From: a bacterium BMS3Bbin08
GTDB lineage: Bacteria; Nitrospirota; Thermodesulfovibrionia; UBA6902; BMS3Bbin08
Reading direction: 5' to 3'
Assembly: GCA_002897775.1 (NCBI GenBank)
Contig: BDTR01000030.1
Coordinates: 62,001-126,000 of the forward strand
DNA length: 64,000 nt
The notes under the pieces are model-generated. The model was not told the origin of the DNA, ran no database searches, and worked only from the letters and a program-made list of their open reading frames with translations. This document shows positions 1 through 64,000 of the stretch, piece by piece. A program made the position numbers and the translations under genes. Within the stretch, counting starts at the first letter, position 1. Each line of letters starts with the position of its first letter.

Positions 1-1
1 T

Positions 2-1594
2 TTTGTATTAAAACAGTACTGGCTGTCTCAGGTATTGTTTTACCTTGTTTACAGTTGGGCAGGTCCCCCGGGAATGATCATTTTAAGGACTGTGCTTCTT
101 TTGACCGCAATTGCCATAGTTTTATGGCAGCTCAAGAGGTGGAACGTAAACTTTCTGGTTGCGTTTGTTTATGTATTTTTTGCGTCGATTGCTCTTTTAG
201 AATTTTCCGGTGAGAGGCCTGTGCTGTTCACAATACTGTTCACTCCCCTTGTGTTTGTAATGCTTGAAGATATCAAGTGCAGGAAAGGGAACCTGATATT
301 TCTGCTTCCTCCTCTGATGGTCTTATGGGCCAACATTCACGGGGGGTTCATAATAGGCAATATTATGATCATGGTTTACATGGTTATGGAGGGGCTGAAG
401 ATTGTACTGAAGAAGGCGGATTATTCAGGGAAACAGATCCGTATCTTTTACGGAGCTACGGTCCTGGCCCTGGCAGTGTCATTTATAAACCCGGCGGGCT
501 GGGACGCTTTAATAATATCTTTTTCACCAAAATACGCTCATATACGAAAGGGAATACAGGAGTATGCATCGCCATTCTTTCTCTATATAAACAAACTCCA
601 GCCTGTAAATATAGGCTATGCGGCTCTGGCACTATTATTTCCTGTGGTATTGATAATAAGGAACAAAAAAATTGATTTAACGCATGTAGTGCTTCTTACC
701 GGACTTTTTGTAATGGCTGCAAAGTCGTCCAGATTCATAGCCTTTTACGTTCCTATAGCCGCAATGGTCATTGGCAAAGAATCGAATATTTTATTGCAGG
801 ATCTGTTTAGAAACAGAGGCATGGAAAAGACTCATAAAAAAATAGTAAATGTTTTTAACGGGGTCGCTCTGCTGTCTATAACGATATACTTTCTTGGGTA
901 CGGCAATTTTAAAGGGTTTGATTTTGATGTTGCAAGAAAAAGTACTGTTCCGGTACGTGCTGTTGATTTCATAGAGGAAAACAGGCTGCCTGGAAATATA
1001 TTGAATACCCCGGCATTCGGAGGGTATATAACGTGGAGACTGTACCCCTGGAAAAAGACATTTACTGATAACAGGTGGCTTAACAGTCAGGTTACGACAG
1101 AGTATAAATGGATAATAGGCGCTGTTGAATCCGTCTACAATAAAGAACTGCCTGAAGGCAAACAGCCTTTGTGGAAAAGATTGCTGTATCATTATAATAT
1201 TCATTTAATTATGCTTGGTCTGGCTGATTCCTACGGATCTGCGTCCTATCTTCTTTTAGAGTTGACTGAAGACAGGGAATGGACACTTATTTATAGTGAT
1301 TATGCGGGGGTTATTTTTCTAAGGAACTCTCCCGAGTATAAAGATATAATTAAGAAATTTGAGCAGCCGAAAGAAAATGTTTATAATGCGATTATAGCTC
1401 GAAGCTCGCAAATGGTGCTTTATGGGAACAACCCTATTTACCTAATAACTCTTGGCAGAACTTTTTATAAAATGGGCAGGCTTGAAAATGCCCTTAAAGC
1501 ATATAAGTATGCATTAAAAAGAATGCCGGGCAATGAGTTTATAAAAGGGCAGATAAAAACAATAGAGACCGAACGGCAGGAGCAGCCGAATTAA
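2..1594 (+). CDS. Polytopic membrane protein with C-terminal TPR, 5'-truncated
   Basis: The reading frame is open to the window edge, so the gene starts upstream; the TTG at 35 is only the first possible start inside. About eight hydrophobic segments fill the first ~300 residues. They carry a WANIHGG motif in one membrane segment and a later FTDNRW motif, as I recall from bacterial multi-membrane glycan or TPR proteins resembling GT-C glycosyltransferases. The last ~100 residues are soluble and end in a TPR-like unit (LENALKAYKYALKRMPGN). The neighbours are two further membrane proteins, one also with TPRs, which suggests a surface-glycan role. The exact function is not recognised. Confidence 0.75.
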   Translation, partial: FVLKQYWLSQVLFYLVYSWAGPPGMIILRTVLLLTAIAIVLWQLKRWNVNFLVAFVYVFFASIALLEFSGERPVLFTILFTPLVFVMLEDIKCRKGNLIFLLPPLMVLWANIHGGFIIGNIMIMVYMVMEGLKIVLKKADYSGKQIRIFYGATVLALAVSFINPAGWDALIISFSPKYAHIRKGIQEYASPFFLYINKLQPVNIGYAALALLFPVVLIIRNKKIDLTHVVLLTGLFVMAAKSSRFIAFYVPIAAMVIGKESNILLQDLFRNRGMEKTHKKIVNVFNGVALLSITIYFLGYGNFKGFDFDVARKSTVPVRAVDFIEENRLPGNILNTPAFGGYITWRLYPWKKTFTDNRWLNSQVTTEYKWIIGAVESVYNKELPEGKQPLWKRLLYHYNIHLIMLGLADSYGSASYLLLELTEDREWTLIYSDYAGVIFLRNSPEYKDIIKKFEQPKENVYNAIIARSSQMVLYGNNPIYLITLGRTFYKMGRLENALKAYKYALKRMPGNEFIKGQIKTIETERQEQPN

Positions 1595-1657
1595 AATATA
1601 ATATTTAACACCGTCTAAAAAACAGCTCAATGGAGATGTATATATCACGGGCCGCAC

Positions 1658-2044
1658 TTGCTAATTGTCTATCGGGGAACTATTTCCCCTAACCCTTTAC
1701 CCACATGGAAGCTTTATGAAGAACGGCTGTCTGACATTGCCGGAATAAATATGCTTAAAGCAGTGCCCAATTCAAAGCACGCGAGACATATGTTCACTAT
1801 TCTTGTTGACCCGGTCAGAAGAAACGATATTCTCGGCAATCTTCAGGAAAAAGGGATAGGTGCTGCGGTCAACTATAGGGCAATTCATCTTCTCAAGTAC
1901 TACAGGGAAAAGTTCGGCTACAAGGAAGGAGATTTTCCTGTGGCTGAGGATATAGGCAGTCGAACGATAACACTTCCGCTATATTCGAAATTACGGGGAA
2001 ATGCCATTGTTTATATCTCGGAACATATAAAAGAATGTTGTTGA
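1658..2044 (+). pseudogene. DegT/DnrJ/EryC1 aminotransferase, C-terminal remnant
   Basis: The 128 residues match only the C-terminal third of PLP-dependent sugar aminotransferases of the DegT/DnrJ/EryC1/StrS family: ARHMFTILVDPVRR, then a GIGAAVNYRAIHLLKYY stretch and a TITLPLYSKL end. Full-length members are about 370-400 residues. The N-terminal part with the PLP-binding lysine is absent, because the frame is closed by a stop at 1616-1618 and the preceding gene ends at 1594. There is no convincing ribosome binding site. This looks like the leftover of a deletion or recombination in a nucleotide-sugar or O-antigen cluster. A separately expressed fragment is possible but unlikely. Confidence 0.75.
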
Positions 2045-2078
2045 TCCAGCCGTTCTAAGCATCAAAACAGGAAATAAC

Positions 2079-3815
2079 ATGCTTGAAAAGATTAGAACCT
2101 CCACCTTTTTATTAGCAATCACTGTTGTACTTCTGCTGTTTTCCCTTACCCTGTTAATCTTTACGTGTTTCTGGGGACTAAATGATGACGCAGTAATGGC
2201 CATGCATATTTACGGAAAAGGCTATAGCATTGAACCGACTGAATACATTCTATATTCAAATATTATCATCGGAAGTATTCTAAAAAAGATATACCAGGCA
2301 ATTCCGGATTATCCCTGGTATGGGATTTATACCATGTTGATTTTGTTTATCTCATTTATTGTTCTGCTGTATTCTCTTTTGACCTATAAATATTCCAAGA
2401 CCCGAATCTTGTATTTTCTTCTCTATTTTGTATTGTTTGGATTGTGGTTAATCAGAATGCCTCAGTTTACAACAAATGCCGTTATGGCGGGAATGAGCGG
2501 TGTTTTTTTGTTTTTTACATATTTATCAGAGGGAAAAACTGCCATCATTTCTAAATTCATTGTTGCATTCAGCATATTGTTGTTAAGCTTATCTTTTTTG
2601 ATAAGGCCGGAGAGTTTTTATTTAATTGTAATTCTATCCTTTTCTTTTATTACGGTGGAAATGTTAATGCATGAGTATAGAAAGAGAGCTTTGGGTAAGC
2701 TCCTGGTTCTTGTTATCCCCCTTATTATTATTATTATTTTAAGCGCTACATATCATAGATCAGCCTATTTAAAGGATGATAACTGGGCGCATATGATAAA
2801 AAAAATAGAATTGGGACGTGAATTGGTTGACAATAATAAGGCAATGGAATATTCATCGAGAACAAAACACATCTTTGACAGTGTTGGATGGAGCCTGAAT
2901 GACGTTATCATGTTAACAAATTGGTTTTTTATTGACGACGAGGTGTTTGGTCTTGTTAAGAGAGAGAAAGTTTTAAGAGAAATCAATAATATATCGCTTC
3001 CAAGACCAATGATTTACCTGGAGCATATGGTGAGGGACAAATATTTTTATGGCGCAGTGGTACTTTTAATTTATTTTATTTCACAAATAAATATGAGACA
3101 AAAAATATTCTTTCAAATTGCTTTATCTCTTCTGGTCTCAGTATTTATAATTCTTTATATGGGTTATTCTGTTCGTTTACCTGATAGAGTCTATATGCCT
3201 ATTCTTTCATATTTAGCATTTCTCGCACTTTTTTTTGTTGATAAGGACATAAGACCTGAAGAGATAAAATTATGGAAGGGGAAGCTGAACATCCTGTTTG
3301 TTGTCATTTTTATGGTTTTCTTTATATTTATTCATTATTCGTTTAATGCTGTCAGAAAAAAACAGAACGTGGTATTAAAACATAGTATTGCCCGATTAGA
3401 TCCTGAAAAGGACCGAATCTATCTTGTCTGGGCGAAAAGCCTGCCTCTGGAGCTGTTATCGGTTTTTGATAATTTGGATGACTTTGCTGATTTGAAGATG
3501 TTGGATATAACTGCTGATTTTAACGACCCCAGAGTTATGAAGGTCTCTAAGGCATTGAATATTAAGAATTTTGGGGAACTGACAGGAAAAGACAATCTTT
3601 TCCATATCGGAAACCTGACTTATATGGCGCTTTATGCGCGATACCTTAAGGAGCATTATAATTTAGATGTAGCTTTTAAAATTATTGAGGTAAATCCATT
3701 ATTTATGATATATAAACATATTGAAGTTAATCCTGACATAAGCAGAAGGATAAAGACCATTCCCGTAAACGTGGCAGGAGTGAAATACAAAGTCCTTGCC
3801 ATACAGGAACAATAA
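2079..3815 (+). CDS. Polytopic membrane protein of unknown function, AT-rich
   Basis: A 578-residue protein beginning with a hydrophobic segment and carrying roughly ten membrane segments, followed by a ~150-residue soluble C-terminal part. An acidic pair (LNDD) follows the first membrane segment, in the position where GT-C glycosyltransferases often place catalytic acids; this is suggestive only. ATG start with AGGA at a suitable distance. The gene is clearly richer in A+T than its neighbours, with many Ile, Lys, Phe and Asn codons ending in A/T, a sign of recent transfer typical of O-antigen or surface-polysaccharide genes. No family is recognised with certainty. Confidence 0.7.
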   Translation: MLEKIRTSTFLLAITVVLLLFSLTLLIFTCFWGLNDDAVMAMHIYGKGYSIEPTEYILYSNIIIGSILKKIYQAIPDYPWYGIYTMLILFISFIVLLYSLLTYKYSKTRILYFLLYFVLFGLWLIRMPQFTTNAVMAGMSGVFLFFTYLSEGKTAIISKFIVAFSILLLSLSFLIRPESFYLIVILSFSFITVEMLMHEYRKRALGKLLVLVIPLIIIIILSATYHRSAYLKDDNWAHMIKKIELGRELVDNNKAMEYSSRTKHIFDSVGWSLNDVIMLTNWFFIDDEVFGLVKREKVLREINNISLPRPMIYLEHMVRDKYFYGAVVLLIYFISQINMRQKIFFQIALSLLVSVFIILYMGYSVRLPDRVYMPILSYLAFLALFFVDKDIRPEEIKLWKGKLNILFVVIFMVFFIFIHYSFNAVRKKQNVVLKHSIARLDPEKDRIYLVWAKSLPLELLSVFDNLDDFADLKMLDITADFNDPRVMKVSKALNIKNFGELTGKDNLFHIGNLTYMALYARYLKEHYNLDVAFKIIEVNPLFMIYKHIEVNPDISRRIKTIPVNVAGVKYKVLAIQEQ

Positions 3816-3824
3816 GGGTTCATA

Positions 3825-5846
3825 TTGTATAAGGTAAGCCATATCCCTCTTTCCGCCGGAGCTGGCAAAAAAGGGCTTATAGGACTTCTTGGAATAATCT
3901 TACTGGGTATAATACTGTACTGGGGCGTTCTTGACGCCCCTTTTGTATTTGACGATCATCACACGATCGTTGAGAACGAAACAATAAAAAACCTTCCAGC
4001 CGCCCTTGGCCAGATAAGGTCAAACAGATACCTCACGCTTGTAACTTTTTCCCTGAACTATGCCGCTGCCGGGCTTAACCCCTGGTCATACCATCTGACC
4101 AACAACATGATCCATCTGATCAATGCCCTGCTTGTTTATCTCTTTGTCACTCTTATATTTAAAACCCCGGTAATGAAGGGGACCCGGCTGTCAAAGGGGT
4201 TTATAGCGTTTTCCGCGTCGCTTATTTTCATTGCCCATCCTGTTCAGACCCAGGCCGTAACATATATTACCCAGCGGTTCGCTTTGATGGCCACATTATT
4301 CTATATATTATCAATCGTTTTTTTTATAAAGGCGCGGCTTGAAATAATTGAGCGCAGGAGCTTTGCCTCAAGGAGGCACCTGACCTATTATTTACTTTGT
4401 ATCTTTTCCTCTGTCCTGGCCATGAAGTCAAAGGAGATCGCCATTACCCTGCCTATTATGATAATACTTTTTGAAGGCTTATTTATAAGGGCGAAGGATA
4501 CCCGAACCAGGAAGTTTATTTACTTCCTCCCGATTTTTCTGACCATTCTGGTGATCCCTCTGAGCCTTTTGGACCTCAAAAAACCTGTGACCGGTATTGT
4601 AAGTGACGTCGGACTTATTACAATGGTCGGAGAGGACACCCTGTCGCGCGTCCATTATCTTTTTACCGAGTTCAGGGTGATCGTAACTTATCTGAGACTC
4701 CTGGTCCTTCCAGTAAACCAGAACCTTTACTATGACTACCCGGTTTATAAAACCCTGCTTGCCCCCGGTGTTCTGCTTTCCCTCTTATTGCTGACCGGCC
4801 TGGTCGTGTCTGCGGTGTTCCTGCGCAAAAGAGCACCCCTTGCCGCGTTCGGGGTCTTCTGGTTCTTTATCACTTTATCCGTGGAATCGAGCATCATACC
4901 CATAAGACACGTAATATTTGAACACAGGTTATACCTGCCGTCAGTGGGTTTTTTTATTGCCGCCGCCGCTGTCACAGATCAGTTGCTGCCGCGGAAGGCC
5001 TTAAAGACCTTATTAATTGCGCTTATAATTGTCCTGCTTTCTTTTGCGACATACAGCAGAAATAACCTGTGGAAAGACCCTGTCGCATTATGGAAGGACA
5101 CGGTAGATAAATCACCCTTATCAGCAGATCCGCATAATGCCCTTGGGGCCGTTTATATGGAAGCTGGTTTGTTCAAAGACGCCATTTCCGAGTTTGAAAA
5201 GGCCCTGGAATTAAAACCCGACTCTGCTACAGCCCTCTACAACCTCGGGAATATATATCTGGAGTCAGGCCTGACGGATAAGGCCGTTGAGAATTATCTG
5301 AAGGCCCTGGATCACAAATCCCATCATGCGGCGCAGATACATAACGGCCTGGGGCTTGCCTATAAAGCAGGAGGTGACTATAAAGAGGCGATCAGGCAAT
5401 TTAAGAGCGCGGTTGCTGTAAACCCTGCTTATAGATTGGCATACTACAATGCAGCTAACACGTACAGTAAAATGGAAGATTTCCATGAGGCTGTTGAATA
5501 CTATGAAAAGGCGCTGGAATTAGGGTATGACAGGACGCTGCTTCCGGATATATACAATAACATGGGGCTTGCCCTTGGCAGGAAGGGCGATAACGCGCGA
5601 GCAATTGAAATATTTGAAAAGGCGATCCGGCTTTTCCCCGGCTATTTGCCGTATTATGCCAACCTGGGAAATGAATATATGAAGAAAAATGACCTGGACA
5701 TGGCGATCGATGTTTTTAGCCGGGGCTTACTGGTGAGGGAAGAATGGTACCTGTACGCCAACCTTTCCCATGCCTACGCAAAAAAAGGAGAAGAGGAAAA
5801 AAGCCGGCTGGCGCGTCAGAAGGCGGACATGCTCAAAGGGAACTGA
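3825..5846 (+). CDS. TMTC-like TPR membrane glycosyltransferase candidate
   Basis: 673 residues. The N-terminal ~430 are membrane-spanning, with an early FVFDDHHTIVEN loop, a YHLTNNMIHLINALLVY segment and a HPVQTQAVTYITQR motif. These are hallmarks of bacterial relatives of the TMTC (DUF1736, GT-C fold) proteins. The C-terminal ~240 residues contain about six TPR units (for example AISEFEKALELKPDSATALYNLG). The start is TTG with an AAGGG ribosome binding site, 9 bases after the previous gene. The likely role is transfer of a lipid-linked sugar at the outer face of the inner membrane. The substrate cannot be told from sequence. The gene converges with purF, leaving only a 15-bp gap. Confidence 0.75.
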   Translation: MYKVSHIPLSAGAGKKGLIGLLGIILLGIILYWGVLDAPFVFDDHHTIVENETIKNLPAALGQIRSNRYLTLVTFSLNYAAAGLNPWSYHLTNNMIHLINALLVYLFVTLIFKTPVMKGTRLSKGFIAFSASLIFIAHPVQTQAVTYITQRFALMATLFYILSIVFFIKARLEIIERRSFASRRHLTYYLLCIFSSVLAMKSKEIAITLPIMIILFEGLFIRAKDTRTRKFIYFLPIFLTILVIPLSLLDLKKPVTGIVSDVGLITMVGEDTLSRVHYLFTEFRVIVTYLRLLVLPVNQNLYYDYPVYKTLLAPGVLLSLLLLTGLVVSAVFLRKRAPLAAFGVFWFFITLSVESSIIPIRHVIFEHRLYLPSVGFFIAAAAVTDQLLPRKALKTLLIALIIVLLSFATYSRNNLWKDPVALWKDTVDKSPLSADPHNALGAVYMEAGLFKDAISEFEKALELKPDSATALYNLGNIYLESGLTDKAVENYLKALDHKSHHAAQIHNGLGLAYKAGGDYKEAIRQFKSAVAVNPAYRLAYYNAANTYSKMEDFHEAVEYYEKALELGYDRTLLPDIYNNMGLALGRKGDNARAIEIFEKAIRLFPGYLPYYANLGNEYMKKNDLDMAIDVFSRGLLVREEWYLYANLSHAYAKKGEEEKSRLARQKADMLKGN

Positions 5847-5861
5847 TACGGGCGAGGGAAG

Positions 5862-7265
5862 CTATTTAAAAAGCACTATCTGTTCTGCTTTTTCTTCAGG
5901 TGAGAATACGGGGTAATTATTGTTAAAACACGCGGCGCAGTATTCTTCAGGGTTTGAGACCACCTGTAACAATCCCTCAAGACTTAAATAGTTGAGGCTG
6001 TCGGATGAGATATATTTCCGTATCTCTTCAACACTGTGAGTGGCGGCTATGAGTTCTTTCCGGGTCGGCGTGTCAATACCGTAAAAGCACGGCCCTATTG
6101 TCGGGGGTGAACTTATTTTCATATGCACCTCTTTTGCGCCTCCACCCTCCCTTATCATCTTTACGATCTTTTTGCTTGTTGTCCCCCTTACTATCGAATC
6201 GTCGATCACAAGGACCCTTTTTCCCTGAAGAAGCTTTTTTACGGGGTTAAGCTTCAGCTTTACTCCGAAATGTCTTATTGTCTGTTTTGGTTCGATAAAT
6301 GTGCGGCCCACATAGTGATTTCTTATCAGGCCGAAATCAAAAGGGATGCCGCTTTCCTCGGCGTATCCGATTGCAGACGGCACGCCGGAGTCAGGCACAG
6401 GGATCACAAGGTCAGCCTCAGTAGGGTTTTCCCTGGCAAGCTGACGACCCAGTTCCTTGCGAATACTGTTTACGTTCTGGTTTTTGAAGATATAGCTGTC
6501 AGGTCTTGCGAAATATACAAATTCGAAAATGCAAAACGCCTTTCTCGGCGCGTGAAGCGGTTTGAAAGACTTGACGCCCTGGTCATTTATAATAACCATT
6601 TCTCCGGGCTCGACATCACGCAGATAGCGCGCGTCTATCAGGTCAAACGCGCAGGTTTCAGAGGCAACGACATATGAGCCGTCGAACGTGCCGATGCTCA
6701 GAGGCCTGAACCCGTAAGGGTCTCTTACCGCTATGATTTCCTTTTCCGTCATCATCAGCAGGCTGTAGGCGCCGTAGAGTTTTCTCGTAGCGTCTATTAT
6801 GCGTTCATAGAGGCTGCTTTCCCTTGAATTCGCGATAAGATGGACTATTACTTCGCTGTCGGACGTGGACTGGAATATGGCGCCGTCCGCCTCCAGGTTC
6901 TTTTTCAGCTCCCCGGCATTTACAAGATTTCCGTTGTGGCCTATTGCAAGGGGGCCTAAAGAGAAATTGACCATTATGGGCTGGACGTTTTTAAGTATGC
7001 TTGAACCCGCGGTGGAATAACGCGTATGACCTATGGCTATTTTCCCCGGCAGGCGTTTCAGTTTTTTTTCGCTGAAAATATCCGCCACAAGACCCACGGA
7101 CTTTTCTATATAAAGCTGTCGTCCATCAGAGGAACAAATGCCCGCGCCCTCCTGGCCCCTGTGCTGCAGGGCGTGCAGGCCTAAATAGGTCAGATTTGCC
7201 GCTTCAGGGTGACCGTAGACCCCGAAGATACCGCATTCATCGTGAAATTTATCCGGCTTTTCCAA
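5862..7265 (-). CDS. purF: Amidophosphoribosyltransferase
   Basis: First step of purine synthesis: PRPP plus glutamine gives phosphoribosylamine. The N-terminal Ntn glutaminase domain has Cys11 ([10 protein letters not shown]), which would become the nucleophile after removal of a 10-residue propeptide. GHTRYSTAG follows, and the phosphoribosyltransferase domain has the PRPP loop [13 protein letters not shown]-terminal CAAC and an additional Cys in the middle fit the [4Fe-4S]-containing Bacillus-type enzyme rather than the E. coli type. The length of 467 is close to the Bacillus enzyme. TTG start with AGGAAG 5 bases upstream. It lies downstream of purL on the same strand, separated by a repeat-filled 254-bp gap. 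Confidence 0.97.
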
Positions 7266-7319
7266 AATACTTCCTTTCGGGCTTCAGAAGGATAAAAAAA
7301 TATTATAACATTTCTCATA

Positions 7320-7519
7320 ACCAAAATAAGTAGCGAGTAGCCCCGATAAGTCGGGATCTCCGCTTCGCTACGACAAGTAGCAAGATTTATTAGTGGTCGC
7401 CCTTCGGGCAAGCACAATGCAAGGATTTATTTATTATCATGTTCGCTCGCATCCACTCGCTATTCATTTATTTTCTCACTACCTGTCTGCCGATAGGCAG
7501 GCTTGTTGCTCTCTACTCT
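7320..7519. repeat. Mosaic of short tandem repeats and mini-hairpins between purF and purL
   Basis: This gap holds no gene. It contains GTAGCGAGTAG-type and CTCTACTCTCTAC-type degenerate tandem units and several small palindromes: CCCGATAAGTCGGG, GCCCTTCGGGC, and CTGCCGATAGGCAG. The same GTAG(C/A)(G/A)AG units recur near 14787, 33472, 37913 and 47042. The TAG stop of purL at 7520-7522 lies inside the repeat run. Confidence 0.7.
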
Positions 7520-10500
7520 CTACTTCTTTTCAACGCACCATTGTCGCGCGTTCTGAAACATCCTTAACCACGGAGAGGCTGTCAGATGTTTTCTCCAGTT
7601 GTCAGGCATCCACGGCCACTGCCATTTGAGAAATGTCCTTTCAGGGTGGGGCATTATTGCCAGATGCCTGCCGTCTGCAGAACACAGACCAGCTATTCCA
7701 TTGATCGCTCCGTTCGGATTAAAAGGATAAGCAGTGGTGATCTCGTTGTTGTCGTTAACATAGCGTACAGGCGCCAGGCCGCTTTCTTCCACTTTTTTAA
7801 GAGTCTCATTATCAGGGAAATACGCCCTTCCCTCGCCGTGCGCGACCCAGATACCCAGAACAGAATCTTCCATGCCCCTGAGCATGATCGAAGGACTGGC
7901 CAGGATCTTAACTGCTGAAAAACGGGACTCAAACCTGCCGGATACGTTTTGAATGAACCTTGGCTGGAGTTCATTTTCAATTCCCTGCCAGGGGACCCAT
8001 CCCAACAGCGCCATCAGCTGGCAGCCGTTGCATACACCGAGACTGAAGGTGTCTTCCCTGCTGTAAAAATTCCGGAACTCCTCCAGGATTTTTTCATTGA
8101 ACTTAATTACCCCTGCCCAGCCCTTTGCCGAATCCAGTACATCCGCGTAACTGAAGCCTCCTACAAACGCAATGCCCCTGAAGTCTGAGAGGCTGACATT
8201 ATTTTCAAGAAAATCCGTCATTGTCACATCCCAGGGCTCGAACCCCGCCTGATAAAAAGCGGACGTCATCTCCCTGTCGCTGTTACTGCCTTCCTCACGC
8301 ACAATGGCGACCCTTGGCCTGGCTTTGTCTTCAAGCAGGGCGGCAGGGGTTTGTTCCGGGGTAAAGCTCAAAGTAAAGCCAGGGCCTTTCCTGTTGAAAT
8401 TGGACTTTCTTTCCTCTTCCGCGCATTTCGGATCCACCTGGAGCCGTTCCAGCTGATAGCTCGTTTCTTCCCAGGTGTCTCTTAAAACCCTCATATCTTC
8501 ATTTAATACAGTGCGGATTTCGGAATGCGGATTTCGGAGTGCGATCTTAACATTTTTTTCTTTTAGTGTTTTCCCAATAATTTTGAAAGGAACGTTCTCT
8601 TTTTTAAGAATTTCAGAAATCTTATCTTCGTCTTCAGGCAGATATTCCATGACCAGCCCCGCCTCTTCAGAAAACAATAACGATATTACATTGTTTTCGT
8701 CTCTCCTCTCTCGTCCCTCGTCTTTCTGTTTTGTTAACTCTATGTCTATGCCGCAGTTGCCTGCGAACGCCATCTCCAGAAGTGTTACGATCAATCCCCC
8801 GTCGCTTCTGTCATGGCCTGCCAGGATCAGCTTATTGGCGATCAGTTCCTGGACCGCGTTAAAGCTGTGTTTCAGCAGTCCAGGGTCATCCATGTCCGGA
8901 GACTCGTTTCCTATCTGGCTGTAAACCTGAGCCAGGGCGCTGCCTCCCAGCCGGTTCTTGCCGTTGCCAAGGTCAATATAAATCAATTTGCTCTGACCCG
9001 GTCTTTTAATATCAGGGGTAATGACCTTTGTTATATCAGGACACGGCGCATAAGCGGATATGACCAGCGCGGGAGGGGACTTTACTGTTTCTGTTTCGCC
9101 ATTGCTTCCTGGTACCTGGGCAGCCATTGACAGGCTGTCCTTGCCGCCGTCGATCGCGATACCGAGCGCTGTCATAATATCACTGAGAGCTATGGCGGCG
9201 TCATAGAGCCGCGCCCCTTCGCCAGGGAGTTTTGCCGCCCACATCCAGTTGGCGGAACACTTAATGTCCTCCAGGCCGGTTATTTTTGCCCAGATAATGT
9301 TTGTTAAGGCCTCAGCGACGGTCATGCGCGCCATTGCAGAAGGGTCCAGCAGCGCCTTGATCGGCTGTTCGCCGATCGATATGGCAGAGCCGGTTGATCC
9401 AAAATGGCTCTGGCTTACAACAGCCGCGTCTGAGACAGTAAGCTGCAAGGGTCCTGTGCACTGCTGTTGAGCTATCAGGCCGGAAACACTGCGGTCGACC
9501 TTGTTCGTAAGGAATCTTTTTGAACCCACTGATACCAGCCGCAGAACTCTTGCAAGGGCCTCTTTGATATCGATGTTCTCAGGTAATTGGAGCGGCCGGT
9601 TCTCAGGCGGTATTCTGTCCAGATGGAATGTCTTCTGCGGCATGTCGCCCAGTATCTTCTCCAGGGAGAGATCAACAGGCGTGCTCCCGTCTGTTTCATC
9701 ATGAAGTACTATGTATCCGTCGCCTGTAATACTGCCGATCACTGAATACGGCACTTTCTCTCGCAGGCACATTGCTTCGAACATACCGATAGCCTCCGGC
9801 TTGATGAGCAACGCGTTCTGCTCCTGGTATTCCGCTCCCCATATTTCCAGAACCGAAAGCGTCCTGTCGCCCAGCTGGATCTTTCTTACATCGATCTTTG
9901 CGCCTGCGGGATAGATTATCTCCTTGACAACATTACAGTTTCCTCCCGCGCCCTGATCATGTATGCTGACTATGGGGTTTGAGCCGCCCATTTCAATGCA
10001 GGCGCGTATGACCCTGTTGAGCTTCTGCTCCATTTCAGCGTCACCGCGCTGAACCGCGTTAAAATCCAGTTCAGCTATGTTTTCACCCTGTATCATGCTT
10101 GAGGCCGCGCCCCCGCCTATGCCTATCCTGTAAGCAGGACCGCCGATCTTGACCACCAGCATCCCTTTTTTGGGTTGTTCTTTTTCGGTCTGCCGCGCAT
10201 CCATCTGCCCTATTCCACCGGTAAACATTATGGGTTTGATCCACTCAGAGCGTTCCCTGTTAGGCAGCCTCATGCCGAATGAACGGGTATAGCCCTGGAT
10301 GACCGGTTCTCCGAACTTGTTCCCGTAATCAGAAGCGCCATTGCTCGCCTGTATCTCGATCTCCAGGGGAGAGGCCAGGTTATCAGGATATCTGAAGGAG
10401 TTATCTTCCCATGGCAGTTCATAGCCCGGGACGCGGAGATTTCCCACGCAATAGGCCGCTGTTCCGGCAATGACCAGCCCGCCCCTGCCTACGGCCTGAA

Positions 10501-11545
10501 TATCTCTTATCCTTCCGCCGGTACCGGTCTCAGCGCCGGGGAACGGCGCGACGCCGCTTGGAAAATTGTGCGTCTCAGCAGTAAGGATGATATGGTAGTT
10601 AAGCAAGGCTTTTTTAAAGCGCGAAAATTCCCCGGGTTTGTCAGGAACTATTGCAGGGACATCAAATCCGCGGATAGCGCTGGAATTATCTTTAAAAGCA
10701 ATGATGCTGTTACCGGGCAAAGCATCCAGCGGCTGCCTGATTATGTCCATGAGATTACGCGGGACCTCTTTGCCGTCCACGATCAGACGGCCTTTGAAGA
10801 ACCAGTGTCTTGAGTGTTCGCTGTTTGACTGGCTCAGGTCAAAACACTCAACATTGGTCGGGTTTCTGCCGATATCATTAACGAACAGGTTGTAGTAATA
10901 GTCTATGTCCCAGTTGTCAAGCCCAAGGCCCATCTCCCGGTTGATCTCCTCAAGGGCCGACCTTCCCTTTTCTTTAAGCGGGACTTCAAATACCGGCTCC
11001 GGGTTAACGCCTGTTTCAAAGGTGCTGAGCGGTTCAGGGTAAAGACATTCTGTCATGCGGTCGTGGATAAGCTCTAAAAATTTAGAAGTTAAGAAGTTGA
11101 GAGGTTGCGAAGTTGAGATTTCCTTATCTTCCCAGCTTCCTATCTTCTTATCTTCTATGATTAGCTTATACCTGCGCGAGCGTTCAATACGGGTGACCTT
11201 GTCGAGCCCGCAGGCATGACAGATCGAAACGGCATTGGTTGACCAGGCTGTTGTGAAATTCATGCGGGGCCCGAACTCAAGCAGAAATTGACGATCAACG
11301 GTCGATGAAGGATGGTCTAAAAAGCTTTTATCCGAGAAATTCTCAGGCATGAATGTTTCTGACAAAAGCCAATGAAGTGTTTTGAACTCTCCGGATGTCA
11401 GGGGTCCGGTTATTTCTATGTTGTAACAGTACTCTGTCAATATGTCCTGGATATCCGGGGCTGAATTTATCTTCAGATCTGATAGAAGAGCGCTTTTCCC
11501 CGCTTCAGACAGGACGGGTGTCAGATATAAATGAAGTAAGCTCAT
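7520..11545 (-). CDS. purL: Phosphoribosylformylglycinamidine synthase, single-chain
   Basis: Converts FGAR, ATP and glutamine to FGAM in purine synthesis. This is the large single-chain form: N-terminal PurS-like part, two AIRS-type synthetase halves (TAETHNFPSG and GGSNPIVSIHDQGAGGN are visible), and a C-terminal class I glutaminase with nucleophile Cys in GVCNGCQLMALLGW and His/Glu in MPHPERT. At 1341 residues it is longer than the E. coli enzyme (1295). Three in-frame low-complexity insertions at residues ~130-154, ~939-949 and ~1000-1011 coincide with short tandem repeats in the DNA. ATG start with only a distant GGAAAGG as ribosome site. The stop codon lies in a repeat. It is divergent from purC. 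Confidence 0.97.
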   Translation of the reverse strand: MSLLHLYLTPVLSEAGKSALLSDLKINSAPDIQDILTEYCYNIEITGPLTSGEFKTLHWLLSETFMPENFSDKSFLDHPSSTVDRQFLLEFGPRMNFTTAWSTNAVSICHACGLDKVTRIERSRRYKLIIEDKKIGSWEDKEISTSQPLNFLTSKFLELIHDRMTECLYPEPLSTFETGVNPEPVFEVPLKEKGRSALEEINREMGLGLDNWDIDYYYNLFVNDIGRNPTNVECFDLSQSNSEHSRHWFFKGRLIVDGKEVPRNLMDIIRQPLDALPGNSIIAFKDNSSAIRGFDVPAIVPDKPGEFSRFKKALLNYHIILTAETHNFPSGVAPFPGAETGTGGRIRDIQAVGRGGLVIAGTAAYCVGNLRVPGYELPWEDNSFRYPDNLASPLEIEIQASNGASDYGNKFGEPVIQGYTRSFGMRLPNRERSEWIKPIMFTGGIGQMDARQTEKEQPKKGMLVVKIGGPAYRIGIGGGAASSMIQGENIAELDFNAVQRGDAEMEQKLNRVIRACIEMGGSNPIVSIHDQGAGGNCNVVKEIIYPAGAKIDVRKIQLGDRTLSVLEIWGAEYQEQNALLIKPEAIGMFEAMCLREKVPYSVIGSITGDGYIVLHDETDGSTPVDLSLEKILGDMPQKTFHLDRIPPENRPLQLPENIDIKEALARVLRLVSVGSKRFLTNKVDRSVSGLIAQQQCTGPLQLTVSDAAVVSQSHFGSTGSAISIGEQPIKALLDPSAMARMTVAEALTNIIWAKITGLEDIKCSANWMWAAKLPGEGARLYDAAIALSDIMTALGIAIDGGKDSLSMAAQVPGSNGETETVKSPPALVISAYAPCPDITKVITPDIKRPGQSKLIYIDLGNGKNRLGGSALAQVYSQIGNESPDMDDPGLLKHSFNAVQELIANKLILAGHDRSDGGLIVTLLEMAFAGNCGIDIELTKQKDEGRERRDENNVISLLFSEEAGLVMEYLPEDEDKISEILKKENVPFKIIGKTLKEKNVKIALRNPHSEIRTVLNEDMRVLRDTWEETSYQLERLQVDPKCAEEERKSNFNRKGPGFTLSFTPEQTPAALLEDKARPRVAIVREEGSNSDREMTSAFYQAGFEPWDVTMTDFLENNVSLSDFRGIAFVGGFSYADVLDSAKGWAGVIKFNEKILEEFRNFYSREDTFSLGVCNGCQLMALLGWVPWQGIENELQPRFIQNVSGRFESRFSAVKILASPSIMLRGMEDSVLGIWVAHGEGRAYFPDNETLKKVEESGLAPVRYVNDNNEITTAYPFNPNGAINGIAGLCSADGRHLAIMPHPERTFLKWQWPWMPDNWRKHLTASPWLRMFQNARQWCVEKK
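8511..8543. repeat. Short tandem repeat inside purL (unit ~14 bp)
   Basis: Two and a half copies of a GCGGATTTCGGA(A/G)T unit. On the coding strand it gives residues NPHSEIRTV, a stretch between two conserved parts of the second synthetase half. The reading frame is kept. Confidence 0.7.
8697..8729. repeat. Short tandem repeat inside purL (GACGAGAG-type)
   Basis: Coding strand shows GACGAGGGACGAGAG-like degenerate units of 7-9 bases, giving the charged stretch KDEGRERRDE. It lies in a surface-loop-like position ahead of the VISLLFSEEAG segment, and the frame is kept. Confidence 0.65.
11083..11157. repeat. Two adjacent short tandem repeat families inside purL
   Basis: On the coding strand one block is built from GAAGATAAGAAGATAGGAAG-type units and the next from AACTTCTTAACTTCTA-type units. 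Together they encode about 25 residues (IEDKKIGSWEDKEISTSQ and onward) with no counterpart in the family as I know it. The insert lies just before the conserved LIHDRMTE segment. The insertion keeps the frame. Confidence 0.75.
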
Positions 11546-11634
11546 TACAGCCGGTGCCTTTCCGGTTCTCCCGTATTATTAAAGCCTTCTGGCGCGATCT
11601 ATTTTACCTGAATCCCTGCAGAACTGGAGAATCG

Positions 11635-11663
11635 ATTTTAAAACTTTGATAAAACTTCGTCAA
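11635..11663 (-). promoter_or_regulatory. Predicted sigma-70 promoter of purL
   Basis: Reading the minus strand: TTGACG (11663-11658), 17 bases, TAAAAT (11640-11635). It lies about 90 bases before the purL ATG and interleaves with the opposing purC promoter. Confidence 0.5.
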
Positions 11664-11674
11664 TAGTGTATCAT
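11646..11674 (+). promoter_or_regulatory. Predicted sigma-70 promoter of purC
   Basis: TTGATA (11646-11651), 17 bases, TATCAT (11669-11674), about 100 bases upstream of the purC ATG. It overlaps the purL promoter on the other strand, so the two could compete or share an operator. No recognised Pur box is seen. Confidence 0.5.
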
Positions 11675-11777
11675 TTTTTCCTGGTCAGTGCGCGCGGGAA
11701 AAGATCTCCGTTGAGCAGGTTTTTAAAGGTTTTGTTCGATATGGTCCGCTCTATGAATGAGTTGAGGGAGATAGTCA

Positions 11778-12659
11778 ATGAAAAACGTGGTCCTTAAGAC
11801 AGAAATGCCTGATGTGGGCGTGCCCAGGCACGGCAAAGTAAGGGATATTTATGACCTTGGCGAGCATCTGCTGCTTGTTGTAACAGACAGGGTTTCAGCC
11901 TTTGATGTTGTACTGCCCAACGGCATTCCCGGGAAAGGGAAAGTCCTTACAGACATATCGGTGTTCTGGTTCAAACAAATGGAGGATATGGTCAAAAACC
12001 ATATCGTGGCAATTGACGTAAAAGACTTTCCGCGTAACCTGCATAAGTACAGCGATATGCTTGAGGGAAGAAGCCTGATTGTAAAGAAGGCAAAGGTACT
12101 GCCTGTTGAGTGCATAGTCCGGGGATATATTTCCGGAAGCGGGTGGAAGTCATACCAGAAAGACGGCACGGTCTGCGGTATAGAGCTTTCTTCAGGGCTT
12201 GTTGAATCTTCGAAGATCGAACAGCCTGTTTTCACACCGAGCACCAAGGCTGAGTCAGGCCATGATACCAACATCCCTTTTGACGAGGCGGAAAAGATAG
12301 TGGGCGCTGACACCGCGGCAAAACTCAGGGATCTGAGTCTCAGCATATACGAAAGGGCCAGGGACTATGCCGGAAGTAAAGGCATAATTATCGCTGATAC
12401 AAAGATGGAGTTCGGAATTTATAACGATGAAATAATATTGATAGACGAACTGCTTACACCTGATTCATCCCGTTTCTGGAGCATAAAGGATTATGGGCCT
12501 GGCAGAAGCCAGGACAGTTTTGACAAGCAGATCGTCAGAGACTATCTGCTTACCCTTGACTGGGACCAGACCCCGCCGGGACCTGCACTGCCTGAAGATA
12601 TAGTGAACAGGACCTCTGAAAGATACCGGGAAATAGTAAGGATACTGGCAGGGCAATAG
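11778..12659 (+). CDS. purC: SAICAR synthase
   Basis: Phosphoribosylaminoimidazole-succinocarboxamide synthase joins CAIR and aspartate using ATP. Visible family features are [10 protein letters not shown] at the N-terminus, the [14 protein letters not shown] segment and [10 protein letters not shown] with [15 protein letters not shown] near the ATP site. At 293 residues it is the longer form found in many Gram-negative and eukaryotic homologues. ATG start with GGGAG 7 bases upstream. It is the only plus-strand gene between 5.9 and 36.8 kb, transcribed away from purL and converging with purB, leaving 39 bp with no clear terminator. Confidence 0.96.
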
Positions 12660-12698
12660 CCCGGATCAAAACCTGTCAATAAACATTAATTTTGGCTT

Positions 12699-13991
12699 TT
12701 ATTTGAATACCCTTTTAAATATAAAATCAATATTCTTTAAATAATAAGACAGGTCGAACAGAGACTCTAATTCCTTGCCGGAAATGTATTTTTTTATTAC
12801 AGGGTCTTTCCCCAGGATCTCTTTGAAGCTTAGCCTCTTTTTCCAGCTCTTCATGGCGTTCTTCTGCACAAGAACGTAGGCTTTTTCACGGCTTAGCCCT
12901 TTTTCGGTCAGTATCAGGAGTACCCGTTGTGAACAGAAAAGTCCGTAACTTCTGCCTATGTTTTCCTTCATTCTGTCAGGATAGACCTGAAGGCCTTTAA
13001 GAACGCCGGTAAGCCTTACGAGCATATAATTAATGAGTATGGTGCTGTCAGGAATGATAATTCTTTCAACAGAAGAGTGACTGATATCCCTTTCATGCCA
13101 GAGTGGAATGTTCTCCATGGCGGCAATGGCGTTTGACCTTACGACCCTTGCCAGTCCGCTGAGGTTTTCACTCGCGACAGGGTTGCGTTTATGCGGCATG
13201 GCTGAAGAGCCTTTCTGCCCCTTTTCAAACGGCTCTTCAGCTTCAAGTACCTCGGTTCTCTGGAGGTGCCTTATTTCTACGGCCATCTTCTCGATCGTAC
13301 CCGCTATAAGGGCAAGGGTATTCATGTACTCCGCGTGCCTGTCCCTCTGAATTACCTGGGTCGCGACCGGCGCGGGTTTGAGACCAAGTTTTTTGCAAAC
13401 ATGTTTTTCTATCATTGTGGGCAGGCTTGAAAAAGTTCCCACAGGGCCTGAAAGCCGGCCGTAACTTATGGTTTCCCTTGCGGCTTTCACGCGTTTCAGA
13501 TTGCGGTCCATGTCCGCGTACCAGAGCGCGAACATTACTCCAAAGGTGGTTGGCTCCGCGTGTATACCGTGACTTCTGCCCATCTGCAGGGTGTTTTTGT
13601 ACTTCACGGCATTGGCCTTCAGGACCTTCATAAGCGCCCTGATGTCCCTGATAATAATATCCGCGGCCTCGCGCATTAGCACCGCCTGAGCGGTGTCTAC
13701 AATATCTGAAGAGGTCAGCCCCTTGTGTATATATCTCGCGTCCGGCCCTACATTTTCAGCCACAGAGGTCAGAAACGCGATAACATCGTGTCTTACGGTC
13801 TTTTCAATTTTATTGATGCGGGAGATCCTGAAACCGGCCCGTTTTTTTATTGTGGAGAGGCTTTTGGCGGGTATTTTGCCGAGCTTTGCCCATGCCTCGC
13901 ATGCCGCGATCTCCACATCCAGCCATTTCTGAAACTTATTCTGCGGTTCCCATATTCTGCCCATCTCGGGCCTTGTATAACGCGGTATCAC
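12699..13991 (-). CDS. purB: Adenylosuccinate lyase
   Basis: Cleaves SAICAR to AICAR and adenylosuccinate to AMP, releasing fumarate. The fumarase/aspartase superfamily signature GSSAMPHKRNP is present, as are TSSDIVDTAQ and the GRSHGIHAEP active-site segment. 430 residues is the normal length. Start is GTG with a GGGGGG ribosome site. It is the last gene of the long minus-strand run that begins with the ROK kinase at 21.8 kb, preceded by a phosphoesterase gene. It converges with purC. No abnormalities were seen. Confidence 0.97.
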   Translation of the reverse strand: MIPRYTRPEMGRIWEPQNKFQKWLDVEIAACEAWAKLGKIPAKSLSTIKKRAGFRISRINKIEKTVRHDVIAFLTSVAENVGPDARYIHKGLTSSDIVDTAQAVLMREAADIIIRDIRALMKVLKANAVKYKNTLQMGRSHGIHAEPTTFGVMFALWYADMDRNLKRVKAARETISYGRLSGPVGTFSSLPTMIEKHVCKKLGLKPAPVATQVIQRDRHAEYMNTLALIAGTIEKMAVEIRHLQRTEVLEAEEPFEKGQKGSSAMPHKRNPVASENLSGLARVVRSNAIAAMENIPLWHERDISHSSVERIIIPDSTILINYMLVRLTGVLKGLQVYPDRMKENIGRSYGLFCSQRVLLILTEKGLSREKAYVLVQKNAMKSWKKRLSFKEILGKDPVIKKYISGKELESLFDLSYYLKNIDFIFKRVFK

Positions 13992-14055
13992 ATCGCCCCC
14001 CTGTGCAACTAATAACGTTAATAGTTATACGTTATTCGAATAACAAATAACTGTT

Positions 14056-14775
14056 TCATATTCCCCTCGAAAGCCTGTCAATAAGGCCTGCCGGCAGTCC
14101 CGCAAGCCTCATTTTTTTCTGTGTAGATACTATATCATAAGGGCACCTGTTTATTTTTATAGAATTTTTATCAATAAGGACATAAGCGCTGTCAGGGTTG
14201 CCGTCCCTTGGCTGGCCGACACTGCCGGCATTAATGATATATCTGTGCCCCTCCCTGATTTGCGAGTGTTCCCTGTACACGGTTATTCTGTTGTCCGGAG
14301 AAAGTTCCATTATTTCCGGCTGATGGCTGTGTCCTATGAAACACACATTTTCTTTAAAGTAACGAAAATTTTTAAAGGCATCTTTAACGCTCATCAGATA
14401 ATGCCACTGCCCGGGTTCTATCGGGGTTGAATGGACAAGCAGAACGCCGTCCATTTCCCGCTTAATGGGAAGCTGTTTGAGAAAGGCCCTCTCCTTATCA
14501 CCAAGTATATCATGTGTCCATTCAATAGCAGCCCTGGCATAGGGGTTAAAATACGCAATGTCAACAAGGCCGATAGCTGCCTGATCATGGTTTCCGGCAA
14601 TAAGGACGTCCGCCTCTTTTTCCAGCGTTTCTATGCACTTAAGGGGGTCCGGGCCATAGCCGACAATATCGCCCAGGAACCAGAGTCTGTCAATATGCTC
14701 TTCCCGGATCTTTTTAATTACGGCGTTCAGGGCTTCAAGATTGGCGTGGACATCTGAGATAACGGCGTAACGCAT
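14056..14775 (-). CDS. Metallophosphoesterase (YfcE/MJ0936-like)
   Basis: 239 residues of the calcineurin-like phosphoesterase fold. The metal-binding motifs appear in order: SDVHANLEAL, GDIVGYGPDP, AGNHD, and C-terminal GHSHQPE with NAGSVGQPRDGN. The GSVGQPRDGNP end is typical of the small bacterial/archaeal phosphodiesterase group (cd00838-like). The physiological substrate is unknown. ATG start without a strong ribosome site; the upstream bases are a GTAG-type tandem repeat, between this gene and nusB. Confidence 0.85.
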   Translation of the reverse strand: MRYAVISDVHANLEALNAVIKKIREEHIDRLWFLGDIVGYGPDPLKCIETLEKEADVLIAGNHDQAAIGLVDIAYFNPYARAAIEWTHDILGDKERAFLKQLPIKREMDGVLLVHSTPIEPGQWHYLMSVKDAFKNFRYFKENVCFIGHSHQPEIMELSPDNRITVYREHSQIREGHRYIINAGSVGQPRDGNPDSAYVLIDKNSIKINRCPYDIVSTQKKMRLAGLPAGLIDRLSRGI

Positions 14776-14786
14776 ATCTTTTAAAA

Positions 14787-14817
14787 AAGTAGCAGGTAGA
14801 GAGTAGCCAGTAGAGAG
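14787..14817. repeat. GTAG-type short tandem repeat
   Basis: GTAGCAGGTAGAGAGTAGCC-like degenerate units between nusB and the phosphoesterase gene, the same family as at 7320, 33472, 37913 and 47042. Confidence 0.65.
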
Positions 14818-14859
14818 AATAACGAAAACAACACTACAACGGATATTATTTTTTCTGCG

Positions 14860-15288
14860 CTAATCGGCGTTCTTTTTTCTGCGATCATCCGAGGTTTTCT
14901 GGATTTTGTCCAGGATCCCGTTTATAAATGCTGATGAATCCCCGGTTGAATATTTCTTGGAGATCTCAATGGCCTCATTTATGGTTACAGAGGAAGGGAT
15001 ATCAGGCATGTAAAAGAGCTCATAGACTGCCGCCCTCAGGATGTTTCTGTCAACAACCGCCATTCTTTCAACTGACCAGTGTTCCGCGGCTGTTCTTATG
15101 ATTTCATCCAGAGCGCCGATATGTTCTATTGTACCCTGGACAATACCTTGAGTGAACTGCCTGACATCCTGGTCTTCGTCATTACTTTCCCAGAATTCCT
15201 TTAACGTATCCTCATCCAGTTCATTGCCTGTCAGGTCGTACTGAAACAATAGCTGTAAAGCATATTCTCTTGCCCTGCGACGCTTCAT
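14860..15288 (-). CDS. nusB: Transcription antitermination factor NusB
   Basis: 142 residues beginning MKRRRAREYALQLLFQYD, the usual NusB start, with the all-helical family end VTINEAIEISKKYS and FINGILDKI. NusB with S10 binds boxA RNA in rRNA antitermination complexes. It lies directly after ribH, the common ribH-nusB order. The last ~12 residues (TSDDRRKKNAD) and the TAG stop are encoded by a repeat of the GATGATCGCAGAAAAAA / GATTAGCGCAG kind, so the tail may be derived from repeat extension and not from ancestral coding sequence. Confidence 0.95.
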   Translation of the reverse strand: MKRRRAREYALQLLFQYDLTGNELDEDTLKEFWESNDEDQDVRQFTQGIVQGTIEHIGALDEIIRTAAEHWSVERMAVVDRNILRAAVYELFYMPDIPSSVTINEAIEISKKYSTGDSSAFINGILDKIQKTSDDRRKKNAD

Positions 15289-15295
15289 CAGATAG

Positions 15296-15380
15296 AACCC
15301 AGAACCCAGAACCCAGAACCCAGATTACAGATGTTTTTTGATCTTTTGTCTGTGTTCTGTGCTCTGTGCTCTGTGCTCAT
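15296..15380. repeat. AACCCAG and CTCTGTG tandem repeats between nusB and ribH
   Basis: Four copies of AACCCAG(A) at 15296-15324, then CTGTGTT / CTGTGCT units at 15350-15380. On the minus strand the second array begins immediately after the TGA stop of ribH. Confidence 0.8.
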
Positions 15381-15838
15381 AGTTTCTTCAACAGTTGCGC
15401 CATTTCTATTGCTACCAGTGCGGCGTCCCATCCTTTATTGCCGCTCTTTGAGCCGGCCCTCTCCACCGCCTGCTCAATTGTATCGGAAGTTATTACACCA
15501 AATGCTATGGGAACACCTGTTTCCATGGAAGCGGAAGCGATCCCCCTTGCCGCCTGTGAAGCGACATAATCGAAATGCGGGGTTGCCCCGCGTATTATTG
15601 TTCCCAGGCAGATGACCGCGTCGTATGATTTTTTCGCGGCAATTCTTTTCGCTACAAGCGGTATCTCAAAAGAACCAGGTACCTTGACCACGTCAATGTT
15701 CTGCTCAGACGCGCCATGCCGCTGAAGGCCGTCGACCGCGCCGTCAAGCAGCTTGTTGGTTATAAATGCATTGAAACGGCTTACAATTATGGCAAATTTA
15801 AGCCCCTTTGCCTGGAGATCCCCTTCGTATTTTTTCAT
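15377..15838 (-). CDS. ribH: 6,7-dimethyl-8-ribityllumazine synthase
   Basis: Condenses the ribitylamino-uracil with dihydroxybutanone phosphate in riboflavin synthesis; the family forms icosahedral or pentameric assemblies. Family motifs: IVVSRFN-like [37 protein letters not shown] and [13 protein letters not shown]. 153 residues is normal. Strong GGAGG ribosome site at ATG. It follows ribBA and precedes nusB in the same operon. The stop codon abuts a GAGCACA-type tandem repeat. Confidence 0.97.
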
Positions 15839-15898
15839 GTTATCCTCCTGCTATAAAATTATAGCTGATTACACTGACATCCTTATTTTCGGGGACGT

Positions 15899-17116
15899 CT
15901 ATACTTCTGTAAGCAGGTGTCCCATTTTTTTCTTTTTTGTCGACAGATACTTAATATTTTTGTCGTGAGGTTTTATCTCAATGGGGACCCTTTCCACAAT
16001 ACGCAGGTTATACCCGCCGAGGCCTATGAGTTTTTTCGGATTATTCGTTACAAGACGCATTTTTCTCACCCCGAGGTTGACCAGTATCTGTGCGCCGATC
16101 CCATAGTCTCTCAGGTCCGGTTTAAAGCCGAGCTTGACGTTCGCCTCAACAGTATCAAGTCCCTGGTCCTGAAGCTCATATGCCTTTAATTTGTTTTCAA
16201 GCCCTATGCCTCTGCCTTCCTGCCGCATGTAAAGAAGCACGCCTTTTCCCTCTTTCTTTATCATAGACATGGCTTTGTGCATCTGGTCGCCGCAGTCGCA
16301 TCTCTTTGATCCGAACACATCACCGGTAAGGCACTCGGAATGCACCCTGACAAGGACCCTGTCTTTTGGCGAGATATCTCCTTTAACAAGCGCCACATGC
16401 ACGGATCCATCAACTATGCTTTTAAACAGGATGGCGTTAAACTCGCCGCCATACTCGGTCGGCAGTTTTGTAGTGGCCAGTCTTTCGACCAGACACTCAT
16501 TGCGCATCCTGTATTCGATCAGGTCCTTTATTGTGACGATCTTCAGACGGTGCTTGCGGACGAACTTCACGAGATGGGGAACCCTTGCCATTGTTCCGTC
16601 ATCATTCATTATCTCGCATATGACCCCCGCGGGATAAAGCCCTGCCATTTTTGCCAGGTCAACTGAACCTTCGGTCTGTCCCGCGCGCTGAAGAACCCCT
16701 CCGGGCCGGGCCCTCAGAGGAAAGGTGTGGCCGGGTCTTGCCAGGTCTTCGGGTTTTGTCCTGGGCTTTATGGCAGTAAGAATGGTTTTTGTCCGGTCTG
16801 CCGCGGAGATACCGGTTGTTACACCCTTTTTGGCTTCGATGGAAACAGTGAACGCGGTGCCAAGACGCGCTGTGTTCTGGTCCGTCATCATTGGAAGCTT
16901 AAGCTCCTCCACCCTCTCGGGAGTTAACGACAGGCATATCAGACCGCGGCCGTGCCTGGCCATAAAATTTATGGCCTGGGGGGTTACTTTTTCAGCCGCT
17001 ATTGTAAGGTCTCCCTCATTCTCCCGGTCTTCATCATCAACCAGAACGACCATCTCACCTTTTTTTATGTCCCTGATCGCTTCTTCTATTGTATTGAATT
17101 TAAATTTCCGCCGCAT
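15899..17116 (-). CDS. ribBA: Bifunctional DHBP synthase / GTP cyclohydrolase II
   Basis: The N-terminal ~200 residues are 3,4-dihydroxy-2-butanone-4-phosphate synthase ([33 protein letters not shown]). The C-terminal ~200 are GTP cyclohydrolase II with the zinc-binding [11 protein letters not shown] and RQEGRGIGL motifs. Together they supply both precursors of riboflavin. 405 residues, the normal fused length. ATG start with TTGGAGA upstream. Order ribE-ribBA-ribH; no ribD is present in the operon, so the deaminase/reductase must be encoded elsewhere. Confidence 0.97.
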
Positions 17117-17159
17117 AAAATATTCTCCAACGGGTCGATTATAAATATAAGTTCAGAAC

Positions 17160-17798
17160 TTACTTTGCAAAGCCCTCTTCCCTTAGCAGTCCCATGAGTT
17201 TCGTATCCTTGTCCTGGCTGAAGTTCAAAAGTTTTTCAATATATTTACCGATAATATCAACCTCGATATTGACCCGGTCACCTGGCCCTTTTTTCCCTAT
17301 ATTCGTGGCAGTAAGGGTGTGGGGTATGATAGCTGCGCTGAATGACCCGCTGTCAAGGCCGTTTACTGTCAGGCTTATGCCGTCAACAGCTACCGACCCT
17401 TTTTTAACTGTATACTTCAGGATGTCAGCCGGCGCTTCAAAGGTGTAAAAAGTGTAATCTCCCGCCTTTTTTTTGGCTATTATCGCGCCGATACCGTCAA
17501 CATGTCCTGTGACTATATGTCCCCCGAGCCGGTCGGACAGCCTGAGGGCCCGCTCAAGGTTCACCCTGTTATTGACCTTCAGCTCTCCGAGATTCGTGCT
17601 GCGCATGGTCTCCGGAGATATCTCAAACGCGACGCTTGAGCCTGTTTCAACAACGGTAAGACAGACGCCGTTCACAGAAATACTGTCGCCTGTCCGCATC
17701 TCCATACCGGGGGTTGGGTCAAGGGTCATTCTTAGCCCGCCGCCGGTTTCCTTAAGAGAGGTGATCTTCCATGTGTTTTCAACAAGTCCTGTGAACAT
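17160..17798 (-). CDS. ribE: Riboflavin synthase alpha chain
   Basis: Dismutates two lumazines to riboflavin. Two tandem lumazine-binding barrels are visible, each with a GHIVTGHVDG- or VNGVCLTV-like segment. The start MFTGLVEN at 17798 is the conserved family start; an ATG at 17822 would add eight residues (MIYNFYEK) and has AAGGG directly before it, so that longer form cannot be excluded. About 212 residues. First of three rib genes, downstream of a small membrane protein gene. No FMN riboswitch is recognisable in the short upstream gap, which instead holds palindromes. Confidence 0.95.
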   Translation of the reverse strand: MFTGLVENTWKITSLKETGGGLRMTLDPTPGMEMRTGDSISVNGVCLTVVETGSSVAFEISPETMRSTNLGELKVNNRVNLERALRLSDRLGGHIVTGHVDGIGAIIAKKKAGDYTFYTFEAPADILKYTVKKGSVAVDGISLTVNGLDSGSFSAAIIPHTLTATNIGKKGPGDRVNIEVDIIGKYIEKLLNFSQDKDTKLMGLLREEGFAK

Positions 17799-17822
17799 TT
17801 TTTCGTAAAAGTTGTAGATCAT

Positions 17823-17881
17823 CCCTTTTTAAAAAGGGTCTTACTGACACGAAACCCGTTTAATCGGGTTTGCTTGTGTCA
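17823..17881. repeat. Palindromes at the 3' end of the DUF4845-like gene
   Basis: CCCTTTTTAAAAAGGG (17823-17838) is a perfect palindrome. TGACAC (17845-17850) and AAACCCG (17852-17858) pair with CGGGTTT (17865-17871) and GTGTCA (17876-17881). The TAA stop of the small gene (17860-17862) sits in the loop. There is no clear U-tract, so a classic terminator is not assured. Confidence 0.6.
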
Positions 17882-18186
17882 ACGCTGAATGTAAATGTCT
17901 CCTGGTGTACCGTGAAAAAATCAACGGTCACTGACCATGAGGTCTTAATGTTATACCGCTTATTATCCTGTGTTAGCTCTATGTCCTTTTCCTCAACAGG
18001 TATTTCATATTGGTCCACGATTCTCATGACATCGGCCATAACCGTTTTATGTACCCCTCTGGACACTTGCATCAGCTCCTGCACATCGCTCTTAAACGCG
18101 TAGTACTGGTAATGCGGCATAGCGATCAAATAAATCGTATAAACCGCCAATCCAAATATCAGAAGGAAGAAAACAGCCTTTTTCAT
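17860..18186 (-). CDS. Small single-pass membrane protein, DUF4845-like
   Basis: 108 residues from the ATG at 18186, which has a strong AGGAGGG site; a longer frame to 18237 is less likely. One N-terminal membrane segment (MKKAVFFLLIFGLAVYTIYLI) is followed by a ~75-residue exported or periplasmic domain ending in beta-rich sequence (TSWSVTVDFFTVHQETFTFSVD). Size, topology and position next to lepB resemble DUF4845 proteins that sit beside signal peptidase I in other bacteria. The assignment is from layout and pattern, not a firm match. Function unknown. Confidence 0.65.
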   Translation of the reverse strand: MKKAVFFLLIFGLAVYTIYLIAMPHYQYYAFKSDVQELMQVSRGVHKTVMADVMRIVDQYEIPVEEKDIELTQDNKRYNIKTSWSVTVDFFTVHQETFTFSVDTSKPD

Positions 18187-18284
18187 TTTGCCCTCCTTTA
18201 TATAAGGTTTATTATACCTGATTGCAGCGGTTTCCAAAGGCGATCGTTCCGGCTATATCCATTTACCCTGTCTCGCCCTGTATC

Positions 18285-18989
18285 TTAATGCAGGAAACTG
18301 CCCAGGCGCTCCCACCGCACTTTTTTGAGCCAGCCGCCTTTGCTGTTCCATGACCAGTAAATAATAAAGGCCCTGCCTTTTATATCATCCATATCCACAT
18401 ATCCCCAGAACCGGCTGTCATAACTGTAGTCCCTGTTGTCTCCCATAACAAAGATCTTGCCGCGCGGCACGATCTTTGGGCCGAAATTATCCCTGGATTC
18501 ACTATGGGTCTTGTCCTTGTGGACCGCGAAAGCGTCTTTGACGGCAATATCATTCACATACAGTTTCTTGTCCTTTATCTCTATCTTGTCTCCTCCTGTG
18601 CCGACCACCCTTTTTATGAAATCCCTGCAGTCATCTTTCAGCAGGTTGAACGGGTTTCTGTTGTTCCACGTGCTTTCAAGCCTTGACATTACATTGGCCG
18701 ACAGTTCGGTGCATTCCTTTTTGCTCCTGTTATCCGGAAAGGAGAACACTATAATGTCCCCGCGCCTGGGCTGTTTAAAGATAAAAAAACGGTCGTCAGT
18801 AAAAGGTATCTTAATTCCGTAAATAAACTTGGACACAAGTATATGGTCGCCTACTTGCAAGGTCGGAACCATTGAGCCCGAAGGTATCTTGAACGCCTGC
18901 ACCACAAAGGTCCTGATCAAAAGCGCCAGGATTATCGCTATTATTACGGCCTCAGCGTACTCTCTGAACTTTGATTTTTCTCTGGCCAT
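18285..18989 (-). CDS. lepB: Signal peptidase I
   Basis: Membrane-bound serine protease that removes signal peptides from secreted proteins. An N-terminal membrane anchor (VIIAIILALLIRTFVVQ) is followed by catalytic serine in PSGSMVPTLQVGD, the lysine region RVVGTGGDKIEI and the closing GDNRDYSYDSRFWG box. 234 residues. The spacer between the serine and lysine boxes includes a ~35-residue low-similarity segment (from KKECTELSANVM to LLKDDC), as seen in some family members. ATG with GGAGAGAGG. It lies between lepA and the small membrane gene, the common lepA-lepB order. Confidence 0.95.
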   Translation of the reverse strand: MAREKSKFREYAEAVIIAIILALLIRTFVVQAFKIPSGSMVPTLQVGDHILVSKFIYGIKIPFTDDRFFIFKQPRRGDIIVFSFPDNRSKKECTELSANVMSRLESTWNNRNPFNLLKDDCRDFIKRVVGTGGDKIEIKDKKLYVNDIAVKDAFAVHKDKTHSESRDNFGPKIVPRGKIFVMGDNRDYSYDSRFWGYVDMDDIKGRAFIIYWSWNSKGGWLKKVRWERLGSFLH

Positions 18990-19061
18990 TCCTCTCTCCT
19001 AAAAAAGTTTTTAGCCGCTGGTTCTTAGCTGACAGCTTACAACCAATAACCAACAACGAGT

Positions 19062-20852
19062 CTATTTTACCTTAAGTACCGCAAGAAAAGCCTCCTGTGG
19101 TATCTCGACCCTTCCCACCTGTTTCATCCTGCGCTTGCCCTCTTTTTGTTTTTCAAGCAGTTTCCTCTTCCTGGTCACGTCCCCGCCGTAGCATTTCGCA
19201 AGGACGTTCTTTTTTAAAGGTTTTATAGTTTCCCGGGCGATCACCTTGTTCCCTATGGCTGACTGGATCACGACCTCAAAAAGCTGCCTGGGGATGACCT
19301 GACGCAGTTTTTCAGCTATCTGTCTGCCCTTATAATACGCCCTGTCCCGGCGCACTATAAGAGAAAGGGCGTCCACGATCTCGCCGTTTAAAAGCAGGTC
19401 AAGCCTCGCAAGTTTGGCTTCCCTGTAACCAATGAACTCATAGTCCATCGAAGCGTATCCGCTTGAAAGGGATTTTAGCTTATCATAAAAATCCCACAAA
19501 ATTTCATTTAAAGGAAGCTCATACGTTATTATTACTCTGTCCTTCCCCAGATAACCGAAGTCCTTCTGCACGCCCCTTTTCTCCTGACACAGTTCCAGTA
19601 TCTGCCCGATGTACCGCCGCGGAAGAAAGATCACGAGTTTGACAAAAGGCTCTTCGATCTTTTCGTATTGTGGCGGTAATTTCGCGGGATTATCTATGAA
19701 TAGCTCTGTGCCGTCAGAAGAGGTCACCCTGTATACAGCTGTGGGGGCGGTATTTATCAGGGTCAGTCCGAACTCCCTTTCGAGCCGCTCTTTTATGATC
19801 TCCATATGCAAAAGCCCCAGAAATCCGCACCTGAAGCCAAAGCCAAGCGCTATTGACGTCTCTGGCTCAAAGTTGAACGATGAATCATTGAGCCTGAGTT
19901 TTTCCATGGCGTTCTTAAGCGCTTCATACCGGACCGGTTCAGTGGGGTAAAGCCCGCAAAAGACCATGGGTTTTATTTCCTTGTACCCCGGACAGGGCTC
20001 AGCGGCGGGATTGTCAGTCAGAGTGATCGTGTCACCGGTCTTGGTGTCAGAAACGTTCTTTATCCCGGCGATTATATAGCCTACTTCCCCGCTCTTGAGG
20101 CTGGCAACAGGTTTTTTGGCCGGGGTAAAGACCCCCACTTCAATGACCTCGTACGGTTTTTTTGCCGCCATAAGAGTTATCTTCGAGCCTTTTTTTACCT
20201 CGCCGTCAAAAAGCCGTACGAGCACGATAACACCCTGGTAATTATCAAACCATGAATCAAAGATCAGGGCCTTCAAAGGCTTTTCCCTGCTGCCGCGCGG
20301 CGGCGGTATGTTCTTTACTATGGACTCAAGGACTTTTTCTATACCTATACCTTCTTTTGCAGAAGTGCTGATCGCGCCGGAGCTGTCTATACCGATAGAG
20401 TCTTCTATCTGGGCCTTGACCTTGTCCGGCTGCGCGCTGGGAAGGTCTATCTTGTTTATTACGGGTATTATCTCAAGATCATGTTCAGCTGCCAGATACG
20501 TATTGGCAAGGGTCTGCGCTTCGACCCCCTGGGTGGCGTCAACCACCAGAAGAGCGCCCTCGCATGAGGCAAGGCTGCGTGATACTTCGTAGGAGAAATC
20601 CACATGCCCAGGCGTGTCAATGAGGTTCAGGACGTAGTCTTTTCCGTCCGACGCCCGGTAGTTAAGCATTACAGTCTGTGCCTTGATGGTTATGCCGCGT
20701 TCCCTCTCAATATCCATGGAGTCCAGGACCTGCTCGGCCTTTTCCCTTTCAGAAAGGGCGCCGGTGAATTCCAGTATCCTGTCCGCTAATGTGGATTTAC
20801 CGTGGTCTATATGCGCGATTATGGAGAAATTTCTTATATTGTTCTCAGGCAT
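19062..20852 (-). CDS. lepA: Elongation factor 4 (LepA)
   Basis: Ribosome-associated GTPase implicated in back-translocation and initiation quality. G1 box [14 protein letters not shown]3 DTPGHVDF, G4 NKIDLP; domains II-IV and the LepA-specific C-terminus ending [27 protein letters not shown]-type sequence. The start MPENNIRNF at 20852 matches the family start and lies 4 bases after the ROK stop; an upstream TTG/ATG frame to 20918 would overlap the ROK gene and adds unrelated residues. About 596 residues, close to E. coli (599). First housekeeping gene of the rib operon run. Confidence 0.97.
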
Positions 20853-20856
20853 GAAA

Positions 20857-21834
20857 CTATGCGGAAGGCTGGGAAGAACCTTTATCAGAGAGACCTTGCC
20901 CGCTGATCTTAAGGACAAGTCCCGCAGCTCCTATTGAACCCCCGTCTTCTTTTAGAACGCTTTTTAGAATTTTGATACCGCTGGACAGGGACTTAAAGGA
21001 GCGTTTAAGAAATTCCTTTTTCACGTCTTCAATAAACAGGTCCCACGCGCCTATCAGTCCTCCTCCGAACACAACGGCATCAAGGTTGAAGATATTAATC
21101 AGGTTGCCGATACCTATACCGAGATACTGCCCCGTCTCCCTGAAGATGTCCCTGCTGAGATTATCGCCTTCAAGGGCGGTCTTGTAAACAAGTTCCGGAG
21201 TTATTTTGTAGAAATTGCCGTCACAGCATTCTGTCAGCATGCTTTTTGCTCCTTTCTCAAGGGCGGATATAGCCATGTCCATAACTGCCCTGCCTGAAGC
21301 ATATGATTCAAGGCATCCGTAACTGCCGCACGTACAGACGCGACCCCGCGGCTCAATGACCATGTGGCCTATCTCAGCCGGGCCGTCAAAGACCTCGCCT
21401 TTATAGATTATTCCGCCGCCCAGACCTGTACCGAGGGTGAGAAGGGCAAAATTATCAATATCCTTTCCAACGCCGATCCACTTTTCTCCATAGGCGTATG
21501 TGTTCGCGTCGTTGTCAACCACTACAGGCAGGGAAAATTCTTTTTCAAAGGTGTCTTTTACCCTGAAACCGTTGATCTCAGGAATGTTGGGAGACTCCAG
21601 CACCAGGCCTTTTTCCCGGTCTATTACCCCGGCGATCCCAAAACCAATGCCAATGACCCTGTCATTCACAATAGCCCGCAGTATCTTCATAAGGGCGTTC
21701 CTTATCTTTTCCTGAGATCCGCCGCGTTCAGTGGGAGTGGGCTCCATGACCCGCTTCAGGATATCGCCGGACCCGGAAACAAGGACGGCCTTTATATTTG
21801 TGCCGCCTATATCAATGCCGATCGCGCTTTTCAA
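20857..21834 (-). CDS. ROK-family sugar kinase (glucokinase-like)
   Basis: N-terminal phosphate loop [12 protein letters not shown], catalytic [13 protein letters not shown] aspartate, GLGGGII, and the ROK zinc site [21 protein letters not shown] (CxCGxxGCxE). 325 residues, suited to a glucokinase or N-acylmannosamine/GlcNAc-type kinase; there is no N-terminal DNA-binding domain, so it is an enzyme and not a repressor. Sugar specificity cannot be read with certainty. It precedes lepA by only a few bases and is co-directional. Confidence 0.88.
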
Positions 21835-21882
21835 TTTATTTTTTCTCTCCCCGGGATGTAATGTTTAACTTTTAATAATATC

Positions 21883-21924
21883 ACATACAAAGCTTTCTGG
21901 AAAAATCCGGAAACCTTTGTATGT
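21883..21924. repeat. Long imperfect hairpin between ROK gene and ABC permease
   Basis: ACATACAAAGCTTTCTGGA (21883-21901) faces TCCGGAAACCTTTGTATGT (21906-21924): 17 of 19 positions pair, with a 4-base A loop. It is not followed by a T-tract in either direction, so it is not a typical terminator. It could be a mini inverted-repeat element or an RNA structure at the end of the ABC operon. Confidence 0.7.
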
Positions 21925-22037
21925 ACAGATGGGAATACAGATCATAGCAACTGAAAGATATTGTAACATATAAAAATATCTGTGTAATCGTTTGAAGATC
22001 CATGCCATCAAAGGAGCAGGGTCTTTAAAATGGCGTT

Positions 22038-22799
22038 CTATGCGGCTGACTTTCCCCTGCCCCGGGGGTATAAGGACAGGTCGGTCCTGCAGACAGTGGG
22101 CCTGTAAGAGGAAAGATCAAGTATGCCGACTTTCTTCTCAAGTGTCTTTGCCACGCGTGACATGCTGAAGCAGACAACAAAGAACCCAATAGCCATGCAT
22201 AAATATGAAGCGAACATTCTGTCCGGCTGGCGCTGGCTTATGATCACACCGGCCTGCGTAAGATCAATAACGCCGATAATATAGATAACAGAGGTCTCTT
22301 TAAAAAGCGATATAAAAAAACTCACAAAAGACGGCAGCATCATCCTGAATGCCTGAGGCAGGATCACTGTTCTGGCGGCCTGAAAGCGGGTCATGCCGCT
22401 TGATAACGCGGCCTCCATCTGGCCCCTTGGCACTGCCAGTATACCGCCCCTGACGATCTCAGCCTGGTAAGCGGTGGAATAGATGGACAGGGCTATTACA
22501 GAGCTCCAGAACAGAGAGATGTTCGTGCCGAGCACGCTGGGTATGAATAAAAAGAACCAGAAGACCAGCAGAAGAGCGGGTGTTGCCCTGACAAACTCAA
22601 TATATATAATGCATGGGTAACTGATATACCTTCTGCATGAAAGCCTGCCCATGCCGAAGATCGCGCCTATGAAAAAACTTATTATCATGCACAACAGGGC
22701 TATGGCAATGTTTATGGAAAGCCCGCCCAGCGGACCCTTGGGATAGGCGCCTATAAGATAGAATTTCCAGTTGCCGAACTGCTCAATAAGAAAGTCCAT
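22038..22799 (-). CDS. Polar amino-acid ABC transporter permease (GltK/HisM-like)
   Basis: 253 residues with five membrane segments and the EAA loop (EAALSSGMTRFQAARTVILPQAFRMMLPS), plus YIEFVRATPALL, as in HisMQ/GltJK permeases of the polar amino-acid uptake family. ATG start 1 base after the TAA of the preceding permease, with AGGA before it. It pairs with the other permease and the ATPase. The last residues (YRPTVCRTDLSLYPRGRG) are beyond the usual family end. Substrate is probably a polar amino acid such as glutamate or glutamine. Confidence 0.9.
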   Translation of the reverse strand: MDFLIEQFGNWKFYLIGAYPKGPLGGLSINIAIALLCMIISFFIGAIFGMGRLSCRRYISYPCIIYIEFVRATPALLLVFWFFLFIPSVLGTNISLFWSSVIALSIYSTAYQAEIVRGGILAVPRGQMEAALSSGMTRFQAARTVILPQAFRMMLPSFVSFFISLFKETSVIYIIGVIDLTQAGVIISQRQPDRMFASYLCMAIGFFVVCFSMSRVAKTLEKKVGILDLSSYRPTVCRTDLSLYPRGRGKSAA

Positions 22800-22800
22800 T

Positions 22801-23535
22801 TTATCCTGTTTCCATGTGAGTTATGCTCTCAATGTCGATCTTAAGGTATTTTTCAAGTATGATAATAACGCCCCCGATGGACAGGGAGACCACGATATAG
22901 AAAGCAGTTGCAAGGGTCGTGGCTTCAAGACCTCTGAACGTAAGTGATTCTATCTGCTGGGTCGCCCAGGTCAGTTCAGGTGCGGTTATAGCCATGCACA
23001 GGGATGAGTTCTTGAAATTATGTATCATCCTGGTTCCAAGAGGAGGCAGTATCTTCCGAAAGGTTTGAGGAAGAAGCACGTACCGATATTGCTGGATACG
23101 GCTCAGCCCGGTCGATATAGCGGCTTCTCTCTGGCCCGGGGGTACCGCGAGCAGGCCGCTTCTTATAATGTCGGATACATAGGAGGCATTGTCAAAAGTC
23201 AGGGCTATTATGCTGGCTACTATCGGGAAATATATGTACGCGTTCAGCTTTTCTCCGAGGCCGGAAGGGAGTATCTCGGGGAAGACAAAGTAAAAAAATA
23301 ACAGCCAGAGCAGGCCGGGTATATTGCGAAAGGTTTCCACATATAGTCCGCCCAGGGCACGCAGAGGTGTTATTCTTGATTTTCTCATTACCGCGATAAG
23401 TGTGCCAAGCAGCAGGGACATTACAGAGGTGACCACGGCTATGAGCACGGTCACCTTGATCCCTGTGATCATCCATCCGAGATAAGGTTCTCTGAACGGG
23501 ATGCTCCAGTCGAATTCGTATTTCAGGTTAAAAAT
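22801..23535 (-). CDS. Polar amino-acid ABC transporter permease (GltJ-like), apparent ATT start
   Basis: HisMQ-type permease with the EAA loop REAAISTGLSRIQQYRYVLLPQTFRKILPP and YVETFRNIPGLL. The first ATG is at 23472, but the frame upstream codes for the normal N-terminus of this family (YEFDWSIPFREPYLGW) and has no ATG, GTG or TTG in it. An ATT at 23535-23533 lies 6 bases after a GGGAGG ribosome site that overlaps the end of the ATPase gene. So translation probably starts at ATT (or another near-cognate codon), giving 244 residues. If it starts at the ATG, the protein lacks ~21 conserved residues. Confidence 0.8.
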   Translation of the reverse strand: MFNLKYEFDWSIPFREPYLGWMITGIKVTVLIAVVTSVMSLLLGTLIAVMRKSRITPLRALGGLYVETFRNIPGLLWLLFFYFVFPEILPSGLGEKLNAYIYFPIVASIIALTFDNASYVSDIIRSGLLAVPPGQREAAISTGLSRIQQYRYVLLPQTFRKILPPLGTRMIHNFKNSSLCMAITAPELTWATQQIESLTFRGLEATTLATAFYIVVSLSIGGVIIILEKYLKIDIESITHMETG

Positions 23536-23537
23536 AT

Positions 23538-24311
23538 TTATCCTCCCTCTTCCGGTTTGTCCTCATGATTGTTGTTGGCAACAGGGATATGAAGCACTTT
23601 GCTCATAAATTCCCTGGTCCTTTGATGTTTGGGTTTTGTGAACATGTCCAGCGTGCCGCCTATTTCCAGGATCTCGCCGTTGTCCATGAAGATTATCCTG
23701 TTGGCAACGCTCCGGGCAAAACCCATTTCATGAGTGATTACGATCATGGTCATACCTTCCCGCGCGAGCGAGGTCATGACATCAAGGACCTCGTTTATGA
23801 GTTCAGGGTCAAGAGCTGATGTCGGCTCGTCAAAAAGCATTATCCTGGGTTCCATCGCAAGGCTTCTCGCGATCGCGACACGCTGCTGTTCACCGCCTGA
23901 AAGCTGAATGGGGTATGCGTCGGATTTGTGCGCGAGCCCGACCTTTTTAAGAAGTTCAAGGGATCTTTCTGTTGCTTTTTTCTTGCTGAGCCCCCGTACT
24001 TTTTGCGGCGCCAGCATTATATTTTTTAGCGCGGTCCTGTGGGGATACAGGTTGAAGTGCTGAAAGACCATGCCTATTTCCGCCCTCAGGGCCGTCAGGT
24101 CTGTCTTCGGGTCCATCAGGTTAAAACCGTCAACGATTATTTCACCCTGGTCTATGGGCTCAAGTTTATTAATGGTCCTGATAAGCGTGCTTTTGCCGGC
24201 CCCGCTCGGGCCGCATATCACAACAACCTCACCCCTGGAGATCTCAAGCGTGATATCTTTAAGCACCTGATGGTCTCCGAACCACTTGTTGACATTGGTG
24301 AACTTGATCAA
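23538..24311 (-). CDS. Polar amino-acid ABC transporter ATP-binding protein
   Basis: 257 residues with Walker [12 protein letters not shown]-loop [11 protein letters not shown], signature [16 protein letters not shown], Walker [15 protein letters not shown] and the H-loop TH. Close to GlnQ/ArtP/HisP ATPases. TTG start with AGGAGG 7 bases upstream. First gene of a three-gene transporter operon (ATPase, two permeases). No periplasmic binding-protein gene is present within the operon or nearby. The promoter with overlapping inverted repeat lies directly upstream. Confidence 0.95.
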
Positions 24312-24342
24312 TGTTTTTCCTCCTGGATATGCAAAACGCTTA

Positions 24343-24386
24343 AGTATCTCAAAAAGTTTTAGTATTTGTCAAATGATGCAAATACT
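24343..24386 (-). promoter_or_regulatory. Promoter and candidate operator of the ABC operon
   Basis: On the minus strand TTGACA (24372-24367), 18 bases, GATACT (24348-24343). The inverted repeat AGTATTTG (24361-24368) N10 CAAATACT (24379-24386) covers the -35 box, so a dimeric repressor could occlude it. Confidence 0.5.
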
Positions 24387-24415
24387 TTTCAGGGGTAAGA
24401 AAAGGGTATTTTGGC

Positions 24416-25114
24416 CTACAGGAACAGCCTGAACATGAGAAAAGTTACGGATGAACCGAGCAGAGCGCCGAGAATAACCTCCCACGGTTTGTGGACCCCG
24501 ACGCTGACCCTGCTTTGCGCGATCAGTACGGCAAGGACCAGTATCAGGAAAGAAGACAGCATGCCTTCGGTAAGAAATGTCACGGCCACCCATATGGAAA
24601 AAGCGACTGCCGCGTGACCGCTCGGCAGTCCGCCTCTAAGCGGCTCGCCCTTTCCAAAGAACGCCTTTGTTATTATCACCAGGATCAGCACCACCACTAC
24701 CGCAACAACGGCAATATCCCCGCCGGAGTGTTTGGCTATCGTCAGGCCGTCCTCAAAGAGCTTTTTAAGATGAGGCAGCAGAATAATATAGCCTATTACC
24801 ACTGCCCCTGCCGCGGTTACGAGGACCGCGCCCGCGGCAACGTCTTTGATCACCTTGGCCCGCTCGTCATATTCCTTAAAGATAGTATCCGTAATGGCCT
24901 CTATAGCTGTGTTGATCATTTCCACTGCCAGAACCATTATGACGACGATCACTATTGCCGTGAACTCGTATTTGCTTATGCCCAGGATAAAGCTCAGCAG
25001 AAGCACTAATATGGCCGCGTAGAAGTGATATTTCAGGTGCCGCTGGGTTTTTACTGAATGGAGTATCCCCTCAATGGCGTAATTCGCGCTCTCAACCCAT
25101 TTTCTTAATGGCAC
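24416..25114 (-). CDS. Fusion of DgkA-type lipid kinase and PAP2 phosphatase
   Basis: Residues ~1-115 are a diacylglycerol/undecaprenol kinase of the DgkA family (VEMINTAIEAITD and KDVAAGAVLVTAAGA motifs). Residues ~130-232 are a PAP2 acid-phosphatase domain with LPSGHAAVAFS and SRVSVGVHKPWE; the usual aspartate of the third motif is glutamate here. The two activities are opposite for a lipid phosphate, which suggests recycling of undecaprenyl or diacylglycerol lipids at the inner membrane. GTG start overlapping the ybeY end by 23 bases. 232 residues, all membrane-like. Confidence 0.85.
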   Translation of the reverse strand: MPLRKWVESANYAIEGILHSVKTQRHLKYHFYAAILVLLLSFILGISKYEFTAIVIVVIMVLAVEMINTAIEAITDTIFKEYDERAKVIKDVAAGAVLVTAAGAVVIGYIILLPHLKKLFEDGLTIAKHSGGDIAVVAVVVVLILVIITKAFFGKGEPLRGGLPSGHAAVAFSIWVAVTFLTEGMLSSFLILVLAVLIAQSRVSVGVHKPWEVILGALLGSSVTFLMFRLFL

Positions 25115-25595
25115 TTAACAGCTCCTTTTCCTTTTTTTTCATTACTGCCGCGCCGTACCGGGACTTTTCATGGTCATATCCTAACAGATGCAGTACCCCG
25201 TGGACCAGCAGCCGGAATATCTCGTCATACAGACCTGAACCAGGTGTGTTCGCCCGGGACGCCGCCTTTTGCACGTTTATGACAACATCTCCCAACAGAT
25301 ATTGACGATTGACGATTGAGGACGTAAAGTCCCGTTGGGACCACGTCCCTTTACGGGATTGACGATTGCTTTTTATATCTCCGGACTCCAGCTGCGGGAA
25401 AGACAGGACATCCGTTGTCTTAATCATTCCCCTGAAAGAAGCGTTCATCTGTTTCATTTCTTTGTTATCTATGAACAGAATACTCAGTTCAACCGGGGGC
25501 TCTTCCAGGAGGGCAAGTATTTTCCGGGCCGTTTTTTCTATCCTAGATCTGTTTAGACGTTTGTATCTTTGCTGGTTCTTTATCAGAATCGTCAT
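25092..25595 (-). CDS. ybeY: Endoribonuclease YbeY with in-frame repeat insertion
   Basis: Zinc-dependent RNase for 16S rRNA 3' maturation and ribosome quality control. The metal motif HGVLHLLGYDHEK is intact. 167 residues, longer than usual. Between SFPQLES and LLGDVVIN, normally a short link, about 28 extra residues (residues ~70-98) are coded by a repeat with a hairpin. The fold core appears unharmed because both flanking strands are conserved. ATG start overlaps the 7TM-HD gene's 3' end by 53 bases; it overlaps dgkA downstream. Confidence 0.93.
   Translation of the reverse strand: MTILIKNQQRYKRLNRSRIEKTARKILALLEEPPVELSILFIDNKEMKQMNASFRGMIKTTDVLSFPQLESGDIKSNRQSRKGTWSQRDFTSSIVNRQYLLGDVVINVQKAASRANTPGSGLYDEIFRLLVHGVLHLLGYDHEKSRYGAAVMKKKEKELLSAIKKMG
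25301..25369. repeat. ATTGACG tandem repeats flanking a hairpin, inside ybeY
   Basis: Copies of ATTGACGATTG flank a central palindromic segment: GTAAAG at 25324-25329 pairs with CTTTAC downstream, and TCCC pairs with GGGA within. The whole unit is translated in the ybeY frame. Confidence 0.75.
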
Positions 25596-27060
25596 CTTTT
25601 ATTTCGAAGCCGGGATAGTCAATGCGTCTGTGGAACATACTGTTGAGCAGATAGACAAAGTGGCTTCTGATCTCCCGAAGGTCCTTGAGCGTCAGTTCGC
25701 AGTCATCGAGCTGACCGTCCAGGAAGAAACGGTTGACGATCCTCTCTACAAGCGCGGATATCCTCGCCGGGATAGGGTCTGTCAGGGTCCTTGAGGCAGC
25801 CTCCACAGCGTCGGCCATAAGCACAAGCGCGGCAACCCGGGTCTGGGGTTTTGGCCCTGGATATCTGAAGTCGTTCTCTGCCGGCGGCAGCGCCGTATCC
25901 CCCTGCTGTTCTTTTGCCTTCTGGTAAAAATAGGTTATAACCGACGTTCCGTGATGCTGCTGGATAATGTCTATTATGGATTGCGGGAGCTTATGCTGTT
26001 TTGCCAGTTCCACCCCTTCTTTTACGTGGGACATCAGAATAAGGCTGCTCATGCGCGGGGCGAGTTTTTCGTGCCTGCTTACAGGCATGGTCTGGTTTTC
26101 GACAAAATATTCCGGCATTTTCATCTTTCCGATGTCGTGGTAATAAGCGCTTACCCTTGCCAGAAGCGGATTGACATCAACAGCCTCGGCGGCAGCCTCC
26201 ACAAGAGTGCCGACCACAATGCTGTGATGATATGTGCCCGGCGCCTCAAGCAGGAGATTACGCATTAAAGGCTGGTTAAGGTCCACAAGCTCCAGAAGGC
26301 TTATGTCCGTGGAGATCTTGAATGAGTATTCGAGCAGGGGAAGCAGCGCGGAAACCAGGGTCGCCACTATAAGGCCGTTGGCAAAAGCAAACCCCAGCGC
26401 GGCAACGGTGTTCAGGGTCAGAAACTGCTCCTGATAGAATATTATGATTGAGGCGAGCATACAAACAAGACCGACGAACAGGCCTGCTCTCCAGATAGCT
26501 GATCTCCTTTTGCATCTGATAACGCTGAACGCGGCAGTAAGGCCGGCCGCAAAGCTGAAGATCGAATAAAAGGGGTTGCCCAGCCATATCCCGGCAAGAA
26601 GACTGGTTATTACGGAAAAGACAATGGCCGTATGTATATCGATCAAAAGAGCGGCAAGCATTGAACCGGTCGCCAACGGGATAGCATAAGCTGTGACCTG
26701 AGGGTCTATATTGCCCAGCCATGTGGTAAAACCTTCCAGAATATAATAAAACCCGCGCCCGATCATGAAATTGCCGGTCAGGAGGATACCTATTAAAAGC
26801 AGCAGCGCATAGTTCTTCTCGATCGCCGGCTTGTACCGCATCAGGTCCTTGTAAAGGATGACCAGCAGAAGCCCTGTAAGAAGGAAAGCGCTTATAATGG
26901 TTTCGGGGTAGGCCTTATCACCCCACATTATGGTGGCGCTGAGCACGGCCGAGAAAAATACCAGCAGGGATACCTTGAGCAATGAGGCCCTGTCGACTAT
27001 AAGATCCTTGCCTTTTTTGGTCTTATTGTTCCTCATCACCGGACCTTTCAAACCTGTCAT
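25543..27060 (-). CDS. 7TM-HD family phosphohydrolase (PgpH-like)
   Basis: 505 residues. After an N-terminal membrane anchor come about seven membrane segments. A cytoplasmic HD domain follows: APGTYHHSIVVGTL and YYHDIGKMKMPEYF supply His/Asp metal ligands. Relatives such as Listeria PgpH are c-di-AMP phosphodiesterases; activity here is inferred. The usual large extracytoplasmic domain (7TMR-HDED) between the first membrane segment and the 7TM bundle is missing, making it ~200 residues shorter. ATG at 27060 (an alternative at 27036). It overlaps phoH upstream and ybeY downstream. Confidence 0.85.
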   Translation of the reverse strand: MTGLKGPVMRNNKTKKGKDLIVDRASLLKVSLLVFFSAVLSATIMWGDKAYPETIISAFLLTGLLLVILYKDLMRYKPAIEKNYALLLLIGILLTGNFMIGRGFYYILEGFTTWLGNIDPQVTAYAIPLATGSMLAALLIDIHTAIVFSVITSLLAGIWLGNPFYSIFSFAAGLTAAFSVIRCKRRSAIWRAGLFVGLVCMLASIIIFYQEQFLTLNTVAALGFAFANGLIVATLVSALLPLLEYSFKISTDISLLELVDLNQPLMRNLLLEAPGTYHHSIVVGTLVEAAAEAVDVNPLLARVSAYYHDIGKMKMPEYFVENQTMPVSRHEKLAPRMSSLILMSHVKEGVELAKQHKLPQSIIDIIQQHHGTSVITYFYQKAKEQQGDTALPPAENDFRYPGPKPQTRVAALVLMADAVEAASRTLTDPIPARISALVERIVNRFFLDGQLDDCELTLKDLREIRSHFVYLLNSMFHRRIDYPGFEIKDDDSDKEPAKIQTSKQI

Positions 27061-27922
27061 AGGCCTTTATTATTTCCTGAACAAGCTTATGCCTGACCAC
27101 GTCCTTTTCAGTAAAGTATATAAAACACAATCCTTTGATTTTTTTCAATATTTTTTCTGTTTCAATAAGGCCTGAGGGCTTACCTGACGGGAGGTCGATC
27201 TGCGTTATATCTCCTGTTATAACTGTTTTTGAATCGTAACCCAGCCTTGTCAGGTACATTTTCATCTGTTCAGAGGTCGTGTTCTGGGCCTCGTCAAGGA
27301 TAACAAAAGAGTCGTTCAGGGTTCTGCCCCTCATAAACGCGAGAGGGGCTATTTCTATTATACCCCTTTCAATAAGCCTGTGCGCTTTTTCAGCCTCCAT
27401 CATATCAAAAAGCGCGTCGTAAAGCGGCCTTAGATAGGGATTCACCTTTTCAAGCAGATCACCGGGCAAAAAACCAAGTCTTTCCCCTGCTTCAACAGCA
27501 GGCCTTGCGAGTATGATCCTGCTGACCTGCTTTTTGAGAAGGGCGTTTATGGCCATTGCCATCGCCAGGTAGGTTTTGCCGGTACCTGCCGGTCCTATAC
27601 CGATCACCATGTCATACTTGCGGATCGCCTCGATATATTTCTTCTGCGTTTTTGAACGCGGCACTATGAACTTTTTTTTGGATGACACAGGGATGGTGCT
27701 CAGGAAAAATTCTTTTAAAGAAGTCGAAGGGCCTTTGGCCGCGGTGTTAAAGGCCTTAAGCAGATACTTTATATCCCCGGGGTTTATCGCGTAGCCTTTG
27801 GCGCTCAACAGCTGGAGTTCTTTTATCAGCTGCTGAGCCCTGGAAACGGCCTTTTCCCGGCCCTGAAGCAATATTTTATTTCCCCTTACAGAAGCCTCAA
27901 TTCCCAGGGCCTCTTCCAGCAC
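27023..27922 (-). CDS. phoH: PhoH-like ATPase, N-terminus likely extends to ~28000
   Basis: PhoH/YbeZ family ATPase, usually a partner of YbeY in RNA metabolism. Walker A GPAGTGKTYLAMAMA, ILARPAVEAGERLGFLPGD, Walker B SFVILDEAQNTT, and VVRHKLVQEIIKAY at the end. The first GTG (27922) gives 299 residues but has no ribosome site. The same frame continues upstream with VTFELELGVEKDLPLIYERL, which fits the family's N-terminus, up to about 28000 with no ATG/GTG/TTG. An AAGGGG site precedes an ACG at 28000. Initiation may use a near-cognate codon. Its 3' end overlaps the 7TM-HD gene. Confidence 0.92.
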   Translation of the reverse strand: MLEEALGIEASVRGNKILLQGREKAVSRAQQLIKELQLLSAKGYAINPGDIKYLLKAFNTAAKGPSTSLKEFFLSTIPVSSKKKFIVPRSKTQKKYIEAIRKYDMVIGIGPAGTGKTYLAMAMAINALLKKQVSRIILARPAVEAGERLGFLPGDLLEKVNPYLRPLYDALFDMMEAEKAHRLIERGIIEIAPLAFMRGRTLNDSFVILDEAQNTTSEQMKMYLTRLGYDSKTVITGDITQIDLPSGKPSGLIETEKILKKIKGLCFIYFTEKDVVRHKLVQEIIKAYDRFERSGDEEQ

Positions 27923-28082
27923 CTTGAGGCTCTTGTCAAGCCTTTCGTAGATCAGCGGAAGGTCTTTTTCAACGCCTAGTTCTAATTCGAACGTAACCGT
28001 ATATCGTCCCCTTAAAATAGATTGAGCAAGCTCGTTTTCAAATCATAACAGGAAATCAGATAAAATTCAAAGTGTGTAAAGA

Positions 28083-28170
28083 CACTTGATTACACTGATT
28101 ATTTTTGATTATTTTTATCTGTTGAATCAAGATTCTCAAATCTGTGAAATCAGACATCCTAAGGGATGTC
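28083..28170. repeat. GATTACACTGATT-type repeat and hairpin before queA stop
   Basis: GATTACACTGATT and TTTTTGATTA repeat units (28088-28120) are followed by the perfect hairpin GACATCC (28153-28159) TAAG GGATGTC (28164-28170), which overlaps the TGA stop of queA. No T-tract follows. Confidence 0.6.
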
Positions 28171-29200
28171 ATATTATCAGCATGGAATCTCCGTAGGAGT
28201 AAAACCTGTATGCTTTTTGTATAGCTCCCTGATAGGCTTTCAAGAGAAGCTCCGGCCCTGAAAAGGCGGACGTCAGCATTAAGGGGGTTGATCCGGGGAG
28301 ATGGAAGTTGGTAATAAGAGCGTCTATCGCATTAAATTTGTAGCCGGGATAGATAAATATTGATGCGCTTCCGGTTCCGTCCTCTATCCTGCTGCCTGTT
28401 CCGTCCGATATTGAAGCCTCAAGAGCTCTTGTAACTGTTGTGCCGACTGCAATAACCCTTCTGCCCTCTGCCCTGGCCCGGTTAACCGCACCAGCTGTTA
28501 TTGCCGGTATTTCATAGGTCTCTTCATACATTTTATGTTCTTCTATATTTTTAGCTTCGACCGGCCTGAAAGTACCATATCCGACATGGAGTGTGATCAT
28601 ACATATTTCAATAGCTTTATCTCTGATAGATTTCAGAAGCCCGCCGGTAAAGTGAAGACCGGCTGTCGGGGCTGCTACCGCGCCTTCGTTCTTTGCGTAG
28701 ACTGTCTGATAACGTTCCGGGTCTGATGGACCAGAAGGTCTTTTTATGTAAGGTGGAAGAGGCATTACGCCTATCTCATGCAGTGATCTTTTAATATCAT
28801 GTCCCCCTGACCCTCTGCCATCCTTCTCCAGCTTAACCCTGGCTGTTCCGTTTGAGCGGGATACAGAAGCTGTGATCCCGTGTGAAAGCTTCACAGTGCC
28901 CGTATTGAGCCCCTTTACAAGGGCTTCCCACAGATTTGTCTCAAGCTCTTTAAGAAGCAATATCTCAACCTTCCCTCCTGACTGTTTTGCGCCATAAAGA
29001 CGGGCCGGGATTACTTTTGCATCATTAAGAACAAGGACGTCCCCGGGTTTAAGATAGTCGATAATATTCCTGAACTGTTTATGCTGTATATCCCCGGTTT
29101 TCCTGCTAATGACCATAAGTCTTGAGGTGTCCCTCTCGTCAGCCGGGTATTGGGCTATAAGGTCTTTTGGCAGGTGATAGTCGAATTCAGAAAGTTTCAT
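28169..29200 (-). CDS. queA: tRNA preQ1(34) S-adenosylmethionine ribosyltransferase-isomerase
   Basis: Transfers the ribosyl part of SAM to preQ1 in tRNA to form epoxyqueuosine. Conserved segments include FDYHLPKDLIAQYP, a basic QSGGKVEILLL, APTAGLHFT, HVGYGTFRPV, GTTVTRALE and NFHLPGSTPLML. 343 residues, slightly shorter than E. coli (356). QueH, the next enzyme in queuosine synthesis, lies two genes upstream on the same strand, so this locus supplies the last steps of the pathway. ATG start; stop in a hairpin. Confidence 0.97.
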   Translation of the reverse strand: MKLSEFDYHLPKDLIAQYPADERDTSRLMVISRKTGDIQHKQFRNIIDYLKPGDVLVLNDAKVIPARLYGAKQSGGKVEILLLKELETNLWEALVKGLNTGTVKLSHGITASVSRSNGTARVKLEKDGRGSGGHDIKRSLHEIGVMPLPPYIKRPSGPSDPERYQTVYAKNEGAVAAPTAGLHFTGGLLKSIRDKAIEICMITLHVGYGTFRPVEAKNIEEHKMYEETYEIPAITAGAVNRARAEGRRVIAVGTTVTRALEASISDGTGSRIEDGTGSASIFIYPGYKFNAIDALITNFHLPGSTPLMLTSAFSGPELLLKAYQGAIQKAYRFYSYGDSMLII

Positions 29201-29250
29201 AATTAAGAAGATTCAGTGGGTCCTGGAATTTCACTTCTAAAATCTGCAAT

Positions 29251-30222
29251 CTATTGTTTCTCCAGTGTTGTTCCCGGATAATAATGTTCAAGTATTTCCC
29301 TGTAATTTTTCCCTTCAAGTGCCATTTCCTGTGCCCCCCACTGGGAGAGGCCGACTCCATGACCATAACCGCCGCCCTCGAAAATAACATCGCTGCCTTC
29401 CACGGTCAGGGTGAAAAGGGTGCTTGGGAGTTCCCTGTATCCAAGCAGTCTCCTCAGGTCTGTTGCCTTTATCTCTATCGTGTGATCTTGCGCAACCACT
29501 TTGAGATGCTCAACCCGGCCTGTAGGGGTCAGAGAGATAATACTTATGTCCTGTATTTTGTTCAGGCCAAGCGCCTGTTCCACCTCGGTCAGGCTGAATC
29601 TCCTCTGCCAGTGCTCGTAAGGCGAATGCTCTCCCCCGCAGGGGACCGATTTGAGATAGGGATAGCTCTTTCCCCATACAGCTTCAGGTAACTCGGTGTT
29701 TCCTTTACATGTCGCGTGATAAAATGCCTCTATGGGCTTTCCCTTGTACGTCAGTAATTCTCCGCGGGTTTCTTTTACAGCACGGCTGATGATTTCGTCT
29801 GAGTCCTCACCCTTATAGACCTGGTGCAGTACGCTGGACGTAAGATGATAAGCTTTCCCTTTATTAAGATTCTTCTGGTATATGGCGTATGTCCTTGATA
29901 TGACGGCCTGGGCCTTAAGCGCTTCCAGGGCCCAGTTATCCCCGGTCTCCGCGGCAATGACCCCTTCGAGATATTTATCAAAAGGCAGTTCATTGATAAA
30001 ATGAAGCCCGTTCTCATCCTTTCTGACCTCTATAGAACCTTTATACAGACAATCATTAATGAACAGGTCGCCTTTTACATGGGCGATCTTCCGGGCTTTT
30101 TCAGTCGGCCGGGGATTGCTGAGGTTTTCAATGATAAGGACCTTTATGGTATCCTCGGCCGCAGCGAAACCGGCAGTAAAAAAAACATGCAAAAGAACGA
30201 TCAGGCAAAAAAATTTTTTCAT
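29251..30222 (-). CDS. SpoIID/LytB-domain exported protein
   Basis: 323 residues from ATG 30222 (GGGAG site), with a cleavable signal peptide (MKKFFCLIVLLHVFFTAGFAAA). The SpoIID domain is intact: NELPFDKYLEGVIAAETGDNWALEALKAQAVISRTYA, and GHGVGLSQWGAQEMA at the C-terminus. Family members are lytic transglycosylases or amidase enhancers acting on peptidoglycan; in Gram-negatives the role is cell-wall remodelling, not sporulation. The ATG overlaps the old stop of the disrupted DUF2905 gene (ATGA). The upstream-extended frame to 30294 is a DUF2905 shadow. Confidence 0.88.
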   Translation of the reverse strand: MKKFFCLIVLLHVFFTAGFAAAEDTIKVLIIENLSNPRPTEKARKIAHVKGDLFINDCLYKGSIEVRKDENGLHFINELPFDKYLEGVIAAETGDNWALEALKAQAVISRTYAIYQKNLNKGKAYHLTSSVLHQVYKGEDSDEIISRAVKETRGELLTYKGKPIEAFYHATCKGNTELPEAVWGKSYPYLKSVPCGGEHSPYEHWQRRFSLTEVEQALGLNKIQDISIISLTPTGRVEHLKVVAQDHTIEIKATDLRRLLGYRELPSTLFTLTVEGSDVIFEGGGYGHGVGLSQWGAQEMALEGKNYREILEHYYPGTTLEKQ

Positions 30223-30539
30223 TTTCTCCCAAAGAAAAAATACAGTATCAAATTTAGAATGATGCTCAATATAATACTTATTACAGTAAAACAAATAGTA
30301 TGATTTTTTTCTGAATTACGATGTCACCCGGAAGTTTACCCCGTTAAAAGAAAACCTTCAATGAAATCGGAGGTTAAAAAATCTGTCGCAATCGGTGGTC
30401 TAAAGCCACCGACACGCGACACCTTTTTAACGGGGTTTACCCGAAAAAGGACATCCGTGTGCCGGAATATCAAAAGAAAACCTCCTGACAAGGTGATAAT
30501 TATACCAAAAGTTGTAAGTAATTTCCCTATGTCGGCCAT
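30219..30539 (-). pseudogene. DUF2905 small membrane protein, interrupted
   Basis: An intact DUF2905 protein is ~65-70 residues with two membrane segments around a GRLPGDI motif. Here the N-terminal half (MADIGKLLTTFGIIITLSGGFLL) is in one frame, the middle GKLPGDIVIQ in another (30300-30335 region) and the C-terminal half (ISIILSIILNLILYF) back in the first frame, ending in a TGA that overlaps the spoIID-like ATG. A 97-bp palindromic element separates the N-terminal part from the rest, and the A-tract of seven after the middle motif would need one more A to rejoin the frame. It sits directly after queH. A disrupted gene is by far the best explanation. Confidence 0.8.
30339..30435. mobile_element. 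97-bp MITE-like element in DUF2905 gene
   Basis: Perfect 11-bp inverted ends CCCCGTTAAAA (30339-30349) and TTTTAACGGGG (30425-30435), flanked on both sides by TTTA (30335-30338 and 30436-30439), a possible 4-bp target duplication. Inside is a strong stem: TGTCGC and CGGTGG (30384-30398) against CCACCG and GCGACA (30406-30421). It codes for no transposase, so it would need one in trans. Confidence 0.7.
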
Positions 30540-30542
30540 CAG

Positions 30543-31157
30543 CTAACCACTCCTCTTTTTCTTTGCAGCTGCCGCATTTTCAGGTTTTTTTCTTTGTCTT
30601 TCCTCCATGCTGTATATGCATCCGCAGTATTTTTGCCTGTAGATCCCCAGTTCTTTTGCGGCGGCCATGGATTCCCTGAAATAAGGCCTGAAATCTCTGA
30701 GATAGAAGGAGACATTGTATTTATCGGCAAGTTCCCTGCCTGTCTCATTGATCTGCTCAAAGTTCTGAAAAGGGCTGATAAGGAGCGTTGTGGTAAAGGC
30801 GTCGAACCCCCGCAAGGAGGCCTGTTCAGCGGTTTTCTCCAGCCGGAGACTGTAGCAGGAACCGCAGCGCTCAGGAGATGGAGTGACACTTTCACGGCTT
30901 GTGATCGGACCGTTCAGGCTGTCTGCTGTTTCAAGCATTTCAAAAAATTCGGCCGGGTCATACCCCCCGGAATAAATTATATCCAGCCGCCATTTGTCCC
31001 CCATTTTTTTCAGAGAGTCAAGCCGTGATCTGTACTCCTGATACGGATGTATGTTCGGATTAAACCAGAATCCCGCGAGCTGGTGCCCCTCTGAACGCAA
31101 TGACCCGGCAGGGTAAACCGCGCAGTTCGCGCAGCATATGTGAAGAAGGATTTTCAT
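30543..31157 (-). CDS. queH: Epoxyqueuosine reductase QueH
   Basis: Reduces epoxyqueuosine to queuosine in tRNA, a non-cobalamin alternative to QueG. DUF208 family markers: HICCANCAVYPA at the N-terminus, CGSCYSLRLEKTA and a C-terminal CGC, a cysteine set for Fe-S or redox chemistry; also NPNIHPYQEY and SPFQNFEQI. 204 residues. ATG start. The partner queA lies downstream, separated by spoIID-like and a broken DUF2905 gene. The last ~20 residues are basic and unconserved. Confidence 0.94.
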   Translation of the reverse strand: MKILLHICCANCAVYPAGSLRSEGHQLAGFWFNPNIHPYQEYRSRLDSLKKMGDKWRLDIIYSGGYDPAEFFEMLETADSLNGPITSRESVTPSPERCGSCYSLRLEKTAEQASLRGFDAFTTTLLISPFQNFEQINETGRELADKYNVSFYLRDFRPYFRESMAAAKELGIYRQKYCGCIYSMEERQRKKPENAAAAKKKRSG

Positions 31158-31226
31158 GATATCAATATCTTATTTTGAATTCCGGTTGAGGCTCTGACAA
31201 CAGGCTGGCATATAGCAGAGCAGATA

Positions 31227-32249
31227 TTATAATAGCTTTCTGTTCCGGTCGCTGGGGATCCCAAAATGCTCATAAGCAAGATTTGTCGCCAGCCGCCCCC
31301 TTGAAGTCCTCTCTATGAAGCCTTCCTGCAGCAGGTACGGCTCGTACACATCCTCTATTGTTTCTCTTTCTTCCTGCACAGAGGCGGCAAGAGTGTCCAG
31401 CCCCACAGGTCCGCCGCTGAATTTTTTTATTATTGTCAGCAGCAGTTTTCTGTCCATGTCGTCAAAGCCTTTTTCATCAACATCCATTGCCTCAAGGGAT
31501 CGCCTTGTTATAAACTTTTCGATCAAACCGCTTCCCTTGACCTGCGCAAAGTCCCTGACCCGCTTGAGAAGCCTGTTGGCTATCCTCGGCGTACCTCTTG
31601 ACCTGCAGGCGATCTCAGCGGCGGCCTCTTCTTCGAGTTTTACATTATAGATGCTGGAGGAGCGGAGGATTATTTTCTCAAGATCAGGTGGGTTGTAGTA
31701 ATCCAGTCTGCTGATCACACCGAACCTGTCCCTCAGGGGCGAGGTTAAAAGGCCTGTTCTTGTGGTCGCTCCGATAAGCGTGAAGTTAGGCAGGCTCAGT
31801 TTCAGCGTCCTGGCGCTCGGCCCCTGTCCTATAATGATATCAAGCTGAAAGTCTTCCATCGCGGGATAAAGTATCTCTTCTGATATTCTGGGAAGCCTGT
31901 GGATCTCATCGATGAAGAGTATGTCTTTGTCAGCAAGGTTGGTCAGAATGGCGGCAAGGTCGCCGGGTCTCTCAAGAACAGGCCCGGATGTGACCTTTAT
32001 CTCTACCTCAAGCTCGACCGCTATTATATGCGCGAGAGTGGTCTTGCCAAGGCCGGGAGGCCCGCAGAACAGAACATGGTCAAGCGACTCCCCCCGCTGT
32101 TTAGCCGCCTGAATAAAGACCTTAAGGTTTTCTTTCAGCTTGTCCTGACCGACGAACTCTTCAAATGACCTGGGTCTTACACTTACCTCAAAGCCAGGGT
32201 CCTCTTCTTCGGTCCCGGGAGATATGATCCTGTCCGGTATATCTTTCAT
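31227..32249 (-). CDS. ruvB: Holliday junction DNA helicase RuvB
   Basis: AAA+ motor of branch migration, acting as two hexamers around a RuvA-bound junction. Walker [16 protein letters not shown], Walker [13 protein letters not shown], sensor [12 protein letters not shown], the arginine finger region [13 protein letters not shown] and a winged-helix C-terminus ([17 protein letters not shown]). 340 residues, normal. It is the third gene of ruvC-ruvA-ruvB on the minus strand, 15 bp after ruvA. No abnormalities. Confidence 0.98.
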
Positions 32250-32264
32250 TTAGTAATGATCGTT

Positions 32265-32849
32265 TTATTTATTTTTTGTAAGATGTTTAAGGGCCTCTTT
32301 TATTATATCCTCCAGGGACCCGGAACTACCGGTTAAGGCCGTTTCAACCGCTTTTTCCGAGTCGGTCTTTTTATACCCCAGATTAATGAGCGCGGATACA
32401 GCATCGCCGGCAGTCTGATGTTCCCGCGAAAAGCTCGTTGTGTCCTGAGGCAGGAGTTTTCCCCTGAGTTCGAGTATGAGCCTTGAGGCTGTTTTTTTAC
32501 CGAGCCCGGAGATGGTCGTCAACATTGGCAGGTCTTCGTTGTGAACAGCCTCAATGAAACGCTCCACAGGCATGCCCGAAAGGATAGCCAGGCCGAGCTT
32601 GGGCCCGACGCCGTTTATATTAATAAGTTTAATGAAAATTTTTTTCTCTTCTTCTGACAGGAACCCGTAAAGCTGCAGGGCGTCTTCCCTGACATGCGTA
32701 TAAGTATGCAGAAAAACCTCCTCGCCAGGGGAAGGCATACTGCCGAGACTGCTGAGGGGAACACATACGTGATAACCTATACCGTGGACATCCACGACTA
32801 TTTCTTCAGGCTTTTTACTGTAAACAATACCCTTAAGAGACGCTATCAA
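32265..32849 (-). CDS. ruvA: Holliday junction DNA helicase RuvA
   Basis: Junction-binding tetramer subunit. OB-fold start MIASLKGIVYSK, two HhH motifs (LININGVGPKLGLAIL, LTTISGLGKKTASRLILELRGKL) and a C-terminal RuvB-binding helical domain (AVSALINLGYKKTDSEKAVETAL). 194 residues. TTG start. Between ruvC and ruvB. Confidence 0.97.
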   Translation of the reverse strand: MIASLKGIVYSKKPEEIVVDVHGIGYHVCVPLSSLGSMPSPGEEVFLHTYTHVREDALQLYGFLSEEEKKIFIKLININGVGPKLGLAILSGMPVERFIEAVHNEDLPMLTTISGLGKKTASRLILELRGKLLPQDTTSFSREHQTAGDAVSALINLGYKKTDSEKAVETALTGSSGSLEDIIKEALKHLTKNK

Positions 32850-32935
32850 GTTCAGTACCCCATCCTGTTCTAAAAATAGGATACCAGAAATGCGGGGTTA
32901 AAATCCAAACTGTACGACGGCCTTTATGTTACGGA

Positions 32936-33466
32936 TCATTTCCTCTTTTGCAATCGTGAGCCTGGGCGTTCGACCGGGCTCAGCCGAGGTCCCATGTTTA
33001 TATGGCAGATACAAAGGGCAAGGGCGTCAGAACTGTCCTCGGAAAGTTTTAAGGCAGAAGAGTTAAGGCCCAGTATCCTGATCACCATCTCTTTTACCTG
33101 CTGTTTTTCAGCCCGTCCATAGCCGGTAATGGCCATTTTCACTTGAGTGGGGTTGTATTCAGTGACCGGCATGGCGTGCTGCGCGGCAAGCAGCATGGCA
33201 ACACCACGGGTTGAACCCAGGGCTAATGCCGCACGGATGCTCTTATGATAAAAGATCTTCTCAATGCTAAGGTGGGAGGGTTTGAATTTATCAATGACAT
33301 CTATTAGCGAGCTATAAAGAACCTTCAGCCTTTCAGGCAGGGAATCTTTTCCGTTCATTTTTATGTCGCCGGCAGTGATAAAGACCGGTGAATTGTTTCT
33401 TACCTCAACGATCCCGTAGCCGCAGATTATTGTTCCCGGATCAATGCCGATAACACGCATGTTCAT
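32936..33466 (-). CDS. ruvC: Crossover junction endodeoxyribonuclease RuvC
   Basis: Resolves Holliday junctions by dual nicking. RNase H fold with catalytic Asp in GIDPGTIICGYG, Glu in LSIEKIFYHKS and Asp in SEDSSDALALCICH; basic region TGYGRAEKQQV. 176 residues. Start at ATG 33466 (or 33460). There is no recognisable ribosome site because the upstream bases are a GTAG-type tandem repeat. yebC precedes it on the same strand, the common yebC-ruvC-ruvA-ruvB order. Confidence 0.97.
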   Translation of the reverse strand: MNMRVIGIDPGTIICGYGIVEVRNNSPVFITAGDIKMNGKDSLPERLKVLYSSLIDVIDKFKPSHLSIEKIFYHKSIRAALALGSTRGVAMLLAAQHAMPVTEYNPTQVKMAITGYGRAEKQQVKEMVIRILGLNSSALKLSEDSSDALALCICHINMGPRLSPVERPGSRLQKRK

Positions 33467-33471
33467 TTATA

Positions 33472-33535
33472 AAGTAGCGAGTAGCAGGTAGCAAGTAGAG
33501 AGATTTTTTTCTACCCTCTACCGCCTGCTTCTTTT
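33472..33535. repeat. GTAG-type tandem repeats between yebC and ruvC
   Basis: GTAGCGAGTAGCAGGTAGCAAG-like units, then the complementary CTACCCTCTACCGCC, so the gap can fold on itself. The yebC TAG stop (33511-33513) lies in the repeat. Confidence 0.7.
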
Positions 33536-34272
33536 AAAGCTTCCTCAGGGATATCAAAATTCGCGTAGACATTCTGGATATCATCGTGATCTTCAAGGGC
33601 GTCCATTAATTTCAGCATTTTACCGGCGTCTTCAGCTTCAAGTTTCACGTAATTTTTAGGTATCAATGTCACCTCGGACAGATTAAGCGCGATATTTTGC
33701 TTTTCAAGAAATTCCCTGACACTGTTGAGGTTTTCAGGCGCGGTTATGATCTCATAGTTCTCTTCTTCAGGAGAGTTCCTGATGTCCTCCGCTCCCGCGT
33801 CCAGGGCAGCGGACATCAGGGCGTCTTCGTCAATTGTTTTTTTGTCAACAAGTATGTACCCTTTTTTATCGAATATCCACGCCACGCAGCCGGTCTCACC
33901 GATATTTCCGCCCTGTTTGGACATAATATGCCTGAGTTCAGAGATGGTCCGGTTTTTATTGTCAGTTAGAACCTCCAGTATCAGGGCAGCGCCGCCAGGG
34001 CCGTAACCCTCGTAAACAGTCTCTTCATAGGACATGCCCGGCAGTTCGCCGGTGCCTTTCATTACGGCCTTTTTGATATTATCAGCCGGCATATTGGCGC
34101 CCTTGGCCCTGTCAATGGCAAGCCTTAGCCTGGGATTCATCCCGGGATCGCCCCCGCCCATTTTGGCGGCTACGCTGAGTTCTTTTGATATCCTGGAAAA
34201 TAGCTTGCCTTTTCTTACATCTACAGTTGCTTTTTTATGTTTGATGGACGCCCATTTTGAATGTCCTGACAT
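33511..34272 (-). CDS. yebC: YebC/PmpR family regulatory / translation factor
   Basis: Family start [14 protein letters not shown] at ATG 34272; an upstream TTG at 34299 carries an AAAGGAG motif within it and is less likely. 253 residues with the three-domain TACO1-like fold ([54 protein letters not shown]). Recent work describes members as translation factors helping ribosomes at proline stretches; older annotations call them transcriptional regulators. It precedes ruvCAB, the common order. The last residues (AGGRG) and stop come from a repeat. Confidence 0.95.
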
Positions 34273-34436
34273 TGCTTGAGAAACTTCTCCTTTTAACAAA
34301 GATTACCCGCGGATGATCACAGAATAATTATCTGAAGTAATCCGCGTGTTTTTTTAGTGATAATCTACGTATTGTTATAAATTATAAAAAGATTATAAGC
34401 AATTAATTAAAGAAAGACAATAACATGCGAGACTTA

Positions 34437-34455
34437 TTCCACCTACGAGGTGGAA
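34437..34455. repeat. Perfect small hairpin upstream of yebC
   Basis: TTCCACCT ACG AGGTGGAA, an 8-bp stem with 3-base loop, followed by GGAACAGGAGAAGGGAACAG-type degenerate repeats up to the terminator. Confidence 0.6.
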
Positions 34456-34485
34456 CAGGAGAAGGGAACAGGACAGGTGGGACAT

Positions 34486-34521
34486 AAAAAAGGCGTCCCG
34501 AATTTCGGGACGCCTTTTTTT
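34486..34521 (-). terminator. Rho-independent terminator of the porin-like gene
   Basis: GGCGTCCCG (34492-34500), loop AATTT, CGGGACGCC (34506-34514), with A-run on one side and T-run on the other, so it can work on both strands. It lies 35 bases after the porin stop. Confidence 0.9.
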
Positions 34522-34555
34522 ATGATGAGCTGAATACTGAACCCAATCGAAGTCT

Positions 34556-36154
34556 TTAGAATGACAGCATCAGGCCGTTTCTGACGGCATAAGCATTATC
34601 AGAGGTTTCATTAGCGCCGGGTATTTCATCACCCTGTAAAACTGAGCCTCCGCCAGGAATTGGACAGCTTGTGCTTGAACATACCTGAGGATAATCATAC
34701 GCGTCGCCAGTAAAGAGATATCCGCCCTCAACATAATAGACGAGATTTTTCTCGATCTGGTATTCGATCTTCGCGTCGATCTCTGTTCCGAGCTTTTTGG
34801 AAGTATTTAAAGTTCCGTCGCTGTTCAGCGCACCGCCTATAGCAACGGCCTTTGCCGCGCGCAGGAAGTAAAGATCAGTGGAAACACTGATGTCGGAAGT
34901 CGCCTTTGCGGACGCGCCCAAGTTAAGATACCAGGTGTTGGTAAGGCCGGTGCCTTTTGCGCCGGCTGCGCTGGCTGTCCTGTACTCATAAACATAGGTG
35001 TAGTGCTGGCTGCCGCCGAGTGAGGTAACGAAGCCTTCGAACTTCTCCCCGCTAGGATCCGTCGCAGCCGCAGGAGAATAATCAACTTTGTCACCGCTGC
35101 CATATGCGGCTTCCGCGTTAAGCGCGTATGTGTCGTTAAGGTCAAGGTCTGCGCCGATAAGCCACGCGTAACCGCTGAACTCTCTGTCAGCAGGATTACC
35201 AGATAAATCGACGCGGTTCAGCTTTGCCTTGCCCTTCTGGAGCTCAACGTCTGCCTTTAATGAAAGGTTGTCCATAGGCTGGGCATTGGCACGTACGCCG
35301 AAGTTCCAGAAGTGAAGACCCTCTGTGTCAGAACCGGCTATTCCAAGGCCGGAGCTATAGTCCTGATCATCCAGAAAAGTTATGTCACCGGAGATCGAGA
35401 TCTTGTCGCCCGGTAAGCTGGCCATCAGAACATAAGCGGTTGCGTCATCAGCCTCTGCGTTTGTAGGACCGCCGCAACTAGAGCAGATGCCTGAACCCGC
35501 CGCAGAATTACCCTCTGAAAGTTTTATGGTTGTGAATGCCATCTCGCCGTCTGTTCCTGGTATCTCGGACCATACTAAAATAGCGTCATCGCCAAACTTG
35601 GTGTGGTCAAAGAACAGGCCTTCGCCGAGACCGAGAAGCATATGACCTGCCTTGACGCCTGTAAGCATGCCGAGCGCTTCACCCTGATGGGCGATGTATG
35701 CCTGACGGATCCTGAGGTCGCCTCTCTTGGCGTTACCGTTCTGGTAAAATCCAGTTGCACCGGTTTCTGAAGGACCGCCAAACCAGGATGCTGTATTGGC
35801 ACCCCATGTGTAGGTGTCTGCGGTGTCTGAATCTTTCCACCACCAGTCATCAAAATTGCCATTTTCAAGCTCGATAAAGCCATAGGTGTTTTTGCTTGTC
35901 TGGGCCTTAAGGCTGATCCTCACCCTTGAGTCCATTGCGGCTGACCTGTCACTGTGGTCGTCGTTTTGGTCAGCGGTGTTGTTTTTTAGTTCACCTCTTA
36001 CCCTGATTGACCCGCCAAGTGTGATCAGGACGCCGTCATTTGAAGCTACGCCCGGCTCATACTCGGTCTGGGCTGACTGGTGTAGAGCAAAAGCTGAAAC
36101 GCTCAGACCAAGAACGAGCAGCATGCTTAAAATTACTACTAAAGACTTTTTCAT
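34556..36154 (-). CDS. Outer-membrane porin-like beta-barrel protein
   Basis: 532 residues with a typical signal peptide (MKKSLVVILSMLLVLGLSVSAFA) and a mature chain starting HQSAQTEYEPG. Many alternating polar/hydrophobic strands end in a hydrophobic C-terminal strand closing with Phe (NGLMLSF), as in outer-membrane barrels. An early GGSIRVRGELKNN strand resembles alginate-export/porin-like families of Nitrospirota and Deltaproteobacteria. A loop holds CSSCGG and another CSSTSC, possible disulphides. ATG with AGGAGG; long AT-rich leader; own terminator. It is a single-gene unit likely expressed highly. The transported substrate is unknown. Confidence 0.8.
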   Translation of the reverse strand: MKKSLVVILSMLLVLGLSVSAFALHQSAQTEYEPGVASNDGVLITLGGSIRVRGELKNNTADQNDDHSDRSAAMDSRVRISLKAQTSKNTYGFIELENGNFDDWWWKDSDTADTYTWGANTASWFGGPSETGATGFYQNGNAKRGDLRIRQAYIAHQGEALGMLTGVKAGHMLLGLGEGLFFDHTKFGDDAILVWSEIPGTDGEMAFTTIKLSEGNSAAGSGICSSCGGPTNAEADDATAYVLMASLPGDKISISGDITFLDDQDYSSGLGIAGSDTEGLHFWNFGVRANAQPMDNLSLKADVELQKGKAKLNRVDLSGNPADREFSGYAWLIGADLDLNDTYALNAEAAYGSGDKVDYSPAAATDPSGEKFEGFVTSLGGSQHYTYVYEYRTASAAGAKGTGLTNTWYLNLGASAKATSDISVSTDLYFLRAAKAVAIGGALNSDGTLNTSKKLGTEIDAKIEYQIEKNLVYYVEGGYLFTGDAYDYPQVCSSTSCPIPGGGSVLQGDEIPGANETSDNAYAVRNGLMLSF

Positions 36155-36157
36155 CAA

Positions 36158-36827
36158 CTAACCTCCTTTTTTCGATTATTATTTGTTAAAGTCGATTTAT
36201 ATTGAAGCCCCTCCCCATACTTCAGTCTCGGGGCAAGAACTTTTTTTCTCACTTCTCTATTTGTGTCCCACCTCCTTTTAATAAATTTTCGAACATCATC
36301 AACCGTTGTATCAGTTATATGCTAACCAGTATACAGTAGTTACGGTAATACTAATTGCAAGATATATAACATCTGTGGCTGTGTTTGTCAAGAGAAATAT
36401 TCATAGGAAATACAAATATATGTATTGTCTCTGAGCTATTCCTCTCAGTCCGCATTGCGTCTAAATGACAAAGAACATATTTCCAGCCCCGTGCAGAGAA
36501 CTGACCGCTGATATAATAAGCAATAAACGGGCCAGAACAGCCAAACAAGCATCGTGCTTTAAATTTAATCTTTAAAATCAAGGAGTTGAAGTGATTGGCC
36601 TTTGATCATTAATTATGAATTGTCAATTATGAATTGTGGTTTTTATACCATAGTATGTGAAGCAAAAAAAACTCAGCCTGATCAAGCGCATGCCAGTCTT
36701 TAAAATCACTGCTTATATAAAACAGCTTGATACAAACCATATCAAATGATATGATATGGTTATAATAAATACAGCCTGGGTTCAAACAATCACACTAGTC
36801 TGTACCGGATTTTGAGGTTATAAAAAA
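36158..36827. other. 670-bp intergenic region, porin leader and dnaJ promoter
   Basis: It contains the porin ribosome site and AT-rich leader (to ~36380), a short AATTATGAATTGT tandem repeat (36608-36640) and the dnaJ promoter-operator (36727-36759). The open frames here are short and have no support. No tRNA or known RNA structure was seen. Confidence 0.6.
36727..36759 (+). promoter_or_regulatory. dnaJ-hspR-clpB promoter with palindromic operator
   Basis: TTGATA (36727-36732), 17 bases, TATGAT (36750-36755). The inverted repeat CCATATCA (36737-36744) N7 TGATATGG (36752-36759) covers the spacer and -10 box. The 7-base spacing matches the HAIR operator bound by HspR (CTTGAGT-N7-ACTCAAG), though the arms differ in sequence. 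HspR is encoded in the operon, so auto-repression is likely. Confidence 0.55.
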
Positions 36828-37928
36828 ATGGCAACATCAACAAAAGACTATTATGAGATGCTCGGGGTAAATAAAGGGACCTCGCAGGATGATATAAAAA
36901 AGGCCTTCAGAAGGCTCGCGCGCAAATGCCACCCTGATCTTAATCCGGGGGACAAATCAGCTGAGCAGAAGTTTAAGGACATCAACGAGGCATATGAGGT
37001 CCTTGGAGACCCGAAAAAAAGAGCTGACTACGACCAGTTCGGCAAAACACCGTTTGAAGCCGGTAAAGGATTTGCCGATACGGCTCGATTCCGGGAGGGG
37101 TTTGCTACAGGCTCTGGTTTTGATTTTGGCGGTACTGAAGATATATTTTCAGACCTGTTCAGCGGCTTTGGGCAGGAAGAGGTCTCATTAAGAGGCAATG
37201 ACCTGCGGACAAGCCTGGGCATTACGCTTGAAGAGGCTTACAGGGGAGTAACAAAGCCGATCATATTAACGCGGGAAGCGCCCTGTAAGACATGCGGGGG
37301 CAGCGGAGCAGAGTCTACACGGTCCTGTACCACCTGTAAAGGAGCCGGGGTATTACAGCAGAAGAGGGGTTTTTTCAGCATGCGCCAGACCTGTCCGGCA
37401 TGTAAAGGCAGGGGTAAAACAGTAACAAAGGCATGCGGCGCGTGCAGGGGAAACGGAAGCACTGTGGTTACTGAGAAAATAAAGGTAAAGATCCCTGCCG
37501 GCGCTGACACAGGCAGCAGGGTAAAGCTCAGGGGCATGGGCGGCGCGGGGGCCAGGGGCGGACCGTCGGGAGACATGTATATAGATCTGACTGTCAGACC
37601 TCATCCCACGTTCAAAAGGGACGGAAGGGATGTCTATGTGGAGGTCCCTGTTACTGTTGGAGAGGCCACCATTGGAGGCAAGATAAGTGTTCCAACGCTT
37701 GACGGCAATGTTTCAATGACCCTGCCGCCCGGTACTGACAGCGGAAAGAAGTTCAGACTAAAAGGCAGGGGGATCCCTAATATAAGGACAGTAAGGACAG
37801 GGGCCAGGGGAAATGAGTTTGTTGTCATAAAGATCATTGTGCCAAAGACGGTCTCCGCAAAGACAAAAGAGGCGCTTCAGGAAGTGGAAAAGGCGTATAA
37901 AGATAAGAAAGCAGCAAGTAGCAAGTAG
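36828..37928 (+). CDS. dnaJ: Co-chaperone DnaJ
   Basis: 366 residues: J-domain with HPD (ARKCHPDLNPGDK), Gly/Phe-rich linker (~70-125), four CxxCxGxG-type zinc units (CKTCGGSG, CTTCKGAG, CPACKGRG, CGACRGNG) and the substrate-binding C-terminal domains. Stimulates DnaK ATPase. DnaK is not in the window. The last residues (KKAASSK) and the TAG stop are coded by a GCAAGTAG repeat. First gene of a heat-shock operon with hspR and clpB; the promoter holds a palindrome. Confidence 0.97.
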   Translation: MATSTKDYYEMLGVNKGTSQDDIKKAFRRLARKCHPDLNPGDKSAEQKFKDINEAYEVLGDPKKRADYDQFGKTPFEAGKGFADTARFREGFATGSGFDFGGTEDIFSDLFSGFGQEEVSLRGNDLRTSLGITLEEAYRGVTKPIILTREAPCKTCGGSGAESTRSCTTCKGAGVLQQKRGFFSMRQTCPACKGRGKTVTKACGACRGNGSTVVTEKIKVKIPAGADTGSRVKLRGMGGAGARGGPSGDMYIDLTVRPHPTFKRDGRDVYVEVPVTVGEATIGGKISVPTLDGNVSMTLPPGTDSGKKFRLKGRGIPNIRTVRTGARGNEFVVIKIIVPKTVSAKTKEALQEVEKAYKDKKAASSK

Positions 37929-37935
37929 AGAGCAA
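37913..37935. repeat. GTAG-type repeat at dnaJ stop
   Basis: GCAGCAAGTAGCAAGTAGAG units; the second TAG is the dnaJ stop codon (37926-37928). Confidence 0.65.
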
Positions 37936-37980
37936 AAAAAGCTGCTTGAAAATCATTTGTAATTTTTTAGAGAGGATAAC

Positions 37981-38325
37981 ATGGAAGATAAGCGGCGGCC
38001 GTTATTTATGATCAGCGTGGTATGCGGGATGTTTGATATTCATCCGCAGACCCTGAGGATATACGAAAAGGAGGGCCTCCTCCATCCGCAGAGAGTGGGC
38101 CGTTCGCGTATGTATTCGCAGGAGGACCTGGAGCGTATAAGGATGATACTTAACCTTACCAGGGATTTCGGCGTCAACAGGTCAGGAGTGGACATAATCC
38201 TTAGAATGAGGCATAAACTGGAGACCCTGCATAGGGAGATGGAAGAGATGATGGGATATCTTGAGAACGATATAAGAAAAGAATTTGAAGAAAGAATAAA
38301 AGAGGCTTATGAAGAGGAGGAGTAA
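37981..38325 (+). CDS. hspR: MerR-type heat-shock repressor, HspR-like
   Basis: 114 residues. N-terminal winged helix typical of MerR (VVCGMFDIHPQTLRIYEKEGLLHPQRVGRSRMYSQEDLERI) followed by a helical dimerisation region and an acidic end. Sequence and position between dnaJ and clpB match HspR, the repressor of the dnaK/clpB regulon that binds HAIR sites with DnaK as co-repressor. No metal-binding cysteine set is seen, so it is not a metal sensor. Candidate operator at 36737-36759. Confidence in HspR identity is high from context. Confidence 0.9.
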   Translation: MEDKRRPLFMISVVCGMFDIHPQTLRIYEKEGLLHPQRVGRSRMYSQEDLERIRMILNLTRDFGVNRSGVDIILRMRHKLETLHREMEEMMGYLENDIRKEFEERIKEAYEEEE

Positions 38326-38330
38326 AAGAA

Positions 38331-38366
38331 AATTCAAAATTTAAAATTAAAAATGCAAAATTAAGG
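38331..38366. repeat. AATTCAAAATTTAAAATT-type repeat between hspR and clpB
   Basis: Degenerate units AAATTCAAAATTTAAAATTA, then AATGCAAAATTAAGG, filling the gap directly after the hspR stop. Confidence 0.6.
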
Positions 38367-38437
38367 ATTTTTTAATTTAGTTAAAGAACCGCTCGAGAAG
38401 AATACCATATGCATTCTGTAAAAGAGGGGAGGTAAGC

Positions 38438-41044
38438 GTGAGACAGGACAAATTTACGGTTAAAAGCCAGGAAGCCATAGAAAGGGCCCAGCAGTTTGCC
38501 CAGAGAAAAGGCAACCAGCAGGTTGATGTAGAGCATCTTCTTCATGTGCTGATCGAGGAGGGTATTGCCCTTGAGATAATAAAGATGCTCGGTGAGGATG
38601 TAAAGGAATTAAGAGCGGAGGTAGAGGCTGAAATAGAAAAACTCCCCAAGGTCCTGGGCCCCTCGCCTGCCGGGCAGATATATATTACCCAGGCCCTTAA
38701 GGATGTGTTTGACAGGGCCTTTGCAGAGGCAGAACATCTTAAGGACGACTTTGTCAGCGTTGAGCATCTGCTTCTGGGCATTGTCAAAACAAAAAATAAG
38801 TGCGGGAAGGTCCTGAAAAAGTTCGGGATTACCGGCGACACGGTATTGTCGGCAATGAAAGAGATAAGAGGAGCACAGCGCGTGACCGACCCTGCGCCTG
38901 AGGATAAATACCAGGCCCTTAAGAAGTATGCCAGGGACCTGACAGACCTCGCGAAAAAAGGAAAGCTCGATCCTGTGATAGGAAGGGATGAGGAAATAAG
39001 AAGGATAATACAGGTGCTTTCACGCAGGACAAAGAACAATCCCGTTATCATCGGCGAGCCCGGCGTCGGTAAAACAGCCCTTGCGGAAGGGCTCGCGCAG
39101 AGGATAACCTCAGGGGATGTCCCTCAGGGCCTTAAGGACAAGCGGGTCGTTGCGCTTGACATGGGAGCGCTTGTGGCAGGCGCGAAGTTCAGGGGTGAGT
39201 TCGAGGACAGACTTAAAGCGGTATTAAAGGAGATAGAAGAAGCTGAGGGCAAGGTCATACTTTTTATTGACGAGCTTCACACCGTTGTCGGCGCCGGAGC
39301 GGCTGAAGGGGCCATTGACGCGTCCAATATGCTTAAACCCGCGCTTGCAAGAGGGGACCTGCGATGCGTTGGAGCAACTACCCTTTCAGAATACAGAAAG
39401 TACATTGAAAAAGACGCCGCGCTCGAACGGAGGTTCCAGCCCATTTATTTGCAGGAGCCGAATGTAGAAGACACTATATCAATACTCAGGGGACTGAAAG
39501 AACGCTACGAGGTGCATCACGGGGTGCGGATAAAAGACGCGGCGCTTGTAGCGGCCGCGTCTTTAAGCCACCGGTATATATCCGACAGGTTTTTGCCTGA
39601 CAAGGCCATTGACCTTATTGATGAAGCGGCATCCAGGCTGAAAATGGAAATAGACAGCATGCCGGCCGAGCTTGATGAACTTGAAAGAAAGCTGAGACAG
39701 CTTGAGATCGAAAAACAGGCAGTCATGAAGGAAAAGGACGCCGCTTCAAAGGAAAGGCTTGGACGCATTAAAAAAGAGATCGCTGATCTGACTGAGAAAC
39801 GGAACCTGCTCAAGACCCGGTGGATGAGGGAAAAAGAGGCGATAGACAGGATAAGCTCGGTCAAGGAAGAGATCGAAAACGTAAAACTTGAGGCTGAAAA
39901 GGCTGAAAGAGACGGCGACCTTAACAGGGCCGCCGAGCTGAAGTACGGCACGCTCCTTGCCCTCCAGAAGACCTTTGAAGAGGAGAACAAAAAGCTCCAG
40001 GAGCATCAGGGAAAGGGCAGGATGCTTAAGGAGGAAGTCGACGAAGAAGATATTGCCGGGATCGTGGCAAAGTGGACCGGTATCCCTGTAAGCAGGATGC
40101 TTGAAGGCGAGATAGAAAAACTCCTGAAGATGGAAGACAGGCTGAAACTCCGCGTGATCGGACAGGATGACGCCATAAAAGTTGTTTCAGACGCCGTAAG
40201 AAGGGCAAGGGCGGGCATACAGGACCCTGACAGGCCGATCGGCTCTTTTATGTTCCTCGGCCCTACCGGTGTGGGGAAAACAGAGCTTGCCAGGGCGCTT
40301 GCTGAATTCCTGTTCGATGACGAGACCGCCATGACAAGGATCGACATGTCAGAGTATCAGGAGCGCCATACGGTTTCAAGGCTGATAGGAGCGCCTCCGG
40401 GTTATGTGGGTTATGAAGAGGGGGGCCAGCTGACCGAGGCAATAAGGAGAAGGCCTTATGCCGTAATACTTTTTGATGAGATCGAAAAGGCGCATCCTGA
40501 GGTCTTTAATGTTCTTCTGCAGCTTCTTGATGACGGAAGGCTTACGGACGGGCACGGAAGAACGGTTGATTTCAGGAATACCGTGGTCATTATGACCTCG
40601 AACATCGGGAGCCGGCATATTCAGGAGATGCTTACCGAATGGAGCGATGAAGAGCAGATACGCAGGGGGGTCATGGAAGAGATGAAAAAATCATTTAAGC
40701 CTGAGTTCCTGAACAGGTTGGATGAGATAATAATATTTCATGCTCTAAACAGGGACCTGCTGATAAAAATAGTTGACATCCAGCTTAACAGGATGAAGAA
40801 ATACCTGGAGGAAAGGCGCGTTGACATAGTGCTGACCGAAAGCGCAAAGGCCTATCTTGCCGAGGCGGGTTATGACCCTGTTTACGGGGCCAGACCCCTT
40901 AAAAGGGCAATACAAAAAGAGATCCTGAACCCCCTTGCTACAAAACTGCTTGACGCGACGTTTAAAGAAGGAGACGCCATTGAGGTGGATGTTGAAAAAA
41001 ACAGGATCGTGTTCAAAAAAGCCCCGGATAAAACTGTGGCATGA
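38438..41044 (+). CDS. clpB: Disaggregase ClpB
   Basis: 868 residues: N-terminal Clp repeats ([16 protein letters not shown]), NBD1 with [15 protein letters not shown], a coiled-coil middle domain (~410-530; [19 protein letters not shown]), NBD2 with [23 protein letters not shown] and the C-terminal domain. Works with DnaK to rescue aggregated proteins. The long middle domain separates it from ClpA/C. GTG start with GGGGAGG upstream. Last gene of the heat-shock operon, ending before a bidirectional terminator. Confidence 0.97.
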
Positions 41045-41116
41045 TGACGGCAACGCTGCCGAAGCGTGAAGAAGCCGGATCAAAAGAAATAACACTGAAG
41101 ATATAGTAACCATCCT

Positions 41117-41145
41117 AAAAAGGGGAGGGTTACCCTCCCCTTTTT
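41117..41145. terminator. Bidirectional terminator of clpB and LtaS-like genes
   Basis: AAAAA GGGGAGGG TTA CCCTCCCC TTTTT (stem 41122-41129 with 41133-41140). It serves clpB on plus and the sulfatase gene on minus. Confidence 0.9.
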
Positions 41146-43090
41146 AGTTTTTATCTTTCAGCAGTTCAATGGAAGTTCTCACAAATATCCTGCTGTCGTT
41201 TAAAATGCGTTTCACAAGGCTGCTGTCTGTGCTCACAGGTCCCGCGGCGTCATTGCCGAGCGGAAAAACACGCGGGGTATCATTCATAAAATCGGTTTTG
41301 ATGTACAGGCCGTCCCGGATAATATGAAAAGTCAACCTGTCTTTTGATATGAGAAATCGTGTATCAGTTTCTGAGATGAGGCTTTTCCCAAAACCTTCAA
41401 AAGGCGCTTTAACCCCGATAAGCTCCATCAGCGTGGGCATCAGATCAAGCTGAGATCCCAGCACAGCGGATCTGCCGGGACTGACCAGTCCGGGCGCGTA
41501 TATAAGCAGAGGGATATGGAATCTCCTGTAAACCTCGGGTTCCAGGAAATCATCAGGCAGGCCGGTATCCGCGGTGATCACAAATACGGTATTTCTGAAA
41601 TATTCGGAATTTCCGGCTTTTTCCATGAACCGGCCAAGCGCCCAGTCCGAATACATAAAGGCAAGCTGCTCTTTTGGAATATCCGGAGCGGATTCTGTAT
41701 AGTGCTCAGGCAGCATAAAAGGACTGTGATTGCTCAGAGTAAGAACCACACCCAGGAAACGCCGGCCGTTCCGGGCGTATTCGGTAAAGGTCTTGTGGGC
41801 ATGGTCGAATATCACCTCGTCAGGCACTGTCCAGGTCAACCCTTTTTTCTCTGATTCAGTAAATATGTTGAAGTCAGTAAAACCGACCAGCCTGTCAAAA
41901 CCGTGCTTGCGCATGAACCCTTCCTGGTTGTCAAACCCGATGCGCCCGCCTGTTACATAATAGGTTTCGTAGCCTTTGTCCTTTAACATATCCGCGATTG
42001 ACGAGAATTGTTTATGCCTGTAGGCTATGGAGCGCATAAACGATTCGCCGGGCAGATAATCAGGATATGACATTAACAGGGCGGGCAGGCCCATGTTGGT
42101 GCGCGTTCCGTTGGCGTAGAAATTTGTGAACAGCAGACCGCCTTCAGCCAGACGGTCAAAATCGGGGGTCAGGGACCTTGAGGCGCCCAGGGCGCCTATG
42201 TAGTTCGCGCTGAAACTTTCCATGATAATAACAACAATATTATATGGCTTGAAGGATGTGTCTCCAGACAGTTCACGCACGATAGAGTCCCCATTATCCA
42301 GGAAACCAAAAGCCTTGCTGGCCGTAAGCTCTCTGACCTTGTGAATTCCCTGTTCCCGGCTCCCTTTACCAAGGGCGTTCACCCCTTGTGTCTGTTGTTT
42401 CTTAATGTGACAGTATGAATAGTACAGGACATAAGGTCCGTTCAGGGCAAGTTCATTGAGCTTTTGATGCCGTGAAAAATAGGCATTTCCCCAGCGCAGG
42501 GTGGTAAACCCGTAAAGACCCGCCGCAAGAATGATCAGGATCAATACCAGCGGGCCCAGGACCTTTGCAGGCACAGACGGACTGCTTTTGCGCTCGGTGA
42601 CAGCCCTTGTTGCCCGGTGAACAAGCCATGCCAGAGCGCCGGTTATGAGAAGCCACATAAACACGTATAGCGGCAGGTTAAAGCCTGAAACCATAACCTC
42701 AAAACTGTCCTGAAGGTCGTTAAGGTAAGACAGGTCCGCGATGTAAAAACGGGTGCCCATTGTCCTCATGTTCTCGACATCAAGAAGCAAAGAGAAAGAA
42801 CAAAGGGACAGTACGATTACCATGATAGTTGAAATAGTACGTCTTGTTAATTTAGAGTCCTCCGCGCCAAACCAGGGCACGTGTGCCGCGACAATAACAG
42901 GGACCAGGACATACATCAAAACGTTTATGTCGTATCTGAGGCCGATAAAGAACGCCTGCAGGACCTCGGCAACGGGCAAAGACAGGGGATCTTTAAAGGC
43001 TACGAAAAGCGTGACCAGCCGGAAGAACATAAAAAGCCCCAGTGATAACAGGGCCAGTTTGAGGCTGTATTTCGTGTTTTGAGTCAACAT
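41144..43090 (-). CDS. LtaS/MdoB-like sulfatase-family membrane enzyme
   Basis: 648 residues with five N-terminal membrane segments and an outward alkaline-phosphatase/sulfatase-fold domain (VVIIMESFSANYIGALG, and the nucleophile Thr in NGTRTNMGLPALL). LtaS and MdoB relatives transfer glycerol-phosphate or phosphoethanolamine to lipids or glycans. A Gram-negative role in periplasmic glycan or LPS decoration is inferred. ATG 43090 follows the upstream DUF2279 gene's TGA by 4 bases, without its own strong ribosome site, so translation is likely coupled. Ends at a terminator shared with clpB. Confidence 0.85.
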   Translation of the reverse strand: MLTQNTKYSLKLALLSLGLFMFFRLVTLFVAFKDPLSLPVAEVLQAFFIGLRYDINVLMYVLVPVIVAAHVPWFGAEDSKLTRRTISTIMVIVLSLCSFSLLLDVENMRTMGTRFYIADLSYLNDLQDSFEVMVSGFNLPLYVFMWLLITGALAWLVHRATRAVTERKSSPSVPAKVLGPLVLILIILAAGLYGFTTLRWGNAYFSRHQKLNELALNGPYVLYYSYCHIKKQQTQGVNALGKGSREQGIHKVRELTASKAFGFLDNGDSIVRELSGDTSFKPYNIVVIIMESFSANYIGALGASRSLTPDFDRLAEGGLLFTNFYANGTRTNMGLPALLMSYPDYLPGESFMRSIAYRHKQFSSIADMLKDKGYETYYVTGGRIGFDNQEGFMRKHGFDRLVGFTDFNIFTESEKKGLTWTVPDEVIFDHAHKTFTEYARNGRRFLGVVLTLSNHSPFMLPEHYTESAPDIPKEQLAFMYSDWALGRFMEKAGNSEYFRNTVFVITADTGLPDDFLEPEVYRRFHIPLLIYAPGLVSPGRSAVLGSQLDLMPTLMELIGVKAPFEGFGKSLISETDTRFLISKDRLTFHIIRDGLYIKTDFMNDTPRVFPLGNDAAGPVSTDSSLVKRILNDSRIFVRTSIELLKDKN

Positions 43091-43094
43091 TTGA

Positions 43095-43955
43095 TCAATC
43101 GTCGTTAAAATCGTGTTCCAGGGGCAGATAAGTGTACGGTATCTGGTAATAGTTTAAAAATCTTGAAGTTTTCTTGAAAGACAGGTCATTAGCGATCTTG
43201 GATATATTAAGTCCGACCGCCACATAAATGTTTCTGCTTCTGTCGCTTACAGGACCTGTTTCCCACTTGTATCCCCTTGTATAATAGCCCAGCTGGAGTT
43301 CCAGATATTTCAGGTATTTGTTTTTTACGAAATCAAATCCGTCCAGTTTTACCGCTACAAGGAATTTCATTCCGTCATAATCCGTTGTAAAATCTATCTT
43401 TTCTTTTTTTATAAGTCCTTCTGACGGGAAGTATTCAAGCCTGAAATCGATCTTGTTCGCAAGCTTCGGATATCTGTATGTCAGATATCCCATGGTACTG
43501 CCAACGGTGTTCATGATCATGTCCTCATAAGAGAACCCGTATTTGCTGATCGCGTCTCCCAGTTCCATCAGACCCTGCAGAGTGAACGTTGAAATCGCCC
43601 CCCACTTGGCAGCCTCGGCGGTCTCGTACCCCCATGATTCATAAACATAAGAAAGCAGATGCGTTGCCGCGTACGTGGCGTAGAAATGTCCCGTCTTGTC
43701 CGCGCCGCCGCGATAAGCCTCTTCATCGAACCACAGCTCTGTTTTTCCATGAGGGCTGTACTTTCCGTAATTCCAGAAGGCAACGCCCCAGAGGAATGTT
43801 CCTGTTGCTACCGCCGCATTGAGGGTTATGAGCTTTTGCTCTTTTGTGAAATTTTCAAATGGGCTGAATGCAAAGGACCTCTCCGCGGATAAAACTGTTG
43901 TCAAAAAGATAACAACTGATGCGGCGATTGTCTTTTTTAAAAATCCAACTCTCAT
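43095..43955 (-). CDS. DUF2279-family exported protein
   Basis: 286 residues with signal peptide (MRVGFLKKTIAASVVIFLTTVLSAERSFA), then a domain with GGADKTGHFYATYAATHLLS and a GDAISKYGFSYEDMIMNTVGS motif typical of DUF2279 (YfiM-like), whose members are outer-membrane-associated. The last ~100 residues are beta-rich (YLELQLGYYTRGYKW), suggesting a small barrel or lid. It lies 4 bases before the LtaS-like gene, so both probably act together in the envelope. Function unknown. Confidence 0.75.
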   Translation of the reverse strand: MRVGFLKKTIAASVVIFLTTVLSAERSFAFSPFENFTKEQKLITLNAAVATGTFLWGVAFWNYGKYSPHGKTELWFDEEAYRGGADKTGHFYATYAATHLLSYVYESWGYETAEAAKWGAISTFTLQGLMELGDAISKYGFSYEDMIMNTVGSTMGYLTYRYPKLANKIDFRLEYFPSEGLIKKEKIDFTTDYDGMKFLVAVKLDGFDFVKNKYLKYLELQLGYYTRGYKWETGPVSDRSRNIYVAVGLNISKIANDLSFKKTSRFLNYYQIPYTYLPLEHDFNDD

Positions 43956-44169
43956 TACATTTATTACGGGCAGAAAAAATCGAGCAACAGGCGATCATAC
44001 ATAAAAAGCCGGAGTTAAGCAAAACGAACCGGAAGAAGAAAACGCCGAATAAGAACCAAAATAGTTTAACAGGGTTTATAAAATTAAGCAACGAACCGGC
44101 GCCGCGAGGTTAAGTGCTGCCGGACGGATTATTTTGACATCTTTCAGACCCTGATGCTAACTTAGGTCC

Positions 44170-45687
44170 ATGGATACAAGACAAAAAATAAGCCAGCTTG
44201 TGATCGCGAGACTTGACGGCGGGGATATTCAAAAGAAGTTTAAATATTATCGTTCTCTGACAAGGCAGGGGATCGGAGGGTTCATTGTCTTTGGAGGAGG
44301 ATTAAAAGAGGTCAGCAGAGGGATAAAAAGACTTCAGGGCGACGCCGGGATCCCTCTTTTTATTGCCTCTGACCTTGAGCAGGGGCTCGGCCAGCAAATA
44401 CAGGGGGGAACACTGTTTCCCCCTGCCATGGCTGTCGGCAGGGCCATTAACAGCAAAAGACGAGACGATATCAGGCTGCTGAGGAGATCTGTCCGTATTA
44501 TGGCGGATGAGATAATAGCCGCCGGGTTTAATGTTGTTTTTTCTCCTGTCCTTGATGTAAATACAAATCCCAAAAATCCCATAATATGCACAAGGGCTTA
44601 TTCAGATGACCCGGAAGAGGTTGCCTGGTTCGGGAAAGAACTGATAAAAGGCTTTCAGTCCAGGGGGCTTATCGCGTGCGCAAAACATTTTCCCGGCCAT
44701 GGTGATACAGAAAGAGACTCGCACCGGGAACTGCCCGTTGTGAAAGCCGGCATAAAGCGGCTGCGTAATGTTGAGCTGCGGCCTTTTGCCGCTGCCGTCA
44801 AGGCAGGGGTCACGATGGTAATGGTCGGTCACCTGAAGGTTCCGGCGCTTGATCCAAAGCTCCCTTCAACCTTTTCACGCAAAATTATCCAGAGACTTCT
44901 AAGGGACCAGATGGGATTTAAGGGTCTGGTGATAACTGACGCGATGAACATGCACGCGGTCAGTCGGTACGACCCGATTCCGGGCGGAAAAAGACAGGAA
45001 AAAGAAAGAAGCGCGTGCTTAAACGCCCTGAAGGCGGGAGCGAATATACTCCTGCATCCCCGGGACCCGGAAGAAGTGATCGACTTCCTGTACTCTCATC
45101 AGGACAGGATAATGCCTGAGGTCAACAGGTCGCTTCAGAGGGTCCTGAGAATAAAGAAAAAGATTGTTAATACATTGCCTTTAAGCGCGGGGATCAGGCG
45201 GATCGGACAGAGATCACACCGGGAAACAGCATTTGAGATGACAGAAAGGTCGATCAATACTGATAATGAAATCCTTGCGATAAATAAAATCTTCCGGGCC
45301 GTTATCCTTATTATTGACGATGATGATTCAAGGGCAGGAAAGCGTTTTGCAGAGACTATCAGGGACCACTATCCCGGCGTAAAAAAGTTATATGTTGATA
45401 ATAAACGCCCGGCAGATGCCGGAAAGATCCTGGATAAAGTTAAAGACAGGCTACTTATAGCAGGGGTTTTTTCAAAGATCTCCGCGTGGAAGGGCAGAAG
45501 CGGTTTAAGCGTAAAGCTGAGATCTGTGCTGAAAAAGGCGGTGAGAACATCAGGATATTCCGTGGTAGCGGGTTTTTGCTGTCCACATGTACTGCGTGAC
45601 ATAAAAGCGGATGTGGTTATCAGGGCTTATTCCGGCTCAGAACAGGCTCAGGAGGCTGTTGGAAAGGTCATTTGTGACCCAGAATAA
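44170..45687 (+). CDS. nagZ: NagZ-like beta-N-acetylhexosaminidase (GH3)
   Basis: 505 residues. The N-terminal GH3 barrel includes SDLEQGLGQQIQGG, the acid/base loop KHFPGHGDTERDSHRELP and the nucleophile Asp in VITDAMNMHAVS. A C-terminal ~150-residue domain follows, longer than E. coli NagZ, as in two-domain Bacillus-type members. No signal peptide, so a cytoplasmic muropeptide-recycling role is likely. ATG start; a weak promoter-like TTGACA stands at 44134-44139. Its 3' end overlaps the convergent nfnB end by 20 bases. Confidence 0.88.
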   Translation: MDTRQKISQLVIARLDGGDIQKKFKYYRSLTRQGIGGFIVFGGGLKEVSRGIKRLQGDAGIPLFIASDLEQGLGQQIQGGTLFPPAMAVGRAINSKRRDDIRLLRRSVRIMADEIIAAGFNVVFSPVLDVNTNPKNPIICTRAYSDDPEEVAWFGKELIKGFQSRGLIACAKHFPGHGDTERDSHRELPVVKAGIKRLRNVELRPFAAAVKAGVTMVMVGHLKVPALDPKLPSTFSRKIIQRLLRDQMGFKGLVITDAMNMHAVSRYDPIPGGKRQEKERSACLNALKAGANILLHPRDPEEVIDFLYSHQDRIMPEVNRSLQRVLRIKKKIVNTLPLSAGIRRIGQRSHRETAFEMTERSINTDNEILAINKIFRAVILIIDDDDSRAGKRFAETIRDHYPGVKKLYVDNKRPADAGKILDKVKDRLLIAGVFSKISAWKGRSGLSVKLRSVLKKAVRTSGYSVVAGFCCPHVLRDIKADVVIRAYSGSEQAQEAVGKVICDPE

Positions 45688-47029
45688 AACTGTCAATTGC
45701 CCTTGCCGCGCGTTTTCCCACGCCCATCGCGCTTATAACCGTGGCAGCTCCTGTTGTGATATCGCCTCCGGCAAAGATCCTTTTTAAGTTGGTCCTTCCG
45801 TTTTTGTCGGCAACAATGTAGCCGTCTCCCCAGAGTTTGAGTTTTTTAACAGAGCGTACCAGCAGGGGGTTGGACCGCTGGCCGACAGCAACTATCACCT
45901 GGTCAGCCCTGATGGAAAACTCTTTTCCCGTGGGCACTGGTTTTTTTCTGCCAGAGGCGTCGGGTTCGCCCAGTTTCATTTTTTCGCACCTTATTGTCCG
46001 TGCCCAGCCCTTGCTGTCTCCGATTATCTCTCTGGGATCAGATAAGAAATGAAACTGAATGCCTTCTTCCTTCGCGTTTTCGATCTCTTCATGTCTTGAA
46101 GGCATCTCTTTCCCGGTCCTGCGGTAGACTATATATACTTTTTCAGCACCCAGCCGTAAGGCGGTCCTCGCGGAGTCCATCGCGACATTTCCCGCGCCGA
46201 TAACAGCGACCCTGCGGGCCTTTTTTACGGGCGTGTCATATTCAGGAAAACGATGCGCGTTCATCAGGTTCACCCGGGTAAGGAACTCCGAAGCAAAATA
46301 AACGTTATTCAGATTTTCCCCCGGGATGCCCAGATACCTTGGCGAGCCCGCGCCAACGCCGATAAAAACAGCCTTAAAACCTTCCCTGAACAGTTCATTC
46401 ACGGTCTGTGTTCTGCCGATCACCCAGTTGACCCTGATCTTTACTCCAAGGCTTTTGACATAATCGATCTCTCTCCGGATGATCTTTTTAGGCAGTCTGA
46501 ATTCAGGTATTCCGTAGATAAGCACCCCGCCCGGCTCATGAAGGGCCTCAAAGACCGTTGTGTCATAGCCCAGCCTGGCAAGGTCCGCGGCCACTGTAAG
46601 CCCCGCGGGCCCTGAGCCAATAACCGCGACCTTATGGCCGTTCGGAGCTTTTACTTTTGGGGTCTGCATCTCTCCCGCCAATATCTCGTAATCAGCGACA
46701 AAACGCTCGAGGTCGCCTATTGAAACGGGCCGGGCCCTTTTACCTTTTACGCACTTGCCCTGGCACTGGTTTTCCTGCGGGCAGACCCGTCCGCATATGG
46801 AGGGGAGGTTGTTATACTGCCTGATCGTTCTCAGTCCGCCAAGATAGTCTTTTTCTTTCACAAAAGAAATGAACCTGGGGATATCGATCTCAACAGGACA
46901 GCCGTCAACACACCTGGGGTTTTTGCACTGCAGGCACAGTTCAGCCTCTTTCAGGGCCTGTTTTTCCGTAAGCCCGAGGGCCACCTCTTTAAAATCATTT
47001 ATTCTTTTTGAAGGGTTCCTGTGACGCAT
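45668..47029 (-). CDS. nfnB: NfnB/GltD-like NADPH oxidoreductase subunit
   Basis: About 453 residues from ATG 47029; the longer frame to 47056 is coded by a repeat. N-terminal [4Fe-4S] cysteines (CLQCKNPRCVDGCPVEID and CGRVCPQENQCQGKC), FAD-binding VIGSGPAGLTVAADLARLG, NADPH-binding VIGAGNVAMDSARTALRLG. With nfnA upstream it forms the NADH-dependent ferredoxin:NADP oxidoreductase (NfnAB, older name SudAB), a bifurcating enzyme of anaerobes. Alone, this sequence could be called glutamate synthase small subunit; the paired gene favours Nfn. Confidence 0.85.
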   Translation of the reverse strand: MRHRNPSKRINDFKEVALGLTEKQALKEAELCLQCKNPRCVDGCPVEIDIPRFISFVKEKDYLGGLRTIRQYNNLPSICGRVCPQENQCQGKCVKGKRARPVSIGDLERFVADYEILAGEMQTPKVKAPNGHKVAVIGSGPAGLTVAADLARLGYDTTVFEALHEPGGVLIYGIPEFRLPKKIIRREIDYVKSLGVKIRVNWVIGRTQTVNELFREGFKAVFIGVGAGSPRYLGIPGENLNNVYFASEFLTRVNLMNAHRFPEYDTPVKKARRVAVIGAGNVAMDSARTALRLGAEKVYIVYRRTGKEMPSRHEEIENAKEEGIQFHFLSDPREIIGDSKGWARTIRCEKMKLGEPDASGRKKPVPTGKEFSIRADQVIVAVGQRSNPLLVRSVKKLKLWGDGYIVADKNGRTNLKRIFAGGDITTGAATVISAMGVGKRAARAIDSFILGHK

Positions 47030-47041
47030 AATCTCTAAAAA

Positions 47042-47111
47042 AGTAGAGGGTAGCAAGTAGAGAGTAGAGAGGAAAAACAGATCTCGCTACTTGCTACTCG
47101 TTGCTCGCTAC
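47042..47111. repeat. GTAG-type repeats in inverted arrangement
   Basis: GTAGCAAGTAG (47050-47060) and its reverse complement CTACTTGCTAC (47087-47097) surround AGTAGAGAGG-like units, so the region can form an 11-bp hairpin between nfnA and nfnB. Confidence 0.7.
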
Positions 47112-47945
47112 TTATTTTTTTTGGCGTTTACGTTTAAATAATTTATACGCTGTTTCTTCCTCTTTTTTGTAAAAGCCCAACCGGTTTTCAAGTTCCTTAA
47201 AATCCACCTCATGACCGTTAAATTCCGGGCCTTCAATGCAGGCGAACCTGGTTTTTCCCGCGATATTTACCCTGCAGGAGCCGCACATTCCTGTGCCCTC
47301 GACCATAAGGGGGTTTAGGCTTACGAGGGTCTTTATAGCGTGCGGCCTTGTGAGCTCTGATACCGCCTGCATCATCCTCACAGGACCGACAGCGACCACA
47401 AGCGCGACAGGTTTATTGCTGATAACCTCTTTAAGGGTATCTGTGACCAGCCCTTTTCTGCCATAACTGCCGTCATCTGTCGTGATATAAAGATCGTCAG
47501 AGAATTTTTTGAATCTGTCCTCCCATATAAGAAAATCTCTTGACCGCGCCCCCATTATCACTGAAATACTGTTCTTTGCCTTTTTCAGCGCCCGGATAAC
47601 CGGATAGAGCGTGGCTCCGCCTATTCCTCCGGCAACCAAAACACAGCGGCCATACCTGGCTATCGGGGTCGCGTGGCCAAGCGGTCCGGCTATATCCAGG
47701 ATCCTGTCACCCGGCTTAAGCGTACCCAGAGACTCTGTTGTCTTGCCCACTTTTTGAAAAAGTATGGTAATGGTCCCGTTCTTTTTGCTGGAATCCGCGA
47801 TGGTCAGAGGAATTCTCTCGCCTTTCTCATTCAGACGCAATACTACAAAGTTTCCGACCTTTGCGTTTCGCGCGATAAAAGGGGCGTCAATTACCATCAT
47901 CTCGACTTTCGGCGCAAGTATCTTTTTCTTAAGAATTTTAAACAT
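47112..47945 (-). CDS. nfnA: NfnA-like ferredoxin-NADP reductase subunit
   Basis: 277 residues of the dihydroorotate dehydrogenase electron-transfer subunit / NfnA family: FAD-binding barrel start, NAD pocket GRCVLVAGGIGGATLYPVI, and a C-terminal [2Fe-2S] cysteine set (GTGMCGSCRVNIAGKTRFACIEGPEF). Pairs with NfnB downstream. The PyrK-like alternative is less likely because no pyrD is near. The gene end joins a GTAG-type repeat. Confidence 0.87.
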   Translation of the reverse strand: MFKILKKKILAPKVEMMVIDAPFIARNAKVGNFVVLRLNEKGERIPLTIADSSKKNGTITILFQKVGKTTESLGTLKPGDRILDIAGPLGHATPIARYGRCVLVAGGIGGATLYPVIRALKKAKNSISVIMGARSRDFLIWEDRFKKFSDDLYITTDDGSYGRKGLVTDTLKEVISNKPVALVVAVGPVRMMQAVSELTRPHAIKTLVSLNPLMVEGTGMCGSCRVNIAGKTRFACIEGPEFNGHEVDFKELENRLGFYKKEEETAYKLFKRKRQKK

Positions 47946-48046
47946 CAGTTTTTATAATCTCCGTTTAAAAGGACAGGAACGACGAAAATAAAAATTATCA
48001 CGCTATTTTAAACAATTCAGCATGCAAAATGCACATCCGTACGTGA

Positions 48047-48748
48047 TCAATAATCTCTGCTGCCGTGAGCAAGGGTTATTACATAGATATTTTCTGCCCC
48101 TGTTTTTTTTAATAATTTCGAGCATTCTCTTACTGTCGCGCCTGTCGTGAACACATCGTCCACAAGCAGAATATCTTTTCCCCGCACGGTTTCCCCGCGC
48201 GTTATCTCAAACGCGTTCTTTATGTTCTTTCTTCTCTGTTTCGCGCTCAATCCGACCTGCGGAGCGGTATCCCTGACCTTAATGAGGCAATCGAGAATTA
48301 AAGTTGTTCCTGTACTACCGGCAAGGTGTTTTGCGAAAATTGCCGACTGGTTGAACTCCCTCTGCCGAAGCCTTGTTTTATAAAGAGGAACAGGAATGAC
48401 AGCGTCTAAAACAGGTGTTTGCATGTCAAGCATCATATCAGCCAGGGCAGCAGACAGCCTTTTGACCCCGCGATACTTAAGCAGGTTAATGGCCTGCCTG
48501 AGGGCTCCTTCGTAAAGCCCGAAACTGCTTGCCCGTTCAAATGAGGGTTCATCTTCGATGCAGCCTTTGCATATAATTGATACATCCGAGACCAGGGGTC
48601 TTCCGCATCTTTGGCATACAGGCCCCGTATATGGAAGTATGGATTGCCAGCACTCCCGGCATATGGGAGCTGTCCTGTGATCAAGCGAAGGTTTTTCGCA
48701 TACAGGACAATGTTCAGGAAAGAATATTCTTAGAAATCTGTTAAACAT
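48047..48748 (-). CDS. comF: ComF-family phosphoribosyltransferase-like protein
   Basis: 233 residues. N-terminal zinc-type cysteines (CPVCEK, CRECWQ, CQRCGRPL, CKGC) and a phosphoribosyltransferase fold ending in the PRPP-like loop DILLVDDVFTTGATVRECSKLL. Bacterial ComF/GntX homologues work in DNA uptake; in non-competent bacteria the role is uncertain. Upstream gap of 58 bp contains a GATCACAGA/CTAATCTGTG repeat. Minus-strand neighbours are gpmI upstream and nfnA downstream. Confidence 0.9.
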   Translation of the reverse strand: MFNRFLRIFFPEHCPVCEKPSLDHRTAPICRECWQSILPYTGPVCQRCGRPLVSDVSIICKGCIEDEPSFERASSFGLYEGALRQAINLLKYRGVKRLSAALADMMLDMQTPVLDAVIPVPLYKTRLRQREFNQSAIFAKHLAGSTGTTLILDCLIKVRDTAPQVGLSAKQRRKNIKNAFEITRGETVRGKDILLVDDVFTTGATVRECSKLLKKTGAENIYVITLAHGSRDY

Positions 48749-48806
48749 ATAACGCAGACAATCACTGATTAATTACAGATGATCACAGATATCTTTTTTA
48801 TCAGCG

Positions 48807-50330
48807 CTAATCTGTGTGTATTATAAGGCTCTTACCTGTCATCTCATCAGGCCGGGCTATGTTCATAAGGTCAAGAACCGTTGGCGCTATATCCGCAAGT
48901 ATGCCGTTGTCGCGAAGTACGGCCCCTTTTCTGATAAGTATAAAAGGGACAAGGTTTAATGTATGCGCTGTGTGAGGGCCGGCGCTCTCCATCATTTCTT
49001 CGCAATTCCCGTGGTCAGCGGTAATTATTACCGTGCCGCCCAGTTCCCGGACTTTTGGGACGATCTTTTCAAGACACTCATCGATCGTCTCACATGCTTT
49101 TATGGCGGCGTCCATAATCCCGGTATGTCCGACCATATCCGGATTGGCAAAATTCAGCAGTATAAAATCATATATGCCCCTGTCAAGCCTTTTTATGGTC
49201 TCCTCTGTCACCAGATAGGCGCTCATCTCAGGCTTCAGGTCATAAGTCGGAACATCTGTTGGAGAGGGAACAAGACACCTGTCCTCTCCTTCAAAGGACT
49301 TTTCCTCTCCCCCGTTGAAAAAATATGTAACATGCGCGTATTTTTCTGTCTCGGCAATTCTAAGCTGTCTCAACCCGTTATTGCTTATAATCTCGCCAAG
49401 GATATTTGTAAGTTTTACAGGAAGGAAGGCAACCGGCAATGTAAATGTCTCGTCATAAAGGGTCATTGTCGCGCAGGAGCTTAGCCGGGGGGATATTCCC
49501 CTCTCAAAGAAAGCAAAATCCCTGTCTGTAAGGGCCGCTGTCAGCTCCCTTACCCTGTCTGCCCTGAAATTAAAGAATATTATTGAATCGCCGTCATTGA
49601 TCTTTCCGGCCGGTCCTGAACCTTCATGAATAACAGTAGGTTTTATGAACTCATCGGTCTCATTGATCGCGTAGCTCTGCCGGACGGCCTCTGATGCTGA
49701 ACCGGCTGTTTCCCCCTCTCCGGACACTATCGCGTTATACGCCTGTTTTACCCGGTCCCAGCGCTTATCCCTGTCCATTGCCCAGTATCTTCCTGATACC
49801 GTGGCGATCCTTACTGTTGGTTTGTTTTGAATAAAAGATTCAAGCTGCGTTATGAAATCAAGACCAGAAGAAGGGGCGGTGTCTCTTCCGTCCATAAAGG
49901 CGTGTATAAATATTTTTTTAACTCTATTAACCATAGCCATATCTATCAGCGCGTAGAGATGATCCAGATGGCTGTGCACGCCGCCGTCCGACACAAGACC
50001 AAGGAGGTGAAGGGCTTTCTCACCGGCTGAGCTCATGGTATTGACAAGGACGGGGTTTTTGATAAAGTCACCGTTTTTTACCGCCTTATTTATCCTTGTA
50101 TAATCCTGGCAGACTATCCGTCCGGCGCCCATGTTAAGGTGACCAACTTCAGAATTACCCATTTGACCGGCGGGCAACCCGACTTTCTCGCCAGATGCGT
50201 CAAGGGCCGTATGCGGATATTCCTTTAGAAGGGCTGAATAAAACGGGGTGTTTGCTTTTTCTATGGCTGAGATTTCAGGATTTTTGCCTATCCCCCAGCC
50301 GTCAAGGACAACGAGAACAAGGGGCTTCAT
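48807..50330 (-). CDS. gpmI: 2,3-bisphosphoglycerate-independent phosphoglycerate mutase
   Basis: Interconverts 2- and 3-phosphoglycerate with Mn2+. Alkaline-phosphatase fold: VLDGWGIGKNPE, catalytic Ser in GNSEVGHLNMGAGR, FMDGRDTAPSSG, metal site TADHGNCEEMME and HT in GPHTAHTLNLVPF. 507 residues. Its ATG overlaps the PilZ gene stop (ATGA), so translation is coupled. No irregularities. Confidence 0.97.
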   Translation of the reverse strand: MKPLVLVVLDGWGIGKNPEISAIEKANTPFYSALLKEYPHTALDASGEKVGLPAGQMGNSEVGHLNMGAGRIVCQDYTRINKAVKNGDFIKNPVLVNTMSSAGEKALHLLGLVSDGGVHSHLDHLYALIDMAMVNRVKKIFIHAFMDGRDTAPSSGLDFITQLESFIQNKPTVRIATVSGRYWAMDRDKRWDRVKQAYNAIVSGEGETAGSASEAVRQSYAINETDEFIKPTVIHEGSGPAGKINDGDSIIFFNFRADRVRELTAALTDRDFAFFERGISPRLSSCATMTLYDETFTLPVAFLPVKLTNILGEIISNNGLRQLRIAETEKYAHVTYFFNGGEEKSFEGEDRCLVPSPTDVPTYDLKPEMSAYLVTEETIKRLDRGIYDFILLNFANPDMVGHTGIMDAAIKACETIDECLEKIVPKVRELGGTVIITADHGNCEEMMESAGPHTAHTLNLVPFILIRKGAVLRDNGILADIAPTVLDLMNIARPDEMTGKSLIIHTD

Positions 50331-50638
50331 TGCAGAGAATCTACATATTCCAGGTATTTTTGAGGAGGATTTATAATTTCGATACCCATGCCGTTCTTTA
50401 TAGACTGAAACGGGGTTTTAATGGTTCTTTTGACCACAGCCTGAAGCTTAAGGGTCTCACCTGAGGGGAGGTACAGTTCCACATCGATTGTGATGCCCGG
50501 GGGAAGTCCCTTTACTGTTCTGATAAATATGCCTTCCCTGGAAAGGTTACTCGTAATTCCTTTGTAAGTTATACCGCGGGCACTGAACGTTATCTCTAAC
50601 CGTTTGATTGTTCTCGTAGAACGCCTTTTCCCACTCAT
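50327..50638 (-). CDS. PilZ-domain protein
   Basis: About 103 residues from ATG 50638 (a TTG at 50653 is possible). Single PilZ barrel: R-rich start (KRRSTRTIKRLEITF), NLSREGIFIRT (the D/NxSxxG motif) and GITIDVELYLPSGE. PilZ proteins bind c-di-GMP; the N-terminal RxxxR is present in loose form, so binding is plausible. Upstream of gpmI with ATGA overlap and downstream of panD. Confidence 0.85.
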   Translation of the reverse strand: MSGKRRSTRTIKRLEITFSARGITYKGITSNLSREGIFIRTVKGLPPGITIDVELYLPSGETLKLQAVVKRTIKTPFQSIKNGMGIEIINPPQKYLEYVDSLQ

Positions 50639-50763
50639 GCAAAAGTTTACCAACCTAAGGGAGTTTTGTCAAAAAAGGGAGATCGAGCGGTTTATGGGGT
50701 TGTTTAACTGAAAAAGCGCTATATATGATCGCCGTGCGGGAACGCGCGCCGTCTGCTGCCGGT

Positions 50764-51114
50764 TTACTTTACTATCCTGTTCTTCTCGTCCAGCCTTATA
50801 ATTATCGGGGAGAATTTTTTTGTTTCTTCTTCGGTATAGTACTCGTAACAAAACACAATGATTATGTCGCCTGTGGCGCCTTTTCTCGCGGCAGGGCCGT
50901 TAAGACAGATAACCCCTGAATTTTCCTTCCCGGGTATTACGTACGTTTCGAACCTTTCGCCGTTGTTAAGATTGCTGACCATAACCTGCTCGTAAGCCCT
51001 GATCCCGGCTGCTTTCAGCAATGTTTCGTCGATCGTAAGGCTGCCCTCGTAATTGATGTTCGAGTCGGTTACTGTTGCCATGTGTATTTTTGATCTGAGC
51101 ATGCACCTTAACAT
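50764..51114 (-). CDS. panD: Aspartate 1-decarboxylase
   Basis: Makes beta-alanine for pantothenate and CoA. Pyruvoyl enzyme: self-cleavage site in YEGSLTID (Gly-Ser), KIHMATVTDSNINYEGS, and NGPAARKGATGDIIIVFCY. 116 residues, slightly shorter than E. coli (126). ATG with GGAGG 4 bases upstream. Between gatC and the PilZ gene. Confidence 0.96.
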   Translation of the reverse strand: MLRCMLRSKIHMATVTDSNINYEGSLTIDETLLKAAGIRAYEQVMVSNLNNGERFETYVIPGKENSGVICLNGPAARKGATGDIIIVFCYEYYTEEETKKFSPIIIRLDEKNRIVK

Positions 51115-51126
51115 ATTACCTCCGGC

Positions 51127-51185
51127 AAGTGAGAAGTAAAAAGTTCTGAAACACTTGTAATTCCTAACTTATAACTCTTAACTCC
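51127..51185. repeat. AACTTATAACTCTTAACTCC-type repeat
   Basis: Degenerate CTTATAACTCTTAACTCC units between gatC and panD, a further repeat family not seen elsewhere in the window. Confidence 0.5.
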
Positions 51186-51187
51186 TA

Positions 51188-51460
51188 TCATTCCATTATC
51201 TTCGGTACTCCGTAAAAGTCATTCACCCTGTGAGGGGCATTTTGGAGGGCCTTGTCTTTTGGCAGGGACGGCTTCAGCTCATCTGTCCTGAACACGTTTT
51301 TCAGGGGGACGACATGCGCGGTGGGGGCTACATCCGCGGTGTCCAGCTCGTTCAGCTTGTCTATATATTCAATTATGCGCTCTAATTGTTTTGAAAAAAG
51401 ATTCTTCTCCTCTGTCCCAAGTTCCAGCCTTGCGAGCAGGGCGATATGTTCGATCTGCAT
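51188..51460 (-). CDS. gatC: Asp/Glu-tRNA(Asn/Gln) amidotransferase subunit C
   Basis: 90 residues with IEHIALLARLELGTEEK, FSKQLERIIEYIDKLNELDTADVAPTAHV and NVFRTDELKPSL, complete for GatC, which stabilises GatA/GatB in indirect Gln/Asn-tRNA charging. ATG overlaps the pcrA stop (TAATG). gatA and gatB are not in the window. Confidence 0.95.
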   Translation of the reverse strand: MQIEHIALLARLELGTEEKNLFSKQLERIIEYIDKLNELDTADVAPTAHVVPLKNVFRTDELKPSLPKDKALQNAPHRVNDFYGVPKIME

Positions 51461-53574
51461 TACAGTTCCTCCAGATGGGCGAATTTCAGAGAAAGCCTTT
51501 TTACGCCTACGGAAGAGAAGTTTACCATGACCCGCAGATCATCAGTGTCGCCGTAACAGTCCCGTACAACTCCAACGCCCCATTTAGGATGCTTTACCCT
51601 TACTCCTGTGATAAACGGAGTTGAATTGAGAACAGCCGCCGACATCTCGGCTGCGATCCGGACGGTATCTCTTTTTTGTCTTTTTTCTATGTAGCGGCAG
51701 CATTCACCGGGCAGTTCGCTGAGAAATCTTGACGGTTCCTGTTTTTGTACCGATGAATACAGCCTTCTTTTCTTGGCGGTCGAAAGAATAAGCAGGTCCT
51801 GCGCGCGCGTCATACCAACATAGAAAAGCCGGCGCTCTTCCTGAAGCTCGTCAGGGTTTTTAATGGTATGGAAATGGGGCAGCAGGCCGTCCTCAACCCC
51901 CGCGATAAATACTACGGGAAACTCGAGGCCTTTTGCGCTATGAAGCGTCATAAGGGAGATGGAGTCATCACCATGGTCCTCATCGGTCGCGCCTGTAAGC
52001 GACGTGATATCTATAAACTCCTGCAGGTTCTTGCCTTCGGCGGAAGCGGCGAGCGCCTTGAGATTTTCAGCCTTTTCCTCCCCGATCCACTCGAGGTACC
52101 CTGTTTGTTCATAAATCTGCAGCAGGAGCTTCCGCAGGTCGCCGTCTTTCTGGCGCCTGAGATCTTCCATGCTTTTTATAAAATCACCGACCTTTCCCCT
52201 CAATGCCGTAGCTGTTCCGTTGCCGCGTGTGGTCTGTTTCATTAGCTCGTACAGTGTCTTGTCTTTTTTCTTTGCCTCGTTCTCCATTCGGGCAATGGAA
52301 GTAGCGCCGATCCCCCTGGGCGGACAGCTAAGGATCCTTTTCAGGCTCAGAGAATCGCTTGGATTGTTGATGACCCTGAGATAAGAAATAATGTCCTTTA
52401 CTTCTTTTCTATGATAAAAGCTGATCCCTCCTATTACACGGTAGGGCAGCCCGTGTTCCAGCATCACGTCTTCCAGGACCCTTGACTGAAAGTTTACCCT
52501 GTAAAGAACCGCGAAGTCACCGTATGAGTGTTTGCCCTTAAGATAGAACTCTTTTATGGAGCTTGCGATAAACCTTGCCTCTTCGATCTCATTATTGGTG
52601 GTGCAGTAGCATATCTTCTCGCCGTCGCCTCTGTCGCTCCAGAGCTTTTTTGGTTTTCTCGCGGGATTTCTGGTAATTATCTCACTGGCCGCGTTAAGTA
52701 TATTTTGCGTGGACCTGTAATTCTGCTCAAGCCTTACTACTTTTGCCTTTGGGAAATCCTTTTCAAAGGTAAGCAGGTTCTTGACCTCAGCGCCCCTGAA
52801 CCTGTAAATGCTCTGGTCGTCATCCCCTACAAAACAGATGTTCCTGAGTTTACCGGCAAGCAGTTTGGAAAGCCTGTGCTGGGCAGTGTTCGTGTCCTGA
52901 AATTCATCGACCATTATGTATGGGAATTCCCTGTTATATTTCTCAAGGACCTTCGGATGTTTTTCAAACAGCTTGACCGTATACATTATAAGGTCATCAA
53001 AATCAAGGGCATTGTTTTTCTTCAACTCGTCCTGGTATCTCATATAGACCCTCGCGAATTTCTCATCAAAACCATAACTGTCTTCGTCATGAGTTATCAT
53101 GAGAAACTGTTCCGGTCCGATAAGAGATGCCTTAAGGGATGATATTTTCGATACTATGCCTTTATATAGAGCTTCATGTATCTTGAATTCCTTTAAAATA
53201 GAACGGATCAGGCTGCAGGAATTATCCTCATCGTAAATTACAAAATTTTTTTGAAAACCGAGCTTATCGATCTCCCTTCTCAGGATCCTGCTGGACTGGG
53301 AATGGAAAGTGCCTATATACGATCCTTTCAGGGCCTTTCCCATAAGGCGCTCTATTCTCTCCTTCATTTCCCGGGCAGCTTTATTGGTAAAGGTCATAGT
53401 AAGAATAGAGGCCGGAGATGTTTTGAGCACATCACTCAGATAGGCAAACCTGTGTGTTATTACCCTTGTTTTGCCGCTTCCAGCACCGGCAAGGACCAGA
53501 AGGGGTCCCTCGGTATGGATAACAGCCTCTTTCTGCTGGGGATTAAGGTTTTTTAATATGGTGTTCTTGTTCAT
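51460..53574 (-). CDS. pcrA: UvrD/PcrA-type DNA helicase
   Basis: About 704 residues. SF1A motifs in order: AGAGSGKTRVITHR, TFTNKAAREMKERI, DEFQDTN, VGDDDQSIYRFRGAE, LEQNYRST, TLHSAKGLEFPVVFI, EERRLFYVGMTRA. The C-terminal Tudor-like end (VRVKHPKWGVGVV) is typical of PcrA/UvrD. Acts in repair and removal of RecA/RNA polymerase. Start ATG 53574; frame to 53589 has two more TTG codons. A hairpin terminator precedes the gene. Confidence 0.95.
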   Translation of the reverse strand: MNKNTILKNLNPQQKEAVIHTEGPLLVLAGAGSGKTRVITHRFAYLSDVLKTSPASILTMTFTNKAAREMKERIERLMGKALKGSYIGTFHSQSSRILRREIDKLGFQKNFVIYDEDNSCSLIRSILKEFKIHEALYKGIVSKISSLKASLIGPEQFLMITHDEDSYGFDEKFARVYMRYQDELKKNNALDFDDLIMYTVKLFEKHPKVLEKYNREFPYIMVDEFQDTNTAQHRLSKLLAGKLRNICFVGDDDQSIYRFRGAEVKNLLTFEKDFPKAKVVRLEQNYRSTQNILNAASEIITRNPARKPKKLWSDRGDGEKICYCTTNNEIEEARFIASSIKEFYLKGKHSYGDFAVLYRVNFQSRVLEDVMLEHGLPYRVIGGISFYHRKEVKDIISYLRVINNPSDSLSLKRILSCPPRGIGATSIARMENEAKKKDKTLYELMKQTTRGNGTATALRGKVGDFIKSMEDLRRQKDGDLRKLLLQIYEQTGYLEWIGEEKAENLKALAASAEGKNLQEFIDITSLTGATDEDHGDDSISLMTLHSAKGLEFPVVFIAGVEDGLLPHFHTIKNPDELQEERRLFYVGMTRAQDLLILSTAKKRRLYSSVQKQEPSRFLSELPGECCRYIEKRQKRDTVRIAAEMSAAVLNSTPFITGVRVKHPKWGVGVVRDCYGDTDDLRVMVNFSSVGVKRLSLKFAHLEEL

Positions 53575-53615
53575 CAAGTCTTCTTGCAACTAACTGCACC
53601 TATAAAAAACAACAA

Positions 53616-53636
53616 AAGAGGCTATTCAACCCTCTT
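53616..53636 (-). terminator. Candidate terminator after glmS
   Basis: On the minus strand AAGAGG (53636-53631), loop of 9, CCTCTT (53621-53616), followed by TTGTTGTTTTTT. It lies between glmS and pcrA. Confidence 0.6.
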
Positions 53637-53766
53637 CTGGTTTTAAACTTCGGCGCTGAGACAACAACATCAGTTGTGCTTTCGGCTTATATATACTTTA
53701 ACAGATTTTCCATTAAAAATGGTATCGTTGCCTGTTTTTTTGTACTCTGAGACTTTCCCCCGGGTT

Positions 53767-55596
53767 CTATTCGACAGTAACGCTTTTTGCCAGGTTCCTG
53801 GGCTGGTCAATGTCGCAGCCTCTTAGAACCGCCATATGATACGCGAGAAGTTGAAGGGGTACGCTGAAAAGGACAGCGGTAAGATATTGATTTGTCGGAG
53901 GAATGAACACGGTATATGGAGTGAGAGACGCAATGCTTTTGTCTCCCTTAACCGCAAGCGCGATCACCTTGCCCTCTCGGCTCCTTATCTCTTCGATGTT
54001 GGAGAGTATCTTTTTGTGGATCTTGTCCCTGGATACCAGTACGAGTACAGGCATTTCATCGTCAATAAGAGCTAGGGGGCCGTGTTTCATTTCACCCGCT
54101 GGATAACCTTCAGCGTGGATATAGGATATTTCTTTCAGTTTCAGAGCGCCTTCAAGGGCTATCGGGTAATTTATCCCGCGTCCCATATAAAGGAAATCCT
54201 TTACCTGGAAGAACCTTTTGGCGAGTTTGACTATGGGGTCACGGAGCTTAAGCGTGGTTTCTACTTTTTCCGGCAGCAATAAAAGGTCGTTCAACAGTGC
54301 CCTGGCCGATCCGGCGTCAATGGCTCCCCTGGCTTTTGCCGCTGCCACTGAAAAAAGATATAGAGCTACAAGCTGTGTAACGAATGCCTTTGTGGACGCG
54401 ACGCCTATTTCAGGCCCTGAGTGAGTGTAAAACACGCTGTCCGCTTCTCTCGATGATGTGCTGCCGACAACATTACAGATGCTGAGGACCTTTGCCCCGC
54501 GTTTTTTGGCTTCCCGCTGGGCCCCAAGCGTATCAGCGGTTTCTCCTGACTGGGTAATGACGACTACAAGGCAGTCTCTGGTGATAAGCGGGTTTCTGTA
54601 GCGGAACTCTGAAGCAATATCCACCTCACAAGGTATCCCGGCTATATCTTCCAGCATATATTTGCCGGCAAGCGCCGCGTGCCAGGATGTCCCGCAGGCA
54701 ACGAGAAAGACCTTCTTCAGTTTTTTAAGCTGCCCGGTTGTCGTTGAGAATTCCTTTAGATTTACACCGCCGTTGTCAAGCGAGAACCTTTCCCTGATCG
54801 TGTCGGATATCGCCCTGGGCTGTTCATATATTTCCTTTAGCATGAAGTGTTTGTATCCGCCTTTTTCAGCCATTGCGTTGCTCCAGGAGATCTTCTCTCT
54901 TTTTTTCTTTAAGGCCCTGCCGCGGGGATCAGAGACCGAGACGCCGTTATGCGTGATCACCGCCGTCTCTCCATTGTCAAGGCTCATCATTTCCCTTGTG
55001 TGGCTGAGAAACGCGGGGATGTCGGAGGCAATGAAAAATTCAGAATCGCCCAAACCTATGATAAGAGAGCTGTCTTTTTTTACGGCTATTATCCTGTCCG
55101 GTTCGGCTTCACTTATAATGCCGAGGGCATACGAGCCCTTTAAATGTTTCAGCGCTTTATTGGTAGCTGTTTTTATGTCAAGGCCCTTCTGAACATAGCT
55201 GCTTATAAGATGACAGATGACCTCGGTATCGGTGTCGGATGTGAAGACATGCCCCTTTTTTTTGAGCCTGTTTTTAAGATCAAGGTAGTTTTCAATGATG
55301 CCGTTATGAACAACAACGACCCCGCCCACTTTGTGGGGATGGGCATTTTCTTCAGAGGGCCTTCCATGCGTGGCCCAGCGTGTGTGGCCGATGCCCACCA
55401 GGGCATGAAGGTTCTTATCTTTTATCGAGTTTTCCAGCTCTTTTATCTTGCCGGCACAGCGTTTTACCTCTATTCTTTTGTTCCTGAAAAAGGCTATACC
55501 CGCTGAGTCATAGCCGCGGTACTCCAGTTTCTTAAGCCCCTCGATAAGGACCGGTATGGCGTTGTGTTTCCCGATATATCCGACTATTCCGCACAT
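53767..55596 (-). CDS. glmS: Glutamine-fructose-6-phosphate aminotransferase
   Basis: Makes glucosamine-6-phosphate for peptidoglycan and LPS. N-terminal Ntn domain with Cys2 (MCGIVGYIG) and GHTRWATHG; two SIS domains (VACGTSWHAALAGKYMLED, ITQSGETADTL, EGYPAGEMKHGPLALID) and the end QPRNLAKSVTVE. 609 residues, the usual length. Directly downstream of glmU, so both steps of UDP-GlcNAc synthesis flank each other. No glmS ribozyme was recognised. Confidence 0.98.
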   Translation of the reverse strand: MCGIVGYIGKHNAIPVLIEGLKKLEYRGYDSAGIAFFRNKRIEVKRCAGKIKELENSIKDKNLHALVGIGHTRWATHGRPSEENAHPHKVGGVVVVHNGIIENYLDLKNRLKKKGHVFTSDTDTEVICHLISSYVQKGLDIKTATNKALKHLKGSYALGIISEAEPDRIIAVKKDSSLIIGLGDSEFFIASDIPAFLSHTREMMSLDNGETAVITHNGVSVSDPRGRALKKKREKISWSNAMAEKGGYKHFMLKEIYEQPRAISDTIRERFSLDNGGVNLKEFSTTTGQLKKLKKVFLVACGTSWHAALAGKYMLEDIAGIPCEVDIASEFRYRNPLITRDCLVVVITQSGETADTLGAQREAKKRGAKVLSICNVVGSTSSREADSVFYTHSGPEIGVASTKAFVTQLVALYLFSVAAAKARGAIDAGSARALLNDLLLLPEKVETTLKLRDPIVKLAKRFFQVKDFLYMGRGINYPIALEGALKLKEISYIHAEGYPAGEMKHGPLALIDDEMPVLVLVSRDKIHKKILSNIEEIRSREGKVIALAVKGDKSIASLTPYTVFIPPTNQYLTAVLFSVPLQLLAYHMAVLRGCDIDQPRNLAKSVTVE

Positions 55597-55627
55597 AGAT
55601 CAATAATTCCTTTGCAATTTTCGGTCT

Positions 55628-55655
55628 CTGTTGTCTACGAGCTATGAGCTATCAG
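55628..55655. repeat. GAGCTATGAGCTATCAGCTA tandem repeat at glmU stop
   Basis: Units of ~9 bases GAGCTATGA; on the minus strand it supplies the end of glmU and its TAG (55642-55644). Confidence 0.7.
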
Positions 55656-57078
55656 CTATTTTACCCCCGCGGGGTTTCTTTTTTTTATGTTTTATTTTCC
55701 CGCCGGACTTCTGAGCCGGTGTCTTTATCCAGTCCATCAGATGTTTCTGGTCAACCCGGCTTATTGCAAGTGTACCGGCTGGAACATCCCTTGTGATGGT
55801 CGCACCGGCGGCAATATAAGCACCCCTGCCTATCTTAACAGGGGCTATGAACTGGCTGTCGCTTCCGACAAACACATTGGATTCAATTGTGGTAATGTGT
55901 TTCTTTTGCCCGTTATAATTGCATGTGATGGTGCCCGCGCCTATGTTGACGTTGCTGCCTATTACAGCGTCTCCCAGGTAGGTCAGATGCGACGCCCTGG
56001 TGCGGTCACCTATGATGGATTTCTTGACCTCAACGAAATTGCCTATTTTCACATTACGCCCTATGCTGCTTTGAGGCCTGAGGTGGGCTGACGGCCCTAT
56101 ACTCGAACCGCTTCCGACCTCGCTGCTCTCGATCAGAGTATTGTCCTTGATAAGAACGCTGTTACCTATGGTACTGTCGCATATTCTGGTCCCAGGGTAA
56201 ATGACGCAGTCTCTGCCTATTGATGTGGAACCCTCAAGGCAGGTGTTGGGATATATGACAGTGTCCATGCCGATCCTGACCGAGGGATGGACAATTGATG
56301 AGGACGGATCAATAAATGTAACGCCCCTCTGCATAAGCCTTGAGACGGTCCGGTTGTTCAGGATCGCGGTTGCTTTATGGAGCTCTGCTCTGTTGTTTAT
56401 CCCCATGACCTCTTCTGCCGGACAAATATACGCCCTGACCTTTTTGCCGTCCTTTGAGGCAAGCCCTACAATGTCCGTAAGGTAGAACTCGCCAGAGAGT
56501 CTGTGTTTTTTCAGTTTATCCAGATACTTCATTATTGAAGGCGCCATTAAATAGGCGCCGCTGTTCAGTTCCCCGCACTTCCTCCGCTGATCTGCTGTGG
56601 CATGTTTGTCCTCGACAATGCTGATAACATTGCCCTGCTTGCCGCGCAATACCCTGCCGTAGCCTGACAGTGACCCGTCAGTAAAAGACAGCAGTGACAG
56701 GTCATTCCCGCCGCGCTTGTGGCTGTTCAGAAAACCCTTTAATGTAGCGGGTGTAGTGAGAGGAGAATCACCATTAAGGACAATGATCGTGCAGCCCTTT
56801 GTGTCTCTCAGCGCCTTTTTTGCTTCCAGTAGCGCATTGCCGGTGCCCAGAAGTTTCTTCTGGGTGACAAAAGACACGGACTTGTCCTTTATCCGGTCTT
56901 TAACTTCCCCGGCCCCATTGCCGATCACTATGACAAGCTTTTTGGGTTTTAATTTTTTTACTGTATCTACTGTATGCTGAAGCATGGGCCTGCCCAGAAG
57001 TTCATGCAGGACCTTTGGTTTTGCCGAGCGCATCCTCTTTCCTCGGCCCGCGGCCAGGATAACAGCACATAAATTCAT
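55642..57078 (-). CDS. glmU: Bifunctional UDP-GlcNAc pyrophosphorylase / GlcN-1-P acetyltransferase
   Basis: N-terminal uridylyltransferase (LAAGRGKRMRSAKPKVLHEL, NGDSPL) and a C-terminal left-handed beta-helix of hexapeptide repeats with the acetyltransferase site (KIGNFVEVKKS, SHLTYLGDA, GAGTITCNYNGQKKH). 478 residues. The C-terminal tail (IKHKKKKPRGGKIADSS) is basic and non-conserved, and its last ~6 residues and TAG stop come from an AGCTATGAGC-type tandem repeat. It lies between gmhA and glmS. Confidence 0.97.
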   Translation of the reverse strand: MNLCAVILAAGRGKRMRSAKPKVLHELLGRPMLQHTVDTVKKLKPKKLVIVIGNGAGEVKDRIKDKSVSFVTQKKLLGTGNALLEAKKALRDTKGCTIIVLNGDSPLTTPATLKGFLNSHKRGGNDLSLLSFTDGSLSGYGRVLRGKQGNVISIVEDKHATADQRRKCGELNSGAYLMAPSIMKYLDKLKKHRLSGEFYLTDIVGLASKDGKKVRAYICPAEEVMGINNRAELHKATAILNNRTVSRLMQRGVTFIDPSSSIVHPSVRIGMDTVIYPNTCLEGSTSIGRDCVIYPGTRICDSTIGNSVLIKDNTLIESSEVGSGSSIGPSAHLRPQSSIGRNVKIGNFVEVKKSIIGDRTRASHLTYLGDAVIGSNVNIGAGTITCNYNGQKKHITTIESNVFVGSDSQFIAPVKIGRGAYIAAGATITRDVPAGTLAISRVDQKHLMDWIKTPAQKSGGKIKHKKKKPRGGKIADSS

Positions 57079-57094
57079 TTAGATTCCCTTCCTC

Positions 57095-57679
57095 TTATTT
57101 TTTTCTGTGGGCTTCAAAGAGTATCTCTTCCACCATCTGGCACAGCACATGTCCCAGAGTAATATGGGTCTCCTGTATCCGGGGGGTGCTGCCTGAGGGC
57201 ACGACGAACGGATAGTCAGCCTTTGCCGCAAGCCTGTCGCCTTTTGCGCCGGTGAATGCGATCACTTTAAGTTTCTTTTTCCTGGCAACGTCCACTGCCT
57301 TCAGGACATTGGGTGAGTTTCCGCTTGTGCTGATTGCGAGGACTGCATCGCCTTCCTGGGCCAGGGCCTTCAGCTGTCTCGCAAAGATGTCGGAAAAATC
57401 GTAATCATTCGCGATTGACGTCAGAACGGCAACATCTGTGTTCAGGGCAATGGCGGGAAGACCGGGGCGGTCCTTCTTGAACCGGTTAATGAACTCGGCC
57501 GCGATGTGAGAGGCGTCAGCGGCGCTTCCACCGTTGCCAAACAGTATGAGCTTGTTCCCCAGGTTGAAAATAGAGGACAAAAGTTTGGACACATCGACCA
57601 CTGTATCGATATTTTCCCTGATGAACCGTTGTTTTACGGAGACGCTTTCCTCGAACGCCTTAAGGATTTTTTCTTTCAT
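57095..57679 (-). CDS. gmhA: Sedoheptulose-7-phosphate isomerase / phosphoheptose isomerase
   Basis: First step of ADP-heptose synthesis for the LPS inner core. SIS-domain motifs: LFGNGGSAADASHIAAEFINRF, AISTSGNSPNVLKAV, and the C-terminal ETHITLGHVLCQMVEE with metal ligands. 194 residues from ATG 57679 (TTG 57688 possible). Between the FN3 lipoprotein and glmU. Together with lptABC it shows a heptose-containing LPS. Confidence 0.95.
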   Translation of the reverse strand: MKEKILKAFEESVSVKQRFIRENIDTVVDVSKLLSSIFNLGNKLILFGNGGSAADASHIAAEFINRFKKDRPGLPAIALNTDVAVLTSIANDYDFSDIFARQLKALAQEGDAVLAISTSGNSPNVLKAVDVARKKKLKVIAFTGAKGDRLAAKADYPFVVPSGSTPRIQETHITLGHVLCQMVEEILFEAHRKK

Positions 57680-57860
57680 TGGATCCAATCGGAGATGCTT
57701 GATTAATCATTGATTTTTTATGGTATTAAATAGGCATAAAATAATCAACGCCCGGTAATAACCATGACAGTCCCAGCACTCCAGGCTTTTTAAGAAATTA
57801 TCTTCTGGTCATATTAGTGATAACCGCTATGTCCCCCCCCTGTTCTGTCCGCCTTCAGTG

Positions 57861-58589
57861 TTAATGGATCTCGGTCGCAATACCGATCTCTTTGGAAGGA
57901 GGGCCTTCTGTGCCGCTGACCACGGCTGTCACTTTGTAATAGTATTTCTTTGAGGGCGCAGTGTTTTTATCTGTAAAAGCCGGGATAACGCTCTCTCCGA
58001 TGACAGTAAAGTCCGTGCCTTCTGAGCGGTAGAGCCTGTAAAGCTGTATCTCAGGTTCCCTGATCTCATCCCATGTGAGGACAACGCTTTTCTGGGTGTA
58101 GACCGCGGTCAGTCCGGTCGGGGCTTCTGGTAAAACCGTATCCGCTGCCTTTGGCTTTAACGCGACCCGCCCTACTGAAACAAGATTCGAATCATTACCC
58201 ATCCGGTTGTTCTTATCCATCACGACTATTTTATACACATAGGCCTTGCCGCGTATTGCCTTCTTATCCAGGTATTCAAAGGTCTTGCTGCCGTCTCGCG
58301 GGACCAGGTCCAGGGACCGGAAACTGCATTCACAATTTTTCGTTGTCTCTCCTGCCTGCAGTTCTGCCCTGAAAACCACGAAACCCTTGAGGGCTTCAGC
58401 CGGAAAGTCTTTTCCAGCAGGCATTCCCCACCTGAGATATTCCTTACCGTTTTTCGTAAAGGTCGTCAGGTTCTTTACAACGCCCACTTCCCTGTACGGC
58501 GTGATAGCTACAGGGTCTCCTCTCCTGCCGCAGGAAGCAGCCAGAACAAGGATCAGGACACAGGGGATAAGGATTAATTTATTGCTCAT
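57861..58589 (-). CDS. Lipoprotein with two fibronectin type III-like domains
   Basis: 242 residues. A lipobox LAASC ends the signal peptide; the next residues CGRRGDPVAITP resemble the CGxKGPL start of LptM/YifL small lipoproteins. Two beta-sandwich FN3-like units follow (residues ~38-140 and ~150-240, the second with PTGLTAVYTQKSVVLTWDEI). The start ATG overlaps the argH stop (ATGA). A role in outer-membrane assembly is possible by the LptM-like start, but the size differs and this is inference. Confidence 0.8.
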   Translation of the reverse strand: MSNKLILIPCVLILVLAASCGRRGDPVAITPYREVGVVKNLTTFTKNGKEYLRWGMPAGKDFPAEALKGFVVFRAELQAGETTKNCECSFRSLDLVPRDGSKTFEYLDKKAIRGKAYVYKIVVMDKNNRMGNDSNLVSVGRVALKPKAADTVLPEAPTGLTAVYTQKSVVLTWDEIREPEIQLYRLYRSEGTDFTVIGESVIPAFTDKNTAPSKKYYYKVTAVVSGTEGPPSKEIGIATEIH

Positions 58590-59959
58590 TTCCTTTTCCT
58601 GATTTTTTTTATCTGCTGAAGGACTTTTTTCTTTGAGGTCCCGCCGTATGTGTTTTTTCTGTTAACAGAGACGTCTGTTGAAATGCAGTTAAACACATCC
58701 TTATTGATCAGTTTTGAGAACCGTTTAAACTCTTTAAGGTCAAGATCGGCCAGGGTCTTGTTTCTGTCCAGGCAGTAACCGGTGATCCCGCCGGTTATCC
58801 TGTGGGCTTTTCTGAAAGGCAGTCCTTTGCGCACAAGGTATTCCGCGAGGTCAGTGGCAGTTGAAAAACCTCCTTCAGCGGCTGTTCTCATGGCCGCTTT
58901 GTTGAAGCTGATCTTTGGCATCATCTCAGTCAGAACTGACAGGCATGCCCTTACCGTATCAACGGTGTCGAATAACGGCTCCTTATCCTCCTGAAGGTCC
59001 CTGTTATAGGCAAGGGGCAGACCTTTCAGCACGACAAAAACAGAAAGCAGGTGGCCTACAACCCTGCCTGTCTTGCCGCGGGTGAGTTCAAGAACGTCGG
59101 GGTTTTTTTTCTGAGGCATGATGCTCGAGCCTGTTGAATATGCGTCAGGCAGTTCGATAAAGCCGAACTCCTCACTGTTCCAGAGCACCAGTTCCTCTGA
59201 AAGCCTTGAAATATGTGTCATGAGCAGACTGGCTGCCGAGATAAACTCTACAACAAAGTCCCGGTCTGACACAGCATCAATGCTGTTGTTGGATATAGCG
59301 GGAAACTTTAACAGCCTTGCGACGTATTTTCTGTCAATAGGCAGGGTAGTGCCTGCAAGTGCGCAAGAACCGAGCGGTAGAACATTTACCCGTTTCAGGC
59401 AATCCTCAAATCTGTCCGCATCCCGCGCGAACATCTCAAAATATGCCATAAGGTGGTGGGACAACAGCACAGGCTGGGCCCGCTGAAGATGGGTGTACCC
59501 CGGGATAATGATATCAATATGCTTTTCAGCCAGCTTAACAAGCACTGACTGAAAATCTTTAATTAACCGTCTGACCTCCGCTATTTCGTCCCTGAGATAG
59601 AGCCTCAGGTCAAGGGCCACCTGGTCGTTGCGGCTTCTTGCGGTATGGAGTTTTCCTCCGGCAGAGCCTATAGCATGGGTAAGGGCCGATTCGATGTTCA
59701 TGTGGACGTCTTCCATTTCATCGCTGAACCTGAACTGTCCCTTTTGTATTTTTTGTTTCAGCCTGTTGAGGCCGCGAAGGATGGACCGGGCTTCTTTTGC
59801 GGAAATGATCTTTTGTTTCCCGAGCATTTTAGCGTGCGCTACGCTTCCCTCAATGTCGTATTCCCAGAGCCGGCTGTCAAAAGCCACGGAGGACGTGAAG
59901 GTCTCGACCGTCTTTGTTGTTTTTTCCTTGAATCTTCCCGCCCAGGATTTTGTTGACAT
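58586..59959 (-). CDS. argH: Argininosuccinate lyase
   Basis: Final step of arginine synthesis, releasing fumarate. The superfamily signature GSSIMPQKKNPDVLELTRGK is intact; TARSRNDQVALDLRL, GYTHLQRAQPVLLSHHLMA and FSTATDLAEYLV follow the family. 457 residues, same as E. coli. Start ATG just after a short gap downstream of speD. Ends in a 4-base overlap with the lipoprotein gene. No irregularities. Confidence 0.97.
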   Translation of the reverse strand: MSTKSWAGRFKEKTTKTVETFTSSVAFDSRLWEYDIEGSVAHAKMLGKQKIISAKEARSILRGLNRLKQKIQKGQFRFSDEMEDVHMNIESALTHAIGSAGGKLHTARSRNDQVALDLRLYLRDEIAEVRRLIKDFQSVLVKLAEKHIDIIIPGYTHLQRAQPVLLSHHLMAYFEMFARDADRFEDCLKRVNVLPLGSCALAGTTLPIDRKYVARLLKFPAISNNSIDAVSDRDFVVEFISAASLLMTHISRLSEELVLWNSEEFGFIELPDAYSTGSSIMPQKKNPDVLELTRGKTGRVVGHLLSVFVVLKGLPLAYNRDLQEDKEPLFDTVDTVRACLSVLTEMMPKISFNKAAMRTAAEGGFSTATDLAEYLVRKGLPFRKAHRITGGITGYCLDRNKTLADLDLKEFKRFSKLINKDVFNCISTDVSVNRKNTYGGTSKKKVLQQIKKIRKRK

Positions 59960-60066
59960 ATCGAGTAAGAATAAAACTAAAACTTGCCAGGAGTCAAGTG
60001 CAGCTTATCCGGGAAAGTGATCCATGATAACAGAGCCTGCAGGTTTAAGATCGATGAACTTTTAGG

Positions 60067-60525
60067 CTAGTTTGAGAACGCGGGTTGTCGCGGCGTCTCA
60101 TCCTGCTGCCCGGCGGCAGGTTCCTGGGACTTGAACTCTTCCTCACTTACCTTATGCGGCAGTTTCCTGTTCAGCGGCGACAGGATACCGCGTTTCACTT
60201 CAACAACAGAAGGGCTTTTGCATTGAAATTTCTCAATGAGGTACTTTACCGCTTTCTCGGGTCTTAGAACGTCACCGCAGGTGAATATATCAACCGCGGC
60301 ATATTCATGCTCCGGCCAGGTATGGATACTAAGGTGAGACTCGGCTATTACGACCATACCGCTTATCCCAAAAGGACTGAACTCGTGGAAGGCTGTTTCT
60401 ACTATTGTGGCGTTTGCTATTTTCGCGGCCGTAATCAGTACGTCCTGAACTTCCTTAAGATTACTGAGGATCTTTGCGTTGCATTCCTTCAGTTCTACCA
60501 GCAAATGGGTACCTAACGCATACAA
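60067..60525 (-). CDS. speD: S-adenosylmethionine decarboxylase proenzyme
   Basis: Supplies decarboxylated SAM for spermidine or aminopropyl-agmatine synthesis. Class 1B pyruvoyl enzyme: self-cleavage before the Ser of ESHLSIHTWPE, HEYAAVDIFTCGD, KAVKYLIEKFQC. 152 residues with an extra ~30-residue C-terminal tail (KSQEPAAGQQDETPRQPAFSN) not in the core family. TTG start 7 bases after AAAGGAGG. No speE nearby. Confidence 0.95.
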   Translation of the reverse strand: MYALGTHLLVELKECNAKILSNLKEVQDVLITAAKIANATIVETAFHEFSPFGISGMVVIAESHLSIHTWPEHEYAAVDIFTCGDVLRPEKAVKYLIEKFQCKSPSVVEVKRGILSPLNRKLPHKVSEEEFKSQEPAAGQQDETPRQPAFSN

Positions 60526-60587
60526 TTATCTACCTCCTTTCTTCGCAAGAAAAACTATACTGTTCAAGCACCTTACTTGCGTATGAA

Positions 60588-60616
60588 AAAATACAGCAAA
60601 AAGAGAATTTTGTCAA
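60588..60616 (-). promoter_or_regulatory. Predicted sigma-70 promoter of speD
   Basis: On the minus strand TTGACA (60616-60611), 17 bases, TATTTT (60593-60588), ~65 bases before the speD start. Confidence 0.55.
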
Positions 60617-60658
60617 GCAAAAATTTACGAATTTAGTGTTTTTTTACAACCCCTTATC

Positions 60659-60687
60659 TTTACAAGGCACACCCGTTATGATAAACT
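60659..60687 (+). promoter_or_regulatory. Possible promoter of lptC operon
   Basis: TTTACA (60659-60664), 17 bases, TAAACT (60682-60687). The start codon would be only ~8 bases after the start point, so the true promoter could be elsewhere. Confidence 0.35.
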
Positions 60688-60701
60688 AAAAACAGGCATA
60701 A

Positions 60702-61217
60702 ATGAAAGGCAAGCTCTTCTTATTCTTATTGACGGCACTGGCTGCCGGGGTCCTGATCGTTCTGAGCTACAGGGAAAATGTGGTCGAAACATTTCCCTCA
60801 TATAAAACATCCTCCATGCATGGGTTCCACCTAACCCATAAAGAGCGTGACAAAATCAGATGGGAACTGGCGGCCGAGAAGGCAACATTTCCGGCGGGGA
60901 ACAAGGAAATCGTCCTGAATGAACTGACCATGAAAATTTATGACAGGCGCGAAGTTACAATAACGGGCGGCAGCGGCCTTTATGAGATCGAGAATAAAAG
61001 GCTGACGATCAACAAGCCTCTGGAAATAGACGTCGAAGGGGCCAGGTTAACCACTGATTCGCTTGTATGGGATGGTGAAAAGGGAATAATAACGACCGGG
61101 GATGACGTCAGATTTAAAGGTGAGAAGTTCAATATCGAAGGCACTGGCCTCAAGGTAAACGTCAAAGAACAACAGATAAGGATATTTAAGAATGTCAAAG
61201 GCACTTTTTATCGCTAA
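60702..61217 (+). CDS. lptC: LPS export protein LptC
   Basis: 171 residues: N-terminal anchor (GKLFLFLLTALAAGVLIVLS) and a beta-jellyroll periplasmic domain (HGFHLTHKERDKIRWELAAEKATF, LTTDSLVWDGEKGIITTGDDVRFKGEKFNIEGTGL). Bridges LptBFG to LptA across the periplasm. Overlaps lptA by 26 bases. LptF/G are not in the window. Confidence 0.93.
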   Translation: MKGKLFLFLLTALAAGVLIVLSYRENVVETFPSYKTSSMHGFHLTHKERDKIRWELAAEKATFPAGNKEIVLNELTMKIYDRREVTITGGSGLYEIENKRLTINKPLEIDVEGARLTTDSLVWDGEKGIITTGDDVRFKGEKFNIEGTGLKVNVKEQQIRIFKNVKGTFYR

Positions 61218-61668
61218 AACCGTTTTGATATCAGGGCTGTTTTTGACGCTTTTCTTCCACTCTATCGCGTATTCCGCGGCTGAGCAGGAAAAACCCATAG
61301 TGATAACCTCTCAGACCCTTATCGCGGACAACAGGAGCAATACAGCTGTCTTTGAGGGTGCTGTGGTCGCGAAGACAGAAGGCATAATAATTTATTCGGA
61401 CAGGATGAAGGTCTTTTATAGTGACTTTCAGGGGAAAATTATAAGAATAAACGTGTCGGGGAACGTAAGGGTCCATAAGGGAGAACGGGCGATCTTCTCA
61501 CAGGAGGCAAACTATTTCGGAGAGGAAGAAAAGATCGTTTTTACAGGTAAACCCAAGGTTGTTGACGGTGGAAATATGATCATGGGAACAGAGATAACCT
61601 ATTTCCTGAAGGATGACCGCACCATAGTCAAAGACAGCCGCGTAGTTTTGAAAAAGTCCGGGGAATAG
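61192..61668 (+). CDS. lptA: LPS export protein LptA
   Basis: 158 residues with signal peptide (ISGLFLTLFFHSIAYSAA) and an OstA-like jellyroll (PIVITSQTLIADNRSNTAVFEGAV, AIFSQEANYFGEEEKIVFTGKP). Forms the periplasmic filament that shuttles LPS. ATG start with AAGGA upstream, in lptC's last codons. Followed by lptB after 3 bases. Confidence 0.94.
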   Translation: MSKALFIAKTVLISGLFLTLFFHSIAYSAAEQEKPIVITSQTLIADNRSNTAVFEGAVVAKTEGIIIYSDRMKVFYSDFQGKIIRINVSGNVRVHKGERAIFSQEANYFGEEEKIVFTGKPKVVDGGNMIMGTEITYFLKDDRTIVKDSRVVLKKSGE

Positions 61669-61671
61669 AAC

Positions 61672-62394
61672 ATGCACTCTCTTGAAATCCGGGATCTCAA
61701 AAAAAGTTATAACGGGAAAAGCATAGTCAAGGATGTGAGCCTGAATATAAGCTCGGGTGAGATCGTTGGCCTGCTGGGACCCAACGGCGCGGGCAAGACA
61801 ACCACTTTTTATATGATCCTGGGCCTTATACGGCCGGATAGCGGAGTAATATCCCTTGATGATCATAATCTGAACAGCTCGCCGATGTATGTGCGGGCAC
61901 GCAAAGGCATAGGCTATCTTCCCCAGGAGACCTCGATCTTCAGGAAATTAAGTGTTGAGGATAATATAAAGGCGGTCCTTGAAATAGCGGATATCAAAAA
62001 ACAGGAAAGCGAAGAAAGGCTCCGGGACATCCTCGAGGAATTCAAGCTGACCCCGCTTGCCCGGAAAAAGGGGTACCAGCTGTCAGGCGGAGAGCGCCGG
62101 AAAGTGGAGATAGCGAGGGCTATAGCGGTTGACCCGCTTTTTATCCTGCTTGACGAGCCGTTCGCCGGCATAGACCCCCTGTCTGTCATCGAGCTGAAAA
62201 AGACCATAACGCAGCTTAGAGAAAAGAACATCGGCCTGATAATAACCGACCATAATGTCAGGGAAACACTGTCGATAACGGACAGGGCTTACATAATCAA
62301 CGAGGGGTGTATCTTTGCGCATGGTATCCCGGCTGACCTTATTGCTGATGAACGTGTAAAAAGGACCTATCTCGGAGAAGGATTTAAGCTTTAA
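61672..62394 (+). CDS. lptB: LPS export ATP-binding protein LptB
   Basis: 240 residues: Walker A GPNGAGKTTTFYMILGL, Q-loop YLPQETSIFRKL, signature LSGGERRKVEIARAIA, Walker B FILLDEPFAGIDP, H-loop TDHNV. Drives LPS extraction from the inner membrane with LptFG. Its TAA overlaps the rpoN ATG (TAATG), the widespread lptB-rpoN-hpf order. Confidence 0.97.
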   Translation: MHSLEIRDLKKSYNGKSIVKDVSLNISSGEIVGLLGPNGAGKTTTFYMILGLIRPDSGVISLDDHNLNSSPMYVRARKGIGYLPQETSIFRKLSVEDNIKAVLEIADIKKQESEERLRDILEEFKLTPLARKKGYQLSGGERRKVEIARAIAVDPLFILLDEPFAGIDPLSVIELKKTITQLREKNIGLIITDHNVRETLSITDRAYIINEGCIFAHGIPADLIADERVKRTYLGEGFKL

Positions 62395-63836
62395 TGAAAA
62401 TATCACACAGGCTTGAGCTTAAGCTGTCCCAGAGACTGATACTTACTCCTCAGCTTCAGCTGTCGATCAAACTGCTGCAGCTGCCGCAGCTTGAACTTTC
62501 CCAGAAGCTGGACCAGGAGCTCATGGAAAATCCTTTACTTGAGGAGGTTGTGGAAAGAGAGTCTGATGTGAAAGCCGAAACCACTGAAATAGCGAATTCC
62601 GAAGAGCAGGTCAGGGAAACCCCCGAAGACGCGGAGGCCCCGCTTGAGAAGATCTTCGGGTTCACAAGTGACGATTATTTTGAGGAAAGGGGCAGTGACG
62701 GAAGAGACCTTGGTTACTTTACGGACGGTATCGAAACACCCTCTCCTTTTGAACGAAACAGCAAAAAAATGGACATTTATGAACACGTGCTCTGGCAGCT
62801 GCGGCTCTCCCGCATGTCAGACCCGGTCAGGCAAGTGGCAGAGATCGTGATAGGAAACCTGGATGACGACGGCTATCTGCGGGCTTCCAACGAGGAAATA
62901 GCCGGACAGGCTGAGGTTGATTTAGAGACAGCAGGAGAAGCTGTTGAACTTATCCGCGGGCTTGACCCTCCCGGGGTGGGCGCGAGGAACCTGCGGGAAT
63001 GCCTGCTTTTGCAGCTGAAACCACTGAACCTGACTGATACGCTTGTGGAAAAAATCCTCACCGAAGGCTTTGACGAACTCGAGAGAAAGAAATACAAAAA
63101 GCTTGCCGCCGGATTCAGGGTCTCTCTTGATGATATCCTGACAGCCGTCAGCATTATCGAGGGGCTTGAACCAAGACCCGGCAGGAACTATTCACGGGAT
63201 GAGGTTATCCATATAATACCGGATGTTTATGTCGAAGAGGTAGAAGGAAAGTTCAACATCATATTGAACGACGAAGGTATTCCCAGGCTCAGACTGTCAA
63301 ATTATTACCGGAAACTTTTAGCGAACAAAAAGAACCTGGGAGAAAAAGAAAAGGAGTTCCTGGAGGAAAAGCTGCGCTCTGCGGTATGGCTGCTCAAGAG
63401 CCTTGACCAGCGCAAAAAGACGATCTACCGTGTGACTGACAGCATCCTCAAGTTCCAGGAGGAGTTCTTCAGTAAAGGGCTTAACTATCTTAAGCCGCTG
63501 AACCTCAAGGACATAGCTTTGGACCTCGGTATGCATGAAAGTACCATAAGCAGGGTAACGTCCAATAAATATCTGCAGTGCCCGCGCGGTCTTTTTAATT
63601 TCAGGTTCTTTCTGAGCAGCGGGGTTCACGCCGAAGGCGGAGATATTTCATCGGCAACAGTAAAGGAGATCATGAAACGGATGATCTCAGGGGAAGACCC
63701 GAAATCTCCGTTAAATGACCAGCAGATCGTTGAAACGCTCGGCAAAAGTGATATTAAGATCGCACGCAGGACCGTGGCAAAGTACAGAGATGAATTAAAA
63801 ATACCATCTCACAGCAGGCGGAAAAAATGGACTTAA
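62394..63836 (+). CDS. rpoN: RNA polymerase sigma-54 factor
   Basis: 480 residues: N-terminal Gln/Leu-rich activator region (LSQRLILTPQLQLSIKLLQLPQ), core-binding domain, helix-turn-helix and the RpoN box ARRTVAKYRDEL near the C-terminus. Recognises -24/-12 promoters and needs AAA+ activators. Start overlaps the lptB stop. Followed by a palindromic repeat gap and hpf. Confidence 0.97.
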   Translation: MKISHRLELKLSQRLILTPQLQLSIKLLQLPQLELSQKLDQELMENPLLEEVVERESDVKAETTEIANSEEQVRETPEDAEAPLEKIFGFTSDDYFEERGSDGRDLGYFTDGIETPSPFERNSKKMDIYEHVLWQLRLSRMSDPVRQVAEIVIGNLDDDGYLRASNEEIAGQAEVDLETAGEAVELIRGLDPPGVGARNLRECLLLQLKPLNLTDTLVEKILTEGFDELERKKYKKLAAGFRVSLDDILTAVSIIEGLEPRPGRNYSRDEVIHIIPDVYVEEVEGKFNIILNDEGIPRLRLSNYYRKLLANKKNLGEKEKEFLEEKLRSAVWLLKSLDQRKKTIYRVTDSILKFQEEFFSKGLNYLKPLNLKDIALDLGMHESTISRVTSNKYLQCPRGLFNFRFFLSSGVHAEGGDISSATVKEIMKRMISGEDPKSPLNDQQIVETLGKSDIKIARRTVAKYRDELKIPSHSRRKKWT

Positions 63837-63842
63837 AAGCAA

Positions 63843-63941
63843 ACCCCGGTACAAGTCGACCGGCTCCCGATGCGGGTCTACACTGAGGGTCGCTTCGACT
63901 TCGCGAGACTCGCTTCGAGCCAGGGGGCTTTGTAGCGGGGT
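63843..63941. repeat. Palindromic repeat gap between rpoN and hpf
   Basis: ACCCCG (63843-63848) and CGGGGT (63936-63941) mark the ends; within are GGTCGCTTCGACTTCGCGAG-like and CTCGCTTCGAGCC units. The end motif TTTACCCCG/CGGGGTAAA resembles the ends of the 97-bp element at 30339. No gene in it. Confidence 0.55.
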
Positions 63942-63954
63942 AAAGGAGGAATGG

Positions 63955-64000
63955 ATGAACATAATCATTACCGGAAGACGCCTGGAACTGACCGACAACT
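63955..64000 (+). CDS. hpf: Ribosome hibernation promoting factor, 3'-truncated by window
   Basis: Only 15 residues are visible (MNIIITGRRLELTDN), the usual start of HPF/YfiA proteins, which place ribosomes into inactive 70S/100S forms. ATG 63955 with AAAGGAGG 5 bases upstream; an ATG at 63951 is out of frame. Position after rpoN matches the common gene order. The window ends inside the gene. Confidence 0.85.
   Translation, partial: MNIIITGRRLELTDN

Follow-up and report, generated by a model that had tools for sequence, protein, structure and literature searches.

In Escherichia coli, pcnB, the gene of poly(A) polymerase, starts with AUU. As described by Binns and Masters (2002), this start restricts the amount of protein, which is also what we propose below for perm1, a permease gene with an AUU start, although pcnB is not a permease gene set beside an ATPase stop codon. 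The classic case of feedback by IF3 is infC, with an AUU start in E. coli, AUC in Streptomyces, and AUA in Staphylococcus aureus (PMC5472188, PMC13009471). Like perm1, infC joins an AUN-type start outside AUG, GUG, and UUG to a good Shine-Dalgarno (SD) sequence, but the perm1 product is a membrane permease, which cannot feed back on IF3, and infC in the window's order starts with AUA, unlike the AUU of perm1. Closer in kind are cvfC1 (AUU) and ccpN (AUA) of S. aureus, the starts of which are reported to have been demonstrated by ribosome profiling and to give reporter values near 10% of those with AUG (PMC13009471). As presented there, both resemble perm1 in pairing a conserved AUU or AUA with a strong extended SD, yet they are other genes in another phylum, and the perm1 AUU, known from sequence comparison, spans 16 genera and shows a trade-off between ATG and the SD. 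For sigR of Streptomyces, a GTC start is described as kept in 32 of 34 species, repressed by IF3, and setting the ratio of neighbouring operon genes (PMC5472188). Here, the conserved odd start is shared with perm1, whereas the codon (GTC or GTT), the product (a sigma factor), and the experimental demonstration given in the account of sigR are not. Lastly, AUU has been proposed for lepA of Borrelia burgdorferi and Bacillus licheniformis (PMC1780047), where, as for perm1, the argument came from a missing N-terminus; unlike perm1, this concerns two isolated species, and order-wide conservation is not reported in the accessible portion of that paper. Among the matches listed from the open-access literature, none, judged by title and the start of the abstract, deals with an AUU start in an amino-acid permease gene or an ACG start in phoH. 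The remark in an earlier note on this DNA, that odd starts of the AUU kind normally signal regulation through IF3, is sound as background, as far as the discussion of such starts in PMC5472188 goes.

The perm1 gene lies in the window (the whole 64,000-nucleotide stretch of DNA that was analysed) within an importer of gene order glnQ-perm1-perm2, the successive starts of which are TTG, ATT, and ATG (Table 1). Its product scores 66.7 bits against PF00528 (cut-off 26.4) and 63.4 bits against TIGR01726 (HEQRo_perm_3TM; cut-off 42.2), and by these profile matches it is a permease of a polar-amino-acid ABC importer of the His/Glu/Gln/Arg/opine type. It stays below the equivalog cut-offs (GltK, 129 versus 318; GlnP, 117.4 versus 303) and therefore no substrate is assigned; the neighbouring ATPase likewise scores 342.8 bits against NCBIfam GlnQ, under the cut-off of 379. 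The perm1 frame (minus strand) closes with a stop codon at 22803-22801, one base beyond which stands the perm2 ATG. Upstream, it extends no further than 23562, and no ATG, GTG, or TTG occurs in it ahead of the ATG at 23472, just as the earlier note had said, and the GGGAGG that it had placed six bases before the ATT at 23535 was found at 23547-23542, with ATAAAT as the spacer. The glnQ stop codon (TAA, 23540-23538) is separated from the ATT by two bases. After the ATT come TTT AAC CTG AAA and then YEFDWSIPFREPYLGW, so that the conserved family N-terminus, noted earlier as lying upstream of the first ATG, is indeed present in frame. Read from the ATT, the frame encodes Ile first, where the protein itself would be expected to carry Met, and runs on to FNLKYEFDWSIPFR; a start at ATG 23472 would drop the conserved segment YEFDWSIPFREPYL.

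Table 1. Features of the perm1 and phoH loci, in positions of the window.
Feature	Position	Strand	Basis or remark
perm1, first permease of polar-amino-acid ABC importer	22801..23535	-	244 codons counted from ATT
ATT (AUU) initiation codon of perm1	23533..23535	-	sequence and orthologue conservation
Shine-Dalgarno GGGAGG, within the last glnQ codons	23542..23547	-	anti-SD duplex -11.4 kcal/mol
ATG, codon 22, first in-frame standard start of perm1	23470..23472	-	probably internal methionine
glnQ-like ATPase gene, TTG start	23538..24311	-	best NCBIfam match GlnQ
perm2, second permease, ATG start	22038..22799	-	PF00528 75.5 bits
phoH (ybeZ-like), read from ACG, 325 codons	27023..28000	-	PF02562 PhoH 319.5 bits
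ACG initiation codon of phoH	27998..28000	-	aligned-position conservation
Shine-Dalgarno-like AAGGGGA before phoH ACG	28007..28013	-	sequence

To identify orthologs, perm1 was searched for in 120 relatives, and 64 genomes gave a match; the named counterparts are metagenome-assembled Nitrospirota, several of them titled Thermodesulfovibrionia. Matches as close as about 58-81% identity came only from the window's order, whereas a different order contributed two genomes, at 40%; within the order, four genomes gave no match and one (G007) had only a weak paralogue. Within the order, 41 genomes supplied the 47 readable N-termini that were compared, with locus L043 (genome G037) excluded from the counts for its missing N-terminus. 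In G037 (L043/L090), the element upstream of perm1 is kept, and either decay or an assembly fault may be involved. A further observation concerns a paralogous importer, the second permease of which is part of a fused open frame of about 1360 codons, together with 4Fe-4S and molybdopterin oxidoreductase domains, in G039 and G032 (L088, 3823-6714; L091, 3739-6714), and alike in G046, as judged by open-frame length. Since one of these genomes is a single-contig assembly, an artefact is unlikely.

It was by comparison of such sequences that the start codon of perm1, its conservation, the onset of coding, the trade-off with the SD, and the standard starts of the neighbours were established. The alignment of orthologues, proposed in the earlier note as the way to see which start codon is used, gave ATT in 28, ATC in 2, and ATG in 17 of the 47 genes, the ATT being spread over 23 genomes and 16 genera. 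Ahead of the conserved YEFDW, 27 of the 47 genes offer no ATG, GTG, or TTG in their open frame, and these carry ATT (26 genes) or ATC (one), which bears out the original claim that perm1 starts at ATT. The start is less certain in three of the 30 ATT/ATC genes, where a standard codon lies nearby (L004, GTG; L015, a TTG directly following the ATC; L044, GTG). Moreover, six genes (L002, L015, L023, L032, L046, and L049) have an in-frame stop two codons before the ATT or ATC, and therefore no start is possible further upstream. In Proteobacteria and Firmicutes, all ten of the more distant homologues (L092-L100, L102) carry ATG or GTG no more than a few codons ahead of the motif, and the same procedure returned standard starts for the control genes perm2 (44/44) and glnQ (25/25, of which 16 use TTG, the start also seen in the window).

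The possibility that the ATT is merely a conserved isoleucine codon can be judged from codon usage. In the body of the ATT/ATC perm1 genes, isoleucine is written ATT 216, ATC 244, and ATA 317 times, and other well-conserved isoleucine columns are mixed in codon, yet ATA never occurs at the start position. Across 25 aligned rows, the minor-base fractions at the three codon positions were 0.135/0.088/0.429 over the 19 codons after the ATT and 0.465/0.44/0.485 over the eight before it, and thus the coding periodicity begins at the ATT. Furthermore, where an ATG stands two codons upstream (15 genes), the aligned codon is TTT in six, TTC in five, ATC in two, and ATT and ATA in one each; the old codon drifts because the upstream ATG removes the need for it as a start. 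From these comparisons, the AUU start of perm1 is very probably real.

Translation might instead begin at the internal ATG at 23472, leaving the upstream frame untranslated. This ATG is the choice of any start prediction confined to ATG, GTG, and TTG, 21 of the 27 genes that lack a standard start possess an ATG as codon 20 or 21 (numbering from 0), and the nearest solved relative (4yms) aligns from profile position 18 onward only. Even so, codons 1-19 are conserved at the protein level, the same segment is contained in the ATG-start relatives, and the strong SD is located at the ATT rather than at the internal ATG. In the remaining six of the 27, moreover, no standard codon follows until codon 38, 57, 59, or 73; these positions fall in or beyond the first membrane helix (as read from sequence), so that part of the protein would be lost. 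We consider an internal start very unlikely and reject it on these grounds. Less credible still is an ATG hidden by a sequencing or assembly error, for which one could cite the metagenomic origin of the assemblies and the T5 run that follows the start; the recurrence of ATT in the 23 genomes and 16 genera, from many separate projects, refutes it and leaves a practically negligible chance. A third reading has perm1 made as a GlnQ fusion, through frameshifting or stop-codon read-through, and it draws on the many genomes in which glnQ and perm1 abut or overlap. The frame relation, however, varies among genomes (gaps of 2, 3, -8, -13, 14, 15, 19, 23, and 60 nt), which rules out fusion by frameshift, and glnQ is missing upstream of some ATT genes; the fusion, too, was rejected as exceedingly improbable.

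With the AUU taken as the start, its position relative to glnQ is often close. The glnQ stop codon falls within -13 to +3 nt of the perm1 start in 19 of the 30 ATT/ATC genes, and the SD, the stop, and the AUU are commonly packed into some 15 nt, an arrangement that would suit termination and re-initiation. Coupling to glnQ as a requirement was rejected, since five ATT genes lack a close glnQ: three have none in the DNA read (L040, L044, and L045), and in two it is distant (L024, 258 nt; the second L034 copy, 3.6 kb). The site thus functions by itself as well. L004 extends past the end of its contig. In the ATG clade, perm1 is usually preceded by a binding-protein gene, at a distance of at least about 100 nt.

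More conspicuously, start codon and SD strength go together. The SD core is mostly 6-8 nt ahead of the ATT, and the duplex energy with the anti-SD ranges from -12.1 to -6.1 kcal/mol (mean -10.7) in the 30 ATT/ATC genes against -5.8 to +1.9 kcal/mol (mean -0.84) in the 17 ATG genes. The two ranges do not overlap; all 30 ATT/ATC genes have an SD at -6.1 kcal/mol or stronger, and none of the 17 ATG genes pairs its start with a strong SD (Mann-Whitney p = 1.5e-8, a value that ignores kinship). On a perm1 tree of 46 rows (start region left out, midpoint root), three changes between ATT/ATC and ATG suffice, with ATT on both sides of the root. Taking a strong SD as one below -7 kcal/mol, it went with ATT in 2.6 of three independent pairs (mean over random pairings) and never with ATG, but with only three independent changes significance is out of reach, and the trade-off on the tree is not significant (sign test, median p 0.25). 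Such a trade-off would be expected if the product must stay scarce, whether through an inefficient codon or through a weak landing site for the ribosome. Many of the ATG-start genes (L018, L019, L027-L029, L033, L036, and others), which are without an SD, share GGGTAATATTTATAA-like DNA about 10-25 nt before the ATG, which may belong to the promoter of an mRNA with a short leader or none. A conserved RNA structure between -35 and +40 of perm1 was set aside: a weak consensus helix (-3.6 kcal/mol) pairs the SD with the start region, a value for which column shuffling is a poor control and which comes with no covariation shown.

A second odd start is found in the window itself, at phoH, where no standard start precedes codon 27 (numbered from the ACG). 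Of 51 aligned loci from the class, 46 retain ACG at this position, 40 of them lacking a nearby standard codon, and it is preceded by SD-like purines in surrounding DNA that varies freely. Outside the class (20 loci of the phylum), ACG is at the aligned start (position 0) in L284 and L293 only, which belong to one family; a standard codon (ATG, GTG, or TTG) lies close by in most of the other loci, accompanied by a nearby ACG in L285 and L289, and several could not be aligned (L287, L291, L292, and L298 among them). As for the initiation factor, 42 of the order's 47 genomes contain IF3, which gave no match in the window's own assembly, where an assembly gap is the probable cause. The infC start in the order is ATA in 27 of 28 readable loci and ATC in the other; a separate reading of 30 loci gave 29 ATA and one ATC, and 25 readable loci of other orders gave ATA alone in 22, ATA with an upstream GTG in two, and an unclear start in one. 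In all, 56 infC loci were taken (L103-L132, L254-L279), three of which were not read. ATA is thus found almost throughout the class, the ATC being that of L107. Judging from these alignments, the window's genome appears to keep at least two genes with different odd starts, to which the order adds a third.

Neither an odd initiator tRNA nor a general use of ATT accounts for the perm1 start. In the window's genome, ARAGORN was applied to 40 of 43 tRNA places (the other three, at 82-84 nt, are of Leu/Ser/Tyr size); three tRNAs have the anticodon CAT, one of which (L222) is an ordinary initiator-like tRNA, and no initiator with another anticodon was noticed among those 40. The first explanation was rejected accordingly. 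Likewise, in 301,584 nt of this genome (262 genes called with a crude caller), an SD precedes 7 of 334 in-frame ATT codons, which is background level, versus 50 of 380 ATG codons. General use of ATT as a start was rejected on this basis, and the odd starts are hence gene-specific.

Gene-specific codons invite the reading that the AUU is a sensor, linking permease synthesis to free IF3 and hence to translation capacity as in infC, with perm1, phoH (ACG), and infC (AUA) forming a small IF3-tuned set. Each of the latter two keeps its own codon (infC ATA in 27 of 28 loci of the order, phoH ACG in 46 of 51 of the class), and IF3 control of a conserved odd start is reported for sigR (PMC5472188). 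On the other hand, the three genes differ in their codons and may be unconnected instances, and IF3 rejects any such codon, so that sensitivity to it could be a side effect. We regard the sensor as possible but doubtful, and give only tentative standing to the related suggestion that these gene-specific starts together constitute a natural IF3 regulon that predates the genera carrying it.

Our preferred reading, which we hold to be likely though well short of certain, is that perm1 is translated from an AUU kept by selection and that the AUU together with the strong SD acts as a throttle, keeping the permease scarcer than its ATPase. The strong SD is placed within the terminal part of glnQ, in most cases next to the stop codon of that gene or overlapping it, and under this proposal ribosomes finishing glnQ, or arriving fresh, would be held there. 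The fMet-tRNA would then be placed on the AUU with low efficiency, most attempts being expected to be rejected by IF3, and the pair of strong SD and AUU would hold the permease below the ATPase in amount. For perm1, we infer the low efficiency, the discrimination by IF3, the re-initiation, and the purpose of dosage balance. There is a precedent in S. aureus, where the output from AUU and AUA starts with a strong SD is reported to be about 10% of that from AUG (PMC13009471). Overexpressed IF3 is described as decreasing re-initiation in E. coli (PMC2268962). In the ATG lineages, which are without a strong SD, low output seems to be maintained by other means. A weaker SD could equally well cut perm1 output, and so the throttle alone leaves the choice of AUU unexplained. 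Still, the conserved AUU with its strong SD suggests that the cell deliberately limits the amount of permease.

AUU starts as such are already known (infC, pcnB, and cvfC1), and what makes perm1 notable is the depth of its conservation and the trade-off with the SD. Bacteria almost never use AUU and the genes known to start with it are few, yet in perm1, from a group of uncultured bacteria, it is maintained through an order. The gene also offers a built-in evolutionary control, in the form of ATG lineages with a weak SD and a drifting old start codon, and it illustrates that start prediction restricted to ATG, GTG, and TTG truncates real, conserved N-termini. If the odd starts do form an IF3 regulon, amino-acid uptake, RNA metabolism, and IF3 itself would come under one control of initiation fidelity. 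With perm1, it becomes testable whether bacteria employ odd starts to fix the proportions of subunits or to connect genes with IF3.
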